Origin: Gigantopelta aegis
Lineage: Eukaryota > Mollusca > Gastropoda > Neomphalida > Peltospiridae
Length of the DNA: 64,000 nt
Direction: 5' to 3'
NCBI RefSeq assembly: GCF_016097555.1
Contig: NC_054712.1
Location: 46,897,571 to 46,961,570, forward strand
Positions within the stretch are counted from its first letter, which is position 1. Each line of letters begins with the position of its first letter. Made by a program: the position numbers and the translations under genes. A model generated the notes under the pieces. The model was not told where the DNA came from. It worked only from the letters and a program-made list of their open reading frames with translations, and did not search any database. Below, in pieces: positions 1 to 64,000 of this stretch.

Positions 1-30
1 TACCAACCTTATGTCCGATGGCTTAATCTC
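1..30 (-). repeat. Fragment of tRNA-derived SINE (head C)
   Basis: The segment around CCTTATGTCCGATGGCTTAA matches, in the same orientation, the end of a longer copy at 59427-59645 and part of one at 53500-53574. It is the 5' tRNA-like head of a minus-strand SINE whose body lies outside the window. Confidence 0.5.
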
Positions 31-39
31 TTCACAACA

Positions 40-220
40 GAAAATGGCATGAGGGAGAGGACACAAGCCACAAAGATTGAGATCAAAATATACCAGGGGT
101 GAAATGACACAAATAAAGGGCGAAATGACCTTACCGGGGGACGAAACGACTTGGGGAGAAAATGAATAAGGGCAAAATGCCTCGGGGTTTTGGGGCGAAA
201 CAACCTGGATCCTTTTGGTT
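40..220. repeat. Degenerate GGGGCGAAATGAC-type simple repeat
   Basis: Short blocks of the form GGGG-GAAATGAC or GGGCGAAATGAC recur irregularly (for example near 98, 117 and 141). The reading frames across it look accidental. No gene is seen from 1 to about 854. Confidence 0.4.
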
Positions 221-360
221 TGGTGTTACTGTTAGTTTAATGTTATTACTAATATTAATAAACTCAAATCAAACTAAAAGTCAGTACGTAGCGTCTGATT
301 TAGAAAAATATGGGTATTTAAGTTACAGTACTTGGTACCTCAAGTGTCCTGTATCTTATA

Positions 361-547
361 CAGTGTTCGAGATTAAAAAATTTGGCCAGTATCCCAGTTG
401 GATACTAACATTTTAAAATCTGGTATCCCACCTGAGAATTTAGTATTATATGGCATCACGGTGGGATACTGGGTTCTTGAAAACTGGTATCCAAAATTAA
501 ATTCTGGTATCCCCGGGATATTGGGATACTGTTAATCTCGAACACTG
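361..547. mobile_element. MITE with CAGTGTTCGAGATTA inverted ends, 5-bp TSD TTATA
   Basis: The element starts CAGTGTTCGAGATTA and ends TAATCTCGAACACTG, a perfect 15-bp terminal inverted repeat. It is flanked by TTATA at 356-360 and 548-552. The interior is itself partly palindromic, with repeated GGTATCC/GGATACC pieces. A second copy at 38259-38431 has the same ends and its own 5-bp duplication. It has no coding capacity. Superfamily is not assigned; the 5-bp TTATR target is the main clue. Confidence 0.8.
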
Positions 548-854
548 TTATACCTGGGTTACGGTTATGGTATATTATAAGATGTAAACACACTCGTACT
601 TGGTGACCATTTCATTTTGGTTGTCAAAAATTTAGTCTTTTATATAGAGTATTCTGTAGCCCTGATCCAACATGTAAACTAAACAGGGTTAGACTAGAGG
701 CTACTCAAGCTACCATGGAATAAACTATTTTGTTTTATTTTTCAGATGCATGATTTTATTCAGAATATATTTACAATTCTACAAAGATGAAGGAGGACAA
801 AATTGAAAAGCTTGAGTGTGTTTCCATGAAAATATTTTATTACAGTTAAATAGT

Positions 855-2558
855 ATGTACGTTAAAATGAAAACAATGATATGCCAAGCTCATCTGAGAT
901 ATTTCCAGGGAAGGGTTCACCGCTTGTTCTCGACATTCCGGCTCAAACATGTAGCCTGCAGTTCAAATCAACACAAATCAAGTCGACAATATGCACACAG
1001 TTATTGCCTTAATGAGGTGCCTGGCTCGATAAGTAAATGTGGTCCATTTAATATTGCATCATCCGTGAATTTTAAAACATGTGTAGGTTTTGGAAAGTCA
1101 TTTTCATCTGTTGAAAATGAAAACAAAATATCTTTCATTTGCGATGAAAACCTCTCCTTTGTCAAAACCTTGGATCATTATTTGCAAGAACAAGAAAATG
1201 GCCGGTTTGGTATCGGTGACGTTAAAGATTTTGCTATGACTCTAGAAGCTGCGGCGTATACAGAGTTGTCACATTTTCCATGGTTACATGTTGACAATGT
1301 CGCTATTGCTTTTATGCAGCTTGTTATGAACAGAATGATTGAAGATATTTTCTCCACGCTCCGAAACCATTCCGGGTTTAAACACTTCTACAGCTATATA
1401 GAACAAAATCTGGAAGAAATCCCTCCACAGGATTATCCTCAGTTACTTTTATCGCTTATCTACATGGGAACAGATCATACCGATAATTTGGTGCATTTAC
1501 TCTTTTGTCACATTTATGACACCTGTCACGAAATGGACATGCATAATGTAATGACCACAACTCAGATATTGCGTACATTCAGAACACGAAGTATACCTCT
1601 CGTACAAAAATTAACATCAAGATTCTTTACTATATTAGACGAACATAAATGTGAAACGAATACCTCGAGTGAGTTTATGCAGGATTGTTTGATCAGTCAT
1701 ATCTTCCTGAATTTCTACACCAGCAAAACGAGCTCGGAAAATGTTGCCAAAACATTCATAGACATTTTCAACAACAGTGCTCTCCAGTCGGACCCAGATG
1801 TCATAGCAAAGTTTATTCGATACAAACACCGTCTGATGTGGTGCGTTCCGTCTAAAGTCCTTGACTCTATCAGTCCGGACATCTTACATCACATCAACAA
1901 AACCGCGGAGAACGTTCCGCAAAAAAACATTGGTCTGTACTGTCAGTACCTCCGACAGATGAACATGTACAAAGGTGAGCTCGCATCCGTGTTTCAGACG
2001 CGGTGTCTGCACCTGCTCCACAGCGAGGACCTGCTGGTGCGGGATGTTGTGGCCCTGGTTCCTGCGTTCGACAAGTTCTGTCCCAGCGACACGAAACAGC
2101 AGCTGATGACGATTCTCGCGAGACACATCAGTGATGCGGATGTCCTCATCCTGTCGAGTCTGGCCGACTTCATGATGAAGTCGAACATCTACAACCAGGA
2201 GCTGATGCGACAGCTGCAGACGAAGACGCTCGAGGTGTTCGACAATATGTCCGACTTCATTTCGCGCTTCTCAAAGATTGTGCACCTGCTGTCGACACGG
2301 ATCAATGACAACGAGGAGTTCCACAGCGAATTCTTCGAGCGGCTGCTCAAGCTGGTGGAGGTGCAGCAGGGTGTCCGAATCTATGTGGTGAGCCTCGTCG
2401 CGCAGTACATCTTGCCCAACGTGAAGCTGGCAGTGCCGCAGAGTCTGATGGACCGGCTAGCCGTCGTCATCCCGCAGTGCGACCTCCCCGCCATCAAGAA
2501 CATCCTCAATGGACTCAACCACATGAAGCGGCCGTGGGACAGGCAGCTACATCATCAG
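855..2558 (+). CDS. FASTKD1: FASTKD1-like exon 1 (N-terminus and helical region)
   Basis: Encodes 568 residues, ending ...QLHHQ in phase 0 before the donor gtttca. It contains the presequence-like start and most of the helical repeat region. An alternative start at Met 5 (867) would make little difference. GC content rises markedly after about 1850. Confidence 0.85.
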
Positions 2559-2587
2559 GTTTCAACACCTTCACTATTAAGTGTGTG

Positions 2588-2620
<33 letters not shown>

Positions 2621-5600
2621 GCCTGTATATCAGTCTCTCTGTATGTCTTTTTTGGGCAAGTCGTAGCCCAGTGGTAAAGCGCTCGCTTGATGTGAGTTCG
2701 TTTGGGATCGATCCCCGTCGGTGGGCCCATTGGGCTGTTTCTCGTTCCAGCCAGTGCACCACGACTGGTTTATCAAAGGCTGTGGTATGTACTACCCTGT
2801 CCGTGGGATGGTACATATCAAAGATCCCTTGCTGCGAAAAGAGTAGCCCATAAAGTGACGACAGCGGGTTTCCTCTCTCAATATCTGTTGTCTTTAACCA
2901 TATGTCTGACGCCATATAACCGTTAATAAAATGTGTTGAGTGTTGAGTGCGTCACTAAATAAAACATTTCCTTCCTTCCTTCCTGTCTGTCGGACAGTCC
3001 ATCTGTTTGTATATCAATCTCTCTGTATGTCTTTCTTACATGCCTGATTGTTAGTTTTTTATATGTGTAGCCTTCTGTCTTTCCTTGTATACATTTGTCT
3101 AGTCTGTTTATTATGTTTTACCATCTGTTTAAACATCAATTTGCCTTGCTTCTTTATCTTCACGTTTGTCTGTAGTCGGTCAGTCTGGTTTTTGTATGTC
3201 TATGTTTCCTTCTGTCTGTCTCTCCATACACACATTTGTTTGGTCTATCTGGTTTTTGTATGTGTACCTGTCTGTCTGTCTGTCTGTCTTTCTGTACACA
3301 CATTTGTCTAGTCTGTATGACTTTCCATATGTCTGTCCATCCATCTGTTTATACATCAGTCTGCCTTGTTCCTCCATCTACACATATCTGTCAGTCCATC
3401 CAGCCATCTGTCTGTGTATGCATAATTTAGTCAATGATCAGTTATTCCCAGTACTTGTAACTTTATACATCAGTCTGCCTTGTTCCTCCATCTACACATA
3501 TCTGTCAGTCCATCCAGCCATCTGTCTGTGTATGCATAATTTAGTCAATGATCAGTTATTCCCAGTACTTGTAACTTTATACATCAGTCTGCCTTGTTCC
3601 TCCATCTACACATATCTGTCAGTCCATCCAGCCATCTGTCTGTGTATGCATAATTTAGTCAATGATCAGTTATTCCCAGTACTTGTAACTTTATACATCA
3701 GTCTGCCTTGTTCCTCCATCTACACATATCTGTCAGTCCATCCAGCCATCTGTCTGTGTATGCATAATTTAGTCAATGATCAGTTATTCCCAGTACTTGT
3801 AACTTTATACATCAGTCTGCCTTGTTCCTCCATCTACACATATCTGTCAGTCCATCCAGCCATCTGTCTGTGTATGCATAATTTAGTCAATGATCAGTTA
3901 TTCCCAGTACTTGTAACTTTATACATCAGTCTGCCTTGTTCCTCCATCTACACATATCTGTCAGTCCATCCAGCCATCTGTCTGTGTATGCATAATTTAG
4001 TCAATGATCAGTTATTCCCAGTACTTGTAACTTTATACATCAGTCTGCCTTGTTCCTCCATCTACACATATCTGTCAGTCCATCCAGCCATCTGTCTGTG
4101 TATGCATAATTTAGTCAATGATCAGTTATTCCCAGTACTTGTAACTTTATACATCAGTCTGCCTTGTTCCTCCATCTACACATATCTGTCAGTCCATCCA
4201 GCCATCTGTCTGTGTATGCATAATTTAGTCAATGATCAGTTATTCCCAGTACTTGTAACTTTATACATCAGTCTGCCTTGTTCCTCCATCTACACATATC
4301 TGTCAGTCCATCCAGCCATCTGTCTGTGTATGCATAATTTAGTCAATGATCAGTTATTCCCAGTACTTGTAACTTTATACATCAGTCTGCCTTGTTCCTC
4401 CATCTACACATATCTGTCAGTCCATCCAGCCATCTGTCTGTGTATGCATAATTTAGTCAATGATCAGTTATTCCCAGTACTTGTAACTTTATACATCAGT
4501 CTGCCTTGTTCCTCCATCTACACATATCTGTCAGTCCATCCAGCCATCTGTCTGTGTATGCATAATTTAGTCAATGATCAGTTATTCCCAGTACTTGTAA
4601 CTTTATCTTTGTTTAGGGCATGATGTAGCCCAGTGGTAAAATGCTCGCTTGATGCACGGTCATTCTGGGATCGATCCCTGTTGGTGGGCCTATTGGGCTA
4701 TTTCTCGCTCTAGCCAGTGCACCACAACTGGTATATCAAAGGTTGTAGTATGCACTATCCTGTCTGTGTGATGGTGCTTATAAAAGATCCCTTGCTACTA
4801 ATGGAAAAAATGTAGCGGGTTTCATCTTTATGACTGTCAAATTTTACCATATATCTGACATCCAATAGCCGATGATTAATAACTCAATGTGCTCTAGTGG
4901 TGCCGTTAAACAAAACAAACTTTCTTTATCTTTGTTTTTCAGATTTTGGAATTGCGAACGGCGCTACAGAGGAACATGTTACAGCAGATCGAGACGGTGA
5001 TGAGCCTGGAGCGTCTGATCCACCAGATCAACATCTTCTACTTGAAGAACATGCGCAAGGACCTCCAGCTGCTGGAGCGCATGATGCAGGAGATGCCCAG
5101 ACTCACAGAATCCCTCACACCTGTCGAGTTCAGTGAGGTTGTACAGGTACACGAAACACGGCTTGTGCATTCTCTTTTTACTGCTTAATGCGCGGTCGGT
5201 TTGGGATCGATCCCCGTCGGTGGGCCCATTGGGCTATTTTTCGCTCCAGCCAGTGCACCATGACTGGTATATCAAAGGCTGTGGTATGTGATATCCTGTC
5301 TGTGAGATGGTGCGTAGAAGAGATCCCTTGCTGCTAATCGGAAAGAGTAGCCTGTTGTGTGTCGGCAGCGGGTTTTTTCCCTCAATATCTGTGTGTCTAT
5401 TGGGCTATTTCTCATTCCAGCCAGTGCTAACAATTGGTGTAACAGGCTTTGGTATGTGCTATCCTGTCTATGTGATGATGCATATAAAAGATCGCTTGCT
5501 GCTAATCATAAAGAGTAGCACATGAAGTGGCGACAGCGGGTTTCCTCCCTCAATATCTGTGTGGTCCTTAACCCTTTGTCTGACGCCATATAACTGTAAA

Positions 5601-8600
5601 TAAAATGTGTTGAGTGCGTTGTTAAATAAAACATTTCCTTCCTTCCTTCTTTTTTTATAATTTTTTTTTTATATCCCCAGATCATTGACAATGTCAAGAG
5701 TTGAAGAGCCATGAATCACTGCCATACAATATGCTTTTAATTGCATTCAGTATATATTACTCAAATAGAAGATAATTTTCGTATTGATAAGGGAAGATTT
5801 AGCTTTTTGGAACACACTAGTGTTGGTTGGAACATCATCATCACTTATAAGGAAGGAAATGTTTTATTTAACGATGCACTCAACACATTTTATTTACGGT
5901 TATATAGCGTCAGACATATAGTTAAGGACCACACAGATATTGAGAGAGGAAACCCACTGTCGCCACTTCATAGGCTACTCTTTTTTGATTAGCAGCAAGG
6001 GATCTTTTACATACAACATTCCACAGACAGGATAGTACATACCACAGCCTTTGTTACATCAGTTGTGGAGCACTGGCTGGAATGAGAAATAGCCCAATGG
6101 GCCCACCAAGGGCGATCAATCCAAGACCGACTGTGCATCAAGTGAACTCTTTACCACTGGGCTACGTCCCGCCCCTCCTATGAGGGTCAATCCAAGACCG
6201 ACTGTGCATCAAGTGAACTCTTTACCACTGGGCTACGTCCCGCCCCTCCTATGAGGGTCAATCCAAGACCGACTGTGCATCAAGTGAACTCTTTACCACT
6301 GGGCTACGTCCCGCCCCTCCTATGAGGGTCAACCATGACCGACTGTGCATCAAGTGAACTCTTTACCACTGGGCTACGTCCCGCCCCTCCTATGAGGGTC
6401 AATCCATGACCGACTGTGCATCAAGTGAACGCTTTACCACTGGGCTACGTCCCGCCCCTCCGATGAGGGTCAATCCATGACCGACTGTGCATCAAGTGAA
6501 CGCTTTACCACTGGGCTACGTCCCGCCCCTCCGATGAGGGTCAATCCATGACCGACTGTGCATCAAGTGAATGCTTTACCACTGGGCTACGTCCCGCCCC
6601 TTCGATGAGGGTCAATCCAAGACCGACTGTGCATCAAGTGAACGCTTTACCACTGGGCTACGTCCCGCCCCTCCTATGAGGGTCAATCCATGACCGACTG
6701 TGCATCAAGTGAACGCTTTACCACTGGGCTACGTCCCGCCCCTCCGATGAGGGTCAATCCATGACCGACTGTGCATCAAGTGAACGCTTTACCACTGGGC
6801 TACGTCCCGCCCCTCCGATGAGGGTCAATCCATGACCGACTGTGCATCAAGTGAACGCTTTACCACTGGGCTACGTCCCGCCCCTTCGATGAGGGTCAAT
6901 CCAAGACCGACTGTGCATCAAGTGAACGCTTTACCACTGGGCTACGTCCCGCCCCTTCGATGAGGGTCAATCCATGACCGACTGTGCATCAAGTGAACTC
7001 TTTACCACTGGGCTACGTCCCGCCCCTCCGATGAGGGTCAATCCATGACCGACTGTGCATCAAGTGAACTCTTTACCACTGGGCTACGTCCCGCCCCTCC
7101 TATGAGGGTCAATCCATGACCGACTGTGCATCAAGTGAACTCTTTACCACTGGGCTACGTCCCGCCCCTCCTATGAGGGTCAATCCATGACCGACTGTGC
7201 ATCAAGTGAACTCTTTACCACTGGGCTACGTCCCGCCCCTCCGATGAGGGTCAATCCATGACCGACTGTGCATCAAGTGAACTCTTTACCACTGGGCTAC
7301 GTCCCAAGTGAACTCTTTACCACCCTCCTCCGATGAGGGTCAATCCATGACCGACTGTGCATCAAGTGAACTCTTTACCACTGGGCTACGTCCCGCCCCT
7401 CCGATGAGGGTCAATCCATGACCGACTGTGCATCAAGTGAACTCTTTACCACTGGGCTACGTCCCGCCCCTCCGATGAGGGTCAATCCATGACCGACTGT
7501 GCATCAAGTGAACTCTTTACCACTGGGCTACGTCCCGCCCCTCCGATGAGGGTCAATCCATGACCGACTGTGCATCAAGTGAACTCTTTACCACTGGGCT
7601 ACGTCCCGCCCCTCCGATGAGGGTCAATCCATGACCGACTGTGCATCAAGTGAACTCTTTACCACTGGGCTACGTCCCGCCCCTCCGATGAGGGTCAATC
7701 CATGACCGACTGTGCATCAAGTGAACTCTTTACCACTGGGCTACGTCCCGCCCCTCCGATGAGGGTCAATCCGTGACCGACTGACTGGGCATCAAGTGAA
7801 CTCTTTACCACTGGGCTACGTCCCACCCCTCCTATGAGGGTCAATCCACTCTTTACCAGACCGACTGTGCATCAAGTGAACTCTTTACCACTGGGCTACG
7901 TCCCGCCCCTCCGATGAGGGTCAATCCATGACCGACTGTGCATCAAGTGAACTCTTTACCACTGGGCTACGTCCCGCCCCTCCTGATGAGGGTCAATCCA
8001 TGACCGACTGTGCATCAAGTGAACTCTTTACCACTGGGCTACGTCCCGCCCCTCCTATGAGGGTCAATCCATGACCGACTGTGCATCAAGTGAACTCTTT
8101 ACCACTGGGCTACGTCCCGCCCCTCCGATGAGGGTCAATCCATGACCGACTGTGCATCAAGTGAACTCTTTACCACTGGGCTACGTCCCGCCCCTCCGAT
8201 GAGGGTCAATCCATGACCGACTGTGCATCAAGTGAACTCTTTACCACTGGGCTACGTCCCGCCCCTCCGATGAGGGTCAATCCATGACCGACTGAACTCT
8301 TTACCACTGGGCTACGTCCCGCCCCTCCGATGCATCAAGTGAACTCTTTACCACTGGGCTACGTCCCGCCCCTCCGATGAGGGTCAATCCAAGACCGACT
8401 GTGCATCAAGTGAACTCTTTACCACTGGGCTACGTCCCGCCCCTCCGATGAGGGTCAATCCATGACCGACTGTGCATCAAGTGAACTCTTTACCACTGGG
8501 CTACGTCCCGCCCCTCCTATGAGGGTCAATCCAAGACCGACTGTGCATCAAGTGAACTCTTTACCACTGGGCTACGTCCCACCCCTCCTATGAGGGTCAA

Positions 8601-11600
8601 TCCAAGACCGAATGTGCATCAAGTGAACGCTTTACCACTGGGCTACGTCCCGCCCCTCCGATGAGGGTCAATCCATGACCGACTGTGCATCAAGTGAACG
8701 CTTTACCACTGGGCTACATGAGAATGCTTTGAGTTAATAGAATGATGCACCAGGATCTGCACCTTACAAATGGATCATTTTACCCTTAATAACTATCTAT
8801 TATCTTTATTTCTTTACGTACAGATGAAAACAAACACCGGACCCAACATATTTACACCAATTCCATTATGTAAACTGGATAGACGGCAGTCTTTGCCACG
8901 AGTAAAATCAAGATCAGCTGAAGATCACTCCGGTGAAATGGTGCTAGATGAACAATCACACTAAGTGTTGAAATGATTGTATTTTCAACACTGTAATAGC
9001 TTGTAGCTGTCAGCTAGAAATGTGCTGAAGCGCGTTAAATATTCCTTTCCTTTCCCACCTCCTCTGTTTGATAACAGTGATGTGATTGTTCAGCTTTTTA
9101 TCTGATTTCAGATTGTTTTTGTGTAAAATGAGTTTAACAAAGTACTCTGGATTTGGTTTGAAATGCTAAAAAATTACCTTTATTAGTCCCCTACCGGTCC
9201 AACCACAGGGGACTAGGTTTAATCTCGGTCTGTCTGTCTGTCCATCCATCTGTCTGTCCCACTTATATTTTTTCACAATGATATTGAGCTGAAATTTTGT
9301 GTATAGCTTTATCAAATACTATAACAGATCAAGTTTGACTTTCATGATAATATATCCACTTTTGACAGAGTTATGGCCCTTGAACTTAGAAGTTATGGAA
9401 ATGTGGCTTCTTGTCTTTCAATGGGGTATCCATGGCTAGCTCTGTCATTCGTCAAATTCACCAGTTGCAAATTTTAAAAACAATTGGAGAATTTTATTTT
9501 AATTTGGCAAAATAATTTCATGTAATAATTATAGGATATTAAACAAGCTTTCTTTTCGTATCATGTTTATGTCCCGAGTGAAATAATGTTCAATTGTCAC
9601 GAGCTTTAGCAAGTGACAATGAAAATTATTTCACGAGAGACATAAACATGATACAAAATGGTAGCGAGTTTAATATCCTATTTATTACCCATAATGGATC
9701 TTAATTTATATCACTCATCTCGTTTCACCGACGTTCCTGTAAGGTTGTAATACACCAATCGATGACGTCATCATGTGACGTCAAAAGTGTTATGTCCCAC
9801 TTGGCATTCTTGTGGGACATATCACTTTGATACGTACCAAGATATTTGTAACCGTATTGGTAATAATTTATAGTTTATTACAAAATAACTGGGTTTAACA
9901 GATGATTTGGTGAAATTATCTGCTGACCCAGAGGTAGCCCTGGGTATCACATCGTTATGGTAAAGTCTGGGACATCCCTAATTCTCAAGCAATCAACAAG
10001 AAGACCTTTGGCAGGTGTGGTAATTCATAACATGATGATGCATGACTTGTGGTGTTTCTTTTCAGCTGCTGAACACACTGATCTACCCCGCGCCCCAGGT
10101 TTACGAACATCTCACAGATTACATCATGGACCACAAAGACGATATCAGCTTTCAAGACTTGGCTAACTTCGTCTCCGTGATCTCGCAGGCGCGATACACA
10201 CCGAGCCGAATGGACGAGCTGAGTCAGTGCTGTCACGACAAACTGGTGATGTCATTTGACGACCCCGACAGCAATATCGTGGCTCAGATGCAATACATCT
10301 ACCACCTGTGTTGTCTACAGATCGGCTCCGACAGTCTCCTCACTCACGTCTTTACTGTAGACTACCTTGAGAAGGTTGATAAATTGTTTGAAGGTTTGTC
10401 GAAATTCATTGTGTGGTGTTTCATCCATTTTTATGTGACTCAGGGACTCATGTCAAGTAGTTAAACCCCTCTCCACACTCCTACCATTGTTTGAATATGC
10501 TGCTAGTTCAAATAGTACCAAGCATGGATCTGCGTTTTTTATAATAAAAGTTGGGCATAAATTCTGTCAAATTTGTTATAATATTTAAAACATGAAAAAT
10601 CTTTCATTTTGTCGAAGGCATAACAGCCAAAGTCCCCAAAGGGGTAAGTTCTTGATAGGTTGGGTTTCAAAGTATGTGAAATTGCTCTTGGCATTCTGTG
10701 CACATACTTTAATGCAGATTCCAAATGGGGGATGTATTTTGTGGAAGAAATGGACATTCAGTATCAAACATAATTGTAAAAGAACTCTTTTTTTTAAGTA
10801 AACCTAATAGGATGTCCCATTGGACGTACCTAGGGTATGTCTTTGCACAATTCTGAATAACGAAAAAAAAATGTAATACATTTACCAGGGGTGGGAATTC
10901 TCCTCGGATCAGCGGTTTTCCTCTCATGGAACATTGCGTTTCCTCGCATTTTAATCATCCTTGCCCCCAGACCTCTCTAGATTTCCTCTTTTTTTACAGT
11001 TCACCAATTCCCACCCCTGATTTACGGAGTAACCTAAATACGAAAGTAGAGTGTATTTGAATTTTATTTTCATTATTTTTCGATTATCCTGAACAGGTAA
11101 GTAATTTTAATTGGTCATCCATCCTTTCTCTCCTCATTTCTTCACTCTCTCTTCTCCTCAATGCTATTTTAGATGTTTACATCATTTTTAACTCCTGATA
11201 AACCAGAAGTTCAGATTCTATATTTCTGTCTTCTCCTGCCATTCTCAAAGTTTACTTTTTTAACTCCAGCTAAACCAGAAGTTCGGAGTTATCTCGAAGA
11301 TCTGTTTTTCCGTCTGAACCGCTGTGCTGTTCTCGAGTACCCGCATCTTGACATCCCATGGTTCCACGAGGACTACTGCTCCACGATGAAACCTGAACGT
11401 AAGTTACATCATCGGTAAAATCAGTGAACACCATAGGCTTACATGCTCCCATTTTTATAGGGGGGCAGGCTGGTTTTGGACTGAATTTGAATAACAAAGT
11501 TTATTTATATAAGCATACTCCCAAACAACTATATAGGCTTACCAACAAATCACTACGCATTTTTACATGTATTACAACTAATTTTACAGGTAGAATAATG

Positions 11601-14600
11601 GAAATAAATGGTAAAAAGGTCTCAGGTTAGTACATTTTGCCCGAATTTGAGAATTTGCTCTAGCACTAGGGGGACAGTTGTCCCACCCACCCCTCTTTCC
11701 TACGCTTACGATTATCACTTTTAGACTATAGCATTTCACTTTTGTAAAAACAGTGATCACTTTGAGCTTGTCATGTTTGTAAAATTACTCATGACTTTCA
11801 GGCTATATTAAATTTACATGACTGTTTATTAATGTATTATAATATTTCTATATACGTTTTTCAACAATGTACCAAAGTTCCATCAGCATGCTACACGACT
11901 GTATATTAATGTATTAAATTGTTTTTATTTACTCATTTCAGCGATGTACCGAAGTTCTGTCAAGCTGCTACAGGAGATGGAAGATGCTATAAAGGACGTT
12001 CTGGGCGGATCAGCGTATTTTGAGTCGGCAGTGTACACCCCATATCACCACTTTCTCAGTGAGTTACACCCCATATCACCACTTTCTCAGTGAGTTACAC
12101 CCCGTATAAGCATTTTCTCAGTGAGTTACACCCCATATCACCACTTTCTCAGAGTTACACCCCATATCATGACTTTCTCAGTGAGTTACACCCCATATCA
12201 CCACTTTTCTCAGTGAGTTATACTGAATATCACCACTTTCTCAGTGAGTTACACCCCATATCACAACTTTCTCAGTGAGTTACACCCCATATCACAACTT
12301 TCTCAGTTACACCCCATATCACAACTTTTGCAGTGAATTACACTCTGTATTAACATTTTCTCAGTGAGTTACACCCAGTATCAGCACTTTCTCATTGAGT
12401 TACATCCCATATCACCACTTTTCTCAGTGAGTTATACTGAATATCATCACTTTCTCAGTTAGTTAACCCCATATCACCACTTTCTCAGTGAGTTACACCC
12501 CATATCACCACTTTCTCAGTGAGTTACACCCCATATCACTACTTTCTCAGTGAGTCACACCCCATATCACCACTTTCTCAGTGAGTTACACCCCCATATC
12601 ACCACTTTCTCAGTGAGAGACACCCCATATCACCACTTTCTCAGTGAGTTACACCCCGTATCACCACTTTCTCAGTGAGTTACACCCCGTATCACCACTT
12701 TCTCAATGAGTTACACCCAATATTACTACTTTCTCAATGAGTTACACCCCATTATCACCACTTTCACAGTGAGTTACACCCCATATCACCACTTTCTCAG
12801 TGAGTTACACCCCATATCACCACTTTCTCAGTGAGGTATACCCCATATCACCACTTTCTCAGTGAGGTACACCCCATATCACCACTTTCACAGTGAGTTA
12901 CACCCCATATCACCACTTTCTCAGTGAGGTACACCCCATATCACCACTTTCTCAGTGAGGTATACCCCATATCACCACTTTCTCAGTGAGGTACACCCCA
13001 TATCACCACTTTCTCAGGGAGGTACACCCCATTATCACCACTTTCTCAGTGAGGTACACCCCATTATCACCACTTTCTCAGTGTTACACCCCATATCACC
13101 ACTTTCTCAGTGTTACACCCCATATCACCACTTTCTCGGGGAGGTACACCCCATATCACCACTTTCTCAGGGAGGTACACCCCATATCACCACTTTCTCA
13201 GGGAGGTACACCCCATATCACCACTTTCTCAGTGTTACACCCCATATCACCACTTTTTCAGTGAGATACACCCCATATCACTACTTTCTCAGTGTTACAC
13301 CCCATATCACCACTTTCTCAGGGAGGTACACCCCATATCACCACTTTCTCAGGGAGGTACACCCCATTATCACCACTTTCTCAGTGAGGTACACCCCATA
13401 TCACCACTTTCTCAGTGTTACACCCCATATCACCACTTTCTCAGTGTTACACCCCATATCACCATTTTCTCAGTGACTTACACCCCATATCACCACTTTC
13501 TCAGGGAGGTACACCCCATATCACCACTTTCTCAGTGTTACACCCCATATCACCACTTTTTCAGTGAGATACACCCCATATCACTACTTTCTCAGTGTTA
13601 CACCCCATATCACCACTTTCTCAGGGAGGTACACCCCATATCACCACTTTCTCAGGGAGGTACACCCCATTATCACCACTTTCTCAGTGAGGTACACCCC
13701 ATATCACCACTTTCTCAGTGAGGTACACCCCATATCACCACTTTCTCAGTGTTACACCACATATCACCACTTTATCAGGGAGGTACACCCCATATCACCA
13801 CTTTCTCAGGGGGGTACACCACATATCACCACTTTATCAGGGAGGTACACCCCATATCACCACTTTCTCAGGGAGGTACACCCCATATCACCACTTTCTC
13901 AGGGAGGTACACCCCATATCACCACTTTCTCAGTGTTACACCCCATATCACCACTTTCTCAGGGAGGTACACCCCATATCACCACTTTCTCAGGGAGGTA
14001 CACCCCGTATCACCACTTTCTCAGTGACTTACACCCCGTATCACCATTTTCTCAGGGAGGTACACCCCGTATCACCACTTTTTCAGCGAGTTACACCCCA
14101 TATCACCACTTTCTCGGTGTTACACTGCATATCACCACTTTCTCAGTGTTACACCCCATATCACCACTTTCTCTGTGTTACACCCCGTATCACCACTTTC
14201 TCAGGGAGTACACCCCATATTACCACTTTTTCAGCGAGTTACACCCCGTATCACCACTTTCTCAGTGTTACACCCCATATCACCACTTTCTCAGTGTTAC
14301 ACCCCATATCACCACTTTTCTCAGTGAGTTATGCTGTATAATGCTACTTTCTGAGTGATATACACCCCATATTGTAATTTTCTCAACGAGTTTCATCCTG
14401 TATCACCACTTATTCAGTTAAACCCGGTATCACCAGTTTCTTATACTGGGGTACATTAGATAGCCATTTTTCTTACCTAGTTTTGCATTCCTAGATGGTT
14501 TATTATACAGAGAGGCTCGCCTTCTTAAAAACAGTAGTACATCACCAATTGTTTCAAAACCAAATGTGAAAATCATTGCTGTCGGCGAGTTTTGCCTTGT

Positions 14601-17600
14601 CTTGTTATGGTGAAAATTGTTTTACAGATTTTGAGTGTTTGCTGAACTGTGACGGCTGTCCGATCCCATACCCTCAGACGAGCTCTCTACTCAACTCTGA
14701 AGGTCGTCTGATAACCTTCACCCAGGCCACATCATTGTCAGCCGAGCAGATCCAGCACCAGAGGTATCGCACGTAATGGCTGACTTTATAGTAAAACTGT
14801 TGATTGTGAGCTATGTGGTTTCAAGCTGGTTTACTCTATACTTTGTATTCCCAATAACATACAAAATGTGGTATTCCAACATTTGTACTTTTACTTTCAC
14901 GTAAGTGCTGCAAACCTTTTTATAAAATACCTTCATTAAGTTCAATCAAAAACAAGGATGACATCATTATTTGTACGTTAATTATTAATATTAAAAAGAG
15001 TATTTCATTGGTTAATAATGTTGTATTTTGACATTAAAGGATGAAATTATTAATATTAAAAGTAGTTCATTGGTTAATAATGTTGTATTTTGACATTAAA
15101 GGATGAAATTATTTATATTAAAGAGTATTTCATTGGTTAATAATGTTGTATTTTGACATTAAAGGATGAAATTATTTATATTAAAGAGTATTTCATTGGT
15201 CAGTTAAACCATAAATCTGAACTTTAATCTAAAATATAGAAATTTGACTCGTATTGAATGGATTTTTTTAGTTGCCAGAGCCAAATAAAAAATTTATGTC
15301 ATAAAATTAAAAGGTTCAGAATTATGTTTAAAAGTTGTTTATAACAGGATGATGAAATGTTTTTGCTACAAACTATTTAAACATTTTCTTCTGGGTTTTT
15401 TACAGAGTTGCTATATTGGTTTTATTTGAAAAAGATTTCTGTCTAAATAGTCGACATTTAAAGGGAGATAATTTTCTCAGAAGAAGACACTTGGAAATAA
15501 TGGGATACAAAGTTGTAGAGGTAAGTTCTGGATATTAATGCAGCAAAACCAGCCTCAGTGGTGTCGTTGTTAAGCCATCAGACATAAGGCTGGTAGGTAC
15601 AGGGTTCGCAGCCCGGTACCGGCTCCCACCCAGAGCGAGTTTTAACAAGTCAATGGGTTGTTTGTTTGAAACATATTTTATTGCATATAATATACAAAAG
15701 GATTGGGCACAAGTTATTCAACTTATGACGCCCTCTCCTAATTCATTGGGTTTGTGTAAGACCACTACACCCTCTTCTCTCTCACTAACCAATAACAACT
15801 AACTCACTGTCCTGGATGGGTAGGTGTAAGACCACTACACCCTCTTCTCTCTCACTAACCACTAACAACTAACTCACTGTCATGGACAGACAGCCCAGAT
15901 AGCTGTAGGTGTGTGTGCCCAGGACAGTGTGTTTGAACCTTAATTGGATATAAGCACGAACAAATAAGTTGAAATGCAGCAACAAAGGTAATGGTCTTTC
16001 TTAAAAAGTGGAGCAAAGGAAGTAATTTTCTTTAGTATTTATTATCAAAGAAAGAAAACCAAAATACAAGCAGAAAACCTAAATGTACATGCAATTGACT
16101 CGTCGACAGCAGTAACACGACGTGTGTTTTGTAATGTTAGAGTGGGGAGTGCTGGCAGCATTACAAAATGATAGAGTGTCAGAATTTGCATTAAGTAATT
16201 ATTTAATGTTCCTTGAACTTACATCATTAACATATTAAATAGTTAAATCACCATTCATTTAAAAATTGTTTCGTGTATGTTCACAGTTTTGCTGTTTATA
16301 TATACTCTTCAAAAAAAGAAACGCAAAAGGGTACAAATGGGTTATAACTCCGATTTTATGTTTCCTACCGGTTCATGCTTTGTGAATATAAGGTCATTGG
16401 ATGTCCCAAACACATTCCCACGGTTACATTCGATAAAACGCAGCTACTGTACAATAAAGTTCCAAAATGTGAATATTCGCAAAAACGCAGCCATGTGCAA
16501 ACCATGTCACCACTGCACGTGCGTTGTCTGCACGTGCAACATGAACACCGACAGTATAAAAGTGCAGGGTGTTCGCTTGCCTGGCCTCTGTATCTGGCCG
16601 ACAGTTGACAATCCAGGACATGCCACGTCTCGGTGAACCGCAGAGAAACAATGCCATCGGCCGACTAGACGCAGGCGAATCCAGAATGGCCGTTGCCAGG
16701 GCATTCCATGTGTCCCCAAGCACCATCTCCAGACTGTGGGACCGTTACCAGCAACATGGATCAACACGTGACCTCCCTAGATCCGGTCGACCACGGGTCA
16801 CTACCCCCGGGCAGGACCGCTACATCCGGGTACGCCACCTTCGGGAACGATCGACTACTGCCACCTCCACAGCCGCAGCAATACCAGGTTTGCGCAGGAT
16901 ATCCGACCAGACCGTACGGAACCGCCTACGTGAGGTAGGAATTCGTGCCAGACGTCCAGTTCGAGGTGTCATCTTAACACCACAACACCGTCGACTCCGA
17001 CTGCAGTGGTGCCAGATTCATCGACAATGGCCTCAACTGCGATGGAGACAGGTGTGGTTCAGTGACGAGTCCCGATTTCTGCTCCGACGTCATGATGGAA
17101 GATGTCGCGTGTATAGGCGTCGTGGTGAACGTTATTCGGCAAACTGCGTGCAGGAAGTGGACAGATTCGGCGGGGGTAGTGTCATGGTGTGGGCAGCCAT
17201 CTCACACACTGGCAGAACTGACCTGGTCCACGTGCAGGGCAACCTGAATGCACAGGGCTACATTGACCAGATCCTCCGGCCACACATCGTTCCAGTTATG
17301 GCCAATGCCAACGCAGTGTTCCAACATGACAACGCCAGGCCTCACACAGCACGTCTCACAATGGCTTTCCTATAGAACAACAACATTAATGTCCTTCCTT
17401 GGCCATCGATATCACCGGATTTGAACCCAATTGAGCATCTATGGGACGAGTTAGACCGACGCCTCCGACAGCGACAACCACAGCCCCAGACCCTGCCCGA
17501 GCTGGCAGCAGCCTTGCAGGCCGAGTGGGCCACCATCCCCCGGGACGTCATCCATACTCTGGTTGCTTCAATGAGCAGGCGGTGCCAGGCAGTTGTCAAC

Positions 17601-18466
17601 ACACGCGGAGGCCACACCCGGTATTGACTCCAGATGACCTTGACCTTGGTGGTGTGTCCTATCACTTACTCACAATGGACTAGAGTGAATTGTGAACAAT
17701 CCTGCAACATTTGGTAATTATCGGACTCACCATTCAATAATTAAATCAATTCTCCAAATGTTACGACAATGTGGTTTTGCGTTTCTTCTTTTGAAGAGTA
17801 TATATATATGTTTAATAGATCATGCTGGGTAAATTAAAATGGATTTTAAAATAAAATTATCTCCCCTTAACAACTTTTAACACTTTTTTTTGCCGATAAA
17901 TAGTTTTACAGCTTAGTATGTAATTTCAGCCTTCTTTTCATAAAATAGTTTTCCCAAAGTACATTAGATGTTTTAAAGTGACATCTTTTTGAAGATAGTT
18001 TCAGTTATCATTGTAAATATATTCTTCCTTTTATCCAACTGGACTAGGAATTGTTTTATGGTTATCTCCCTTTCTTCCCATCTGTTTCATTTGTGATATA
18101 GATTTCTTATCAATATTAACTCTTTACTCTCCTGTCTGTATGTAATGGCTGGTATTTATTCTCTGTAGATACCTCATTATACATGGAACCCGATGGCAGT
18201 TCTGAGTTATCTCCCCTTGACAACTCCAATAATAAATGTTTAGACTTTAATTTTATGTAACCGATGGTATTTATTCTCTGTAGATACTCACCAAGATGGA
18301 ACTCATTGGTGATTCGGAGTTATCTCTCCTTAATTGTTTAGTCTCCTATCTGTACTTAACGACTGGTATTCATTCTCTGTAGATACCTCACTACACGTGG
18401 AACTCAATGGCACTCTCCGACTGGACTGGGAAGACGAACTACCTGAGAGATCAGATTCTAGGTTGA
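855..18466 (+). CDS. FASTKD1: FAST kinase domain-containing protein, FASTKD1-like (8 coding exons)
   Basis: Coding exons are 855-2558, 4943-5146, 10066-10393, 11270-11398, 11942-12058, 14628-14763, 15406-15520 and 18383-18466. All introns are GT-AG and phases agree at every junction, giving about 938 residues (human FASTKD1 is about 850). FASTKD proteins are mitochondrial RNA-binding regulators of mitochondrial transcript processing and stability. The N-terminus is basic with no acidic residue for about 50 positions, as in a mitochondrial presequence. A long helical region follows. About residues 747-835 look like a FAST_2 region (DIPWFHEDYC). Residues 873-930 are a RAP domain with RRRHLEIMGY and WNSMALS...YLRDQILG, the part most like FASTKD1. 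ATG 855 is the first in frame after a TGA at 813. An untranslated upstream exon cannot be excluded. The paralog assignment is from memory of the RAP domain and is moderate. Confidence 0.82.
2661..2984 (+). mobile_element. SINE, head A / tail a
   Basis: The A-box-like TAGCCCAGTGG and B-box-like GGATCGATCCC form a tRNA-like head. The shared core follows (CCAGTGCACCACGACTGG ... GATCCCTTGCTGC), then tail a (GACGCCATATAACCG, GTGTTGAGTG, AAATAAAACATTTCC) and a TTCC run. It lies in intron 1 of the FASTKD1-like gene. Confidence 0.85.
2985..3347 (+). repeat. Degenerate TCTG-rich simple repeat
   Basis: Imperfect runs of CTGT/TCTG alternate with TTTGTATGTC-like pieces, continuing a purer run at 2581-2620. 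It directly precedes, and probably seeded, the 114-bp array, whose unit contains the same CTGTCTGTG stretch. Confidence 0.6.
3348..4601 (+). repeat. Tandem array, 114-bp unit x 11
   Basis: From TTTATACATCAGTCTGCC to CCCAGTACTTGTAAC the sequence repeats every 114 bases; 1254 bases is exactly 11 units, and the copies read as identical. Because 114 is a multiple of three, a 485-codon frame stays open through it, but that peptide has no gene context. It lies just upstream of the SINE before exon 2. Confidence 0.95.
4615..4923 (+). mobile_element. SINE, head A / tail b, inserted in the exon 2 polypyrimidine tract
   Basis: It has head A (TAGCCCAGTGG) and the SINE core, then tail b (TCCAATAGCCGATGATTAAT, GTGCTCTAGTGG, AAACAAAACAAA). 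A 14-bp direct repeat CTTTATCTTTGTTT flanks it at 4601-4614 and 4924-4937. The right copy forms the pyrimidine tract of the exon 2 acceptor (AG at 4941-4942). Confidence 0.88.
4943..5146 (+). CDS. FASTKD1: FASTKD1-like exon 2
   Basis: The 68 codons start ILELRTALQRN and end ...FSEVVQ; both edges are phase 0. The acceptor tract (tttatctttgtttttcag) is partly a SINE target-site duplication. The donor gtacac is only about 40 bases upstream of another SINE, so this exon lies between two same-orientation SINEs. Confidence 0.85.
5187..5665 (+). mobile_element. Two partial SINEs in tandem, tail a
   Basis: A head-truncated copy starts at the B-box part (GCGCGGTCGG...GGATCGATCCC) and runs to the CTCAATATCTGTGTG segment. 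At about 5396 a second copy begins at the core (ATTGGGCTATTTCTC) and runs through the complete tail a with TTCC. It looks like two SINEs fused head to tail, or an internal duplication. It lies about 40 bases after exon 2. Confidence 0.75.
5850..6124 (-). mobile_element. SINE (minus strand), tail a and core
   Basis: Read on the minus strand it has the core and tail a ending in AAATAAAACATTTCCTTCC. Its 5' tRNA-like head continues into the 71-bp array that follows, so the array is an expansion of this element's head. Confidence 0.8.
6125..8718 (-). repeat. Tandem array, about 36 copies of a 71-bp tRNA-like SINE head
   Basis: The unit starts GACCGACTGTGCATCAAGTG, contains TTTACCACTGGGCTACGTCC and ends ATGAGGGTCAATCCA(A/T). 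On the minus strand each unit carries the SINE A-box-like TAGCCCAGTGG and a B-box-like GGATTGACCCT. Copies differ by few substitutions (CTC/CGC, CCTAT/CCGAT). Scrambled units occur near 7305-7330, 7780-7860 and 8290-8335. The whole array lies in intron 2 of the FASTKD1-like gene. Confidence 0.92.
8824..8964 (+). other. Possible cryptic or alternative terminal exon
   Basis: A good acceptor (ttatttctttacgtacag) is followed by 46 open codons in the phase of exon 2, beginning MKTNTGPNIFTPIPL, and then TAA. Composition is protein-like but no family is recognised. If used, it would truncate the FASTKD1-like protein before its FAST_2 and RAP regions. It could equally be a chance frame. Confidence 0.25.
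9188..9415 (+). repeat. Interspersed repeat D (GGGGACTAGG family)
   Basis: It contains CCCCTACCGGTCCAACC, GCTGAAATTTTGTGTATAGC, CAAGTTTGACTTTCATGA and GAGTTATGGCCCTTGAAC. The same ordered motifs recur at 18864-19460 and 60800-61650. The unit has no obvious coding capacity and its class is unknown. Confidence 0.7.
9521..9690. mobile_element. Long-hairpin MITE-like element
   Basis: Left arm ATAGGATATTAAAC...TATCATGTTTATGTC...AATTGTCAC pairs with right arm GTGACAATGAAAATT...GACATAAACATGATA...GTTTAATATCCTAT around a loop at AGCTTTAGCAA. The arms span nearly the whole element. A smaller stem follows at 9795-9818 (GTCCCAC ... GTGGGAC). It lies in intron 2. Confidence 0.7.
10066..10393 (+). CDS. 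FASTKD1: FASTKD1-like exon 3
   Basis: Acceptor tttcttttcag, then LLNTLIYPAPQVYEHL... to ...YLEKVDKLFE plus one base (phase 1). The donor gtttgt is weak, but the phase fits exon 4 exactly. The segment is helical-repeat sequence. Confidence 0.83.
10886..11019. mobile_element. Short hAT-like MITE
   Basis: It starts CAGGGGTGGGAATT and ends AATTCCCACCCCTG, a perfect 14-bp inverted repeat. ATTTAC flanks both sides (10880-10885 and 11020-11025). It lies in intron 3 of the FASTKD1-like gene. Confidence 0.75.
11185..11213 (+). repeat. Dead duplicate of the exon 4 acceptor side
   Basis: TTTTTAACTCC-TGA-TAAACCAGAAGTTC here matches the true exon 4 junction at 11257-11284, TTTTTAACTCC-AGC-TAAACCAGAAGTTC. 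The acceptor AG is replaced by TG here, so this copy cannot serve as an acceptor at that point. Confidence 0.75.
11270..11398 (+). CDS. FASTKD1: FASTKD1-like exon 4 (start of FAST_2 region)
   Basis: Encodes AKPEVRSYLEDLFFRLNRC... to HEDYCSTMKPE plus one base, ending at a strong gtaagt donor. The DIPWFHEDYC segment is typical of the FAST_2 region. A non-functional duplicate of the acceptor side lies about 70 bases upstream. Confidence 0.85.
11942..12058 (+). CDS. FASTKD1: FASTKD1-like exon 5 (FAST_2 region)
   Basis: Encodes MYRSSVKLLQEMEDAIKDVL... to VYTPYHHFL plus one base, then GTGAGT. Its last 25 bases and donor are the seed of the minisatellite that follows. The first donor (12059) is preferred because joining it to exon 6 gives YTPYHHFLNFECLLN, which is continuous with the family. 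Confidence 0.83.
12034..14335 (+). repeat. Minisatellite built from the exon 5 end and its splice donor (about 75 copies)
   Basis: The unit is about 29-31 bases: TACACCCCATATCACCACTT, then TCTCA, then GTGAGT. The first unit is the true 3' end of exon 5, coding YTPYHHFL, with its donor. Copies near the exon keep GTGAGTT. Later ones are mostly GTGAGGT, GTGTT or GGGAGGT, the last without a GT. Unit length is not a multiple of three, so read-through shifts frame. A block of about 303 bases is repeated (CAGTGAGATACACC at about 13259 and 13562). It occupies most of intron 5. Confidence 0.95.
14628..14763 (+). CDS. FASTKD1: FASTKD1-like exon 6
   Basis: Acceptor ttgttttacag, then (N)FECLLNCDGCPIPYP... 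to SAEQIQHQ plus two bases. The donor is gtatcg. It covers the linker between the FAST_2 region and the RAP domain. Confidence 0.83.
14981..15204 (+). repeat. Tandem repeat, about 62-67 bp x 3.4, AT-rich
   Basis: The unit contains ATTAATATTAAA, GAGTATTTCATTGG, TTAATAATGTTGTATTTTG and ACATTAAAGGATGAAATT. Three full copies and a partial fourth are present in intron 6. Copy 2 has a small internal deletion. Confidence 0.8.
15406..15520 (+). CDS. FASTKD1: FASTKD1-like exon 7 (RAP domain, first part)
   Basis: Acceptor gttttttacag, then (R)VAILVLFEKDFCLNSRHLKG and RRRHLEIMGYKVVE, ending in phase 0 at a consensus gtaagt donor. This is the RAP-domain core. Confidence 0.87.
15565..15990 (+). mobile_element. 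SINE-like element with head C, containing a nested insertion
   Basis: The tRNA-like head has a canonical-looking B box (GGGTTCGCAGCCC), then GAGCGAGTTTTAAC. The tail includes CCCAGGACAGTGTG and TTGGATATAAGCACGAA. The unit GTGTAAGACCACTACACCCT...CTCACTGTC is duplicated at about 15755 and 15826. At about 15663-15745 it is interrupted by a segment (GAAACATATTTTATTGC...CAAGTTATTCAACTTA) also found at 45781-45861. It lies in intron 7 of the FASTKD1-like gene. Confidence 0.65.
16301..17802 (+). mobile_element. Tc1-like DNA transposon, nearly intact
   Basis: Terminal inverted repeats read TATACTCTTCAAAA-A/G-AAGAAACGC on both ends with one mismatch over about 25 bases. The element is about 1.5 kb and is flanked by TA. 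It carries one transposase frame in the same strand as the host gene, inside intron 7 of the FASTKD1-like gene. A single nonsense codon disrupts the transposase. Confidence 0.92.
16620..17627 (+). pseudogene. Tc1-family DD34E transposase with one premature stop
   Basis: The frame is 335 codons plus stop, full length for Tc1-like transposases. The N-terminus has helix-turn-helix DNA-binding segments (AIGRLDAGESRMAVARAFHV, STISRLWDRYQQHGS) followed by GRPRVTTP. The catalytic triad is visible: Asp in FSDESRF, Asp in QHDNARPH and Glu in DLNPIEH. There are 34 residues between the last two, as in DD34E. The only break is a TAG at 17373-17375, after MAFL and before NNNINVLPWP. The frame resumes unchanged. 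It cuts the protein 20 residues before the catalytic Glu. The intact rest suggests recent arrival or a very young mutation. Confidence 0.9.
18141..18235 (+). pseudogene. Upstream copy 1 of FASTKD1-like terminal exon
   Basis: TATTTATTCTCTGTAG at 18153-18168 matches the exon 8 acceptor. It is followed by an open 24-codon stretch IPHYTWNPMAV... ending at TAG (about 18243). The first 9-10 residues match true exon 8 except Ser to Pro; after that it diverges and lacks YLRDQILG. Its acceptor and phase are intact, so it could still be spliced as an alternative end. Confidence 0.75.
18255..18330 (+). pseudogene. Upstream copy 2 of FASTKD1-like terminal exon
   Basis: TATTTATTCTCTGTAG at about 18268-18283 is followed by ATACTCACCAAGATGGAACTC. 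This aligns to exon 8 but has a small deletion that shifts frame, so it no longer encodes the RAP segment. The acceptor is preserved. Confidence 0.7.
18383..18466 (+). CDS. FASTKD1: FASTKD1-like exon 8 (RAP domain end, stop)
   Basis: Acceptor attctctgtag, then IPHYTWNSMALSDW, NYLRDQILG and TGA. Two decayed copies of the same acceptor and exon lie 99 and 214 bases upstream. This third copy is chosen because only it completes the RAP domain. Confidence 0.85.
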   Translation: MPHYTWNSMALSDWTGKTNYLRDQILG

Positions 18467-18537
18467 CAGAGACATCAGCATCGGATGACAGACAACCTGG
18501 TGAATTGCTTGTGCATTCCTTGGACTTAACAGCAGTG

Positions 18538-18775
18538 TGAAACCATTTGACAGAACACTGTGTGCGATTTGTATCACACAGCAATATCAGACACGATGGA
18601 TCATACCACCATTTAATAGAACACTGTGCGATTTGTATCACACAGCAATATCAGACACATGATGGATCATACCACCATTTAATAGAACACTGTGTGTGCG
18701 ATTTGTATCACACAGCAATAACAGACACATGATGGATATTTGTATCACACAGCAATGTCAGACGTATGGTGGATA
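18538..18775 (+). repeat. Tandem repeat in the FASTKD1-like 3' region, about 66 bp x 3.3
   Basis: The unit contains AGAACACTGTG, GCGATTTGTATCACACAGCA, ATATCAGACAC and GGATCATACCACCATTTAAT. Copies start near 18551, 18618 and 18685, and the last is shortened. It begins about 70 bases after the stop, so it is probably transcribed as 3' UTR. Confidence 0.8.
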
Positions 18776-18799
18776 TCAGATCACACCACCATTTCAGCC

Positions 18800-18805
18800 A
18801 ATAAA
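18800..18805 (+). terminator. Candidate polyadenylation signal of the FASTKD1-like gene
   Basis: AATAAA lies 334 bases after the stop codon and before the transposon-rich block. No transcript end is available to confirm it. Confidence 0.4.
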
Positions 18806-18863
18806 TGATCTGTGGGCAACGAATATAGTTCTAAAGATAAATGTGTCCCATTTCTTTATTTTA

Positions 18864-19460
18864 TTAGTCCCCTACCGGTCCAACCAGTGGGCCCATTGGG
18901 CTATTTCTCGCTCCAGCCAGTGCACCACAACTGGTATATCATAGGGTCGTGGTATGTGCTATCCTGTCTGTGATATGGTGCATATAAAAGATCCCTTGCT
19001 GCTAATCGAAAAATAGTAGCCCATGAAGTAGCATCAGCGGGTTTCTTCCCTCTAAATCTGTGTGGTCCGTAACCATGTCTGACGCCATATAACCGTAAAT
19101 AAATGTGTTGAGTGCATCGTTAAATAAAACATTTCTTTCTTTTGATCCAACCAGAGGGACCTGACATTTTATGTATAGCTTCATCATGTACTGTTACAGA
19201 TCACGTTTGACTTTCATGACGATTTACCTTATTTTGATGGAGTTATGGCCTTTGAACTTAGGAGATGTGAAAAAAAAAATTCCGGATTTTTGCAGTTCCT
19301 GAAGATAACACAGATGAAATTTTGTATATAGCTTTATTATTTGTATAAAGCTTTACTGATCAAATAGTTTCATGGTGATTTACCCACTTCTCAGAGTTAT
19401 GGCCCTTGAATTTAGGAGATACGAAAAATTGTTGGGCTCGGTAGAGGACATGTATTGCTT
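18864..19460 (+). repeat. Interspersed repeat D, second copy (split by a SINE)
   Basis: TTAGTCCCCTACCGGTCCAACC is cut off at 18887 and resumes after 19146 with TCCAACCAGAGGGAC. TATAGCTTCATCATGTACTG, ACGTTTGACTTTCATGACG and GAGTTATGGCC follow. A second partial block repeats the TGAAATTTTGTATATAGC part from about 19310. Confidence 0.7.
18888..19145 (+). mobile_element. 5'-truncated SINE, tail a, nested in repeat D
   Basis: It begins at the core (TGGGCCCATTGGGCTATTTC), lacks the tRNA-like head and ends AAATAAAACATTTCTTTC. A 9-bp target duplication TCCAACCAG flanks it at 18879-18887 and 19146-19154. Confidence 0.85.
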
Positions 19461-19489
19461 TAGCTTGTAATGCTTGTTTTGTTGGAATT

Positions 19490-19590
19490 CAATCTAATTA
19501 AAATTAGCTCCACTATTACCTGTGGATCTAAAGACAGCCAGTTGGAGCTCATGTCCACCAATCAAAACCTTACTTGCAGAATCTTGCCAG
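19490..19590 (+). repeat. Interspersed repeat E, copy 1
   Basis: About 101 bases from CAATCTAATTAAAATTAGCT to CTTGCAGAATCTTGCCAG are nearly identical to 39675-39775. Its class is unknown; there is no coding capacity. Confidence 0.75.
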
Positions 19591-19599
19591 GAATCGACC

Positions 19600-20937
19600 C
19601 TGTTTTTATACCATGATTATGGTCGATTCCTGAATCTAGAACTCATTGCCATACAGTGGCATAGCATGGGTTGCCAGCGCCCAGGGCAAGGCAAGTTATT
19701 GCGCCACTGTTAGCACTCCCAGAGTCCCTTCCACCAGTCACAATTCTGCACCATGAGCAACTGCCCCGGTGGCCCCGCCCACGCTACGCCACTGATGCCA
19801 TATGTAGTGTGTTGCCAATGGTTTAATTGCGAGTTGCTTCGTTTTTCAGATCCCATGAACTAGAGTGGTAATATTTCAAACTCCAGATAGTGAGCTTTTT
19901 TTTTTCTTTTTTTTTTTACCAAGGGGGAATTGGTGAACTGACAAAGTCCACCATTCAGATCCACACATACCCTTTACTCCAGATTATTAAATTTTGATTG
20001 GAGGGGGGGAAAAACAGTAGCAGGTCATGTCCGAGTGACCTTTCATTTCACCAATCAAAGAACAGATGGAACACAAATATGTACCAGCATTTGGAATATG
20101 TCACCCGATTTCCACGTTGGAATAATAAATAAATCTACGCACATTTATTCAGATAATACTAATAAATAACTGTGTGTGTGTATAAATATATGTGCATACA
20201 TGCACATGTGCTTTGTGCGAGTGTGGTACAAATTTGTATGGTTATTTGTGTAATGAAGTATTTCTTATGTGACGACCTGTCAACCTTTAGTCAAGAGGTG
20301 TGTGTTGAAAAAGCAGGAGATTTTGTCAAAAAGCAGGAGATTTTTTAAATTCACACAATTTAACCCAAAATCGCAAGATTTAAAAAAAACATTATTACAA
20401 TAAGTTATATGAATACTTTATAATGTCATATATACTTCTTAACCATAGATCTTGGCATTAAAAAAATTGTTATGTCACATGTAATAACTGGTTTACTCTG
20501 TGTTAATATTGAGAAATAATTTTAGTGCATTTTTTAAAAATATTTAAAGTTATAAGGTAATGGTAATCTTAAATTTATGTTCTTTGCATTTCTATTCTAA
20601 ATGTAAAGATTTCAGTGAATTGTTGGTTGTGGGATGCATTTCCTGTCAAGAACAATATTCAGATCTGCGTCTTGACATGTATATATTAACCATGGAGCCT
20701 GTGATAACATGACATCAGGTAGTGCTACACCCATCAAGTTTATTGTGTTTTGTATTATGTGTGCAGTTTTTAATTTTATGAATGTTTTTTTTGGTAAATG
20801 GATGTTGTCAAAATTATTTGAGTCATTTCGCTCTTTTCCATCTTGCCCTTAAAAATGACAGAATGTCATTAAAAAAAATGTATATTATATTACTCTAGTG
20901 TTTTTGTGGTGTTGGCATGCAGAACAGTAAACAGTCA
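19600..20937. other. Intergenic stretch without recognisable gene
   Basis: Mostly AT-rich unique sequence. A short direct duplication AAAAAGCAGGAGATTTT lies at about 20308-20345, with a TG/TA-rich patch near 20170. No reading frame or splice-linked exon is convincing. Confidence 0.5.
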
Positions 20938-21270
20938 AGTTTGTTTTATTTAACGACACCACTAGGGCACATTGATTTTTTTTATCTTATCATTGGCTAT
21001 TGGAGGTCAAACATATGGTCATTCTGACACTGGTTGTTTTAGAGAAAACCTGCTGTCGCCACATAGGCTACTCTTTTATGACAGGCAGCAACCAGTTATG
21101 GATCACTGGTCGGTGGAAGTGGTTTACACCTACCCATTGAGCCTTGCGAAGCACTCTCAGGGTTTGGAGTCTGTATCTAGATTAAAAATCCCATGCCTTG
21201 ACTGGGATCCGAACCCAGTACCTACCAGCCTGTAGACCGATGGCCTAACCACGATGCCACGGAAGCCGGT
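20938..21270 (-). mobile_element. SINE, head B / tail b
   Basis: On the minus strand the head contains GTGGTTAGGCCATCGGTCTA and the B-box-like GGGTTCGGATCCC. The linker CTCAATGGGTAGGTGTAAAC and part of the core follow. Tail b ends CCTAGTGGTGTCGTTAAATAAAACAAACTT. The core is shortened. Confidence 0.8.
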
Positions 21271-21381
21271 AAGAGTAAACGGATAACACAAAGAATGCGA
21301 TGGATAGAAGCTGATGCTCAAGACCGTTTCGAAACAAGACTGTCCACTATATATCAGGCCTCGAAATTGGCAAATTAGAAG

Positions 21382-21675
21382 AAGTTTGTTTTGTTTAAAG
21401 ACACCACTAGAGCACATTGATTTATTAATTATTGGCTATTGGATGTCAAACATTTGGTAATTTTGACAGAGAGGAAACCCACTACATGTTCCATTAGTAG
21501 CAAGGGATCTTTTATATGCACCATTCTACAGACAGGATAGCTCATACCATGGCCTTTAATATACCAGTCGTGGTGCACTGGCTGGAACGAGAAATAGCCC
21601 AATGGGTCCACAGACGGGGATCGATCTTAGACCGACTGTGCATCAGGCGAACGCTTTACCACTGGGCTACAGCTC
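21382..21675 (-). mobile_element. SINE, head A / tail b
   Basis: The minus-strand reading starts GTAGCCCAGTGGTAAAGC, has the core with GATCCCTTGCTACT, and ends with tail b (CTCTAGTGGTGTCTTTAAAC, AAACAAACTTC). Confidence 0.8.
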
Positions 21676-21699
21676 AAATAGTTTATTAGGTTTGTACCC

Positions 21700-23628
21700 A
21701 GAGGAGCATTCAGTATGAAATGAAATGAACTTGTGAAAATGTGAGGTTGGTGCAGCAATGATAGTGATATCTTTAATAAAATTCTGAATGTCAGCAAGGT
21801 GGGTTAGGTTTGTTTGTTGTTTTGTTTGGTTTTTTGTGGGGTTGGGGTGTAATAATGTTTTTCATGGTGACTATTCTGTGGAGCAATGTTGACACACTAA
21901 AGCACATTTATTTTAAACTCATAACCATTCCTTTCTACCGGGACACTTCTAAGCCCCACCCCCCTCCTCCCACACACTGTAATCTATGCCTGGTATATCT
22001 ACAGATTGTGTGTGTGTGTGGGGGGTGGGGGGTGGGGGTGGACTATATTAAAACAATAAATTCAATCGTGATTTTATTCTGTTGAGGTACATGTATTCTG
22101 TGGAACTGAATGCTCGGTTCACCTGATAGCAAATACCTGTAATTACATAGAACTTTCAACATTTCCTGTTATATAAACAGATCATCACAAAAGTAGATAA
22201 CAAATCTATGAATGCTCAACTTACAAACGCCCTAATGACAGAAAGTCTTAAAGGAGTATTATCACAAATTGGCCAGCATTATAGCTAATTTTCCTTGAAC
22301 CAAATCCTAAGTTACATCACAACTGAAAACAAAATGTCATGGTCTAGTGATTTATAAGAATTGTTTGCAGATTCTTGTAAAATAATACATGTACTTACTC
22401 AAGGTGTCATTTTGGCCATAGTGACAAGCAGCAACAAATAATAAAAATATCACTTTTATACTGATGGAAAGAAATAAGGGAACATATCAAATTGTAGACC
22501 AAATTTAATTCACAACTAGCGTAGTAATGTCTGTATTTCATACCAAGTTGTAATGTGGGACTGAATGTCTGTAGTGTTGAATGTGCTGCCTATATGTTCC
22601 CAGTCAACTTCTGACAATATGAATTGATTTTTGATGCAGTCATTAATCTTTGTTGCTATCTGTGTGATCCTTTATTTCTTTCCATCAGTATATCTACTTT
22701 TAATAAGACTAGTTCAAGGATAATATCTTTTTTTAAATACTACCCTACAAGGATTAAATATCGATGCTCAATATGGCAATATCTTAAATGGTTCCCCATA
22801 ATCACTCCCTCAGTTTTTCATGGCAAGGTGTGATTAAATCATTATACAAACTTTTTAAAAGACTGTTTTAGTGATACTGACAATATTAAGCATTAAACTT
22901 ACACTTGCTATGATAAAAAAGTTGTTTCCTCATAAATTCTCAACATATTTGTTACTCTTTTTGGAGCACACTTCCACTGAGACTCCATGATCATTTAAAT
23001 GGAACTATTCAATGAGAGATCTGAGACGTTGCCACATGTGTTACTCTTTTTTATGTTTTTCCATTGATGATACACAGTGGTCATCAATGCTGTATCACAA
23101 TAGACAGAATGATTCCATCAGATAAACTGGTGAAACCTACTGCAGTCATACAGGCGATTCTTTCTGATTCTCTGGATAGAATGGCGAAACAACAATGATT
23201 CTTTTTTTTTACCCAATTGGTTTTCTAATGCAGCAGAATCTACCAAGAACACCTTGCAGGCAGAGCTTGTTTATGGATCCGCTGGGCCCCCTTCCCAGGA
23301 TATATTTTGTAAATCCTTCAAGGAGAGAGGAACAATTACCTGGGGAAAATAAATGTACACATCACTGCAGGGCCCCCTGAAACGTGGGGCCCATAGCATG
23401 TGCTACATATTGTACTAGGATAAACCGGCTCTGCTTACATACCCATAGGAATCAGTTGGGGGAGGGGGTTGGGGGGAGCTGTGCGTTCTCCACTTGAGGA
23501 CAAACATGTCAAAAAACTAATTCTTATCTTAAAAAAAAAAAAAAAAAGGATAAATATTGTAAACCCCACCCCACCCCCTACATCCAACTATAGACAGATG
23601 TGATATATACACAGGTGAAATTAACAAT
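21700..23628. other. Intergenic region between FASTKD1-like and PSMG4 genes
   Basis: Holds a TG/GGGGTGGG simple repeat at about 22008-22042, a TA-target MITE at 22460-22689, and G-rich and poly-A patches at about 23460-23550. No exon is recognised. An obvious polyadenylation signal for PSMG4 on the minus strand was not found. Confidence 0.5.
22460..22689. mobile_element. MITE with ACTGATGGAAAGAAATAA ends (Tc1/mariner-like)
   Basis: The left end ACTGATGGAAAGAAATAAGG is inverted at the right end as TTATTTCTTTCCATCAGT. TA is present on both flanks. At about 230 bases it is too short to encode a transposase. Confidence 0.75.
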
Positions 23629-23747
23629 TTAAAACTTGTCTGGATGAGCCTTCAGTTCATCAAATATATGTTTCTCCACCAGAGGAAGCATAGTCTGATT
23701 GTATTCCAGGTTACAACTCACAAACACCTGCTTTCCAGTCTTCTTGG
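23629..23747 (-). CDS. PSMG4: PSMG4 exon 3 (C-terminus, stop)
   Basis: Acceptor tttctttcag after a long poly-A on the + strand. It completes Ala, then KKTGKQVFVSCNLEYNQTML, LVEKHIFDELKAHPDKF and TAA (23629-23631). The KQVFVS and C-terminal KF match the family. Confidence 0.9.
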
Positions 23748-26700
23748 CTGAAAGAAAAAAAAAAAAAAAAAAAAATGAAAGGACTATTTGTTTGACCACA
23801 TCTTAGCACATTTTTAAATACATATCTGTGATTTCAAACAAGAAACTACATGTATAAATAACTATACCAATTAATAATTGTACTCAAATCCCCAATACCC
23901 TAATCTTATATATTACTAACAGTATTAGCAACAAGAGATACTTTACAGGCATTTTGCTTCAGGCAGGATTATTTAGTATATGGTTGGAAGCCTATTAATA
24001 AAGTATTTGCAAAATTGGTTAGAATGGGAAAAACAATGGATCTGACCACTGACAGAGATTGGTCCTTCAACCAACTGCACCTCAGAGAATGCCATGTCAC
24101 CAGTACACATTGACTAATATTTAATTAAAAAGTCTTACCTAATTTCTGTGCAATGCTGCTTGATGTTGAGTCAGTTCTATTTCCAAACAGATGATTCACT
24201 GTTGGAACATTCTCCTGAAAGATATCAACTGAAAAGATAAATCCAAACCACATACAGTGAAACCTCTCAAGACCGGACCCTCTGTAAACTGGAATTCCCT
24301 CAAAACCGGACGTTTTACAGAGTCCCTTTTTAAAAACCAGAACAAAACTTAACCTGTCTAAACCAGATCCCTCTTTTTACCAGACATTTTTATTGGTCCC
24401 TAGGGTGTTCGGTTTAGAGGGGTTTCACTGTAAAAACAGTTTAACATGATATTACTAATATACCGGTATTTCTTAAAAACTAAATAAAATACAACTTTAA
24501 AAATACAGACAGAAGATATAACCACTCAAAACAAAAAAACAAAACACCACCAACAAATAAACCCCAAAACACTGAATTTTAAGTCCAGGACTTGTTGCAT
24601 ATTTGTTAAGACACACTATGTTAAGCCTACGAAGAGTCAAAATGGAGCCCAATGCTAAACTTTCAAGTTGGGTTTTTTAACACCTCTAGAGCACACTGAT
24701 TTATTAAATATTGTCTATTGGATGTCAAGCATTTGGTAATTCTGACATATAGTCTTAGAGAGGAAACCCGCTGTATTTTCCCATAAATGGGATAGCACAT
24801 ATCATGGCACTAGCTGGAACGAGAAATAGCCCAATAAGCCACTAACAGGGATTAATCCTAGACTGACCAGACATCAAGCGAGTACTTTACCACTGGACTA
24901 TAGTCATACTTATAGGTTAAACATATTGTTAAATGCAAGGGGGGGGGGGGGGGGGGGGAGAGAGAGAGTAGACTATGGTATGATGATGGCAGGTTACCTC
25001 TCATTAGTCTTAAACCATATACCTGATGCCAAATAACTAAACTTAAAATGTGTCGAGTGCATTGTTGATACAAGGTTAAATAAAAAACATTACTTTCTTC
25101 CTTAGGCCTAAAAGAAATGTGTGTTTTTTAAGGTTTCATCCTTGAAAAACATAGGGTAGGTAGGTAATTAGTAGGAACTGTTTTGTTTGGGGTTGTGTTT
25201 TTGTTGGGGGTTTTTGGGGGGTATTGAATCAAACCGAGAAAACAGAATCAGTTGAGGTGTTCCAAATATAGATCACGATTTAAAATTAAACAATTTGTTT
25301 TTAAATATCTTTCTTTCTTTTTTGCTTCAAAACAGTTCTGGGTCTCTTCATATAATTTGGGTTGGTCAGGAAACCAGAAACACATTTTTTGTTTAAGGCC
25401 TTAACAACAAACTAAAAGCTTAGAAACTAGTTTTTTAAAAATAAATAAATTAATTTAAATGAAATGTTTTATTTTAACGACACACTCAACACATTTTATT
25501 TACAGTTATATGGCGTCAGACATATGGTTAAGGACCACACAGATATATAGAGAGAGGAAACCTGCTGTCGCCACTTCATGGACTACTCTTTTTGATTAAC
25601 AGCAAAGAATCTTTTATATGCATCATCCCACAGACAGGGTAGTACATAACACGGCCTTTGATATGCCAGTCATGGTGCACCGACTGGAACGAGAAATAGC
25701 CCAATGGGCCCACCAACAGGGATCGATCCCAGACTGACCGCGCATCGAGTGAGCGCTTTAACACTGGGCTATGTCCCGCCCTTAATTAATTTAAAAAAGA
25801 AAAACAAATATGATTTGTTGTATATTCACTAAAGATACACTACTGTGTAAGCTAGGGCTGCTGAGAGTTAGATCAAGCCCAGAGCTAGTAATATCTATAG
25901 ATTAAAAGTATTGTTAAATACAAAAGGGGTTGGGTAGTTGGCAGTGTTTCTGCTAGAAATTAATTTTTCGGTATGGCACTATGGAATTGAATGCAACCAC
26001 TATCAACAGGGGGTATGGGGGACCTCCCCCAGAAACAAAATGGGTTTAGTTTAGGGTTAGGGTTAAGAAAATCATACAGTAATAATAAGAGAAGTTAATT
26101 TTGTCAAAAGGTTATTAACTTTAAAAAAAAATCTGCAAAACGTTTGGGGTATGGCGCCATACCCATTTTACCTTCGAGCACAAACCCTGGTTGGGTGGCT
26201 ACAGTATCCATGGCCTACAGGACTAATTATACTGGAGGGTGGTAACAGAAACCTATTTGGTGAAAAAATATAACTCATGCTTTTCAATCAATCCAATGAC
26301 ATGGAAGGAAGGAAGGAAGGAAATGTTTTATTTAACGATGCACTCAACACATTTTATTTAAGGTTATATCGTTAAGGACCATGCAGATATTGAAGGAGGT
26401 AACCTGCTGTCAACATTTCATGGGCTACTCTTTTCGATTGGCAGCAAGGGATCTTTTATATGCACCATCCCATAGACAGGATAGCTGCTATTAGCACATA
26501 TCACGGCCTTTGATATACCAGTCGTGGTGCACTGGCTGGAGCGAGAAATAGCCCAATGGGCCCACTGACAGGGATCAATCCCAAACCAACCGCGCATCAA
26601 GCGAGTGCATTACCACTGGGCTACATCTCCCCCCCCCCCCCCCCCCCCCCCCCAAATGATATGGAGTGCAGAACAGCACATTGATCAATAAACCGTTATG

Positions 26701-27639
26701 GATATAACTCGAACCATACATACATATGTGTACATGCTTACAAATATGCAAATTTAAGAAATACCCATTAACTTGGATTATTTTTGTCACAGCATATATT
26801 CCACCAGGGTTTCGGAAAGATATCCGCTCAGTCCCCCCACCCTCCCTCATCAATGTATAGAGGGATTTTTTTATGGCGGCTTGTAAATAAAAATAATAAA
26901 GGTGGGTACTGGGCAGATATTTTGTCAGGGTTTCTGCCAGAGTACCGAGGGTAAACTTATTAGTGCAGGGCACACATTAAGTCAATACTTACACACTTTC
27001 TGTCCGTTCGGACTAGTAAAAAATTATGTACCCTAAAATCTTGGAAATTAATGGATTTTTGGTGTTTTTGTTTTAACATAGATGATGGTTAAGAAAACTG
27101 CAGTTTAAAATTTGTCAAAGCAAATGAAATAAGTGTCATTTTTTTTAAAACACACTGCCCCCCCCCCCCCCCACTTTCAGATATTTTGCTTTATAATAGT
27201 GTAAAAGTGTGTAAATATAAAAGTGTGCCCCCACCCCCACCCCTTTTTTGGTACCTTCCTACGCCACAGAAACATTTAAACAAATAAGCATAACCAGTCA
27301 ACTATCTTTTCTTTTCTTCTAAATTACTATCATCTCCTTCAACTTTTTTTAATTGTTATTTATCATTATTGTTATTATATTTAAGTTTTTGCTATATAAT
27401 TATAGTATACTAGGCCTATATATATAATATAGCCTATGATCTGCACTCACATATTTTGTGTTCATTGACATGGCCATGTTTTGTAACGTCGGCACGTTCC
27501 CCACGAACAAATGAAAACTATTATTAAGTTTTATAACTTGGAAAAATACTGTTGTATCGAGTATTTTCGTCTGGAATGAGTGAACGTGTAATGAGTGTTC
27601 ACAATCAACAAGTGAAGTTATCGATGTATTCTCTTCCAT
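23629..27639 (-). CDS. PSMG4: Proteasome assembly chaperone 4 (PAC4), three exons
   Basis: Minus-strand exons are 27451-27639, 24139-24214 and 23629-23747, all GT-AG with matching phases, giving 127 residues (the human protein is 123). PSMG4 pairs with PSMG3 to help assemble the alpha ring of the 20S proteasome, in cytosol and nucleus. Recognition rests on three parts in family order: SLHVHSFQTKILDTTVFFQV with SFHLFVGNVPTLQNMAMSM; ENVPTVNHLFGNRTDSTSSS; and AKKTGKQVFVSCNLEYNQTM with LVEKHIFDELKAHPDKF-stop. ATG 27639 begins MEENTSITSL and is the only suitable start. Intron 1 is 3.2 kb and holds several SINEs and MITEs. The gene points toward the FASTKD1-like gene and away from beta-tubulin. Confidence 0.9.
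24139..24214 (-). CDS. PSMG4: PSMG4 exon 2
   Basis: Acceptor gatatctttcag, then ENVPTVNHLFGNRTDSTSSS and IAQKL plus one base, then donor GTAAG. It corresponds to the family's serine/threonine-rich loop followed by a short helix. Confidence 0.88.
24255..24430. mobile_element. MITE with CAGTGAAACCTCT ends, TA target
   Basis: The left end CAGTGAAACCTCTCAA pairs with the right end AGAGGGGTTTCACTG, with TA on both flanks. Internal direct repeats of ACCGGA/ACCAGA are visible. This end sequence is reminiscent of pogo/Tigger-type MITEs. It lies in PSMG4 intron 2, 40 bases upstream of exon 2. Confidence 0.75.
24667..24903 (-). mobile_element. SINE, head A / tail b, internally deleted
   Basis: The minus-strand reading has TAGTCCAGTGGTAAAGTACT, a degenerate B box, GGGCTATTTCTCG, a shortened core and tail b. 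It is more diverged than the other copies. Confidence 0.65.
24958..25110 (+). mobile_element. SINE 3' fragment, tail a
   Basis: It contains TTAAACCATATACCTGATGC, ATGTGTCGAGTGCATTGTT and AAATAAAAAACATTACTTTC after a poly-G run (24939-24958). Only the tail half remains. It lies in PSMG4 intron 1. Confidence 0.6.
25461..25782 (-). mobile_element. SINE, head A / tail a, full length
   Basis: Complete head, core and tail on the minus strand. A perfect 12-bp target duplication AATTAATTTAAA lies at 25448-25459 and 25784-25795. Confidence 0.87.
25942..26190. mobile_element. hAT-like non-autonomous element F, copy 1
   Basis: It begins CAGTGTTTCTGCTAGAAATT and ends GAGCACAAACCCTG, an imperfect inverted repeat. 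Interior motifs GAATTGAATGCAACCA, GTTAAGAAAATCATACAGTA and GGGTATGGCGCCA recur at 32668-32873. A stray end (CAGGGTTTCTGCCAGAG) is at about 26928. It lies in PSMG4 intron 1. Confidence 0.65.
26306..26654 (-). mobile_element. SINE, head A / tail a, with poly-C run
   Basis: Full tail, core and head on the minus strand, followed by an uninterrupted C run at 26628-26653. AATGA-C/T-ATGGA at 26295-26305 and 26655-26665 looks like a target duplication, which would place the C run inside the insertion. Confidence 0.75.
27451..27639 (-). CDS. PSMG4: PSMG4 exon 1
   Basis: 63 codons from MEENTSITSL to SMNTKY, phase 0, followed by the donor GTGAGT (27445-27450 on the complement). It covers the first beta strands of the PAC3/PAC4-type fold. 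Confidence 0.9.
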
Positions 27640-28490
27640 GCTCTCAGTTCATGCCTCGCTCCGTCATGATAGACTGTTCCATATTCGTGCAATAAAGCGA
27701 CAACTGCAAAAAAATCCAACATTCATAATTCTAAAAGTAGGCCGGGATATTATTGTTTAAAACTAGGTCAAACGTGTGACTTCCACATGCTAGTAATATA
27801 AAAGTATATCTGACGGTAATGTTGATGTGTGATTTAAACAAGACCGCGTATGTTTATTATTAAAATATCGAGTAGGAATACATCGCGCATTGAGTTCCGC
27901 AAAGCAGCAAATTGACTGCTAGTATTTCCAGGGGTGGTATCAAAAAGTTACACGAGCTACTCTAGATTCACTAATACCAAAACCTTTATTAGCTCAGCCA
28001 TTTAAATACCTTTCGACCGACCGTTCAAAATTGCGCCAAATTTCCTCAATCAAAATTGCGCACCCTTTTCTCTTTGGCCTTAACTGCTCCATTCAAAATT
28101 CCATAGCACCGCCTGCTACCGATCTGATCGGGCTGCTGGTGCTCCCTTGCACCTGCCAGTGCAGGCGGTCCCTCCTCTCCCCTCCCCCCACCTTTCCTGT
28201 CACATGGGCGTACATAGAGGGTGGGTTCGACCGAACCCCCCCTGAAATCGCTTTTTTTATAATTTAATATCATTATTATATTTACTCAACATAGAAATAT
28301 ATGCCCAATATCTCTGCAATCTATTTTGGAACCCACCTTTTTAAAATCCTATGTATGCCCATATGTGTCATGAACGGAGGAGCCGGCCAAGGCCGGCTCT
28401 TGTGCGCTACAACAGCTTGTTCTGAATGTGCACGTAAAACCCTATGACATGACATGACAAAAAGTTACATGTATCAATCCACTCGGATCG

Positions 28491-28521
<31 letters not shown>

Positions 28522-28903
28522 TTAAAGAACTTAATGAGTGTTTTATCAAGGTGCATCATTACAATAGATAAGATGCTGATCAGATTAAAATCAACTGTTT
28601 GGACACGAGATGACCTTTTTCTTTCATACTGTGAAATTTACTACAGCTATAATTTATTTCTGAGCCGATTGGTTTATAAGCTGAATATATAGAGAATAAT
28701 ACATTCGTGTCTGTTAAATAACATTTATCTTACGAGTTGTTTTAAAATGTAAGTAACGAGCAAAAGCGAGATGGATACGTTTACAACGAGTGTGTGTCCC
28801 CCCCCCCCCCCCTCCCCCTCCCAACTTTTTGGCACCTTCCTTCGCCACTGATTATTAATTATGTTTGTTGATCCCATCTAATAGCTGAAATTAGGCATAG
28901 TTA

Positions 28904-28949
<46 letters not shown>

Positions 28950-29909
28950 GCGACCGGGCGAAGTGAGCCCAAACTTTGCTCGGACTAGCCTGACTTCGCC
29001 GTGCCAGTCATTATAAGGCGAAATCTGTGTCGCCTTTTTAAAAATCACTTGCAAGGTACACAATCGCGGATGAATGGTGAGGAACAACTATTCATAAATA
29101 ATAATTAAGTGTGAAGTGTCTGAGTGCTTGAAGAGAGACTGGCGCCACAAACTCATGCGACAGACTCACAGACGGTCTAGCTCAGACAACACCCATGTCT
29201 GGCACTAATAGTAGGCCTAAACGTGTTACTGACTGTTGAAGCGTACTGTCAGGCGAATGTGCTGGAAATTGTACAAGGGTGGGGATCTATACTATGGCGA
29301 GTGAATTTTTTTTAGAGAGTTTGGGGCATGCTGCACCAGAAAATACATTGAAAAAAATATTCGTTTGGAGCAGCAGACCTCGACGTGAAAAAAAAGCGTG
29401 GAGTAGTTAACTAGTTCTACGTAGACTTTGTTATAATTAATAAATTCAACATACAAAACAGACGTCGAAATAATAAAATAATACAGGCAAACCTGTCCTA
29501 GCGGATTTTTAATTTATATGCACTCATAATAAGCGGTGACTTGTCCTACACACTCAGCGGCCACTTAAACTGGATCCCCAAGTCGCTAAAGTGCCCGTGT
29601 TAAGCGACAACTACATATATTCTATATAAAAATAAAAAAAGTGACAAGGTGCAGCAGATAAGCAAGTTTCACACCTTCACGGATACTTCAGTGTGACAAC
29701 TTCACAATGTATCAATTAAGAAACTGACTGTGGAACGCATTTAATTGTCTCTGGGTAATCTACGGTTGACCGTGGTATGTTAATTTACTAGAACAATACT
29801 CTACTTGGAGTAGTTATTAAATGAAATGAGAACACAAACTTGCGAGAGAATGAATTCCAAACGGTTAAATTAGTGCTTTTCAATTACATTTCATTATTTT
29901 TTAAGAAAG
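27640..29909. other. Region upstream of PSMG4, no further gene seen
   Basis: Presumably includes the PSMG4 promoter, but no TATA box was recognised. It holds poly-A (28496-28521), poly-C (28798-28812) and a TA microsatellite (28908-28948). A degenerate element with ACAGGCAAACCTGTCC lies near 29488. Confidence 0.45.
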
Positions 29910-30316
29910 TAAAGTTTGTTTGTTTGTTTTATTTAACGACGCCACTAGAGCACATTGATTTTTTTTTATCTTATCATCGGCTATTGGACGTCAAACATAT
30001 GGTCATTCTGACATTGTTTTTTTTTAGAGGAAACCCGCTGTCGCCACATAGGCTATTCTTGTACGACAGGCAGCAAGGGATCTTTTATTTGCGCTTCCCA
30101 CAGGCAGGATAGCACAAACCATGGCCTTTGTTGAACCAGTTATGGATCACTGGTCGGTGCAAGTGGTTTACACCTACCCATTGAGCCTTGCGGAGCACTC
30201 ACTCAGGGTTTGGAGTCGGTATCTGGATTAAAAATTCCATGCCTCGACTGGGATCCGAACCCAGTACCTACCAGCCTGTAGACCGATGGCCTAACCACGA
30301 CGCCACCGAGGCCGGT
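29910..30316 (-). mobile_element. SINE, head B / tail b, full length
   Basis: The minus-strand reading contains the head GTGGTTAGGCCATCGGTCTA and GGGTTCGGATCCCAGTC. The linker, core (GATCCCTTGCTGCC) and tail b with CTCTAGTGGCGTCGTTAAAT follow. Flanks ATTATTTTTTAAGAAAG (29893-29909) and ATTATTTTTAAAGAAGG (30318-30334) look like a slightly diverged target duplication. Confidence 0.85.
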
Positions 30317-30609
30317 TATTATTTTTAAAGAAGGCGACATGCATGTGGAAAGGTGATTTAAAAAAAAAAAAAACCTACAGAGCACATATCCATCAATTAG
30401 CCGTACAAACAGTAAACAAATAAAAAATAAATACAAATTGTAAAAGTTGCACCTGTATTAAGATAACTTCTTCTTTTTTTTCGATTTTGTTTTTTTTAAT
30501 TAAAAATTCAAGTCTCCCTGTGGTTAAAAACTTCGCCATCTCTAAAGTTTGAGAAAGAAGTGACTTCGCTCTATGATTTTGACCTCGTGTGAAGCCCTGA
30601 TAATGGCTG

Positions 30610-30611
<2 letters not shown>

Positions 30612-30658
<47 letters not shown>
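30612..30658. repeat. TA microsatellite
   Basis: An uninterrupted AT/TA run directly abuts the element starting at 30659, and TA continues after its end at 30825. The element was therefore probably inserted into the microsatellite. Confidence 0.85.
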
Positions 30659-30661
<3 letters not shown>

Positions 30662-30824
30662 TGGCGGATCCAGAAAATTAATTTTGGGGGCCCGAATGAC
30701 ATGAGGCGGATTGCCAATGGAACTTTGGGGGATGTTTGTAGGGGATCGTAAATTTTTTAAATATATATTAAAATTATAACTGTCGCAAAATTTAGCTCCT
30801 GCCCCCCCCCCAGATCCGCCTCTG
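30659..30824. mobile_element. hAT-like MITE inside TA microsatellite
   Basis: It starts CAGTGGCGGATCCAG and ends CCAGATCCGCCTCTG, an imperfect 15-bp inverted repeat. The interior is AT-rich with a poly-C run. Confidence 0.7.
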
Positions 30825-31218
30825 TATATACTGCTGATACTTTTTTATCTGCCCCCACCTAACCCCCCACCCCCCGTATTTCCGGAACACCCCTAAATTA
30901 AACAACATTCAGCATAGTGCCATTCAATTAAAACTACCGGAACAATAATTATTTTACAAGTGTGGCGCAAAGTTGTTGCTCACCAGTTTCCAACCAATCA
31001 GTAATTTGTTTACAAATTGACAATACTTTTCCGGAAATTCACTTTCTTTTGAAATTAATGCGCGTACAGTGACATTGGTCATGGTTATCAACATATAATG
31101 CTGGTGGTGATTTTTATTCATACATAAATTTAATTTATTTATTGTTATTATAGGGGATTTAAAACGATCGTATTAAAAGTGTTTTGAAGAAAGAATAGTT
31201 CCCAGTTTTACAAAGATA

Positions 31219-31227
31219 GCCAATCAG
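31219..31227 (+). promoter_or_regulatory. CCAAT box of the beta-tubulin promoter
   Basis: GCCAATCAG lies about 65 bases upstream of the TATA box, a normal position for an NF-Y site. Another CCAATCA is at 30994-31000. Confidence 0.5.
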
Positions 31228-31282
31228 AACCCATCTTACAAATCCACTTATATCGGAAGGATATAGCGGTCAAAACGAACAC

Positions 31283-31290
31283 TATAAATA
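31283..31290 (+). promoter_or_regulatory. TATA box of the beta-tubulin gene
   Basis: TATAAATA lies 88-95 bases upstream of the ATG. Transcription would be expected to start near 31313-31320, giving a 5' UTR of about 60 bases. Confidence 0.65.
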
Positions 31291-31377
31291 AGTTGACGAC
31301 GGATTTTTGTGCGGTAATCTGTTGAGACTTGGTAAAAGATATTTTGTTGGTGAATTACAGTAAAATACATTTCGAAA

Positions 31378-47828
<16,451 letters not shown>

Positions 47829-48221
47829 GTTTAGAACAGTGCAGTCTCCATCAGGACCCTTAATTGTTTACTTCTACTTACACATCAATCAGACTGGACT
47901 CTACCAAAGAATGCACATGCATGTCTACAGTTCATTACATTCTTTAAACTTAAAATGATTTTGATTGTAGTATTTGGTGCACTTTATTCTAGTACTTAAA
48001 AATGGTGCACTGTTTGTGGACAATTCCATTGCCAGATGGATAAATAGGCAATTGTTTTTATTCTGATCTTGACCATCGCATAATATCAAAAACGTAAATA
48101 ACTATATCGAATATGCAAAAGCAAAAACAAGACTATTTTGAAAATGAGATTTGACAATTGGGCTGGAAATTCTTTTTACGTAGGGTAGGTTGGCTTTTAA
48201 AATAAATATATATCTCTATCT

Positions 48222-48228
48222 CTTTATC

Positions 48229-48265
<37 letters not shown>

Positions 48266-48268
48266 ATA
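48222..48268. repeat. TCTA microsatellite
   Basis: A TATC/TCTA run followed by TATATA, then a short ATGC/ATAC run to about 48292. It interrupts the downstream copy of the tubulin 3' duplication. Confidence 0.85.
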
Positions 48269-49361
48269 TATGCATGCATGCATACATACATATATTGTAC
48301 TTCATTCAGCTCTACAGGTCCAGATAAAAAATATATATTAATTTGTTTTTAAATCTTAAAAAAAAAAACAATGCATAAAAAAAAAGGTTGGGTCCCCAGA
48401 AATACATTTTTAAAATCCTTATATAAAGCTTGTTGAAATTGGTAAGAAATTTGGGCTAGTGCTTTATTTTTTGGTGGTTTTTGAAATTTACAAACCCACT
48501 AGCCCTATGGCTAGTGACTTTTAGAAAAATTTTCATACCCTGTGATCAGCACTTTAAAATGGTGGTCTATGTGCAATTCCATTTCTAGATGTTTAAATGA
48601 ACAGTATCTTTTTTATTTGTTGACCGCCAGTTGTCTGTCATCTGTGATATAAGCAAGACTGGTCTAAGTTTTCTCGTGGTGGTCACAAACTTACAAATTA
48701 GTGTTCTTCTATACTGGGTCTTTTCAATTATTTTGTACCATATAAATTCTGGCAACCATATGATGTCCGGAGAGAGAATAAAAACAATCCATCTTTTAAA
48801 TGTTTTGTTTTGTTTAGTTTCATATATGTTGCTTTAAATACTTTTCTATTTCCAAAAAAAATAATATGCATTTTGGGGTTTGCACACTGCTTTTCATTGA
48901 TTGCGACCATATTTTTTCCCCCGTTGAGGACAAACATTTAATATGGTCGCCCCCTGCCGACCGAACCAAAGTTGATATAAACAGATTAGCAATAATCACG
49001 GAACGGGACAATTCTGGCGAAACTAGCTGTATATGACTAATCTTCGCCTTGTTAAATGCATAGGAAGGTATTTTGCGGAGATAAAAATCATTACATTGAT
49101 AATATTGCAACCATGTTTTCGTCAAATTAGTTAAAAGGGATGCTTAAGCAAGGTTTTTGGTCTAGTATGCTTATTCTAAAATATATAATGCATATTGCTT
49201 AATATCAACAAGTATATTATATTTAATTAATTAAACTGTTAAATGTGACTGCTATTGTATATAACGGGTGCAGCCATTTTGTTCCATTCTGGCAAGCTGG
49301 TGGTTGTTTTGTACATGCAGTAACGAACATACTGATTTAATTTCAACTTATTTTTGTGCTT

Positions 49362-49490
49362 GTATTCAAGCACGCTGTCCTGGGCACATCTGGGCCGTCT
49401 GTCCAGGACAGAGGGTTAGTGGTTATTAAGGGAGAAGGGGGTGTAGTGGCCTTACACCTACCCATTGAGCCCTTAATAGTCTTGGGGAGT
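49362..49490 (-). repeat. Fragment of SINE-like element C
   Basis: TATTCAAGCACGCTGTCCTG, CTGTCCAGGACAGAGGGTTA, GGTGTAGTGGCCTTACACCT and ACCCATTGAG match the reverse of 15565-15990. The tRNA-like head is missing. Confidence 0.65.
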
Positions 49491-50394
49491 TCTGTTAATT
49501 TTTTTGAAGGTTGCAATTTTTTTTTTGCTCAAATTAATCAAATTTTGGTCATGTTCCCATAAACTACCTAACTAGAAATCCATTGGTAGCATTTTTTCTG
49601 ACCACTATCATGGCAGCCATCTTGAAATTCAAAATATAATTTCTTCATTTATCTCCACTCCCATTTAACATAGAAACATATTTTAGGGTCTATTTAAACA
49701 TGTTAGTGAATTAAAATATTTTTTTATTATTATTCATCTCGCATGGCAACCATCTTGAAATTCAAAATGGACGTCATTCCATTAAATTTTTTGCTCTATC
49801 TTTACTCACATTAAACACAGAAAAATAATTTTGGTGTCAATTTACATCTATAAGCTCAGATGATTATTTTGTAAAAAGGAAAATCGTCGCATCTTGAAAT
49901 TCAAAATGGCTACCACTTTAATAAAATAAAAAAAATCAAATATCTCAACTCCCGGTTAACGTGGAAACATAATTTTTTGTCTATGTACATTTCTGTATTC
50001 CATGCATTGTATTGTTTTCATTTATATAGTATTAGATCATGAAAGATCTAAAAACGATCTTGAAATTCAATATGGCCACCATTTTAATACATTTATCTTA
50101 TATCTCAACTCTGGTTAATGGACAATTTTGTTGTCTAGATGTATATTTCAGTGGTCAATGAATCTAATTCTTTAGATTTGTAGTCGTCCAATTATGGCAA
50201 ACATCTTAAACTTCAAAATGGCCACGGTAATCATTTGGCAAATAGGTTTTTTTCCTAGTCTACATACAAATGTAACTTTTGTGTTCATTAGTACATTTTT
50301 AGGTCAAATTATTATAATATTGCAATACTAATGACAAACTAATGAAATAAAGGAACATAACTGTAAATTGTAATGTATAATGGCATATTAGGCA

Positions 50395-51050
50395 TCTACT
50401 TCATCTGTAATAGTATGCACATTGCAGCAGTCCTCGTCAGTTTCACGTTTGCAATGCTCTGTACATTGAAGGTTGCGTCGCTTACACTAAATTACAGTAC
50501 ATTTATCTGAACACTTGCTAACATCACAATTGCATCTGATCAGTTCTACCACAGCTTCTGGTGCAGCTTGCAACTCCCAACAGCAGTCACACATATACCA
50601 ACCCCCTTGACCCAACCAAGTTTGTATGGATCAAGAATGTCCAGATGTAGCATGGTCTTGAGCTCAGACATGTGCTTGGAGATGTGCTCTTTGGGTATGC
50701 TGTTTTTATACCCCAGAGGTAGGTAGCAGTGTTTTCACACTTTGGTGATGGTTTCTTGAACTTTTCATCTTACAGTAGCTGCATCAGTTGTAGAAATGAC
50801 CCTTGTGCTTGGTTCCATGCAGTAAAATCTTCACATTTTTCACTGACCTCTGTATGATTAATCACCGATTCCAACCTGACTTTGGTGTTACTAATATATG
50901 GAGTTTTCATGAATACATGGAATTCTCTTTATTGATGTCCACCATCACGAATTGTGCTGCTGTGTCATATTCAGTTAAAGCATGGACATCTGGTAATCCG
51001 AGTCCATCTCTGGAAACTGTTCATTATACAATGTATGAAGGTTGATCTGG
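50395..51050 (-). pseudogene. Remnant of transposon-like ORF, left arm
   Basis: On the minus strand LPDVHALTEYDTAAQF (50961-50996) aligns with the GCDT region of the right arm. It is followed by shared CAAGGGTCAT and ATTGATGCAGCTA-type segments, with stops and shifts. Near the end a cysteine-rich stretch is readable: IRCNCDVSKCSDKC, a stop codon, then CKRRNLQCTEHCKRETDEDC before ITDEVDA and TAA. It is clearly decayed. Confidence 0.45.
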
Positions 51051-51434
51051 TTGTGATTTACGTATAATTATTTGTGTATCCTAATGGTGATAAAAACCGT
51101 CTTATGAGTATGAGGAATCATGTGTCATTGTCACATGGCCTGCAATAGTTTTTCGATATCGTAGCACTCGGATAGCTTCGAAAATTTAGCCTGGCTAGTG
51201 AAAATATCTGATGTCATCTTTCATCAATAGTATTGTTAAAATATAAATCTTACACACATGTAACCGTCTAATAGTGAATCAAAGCATGCAGGAAATGCTT
51301 CTGTTCACTGACAACATATATGGCAGATTAGAAGTGAATATCTGCACCAGACACCGACTTCGTTTTTATCCTGAGAAGATCACACACTGATCCCAATAAG
51401 TATCGGTACAGACGTAAGTGGCAACCAAATCAAC

Positions 51435-51749
51435 ATGCAACTAACTGACGATGAACTGGGTTTAGAAAGAAAATCAACATTACCAGGGTTGCATGTAGTA
51501 ACTGGATGTGACACAACCGGACAAATTGATGGTATATGCAAACCAATGTTATTGAATGTATTCGGGAAAGCTCCACTGGCTATATCTGAAGCTCTTGGCC
51601 AACTTGGAATTATTGATGAATCATACAAAGGTCCGTACCCCATTGTATTAAGCTCAAGGGTCATGTGTATAATTGATGCAGCTATTCTGAGGATAGAAGC
51701 TAAGACACCATCACCAATCCAAAGTGTGGCAACACTGCCAAATATCTAA
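51435..51749 (+). pseudogene. Remnant of transposon-like ORF, right arm
   Basis: An open stretch of 104 codons, starting in frame at a non-ATG codon, contains LPGLHVVTGCDTTGQIDGIC. A GCDT motif of this form recurs in uncharacterised invertebrate transposon-like proteins. The frame ends at TAA; downstream coding homology continues to ATTACAGATGAAGTAGATGC-CTAA at about 51926. No catalytic residues can be assigned. Confidence 0.45.
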
Positions 51750-53032
51750 TAACAGCATACCCAGAGAGTATCTCTCCAAGCAAATATCCTAGTTTAGGAT
51801 TCCATGCTACATCCAGTGATCTAGACTGGTATCAGTAAATGTTCAAGTAGATGAACCTGTAAGGAATACAATTCAATTTGCAATGTACAGAACTCTATAT
51901 GTGGTGATGGTTGATGCAATACACATGCCATTACAGATGAAGTAGATGCCTAATCAGGGGTCAAAATGGAAAATAATAAATTTTATTCAATTTTCAGATG
52001 CATGTATGTAGGATATTTCTTTAGAAATTATTAAAAAAGTGGCTAATTTAAACAACATTCAATCAGCCAGATACTAAATGGATGAGCCCTGCTAATGAGT
52101 CATTGTGAATTAGTCTGTTCCTCTATTTCATTAGTTTAAAATTTAGAACATGAAAGTCATTAGTAATGCAATATTTTTATTATTTCACATAAAATTTATG
52201 TGGACTAGGAGGAAAATTATTTGCCAAATGATAAAATTGGTGGCCATTTTTAAATCTCCATGTGGCTGCCATTTTTGAATTTTAACGTGGTTCCATGACT
52301 GGAAGATGGTTATAAAAATGTCACCCTTTAATTCATTGATCCTAAAAATATACAGACAAAAATAATTGTGCTTCTGCCTTAACCGGAAGTTATGATATAT
52401 GAAAAATACATTAAAATGGTGACCATTTTGAATTTCAAGATGGCTGCCACGACTGGATGACTATAAAAATGTCATCATTAAATTTGTGGCTACATAAATG
52501 TACATATAGACAAAAAATACTGTGTGTCTATGTTAACCGAGAGTTGAAATATATGGGAAAATATATTAAAATGGTGGCCATTTTGAATTTCAAGATGGAT
52601 GCTTAGGTCAGACAACAATTTTTGTTTTCACAACTTCATTCACTGAGCCCATATATGTAAACAGATACCTAAATTGTTGTTGTGGGTCAACTGTGAGTAA
52701 ATATATATATAAGAATATTTAATTGGTGGCCATTTTGAATTTCAAGATGGCTGTCATGCCCAAATGACTAAATAAAATGTTATCAGCAAGTTCATTGCCC
52801 TCATAAATATAAATAGACACAAGAATTGTGTTTCTATGTTAAATGGGAGTCAAAATATATGTGAAATATTCCAAAATTATGGCCATTTTGAATTTCAAGA
52901 TGGCCGCCATGAACAAATGACTGAAAAAAATGCCACCAATGGATTTCTAATTCTGGATAGTCTTAAGAATAAAAAGAAATACATTTTACTGACTTTAGCA
53001 AAAAAAAAAAAAAAAAAGCAAATTTACATAAC

Positions 53033-53482
53033 TGGCCTCAGATTACAGTTATCTTCCATTTGGTTGTCCAAAATCCGGAAGTTTCACCGCGCAAGTAGTC
53101 TGCTGTTTGACTGATTATTTCATGGCAGACAGCTATGAAGTGGCAACTGTTTGACTGAAATGACAGGGGATAGCATGTAGTTTGTAAACATGTGTAACTT
53201 GCTGACATTGAAGACTTGTTTGTGGTAATTCCGGCCCATGCAAAAGTAGTGCTTTTTGTGTAAAATGGGTGTACTCCGGCCTGGTTTAGAGGGTGTGTCT
53301 GTTTAAACCAATATGCTGGGAGAAAGAGCTGGACAACAGGGGTTGTCCTTTTCAGGGTATGTGTCCCCCATGCAGGCAAAGGTACATACAAAACTTCACG
53401 GGCCTGCTGATATTAATAAAAATGTTATAGCCACTAAGGCTATATAGAAACATATAGCGAAATTAATTGTGGTCTGAGGCCA
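53033..53482. mobile_element. Element G, full copy with TGGCCTCAGA inverted ends
   Basis: It starts TGGCCTCAGATTACAG and ends GTGGTCTGAGGCCA. The first 270 bases match 39427-39660. At about 450 bases it has no coding capacity and sits directly beside the foldback element. Confidence 0.65.
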
Positions 53483-53499
53483 ACTGCCTGGACTATTAA

Positions 53500-53574
53500 G
53501 AACTCACTCTGGGTTGGAGCCTGTACCAACCAACCTGTAGTCCGATGGCTTAACCACTGCGCCACCGAGGCCGG
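53500..53574 (-). repeat. SINE head fragment
   Basis: AACTCACTCTGGGTTGGAGC, CTGTACCAACCAACCTG and CTTAACCACTGCGCCACCGA match the tRNA-like head and linker of the head C/B SINEs. The body is missing. Confidence 0.55.
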
Positions 53575-54409
53575 TCGACGTACTGAAATCGTACACGGAG
53601 TGGGTTTTTTTTTATTAATAGACCTCTATCACATTCCACTGCGCATGTGCCCGTTGCGGGGTAACTCGAGGATCTCGCAGAAATAGACCTGTGGTCAAGT
53701 TGGGGGGGCATAGACAATGGGAGGCCACGGAATAGGAATGTGAATATCCATGATTAATTATCAGGGCCGTAGCTAGGATTTTTTGTTTGGGGGAGGGGAA
53801 CTGAGTAGTTAAGTCTAAAACTCCTTTTCTTTAAGTTTATATAATGCTTTCCGATTTTTTTGGCAAAAGCCATATTTAAAACCGAGTTTATAAAAGTGGG
53901 GCTATAGTCTCCCCCCTCCCCCCTTCCCTCTTGACAAGCGGCTCCAGAGACTTCGTCTAAATTAATGTTTCTCTGTCATGTATGGTTGACCTAATTAGGT
54001 ACTGACCCCCAAAAAAATATTTGATGACAATATATACATTTGATTTGTACCTAAAAGTACTTTATTGAACCAACTACATAACCACCATATCACACTTATT
54101 ATTGATATTTTATAATTAAAAAAAAAAATTGAATTATGGGTACGGTCCATAATTCTGAGAAAAATAACGGCTATTTGGAGAGCAGAGGTGTGACGTATTA
54201 TTTTGATTCACGTGACAGGCATTCCCCGAATAACCGCAGTGCCAACGATTTACCAAGCTCGTGTAACGAGAACGCTTGACCGACCTCTGCGACGTAGGGT
54301 AAATAGAAAAACCCCCAATGAAAATAAGTTATTAAAAATTAATAAAAACATGTACTGAATGATATTAAGCTTATACATTAATTTATTTTAGTAACAGAAG
54401 TATGTTAAA

Positions 54410-54809
54410 CATGGGCGGATCCAAGGGGGGGGGGGACCAGGGGGACGCGTCCCCCCCAAAAATTGTTCAAGTGCCCTCAAAATGTCCAAGTGCCCTTTTT
54501 GTTTGTAGAATTTTTTTTTTTTTAAGTAAACAATAATTATATTGTAGATAAATGAAATCAAGATATTCGTGTACATGCGCAAGCTTGCAGATATGTGTCT
54601 GTGTTATTGAGTCTCAATGGGGCCCCATTGAGGTTCTAACGCGAGTGACGCCAATTTACTTCATTATTGCTAGTATATTATGACGTAGAACTGTAGGAAT
54701 TCATATTAATTGTAAATATCAAAACTTGTAGTAAGGTGCCCTTTTGACGAGTCAATGTGCCCTTCTTTTTTGGTCCCCCCCCTAAAAATATTTCCTGGAT
54801 CCGCCCATG
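54410..54809. mobile_element. About 400-bp hAT-like MITE
   Basis: ATGGGCGGATCCA at left is inverted as TGGATCCGCCCAT at right. GTTAAAC flanks both ends (54404-54410 and 54809-54815). GTGCCCT occurs repeatedly inside, twice near 54471-54494 and again near 54737 and 54766. Confidence 0.75.
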
Positions 54810-54861
54810 TTAAACGTCGATAATCCCGACTAGTTAGGCCTTTGCATCTATAGGTAAATTT

Positions 54862-55238
54862 GGCGTCGTGGCAGGCCATCGGTCTACAGGCTGGTAGGTA
54901 CTGGGTTCGGATCCCAGTCGAGGCATGGGATTTTTAATCCAGATACCGACTCCAAACCTTGAGTGAGTGCTCCGCAAGGCTCAATGGGTAGGTGTAAACC
55001 ACTTGCACCGACCAGTGATCCATAACTGGTTCAACAAAGGCCATGGTCTGTGCTATCCTGCTTGTGGGAAGCGCAAATAAAAGATCCCTTGCTGCCAATC
55101 GGAAGAGTAGCCCATGTAGTGGCGACAGCAGGTTTCCTCTCAAAATCTGTGTGGTCCGTAACCATATGTCTGACGCCATATAACCGTAAATAAAATGTGT
55201 TGAGTGCGTCGTTAAATAAAACACTTCTTTCTTTCTTT
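54862..55238 (+). mobile_element. Mosaic SINE, head B / tail a
   Basis: The head (GGCCATCGGTCTACAGGCTG, GGGTTCGGATCCCAGTCG) and linker belong to the head B type. The 3' part (GACGCCATATAACCG, GTGTTGAGTGCGTCG, AAATAAAACACTTCTTTC) is tail a. CTATAGGTAAATTT (54848-54861) and CTATACGTAAATTT (55239-55252) form a 14-bp target duplication with one mismatch, so the whole mosaic inserted as one unit. Confidence 0.87.
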
Positions 55239-57305
55239 CTATACGTAAATTTATCGTTAGTCGTACGCGAAAAACTCTGGAACACAAACACCGTCATTTT
55301 CCACCTTGTCAAATTCATTATTATACAAAATATGCCATACCAGCTGACTTGGGATAGGAATTGTTACATTTTAAAGAATACTCTGAACTAGACGGTGTTT
55401 ATATACGATGTGATTATATATACGAAGGCCGTGTCTATAGCCTCCACTAACGAGGGCTGGCTATATTCACAGCAAAAATGTATATAGGCGGTAAACAAGT
55501 ACATGTAGTTGATTGATCCATATTACGGAACCATCTGGAACAGGAGGAATACATACTAAGTACTGTACGAACAGTGCATTTTCTGAACAGGGGACGGGGT
55601 GGGGGAGTATATGAATTTAGCGGACCCTTTTGTGTACGTTTTCCATAGATATGAATAGCGTCATATTGTCCCTACAGTACTAACAAAAAATTAATTATAA
55701 TAAATAAATAATAATAATAACAATAATAATGATGATGAATGAATAAATAAATAAATAAAAATAATTACAAATTATCAGCGGCTGAGGTAGATTAACTGAA
55801 AGAGAAACTAACTACGGACAGTACACAAACTAACAACAGGGCTTGAACTTAATAATTTTTCACTGATTGCATTTTTGAGGCTGCTCACGTAAATTTTGTA
55901 AAAAAAAGAGTTAATTTTACCGTAAATAAATATGACTAAAAGGTTATTTTGCTGTATTTAGTCACATTTCAAATGCTCAAAATTGCAAGGGCCAATAAAA
56001 CTCAAAATACATTTTTTGTATAGGCTACTAGTAAAGCTAGTACTATTATTATTATTATTAGCCTACTACTACCTTTTTGGGGTGGAGGGGCGGTGTTTTA
56101 TCTGGAGGAGTTTTGGCTATAAAAATGCAAGATTAACGTGCGTGCACACGCACAAACGGCAGGCTGAACTTGTCCCTGCACGTAGAACTGAATACAATTA
56201 AAACGTGTCGTGGAATTCCCTCGATCGTAGTTCAATTAAAATGTTTTGGATCATACAATAACTAGGTTTGGTATTCCAAATGAATGTAATTTCCATTTAT
56301 AATGCATATTTAGAGAAACAAGGCCCACTAAATCCGTGATTGAGCTCCTTTAAAGCATTCCTATGTAAACTTTAACATGTTATACGAAATATGTACGTTA
56401 GTGGCTAGAGATTCACAGCTCCAACGAAGATACGACGCTCGTGACAACTGTGGATCATGCCCCCCAATTTGTATATAGCCTCGATACCGTCCAATTCGGT
56501 AAGGGACGGTACTCTTTGAGCAATGGGAATGTGAAAGAGGTCTATTGGTCTATTCTGTTAGTTGCTTCTGCCTGTGATTTCTGATTGGCAGGTGTGTATT
56601 TGTTAGGTAACCAGACGAGCCAATTAATTACCGCTGTCTAGAGAGAAAACTACAAACCGGTATTGTGTAATATTACCTGTCGCCCTAAAATGGTAATGGA
56701 CATGGTTTATTACTGTAAATAGTTTTGTAGAACTATTGATTTTAGACTAAAATCAAAGAACTGACCAATTACGTTGTCACAAAGAAAAGAACATTATAAC
56801 TTTGGTATTATATCGTGGGTTGTCGTTTTTGGTCCATCGTAGCATACCAATATGCCAAATGGTGTACATTTTTCCGTTGGTTTATTTAATAGAAGGAAAT
56901 ACTATAACTCCAATTTTGCAACTTGAAATATATTTAGTTAAATAGTTTATTATATTATCACGTCATTTATGATGTTTTACAAGTCCGGTTGATCAAAGAA
57001 AAGCGTCTTGTAAATTACTGCTTTTGTTTACACTGTGCATACAGGAGTTGGTCGGAGCTGATGTCACTTCTCCCCAAGCTAGAGTTCCGGTCGCATCGAA
57101 ATGAAAAGAAAATGGCTGTCTCTAGTTAGCAGGAGTAATCAAATTACACGTTTTTCATTTATTAAAGTGTCAGTATGTGTTGGTCGTCCGGGTATGCATC
57201 TTTCCAACACATACGGCTCGTGTTTGAGTTTACTCTTCTTTTAAAAAATGTTCCGTGGTACACCTTATGAAACACTTTATTTAAAAGGAAAATAAAAGTT
57301 TTTAA

Positions 57306-57698
57306 AGGGACAGACCCTAGTTTTTAAACACCAAGGCATGTTTTTCACTATTAGAGCCGTTTATGATCACTGAAATCAAACATTACTTATATTTTATTGT
57401 TTAGATTATCCATTTCCGTACAACCGAAGTGTTTCTGGTCATCCTGGTGTTTATAATATCACATAATGCATTTTTCATATTTTTAAAAACGCACATGCGT
57501 CTGAAAATAACGTTTATGGAGTCGTGTATTAGTATATATTTTAAGGGTATTTCAACATCACAGACTTGTTTCACTCTGTTGTATCGAAACTTGTTACATG
57601 CTTGTAAATGAACCAAACTTAGTGTCCATGTTTACGGGTTGAAATTAGTGTCTGTGTGAAAAATATGCCTTAGTGTGTAAAAACTAGGGTCTGTCCCT
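57306..57698. mobile_element. TTAA-flanked MITE (piggyBac-like ends)
   Basis: The left end AGGGACAGACCCTAGTTTTT is inverted as AAAAACTAGGGTCTGTCCCT at the right. Exact TTAA is present at 57302-57305 and 57699-57702. It has no transposase. TTAA target choice is the hallmark of piggyBac elements. Confidence 0.85.
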
Positions 57699-57709
57699 TT
57701 AATAAAATA

Positions 57710-58280
57710 TTACGATCGTATCAACAACATAAAGCGGCAGTATCCGTAATATTTTTATTACTAGTATTTAAGCATATAGAACAGGAAATCAAATTACGTT
57801 TGGTGCATATATGACGCTGCACTCCGCATTGGTCTCACTACGCTGGCTTATCCAGGTCAAAAACAAAGCCAGTATTTCGAAAGTGGGACACTTTTGACGG
57901 GCTCCTACCGATCTCGGTTTTCATTGGCTTATTACAAGTGTGGAATTCTCCAACAAGAGATCACGTGAGATTTCACAATTTTTGAACAAATTTAACTGTC
58001 TTGATTGAGGGTTCGTCTCATATCTCCAAAACATATTTATATCCATAGAGGTATGGTACAACGCCTTTCCAGGGGTCGGTGGGTGGGGGATTTGCCTTGA
58101 AATTTTGACAGTGGCCAGCTGTTGGCATACGCGTTACATGTAAGGGGGTGTTACTAATTACGTAACGCTCTAGGCGTAGAGGAAGAGGGTACTGTGTTCG
58201 ATTTACGTAACATTTTTCAAGACTATATGTTATTTTTATTCATTACTTAGACCCAAAAAGGTGGGGGGGGGGGGGGGGGT
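57710..58280. other. Unassigned intergenic sequence
   Basis: No gene or recognised element. A G-rich run follows at 58262-58279 and a GGTGGGTGGGGG patch lies near 58078. Confidence 0.45.
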
Positions 58281-58737
58281 AATGCGCGGTCAGTCTAGGA
58301 TCGATCCCCATCGGCGGGTATATAAAAGACCATGATATGTGATATCTTGTCTGTGGGATGGTACATATAAACGATCCCTTGCTTAAAAAAAAAAATGTAT
58401 CGTGTTTCCAAGGCGCGTGTGCAGGGATTTCAGCGGGGTTGGGGTTATAGACTGTTGAGCGAAGTTTATATGGGGCCATGCTCCCCCAGAAAATACATTT
58501 CAATTGTTTTTAAGTTTGGGCAAGTAAGGGTTTCGACCTCCAATACCCTCCCCCTGCACATGCACCCAATTCCTCTCTAAGATTATATGTCAAAATTACC
58601 AAATGTTAGACATCCAACAGCATATTGGAAGGAAGGATAGGATATGTTTTATTTAACGACGCACTCAACACATTTCATTTACGGTTGTATGGCGTCGGAT
58701 GATTATTAAATCAATATGCTCTAACTTTGATGTTGTT

Positions 58738-58744
<7 letters not shown>
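58281..58744 (+). mobile_element. Scrambled SINE, head A remnant and tail b, with nested fragments
   Basis: It begins TAATGCGCGGTCAGTCTAGG and GGATCGATCCCC, lacks the A box and much of the core, and is interrupted at about 58400-58575. Tail b pieces (GTCAAAATTACCAAATG, GACATCCAACAG, ATTAAATCAATATGCTCTA) are split by a minus-strand tail a fragment at 58626-58697 (ATTTAACGACGCACTCAACA). Confidence 0.55.
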
Positions 58745-58783
<39 letters not shown>

Positions 58784-58796
58784 CACACACACACAA
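58739..58796. repeat. CA microsatellite
   Basis: A nearly uninterrupted ACAC run with one CAACAC interruption, at the 3' end of the preceding SINE. Confidence 0.9.
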
Positions 58797-59426
58797 CTTT
58801 ACCCTTTACAAACGAAAGAATATTTATTTGAATTTGTCGATTTTAACACGTAAAATTAACAAGTGAAAAGTATATACATGATTAATGTGTTATTAGTATA
58901 CAAACTAAACTTTGAAAGTTCTACTAACATTTTATAAAATATTCTGAAATAGGAAGGTACGATTGTCGATAATACGTTGTCAAGATCAAATCGGTTTTAA
59001 CGAAAGACTCTAGTACCGTATAATCAATCGAAAGTTCTTCGTACAGCGCAAGATTTCTCTTTTAAATTTTTTAGACGAACCCTACAATTTGAAATCGGCA
59101 ACAGGCTGTCGTTTGTGCTTTGCCGAGCTATGGCGGCACATGCGACGAATCAAGCGTATACTTTTGACGATCTCCGTTCATAGCGAACACACACGAGTTT
59201 TTTAAAAGTGCATTTGAGCTTGTATTTCATATTTGTACATGATGTTATAATATGGTAACCAGAGAATGTAACTTTAACAAGACCCTGACGTGAAGTCGAT
59301 CGTGTGATTAGTATAGACTGGGGTATCGGTCAAGCTTATTTATACAGCACACAGATATATTGTCAGAATGAAGTAGAAAAGCAGGTAACTATTTGCAAAT
59401 CCCGAATATATCATTTCAACTTATTG

Positions 59427-59645
59427 GGCTTATATCCAATTGAGGTTCAAGCAAGCTGTCCTGGGCACACATCTGCTATCTGGGCTGTCTGTCCAGGAGT
59501 TGGTGAGAGAGAAGAGGGTGTAGTGGGCTTAACCTATCCATTGCGTCGATAAAACTTGCTCTGGGTGGGAGTTGGTACAGGGCTGCGAATCCTGTACCTA
59601 CCAGCCTTATGTCCGATGGCTTAACTAAGACACCACCGAGGCCGG
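59427..59645 (-). mobile_element. SINE-like element C, head present
   Basis: Minus-strand copy with GCCTCGGTGGTGTCTTAG, GACATAAGGCTGGTAGGTAC and the B-box-like GGATTCGCAGCCC. The linker ACCAACTCCCACCCAGAGCA and the tail with CCCAGGACAGCTTG complete it. It aligns along its length to 15565-15990 without that copy's insertion. Confidence 0.75.
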
Positions 59646-59928
59646 TTCCGAACATATCAAAAAGATTTCCGAAGATATTGGGCCTACTTGTGATCTTACG
59701 ACTATGAGGCAGTTTGTTTCCCATTTTCCATGGAAAATACTATTTATATTTTTATCTTATTTGTGTCATTAATTTAAAAAAAAAAAAAAAAAAACCATAG
59801 GAAAATAATGCTCAAACTTGTAGTTCTGCTTATCAGATTTATAACGTCATAAATCAATTTAATTTAACTACTGTTTTGTGTTCCGTATATAGGAAGGCTG
59901 CCACTTTCCAGCGTTGCATTTTAAGGTC

Positions 59929-60243
59929 GAAAGGAAATGTTTTAACGACGCACTCAACACATTTTATTTACGCTTATACGGCGTCAGACATGGTTAAGGA
60001 CCACACAGATATTGAGAGAGGAAACCCGCTGTCGGCACTTCATGGGCTACTCTTTTCGATCAGCAGCGAGGGATCTTTTATATGCACCATCCCACAGACA
60101 TGGTAGTACATACCACGGTCTTTGATATACTAGTCGTGGTGCACTGGCTGGAACGAGAAATAGCCCAATGAGTCCACCGATGGAGATCGATCCCAGACCG
60201 ACCGCGCATCGAGCGAGCGCTTTAGCACTGGGCTACGTCCCCA
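59929..60243 (-). mobile_element. SINE, head A / tail a, nearly full length
   Basis: The minus-strand reading runs GACGTAGCCCAGTGCTAAAG, the B-box-like GGATCGATCTCC, the core with GATCCCTCGCTGCT, and tail a. The 3' AAATAAA is lost. Confidence 0.82.
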
Positions 60244-60969
60244 TTGAGGTAGACGACAGTCGCTCTTCGCATTCTTGTTTTTGGCTTCGTATACTATAAA
60301 TATAATAGTTCATACTGTAGAGTAATAAATAGTTGCGCACGTCACATTTTTTATAAAGCTCGCAAGCACAAACGAATGATTCAATCAGTGACGTCACATT
60401 TATTAATAAATAATAAAACAAAACTTCCTGATCCGTCAACAGAATATGTCTAAAGTTAACAACTTTTTGATAAGTGATTTACAACATTTGTTTTTTCATT
60501 GGTGAAAAGTAAGTTTTTTCTAATAACAAATATAAGGGTCCATAGGCGAAAACTGAGGAACATGTGAATAGAATGGAGTGCGCGACTATTCGTTATGTTT
60601 TACGTAGAACACCAAAAGTGGGTTCTATTTAAAAACTTGCTTTGCTAAATGAATTCGGCAGTAAATATTAAGTGGTGTGTTATATACACCAAAGGACCAA
60701 CTATTTACGTAAATAATATTTGTTTTATTTCTTTTCGGTTACACGTGTTTACTTTACTGTTTGTTCTTAGGTGTGCGACTATTGATTACTCCAAGATAGG
60801 TTTTAGTCTCCGTCCGTTTCGAGATATTGAGCTGAAATTTTGTATATGGCTTTGTCATGTACTGTTACGGATCAAGTTGCTTTCATGACGATTTACTAAT
60901 TTTTAACAAAGTTATGGTCCTTGAACTTCGGAGATACAGAATATTACTTTTCGAGGCTCCCTTTTACGA

Positions 60970-61045
60970 AGCGATCTTAGCGCTAAGGTCACCAAGTACG
61001 TACTTAGGTAATCTTGGCGCTAAGATTGCTGCGTAAAACGGGACC
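60970..61045. repeat. Imperfect inverted repeat TTAGCGCTAAG / CTTGGCGCTAAG
   Basis: CGATCTTAGCGCTAAGGTCA and AATCTTGGCGCTAAGATTGC are related palindromic segments bounded by CCCTTTTACGAAGC and GCGTAAAACGGGA. It may be a small palindromic insertion inside repeat D. Confidence 0.5.
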
Positions 61046-61090
61046 AAAAATGCCCCAACATATTACGCTGAAATTTTGTGCATAGCTTTT

Positions 61091-61240
61091 TCATGTACGG
61101 TTACAGATATAGTCAGACTTTCATGTACGGTTACAGATATAGTCAGACTTTCATGTACGGTTACAGATATAGTCAGACTTTCATGTACGGTTACAGATAT
61201 AGTCAGACTTTCATGTACGGTTACAGATATAGTCAGACTT
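61091..61240 (+). repeat. 30-bp tandem repeat x 5
   Basis: Five identical units TCATGTACGGTTACAGATAT + AGTCAGACTT. The unit corresponds to the repeat D segment between two natural TCATG motifs, which suggests expansion by slippage between those motifs. Open frames on both strands here are by-products. Confidence 0.93.
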
Positions 61241-61253
61241 TCATGGCAATTTG

Positions 61254-61563
61254 GGAACAAGACGTAGCCCAGTGGTAAAGCGGTCGCTTGATGCGCGGTC
61301 AGTTTAGGATCGATCCCCGTCGGTGTGTCTACTGGGCTGGGTCTCGTGCTCTACAATTGGTGTAACAAAGTCCGTGGTATGTACTATCCTGTCTGCGGAA
61401 TGGTGCATATAAAATATTTTGCTGTTAATCGAAAAGAGTAGCCCATGAAGTGGCGACAGCGGGTTTCCTCTCAATATATGAGTGGTCCTTAATTATATGT
61501 CCGACGCCATATAACAGTAAATAAAATGTGTTGAGTACGTCGTTAAATAAAATATTTCCTTCC
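61254..61563 (+). mobile_element. SINE, head A / tail a, nested in repeat D
   Basis: Full head (TAGCCCAGTGG, GGATCGATCCCC), core and tail a. A 13-bp target duplication TTCATGGCAATTT lies at 61240-61252 and 61564-61576. Confidence 0.9.
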
Positions 61564-62149
61564 TTCATGGCAATTTACTCACTATTTCGCAGAATTATGT
61601 CCCTTGAACATAGGAAAAAACGAAACGTTGTTGGGCCATAAAATAATAATAGTAATAAAATAGAAATAATTGGGTGTGTGTGTTTTATTTGAAAACCAAT
61701 TAAAAACAAAAATTACAATTAAAAACAAAACACAACAATCGTACCAAATAAAGACCTATAGACTTTAATTCCCTTCGTATTGTGGGTCTGTTTCTGATTA
61801 TTACTTTATTTCATATACTTAACAATATTTTTTTAATCAGTAAGGATGTGAAAAGCAAAAACAATACAAGTAATGACGTTCTTCGAATAATATAATTATG
61901 ACCGTATAATACAACAATAATAATAGTAATAACAAACAACAATAATAGTAATAATAATAAATAACATTTATAATTTCAATATAAAATAAACAATAGAACA
62001 TAATTTGGCAGGATCAGTCAAAGAAGAAAATACAACGAAAATTGCATTATACTAATGTCAAAATTGGCTACTGTGTTTTATCGTGAATACAATGATACTA
62101 AAGACAATTAAAGAGACTGTCCTCGGTTTGCAGCCATTGCAAGAGGGGG

Positions 62150-62436
62150 CGAGACGTAGCCCAGTGGTAAAGCGCTCGCTAGATGCGTGGTCGGTTTAGG
62201 ATCGATCTCCTTCAGTAGTCCCATTGGGTTATTTCTCGCACCAGCCAGTGCACCACGACTGGTACATCAAAGGCCGTGGTATGTGCTATCCTGTCTATGG
62301 GATGGTGCATATAAAAGATCCCTTGCTGCTAATCGAAAAGAGTAGCCCATGAGGTGGCGGCAGCGAGTTTCCTCCCTCAATATCTGTATGGTCCTTAACC
62401 ATATGCCCGACGCCATAGAACCGTAAATAAAAATGC
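62150..62436 (+). mobile_element. SINE, head A / tail a, 3'-shortened
   Basis: GGGCGAGACGTAGCCCAGTGG, the core and GACGCCATAGAACCGTAAAT are present. It stops within tail a, before GTGTTGAGTG. Confidence 0.82.
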
Positions 62437-62439
62437 GGT

Positions 62440-62848
62440 AATGTGCTAATTTTGGAAGCAGTTATTATTTATTTTCTCTGTAATGTATATTTGTTTTGTA
62501 CATATGGAATTATTGGAATGTAAAATCTGGTTTGGGCTACTATAAACATTAGGACGTTAAAGACAAATTGTCTTTAATATGTAATTCTAGTAATCAGAAA
62601 GGATCTGTTAGTCGTAAACATGTTATAATGTCGGCAAAAGAGAACAAACATACCTAAAGACTTTATTGCCCTTCGTATTTTACAGGGGTTCATTTCTGAT
62701 CATTACTTTTTTCATATATTTAACAATACTATTATTATCTTTAAATCAGTAAGGATGTGAAAAGTAAAACCAATACAATGACTTTCTTCGAACAATATAA
62801 TTATGACCATATAATATCATAAATTCAACAACATCAATAATTATAATA

Positions 62849-62890
<42 letters not shown>

Positions 62891-64000
62891 TCAACAACAG
62901 AAACAAAATAACATATAATTTCAATATAAAATAAATAAATAATAAATTAGGCAGTATCAGTCAAAGACGCATAATTGTAATATTATCCAAGACTGACATT
63001 ACTTGCAATCCTAAATATAAATTTCAAACATTTAAAAACGAACAAGAACGAAAATTGGGTCATATAAAATTCAATAATAGTAACTACAAAAAAATAATAA
63101 ATAAATAAAAAAAACAATAACACTGCAATGCAAAATTTATAATATTCCTAATTGTTATAATATATATATATATCGATTTAAAAAATGAAAGAAGGACAAA
63201 AAGAAACAAACCGGAAGCACTTTCAGTTAAAAATCCAGGGTGTCTTGGAATGTCCAATATTGGTCTATTTGTAAGTAGAACACACCTACCGGTATGTATA
63301 AATATACGTACATTTACGCTTTTACGATCGGCGTGACAGTATGTTATTTGAATTGGGTTTTGAATGCTTACTCTGCAGTACAAATATTGTATTCCCCCTT
63401 GTGTTGTCTAATGCTAATAATAGTACTGTTTTAATTGGAGAAAAATGGCTCTTGGTAACTGATTGTGCACAGACCTTAGTATATATTACACTATGTGGTA
63501 CAGGTTTGGAATTGTTTATGACGTAAGATAACCTAGAACGCGAGTTGACGTTGGTTAGCGTCAGATCCACTAACTAGAAACCTCCGTGCTAATGTTCGTG
63601 AGATCGAATTTAAATGAGACTGGGAGCCATATATAACAGAGACGCCAAGTTCATGTGGGACGTCATCCAAGCAAGTTTAAAAGTACTTGGACCTCTTACC
63701 ATATTGAAGGGTATTTTTATATCATAAAAAAGTTCTGGCTTGAATTTTCTTTTCATATCTGGTGATAGTGAAATATATTATCGAATGTATGATCAACTAC
63801 ATATTCGTGTGAAAAACCACAATAATACCACAATACTATTGTACATTTTCGAATCTGACATAAAGTCGAGCACGTTTTCATTCACGAACAGCCGGAATTG
63901 TTACATTCCTATGACACCAGATTCGACATTCTGCTGCTCCTGCTTCTGCTATTATTGTTGTTGTTGTTGTTGTTGTTGCTCCTGCTGCTCGCAGTCGTAA
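62440..64000. other. AT-rich terminal region, no supported gene
   Basis: It contains an AAT microsatellite (about 62844-62892), a TA stretch near 63162 and a TGT/TGC-rich run at 63928-63990. The block ACTTTATTGCCCTTCGTATT...CAGTAAGGATGTGAAAAG (62658-62765) resembles 61760-61856, so the two flank the SINE as a diverged duplication. Open frames at the end are low-complexity. Confidence 0.5.

Follow-up and report, generated by a model that had tools for sequence, protein, structure and literature searches.

A 31-bp minisatellite, probably seeded by the end of a FASTKD-family exon, repeats the splice donor of that exon along its own intron in Gigantopelta aegis

How does a gene fare when the end of one of its exons, splice donor included, is repeated dozens of times along the intron that follows? 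This question is raised by a 64-kb stretch of the Gigantopelta aegis assembly (the window), in which the sequence-only reading had picked out an exon ending in YTPYHHFL and a GTGAGT donor. The exon call proved sound: on the plus strand, exons at 10066-10393, 11270-11398, 11942-12058 and 14628-14763 join into a single open frame of 236 residues. The joined product matched Pfam FAST_2 above the cut-off (E 6.9e-20, profile positions 5-89 of 89) and FAST_1 weakly, below the cut-off (E 2.2e-4), and a RAP domain lies downstream at 15356-15535 (E 2.8e-7, above the cut-off). The three domains thus stand in the order of a FASTK-domain protein gene, FAST_1 being the one below the cut-off. Furthermore, the joined product aligned with FASTKD4 of PDB 9gek (E 1.5e-7), with VYTPYHHFLNFECLL opposite VATQYGWVLDAEVLL. 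Because of the FAST_2, weak FAST_1 and RAP matches and the FASTKD4 alignment, the gene is, by homology, a member of the FASTKD family.

The 117-nt exon, whose last 25 nt form the first unit of the array, encodes ...AVYTPYHHFL of FAST_2, and an uninterrupted match to profile positions 43-89 of this domain runs through it into the following exon. The introns on either side measure 543 nt and 2,569 nt. A phmmer search for FASTKD paralogues in the same genome, on the open reading frames of five loci (L009, L010, L012, L013 and L015), gave nothing above the inclusion threshold, the best match being the FAST_1 part of L010 (E 0.021); these paralogues are too distant for a matching exon end to be shown in them. 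The acceptor side of the exon is also duplicated, as a 77-bp tandem pair (11815-11968, 77% alike) that spans the acceptor and reaches 27 nt into the exon, with CAA in the upstream copy in place of the CAG at the real acceptor. Both ends of the exon therefore carry tandem duplications.

Tandem Repeats Finder reported the array with a period of 31, 75.1 copies and 89% matches, and wraparound alignment extended it to 79 units over 12034-14451, 75 of them clear and 4 decayed (Table 1). These results confirm the array of 31-bp units, built from the exon end plus GTGAGT, that had been described earlier. Its proposed extent, 12034..14335, held at the start and fell short at the end by ~120 bp. Units 1, 2, 16 and 25 are identical, unit 1 being the exon end and its donor. 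Relative to the exon copy, units 2-25 carry 2.33 differences on average, units 26-50 carry 1.96, units 51-75 carry 2.56 and units 76-79 carry 9.75. Within the distal block, a stretch of 200 bp or more at 13176 recurs unchanged at 13479, 303 bp away, an internal block duplication. Without units 2-79 the intron would measure 182 nt; the array makes up 2,387 of its present 2,569 nt (~93%).

Table 1. Positions of the array, its parts and the flanking gene features, numbered from the first base of the window.
Feature	Position	Strand	Basis
Window, part of a 1.149-Gb assembly	C14:46897571-46961570		
FASTKD-family exon, 117 nt	11942..12058	+	phases fit both neighbouring exons, frame open
Authentic 5' splice site GTGAGT, only frame-keeping GT of 138	12059..12064	+	joined-frame translation
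In-frame TGA, met from 135/137 alternative GTs	12091..12093	+	joined-frame translation
31-bp minisatellite, 75 clear units (25 exonic nt + GTGAGT each)	12034..14331	+	Tandem Repeats Finder, wraparound alignment
Proximal block, units 2-28; GTGAGT in 17/27	12065..12898	+	wraparound alignment
Distal block, units 29-75; GTGAGT in 1/47	12899..14329	+	unit-by-unit donor count
Decayed distal units, ~4, each with 7-12 differences	14330..14451	+	wraparound alignment
Next exon (NFECLLNCDGCPIPYP...), acceptor TTTTACAG	14628..14763	+	joined open frame, FAST_2 match

Did the exon give rise to the array, or did a satellite from elsewhere land on the exon? A search of the organism's own assembly with a 29-nt pattern (up to 3 mismatches) placed all 59 matches in the array (C14:46909605-46911868), with none on the other strand and none for the reversed control; some stretches of the assembly read as N, and the repeat counts are lower bounds. 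In a separate DNA search of the assembly, which scored best candidates only, all 8 matches also fell inside the array. Copies at other places, as a genome-wide satellite or mobile repeat would have them, were thus not found at up to 3 mismatches. The sequence-only reading had named wide occurrence away from the exon as a sign against the exon as seed, and no such occurrence was seen in this assembly. The array consensus equals the exon copy. The exon end belongs to FAST_2 and so has a coding role that does not depend on the array; it is therefore probably the seed, as had been suggested. The direction from exon to array is favoured by protein-family conservation, by the identity of the exon copy with the consensus, and by the restriction of the unit to this locus. 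The pentamer CAGTG occurs twice, once in the exon just ahead of unit 1 and once at the donor, and this pair could have aided the first slippage.

An array of this kind is not out of place in this genome. We sampled 20 stretches of 10 kb, hand-chosen at roughly even steps on four contigs, and counted arrays of at least 5 copies with units of at least 10 bp, merging overlapping rows. In these 200 kb, 30 arrays cover 27,254 of the 200,000 bases (13.6%); they lie in 11 of the 20 stretches, and the other 9 have none. Minisatellites are therefore ordinary in the Gigantopelta aegis genome, and with so many of them, it is little surprise that one begins at the edge of an exon. The same abundance, together with an array length known from the assembly alone, is what could be said for chance or artefact, with an unrelated satellite landing on the exon or the assembly multiplying the exon end. 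We consider this very unlikely, as every one of the pattern matches lies in the array and unit 1 lies within a conserved domain. Simple assembly stutter of the exon end is also an inadequate account, because 71 of the 75 clear units are not exact copies of it.

Other repeats occur nearby. Tandem Repeats Finder reported two further large arrays within the first 9 kb of the window. One (3348-4606), with a 114-bp unit in 11 copies at 100% matches, lies between presumed exons of the FASTKD-family gene and is either a very recent expansion or an assembly matter. The other (6116-8717), also within this gene, has a 71-bp unit that was probably seeded by a dispersed repeat, because single copies of a 25-bp part of it occur elsewhere in the window (at 2654, 4616, 25757 and 62147, with 1-3 mismatches; 39 window matches in total). 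A 63-bp tandem repeat of 3.5 copies (14980-15200) lies in the following intron of the gene. Farther downstream are a Tc1-like transposase remnant (16560-17624; HTH_Tnp_Tc3_2, with DDE_3 below the cut-off and a stop at 17373 that breaks the frame) and an open reading frame (31354-31509) with a 20-residue stretch that resembles the first exon of beta-tubulin.

How many of the repeated donors are intact? The full GTGAGT is present in 19 of the 79 units, the authentic one included, and its distribution is uneven, with 18 of 28 in units 1-28 compared with 1 of 47 in units 29-75. A GT at the donor position is kept more widely (48/75 overall; 23/28 in units 1-28 and 25/47 in units 29-75). The earlier statement that many copies keep a usable GT is thus right for the dinucleotide, whereas the complete hexamer survives in only 19 of the 75 clear units, nearly all of them proximal. 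In units 2-25, 16 of 24 retain the full donor, with a core identical to the real one. Among the 50 units 26-75, the main derived forms are GGGAGG (16), GT--GT (13) and GTGAGG (9). The unit alignment supports the view that the exonic sequence ahead of the 18 further GTGAGT sites is nearly the same in each case.

The closest precedent is the minisatellite of human IFI6 (6-16, G1P3), whose 12-bp unit starts at the exon's own donor, at the exon-intron boundary, and keeps the reading frame. According to an excerpt of PMC4526556, which cites Turri, Cuin and Porter 1995 (Nucleic Acids Res 23:1854), two downstream repeat units of IFI6 are reported to be used as splice donors, giving isoforms. In both cases the units offer several donors per transcript, those of Gigantopelta aegis being candidates. 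Here, too, the array starts at an exon-intron boundary, beginning inside the exon and running on through the donor. The Gigantopelta aegis unit differs in being 31 bp long and frame-breaking.

Could the spliceosome slide along the array, picking various donors and adding peptide to the protein, as the sequence-only reading had proposed? The intact donors in their near-identical upstream context and the IFI6 precedent speak for it. For every GT in 12059-14465, we lengthened the 117-nt exon up to that GT, placed it between the upstream exons and the exon at 14628, and translated the product. The results show that, of 138 GTs, the exon's own donor alone keeps the frame open, and the other 137 lead to a premature stop. 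All but two of these run into the TGA at 12091; for the exceptions, the GTs at 12063 and 12090, the stop lies in the exon that follows. The second donor, at 12090, which has the whole 31-nt unit in common with the donor at 12059, gives ...SELHPISPLSQF before that stop. The unit length is no multiple of 3 and so breaks the frame; even the 7 of the 18 non-authentic GTGAGT sites that are in frame by length still reach the TGA at 12091. None of the 137 alternative GTs is thus productive, and for this reason we file the locus with IFI6 by array type only and not as isoform-making. Since all of them give a stop, an added peptide of the HPISPLSQ type is excluded for the exon pair 11942-12058/14628-14763, and productive sliding, refuted for joining to exon 14628, is left with a negligible probability. 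An mRNA with a premature stop is destroyed by nonsense-mediated decay. Because at least one further exon, encoding the RAP domain, follows, later-donor mRNAs should be targets of this decay.

Which donor would then be used? In the excerpt of Carranza et al. 2022 (PMC9225289) that bears on this choice, splicing went exclusively to the upstream one of two identical strong donors in five human minigenes whose flanking introns measured 365 nt. When both donors were weakened, the smaller constructs kept the upstream preference and those with larger exons mostly skipped the exon. On the other hand, with near-equal donors and both flanking introns shorter than 250 nt, the downstream donor was favoured, and where strength was not matched, ~60% of human events preferred the downstream donor; the same excerpt adds that some human exons with short introns are exon-defined too. 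The donor at 12059 is the closest one across the 117-nt exon, and both flanking introns exceed 250 nt. By analogy with these minigenes, as described in that excerpt, the exon's own donor is therefore probably used for the most part, with mostly correct splicing.

It is conceivable that the later donors act as decoys that adjust the share of mRNA removed by nonsense-mediated decay, the length and donor content of the array tuning the output of the gene. Such a regulator would be served by the uniform outcome of the alternative GTs, all of which give a premature stop ahead of at least one further exon, and by the intact donor cores of units 2-25. The exon-definition data in the Carranza et al. 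excerpt (PMC9225289), however, favour the first donor. Compared with the exon copy, moreover, units 2-25 differ at 45 of 600 exonic positions (7.5%) and at 11 of 144 donor positions (7.6%; p 1.0). Equal rates in the two sets of columns are expected without selection on either, and they give no sign that the donors have been kept. We regard regulation of this kind as unlikely.

Donor and exonic columns part ways farther along the array. In units 26-75, 82 of 300 donor positions (27%) and 31 of 1,250 exonic positions (2.5%) differ from the exon copy, an 11-fold contrast (raw p 6e-38). The copies are clonal, so shared changes were collapsed to distinct changes before a binomial test. After collapse, 10 of the 26 distinct changes in units 26-75 fall in the six donor columns (p 0.022), and only the 6-column windows overlapping the donor (starts 25, 26 and 27) reach 10 changes. 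The corresponding figures are 6 of 32 changes in units 2-25 (p 1.0, window rank 15th of 31) and 15 of 46 in units 2-75 (p 0.037, window rank 2 of 31). The collapsed excess is suggestive at best. We did not adopt purging of donors as an explanation, as the raw contrast rests on clonal copies and is weak once these are collapsed. If selection had disarmed the decoys, the distal units with broken donors would be those that were allowed to multiply, and both the 11-fold excess and the collapsed counts in units 26-75 and 2-75 would fit. However, the collapsed signal is weak and is absent from units 2-25, the proximal decoys, which would be the most harmful under exon definition, are the intact ones, and a few amplified founder units account equally well for the distal block. 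Selection of this sort is, in our judgement, distinctly improbable.

The array might instead sequester U1 snRNP. It is rich in GTGAGT, with 19 in 2,405 nt (authentic included) compared with 3 in the 49,000 nt of window 15-64 kb. We scored donors with a human-type matrix, which serves for comparison only, because it gives low scores to several presumed donors of this very gene. By this matrix, the authentic donor is weak on its exon side. Sites at the authentic donor's score number 7.9 per kb in the array, 2.76 in window 15-64 kb and 3.15 in the genome samples. Sites of at least 3 bits by the same matrix, on the other hand, are absent from the array and occur at 1.24 per kb in window 15-64 kb and 1.31 in the samples. 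The array's GTGAGT sites carry TCA before the GT; 17 of them score like the authentic one (included) and 2 lie above it, at 2.8 bits. U1 pairing energies from simple duplex folding were not relied on, as GAG/GTACAC came out equal to the authentic donor and good and poor donors were not separated. A single intron, moreover, cannot plausibly titrate the abundant U1 RNA. The earlier suggestion of U1 sequestration is thus poorly supported, and we give it almost no credence.

Could growth of the array have neutralised its own decoys? While the array was short and the intron below ~250 nt, a border taken from the human data in the PMC9225289 excerpt, intron definition would have favoured the frame-breaking donor nearest the next exon. 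As the array grew, the intron would have become long enough for exon definition, under which the first donor, the correct one, is chosen. This is quite unlikely, and that a short early array in a ~200-nt intron did more harm than the present long one is speculation. If it were true, long arrays would be safer than short ones and array length would be under selection, and nothing would hinder the decay or disarming of the distal donors.

Repeats at exon-intron boundaries are known from other settings. An excerpt of PMC2812944 describes internal tandem repeats at such boundaries in human paralogues in segmental duplications, where units of ~30 bp change gene structure and may form novel introns, with an average of ~4 repeats and 160 bp. 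The present minisatellite is like those described there in unit length and position, but its ~75 units lie within an existing intron. In the Rogers model, as outlined in an excerpt of PMC4974935, introns are gained by tandem duplication of exon segments bearing AGGT, with a fission-yeast case of a 24-bp segment in several copies. Here, too, exonic sequence with splice signals is tandemly duplicated; unlike in the model so outlined, however, no new intron is seen, and an existing donor is multiplied within its own intron. None of the titles listed by the literature searches dealt with this locus, and we make no claim of its absence from print.

Taken together, we favour, with a probability of roughly 70%, an exon-seeded minisatellite whose exon probably uses its own donor and whose array is a tolerated by-product. 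The minisatellite would have begun when the final 25 nt of the FASTKD exon, together with the 6-nt donor core, were duplicated in tandem, and it may then have grown within the intron by slippage or unequal exchange, enlarging the intron from ~182 nt to its present length. The exon copy would have stayed unchanged because it codes for a conserved domain. Judged by the human minigenes, splicing would stay at the authentic donor; were a later one used now and then, the transcript would carry a premature stop and the mRNA would be lost. It is this expected use of the own donor, the decay of later-donor products and the minisatellite-rich genome that make a tolerated by-product the most likely status of the array. 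Three points weigh against this account. First-donor use is carried over from human data. In the same excerpt of PMC9225289, unmatched donors show the ~60% downstream preference and weakened ones mostly lead to exon skipping in the larger-exon constructs, and the donor here is weak on its exon side by the human-type matrix. Finally, the donor-column excess in units 26-75 is not obvious under a purely neutral history, though the copies are clonal.

These results indicate that the edge of a coding exon can seed a minisatellite that fills ~93% of an intron without visible damage to the coding frame. The locus is a natural test of how the spliceosome chooses among donors that share their core and, almost entirely, their exon context, with one productive donor set against 18 non-productive GTGAGT sites in the same intron. 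The exact share of junctions falling at each donor would put a number on the cross-exon proximity rule in an animal gene.
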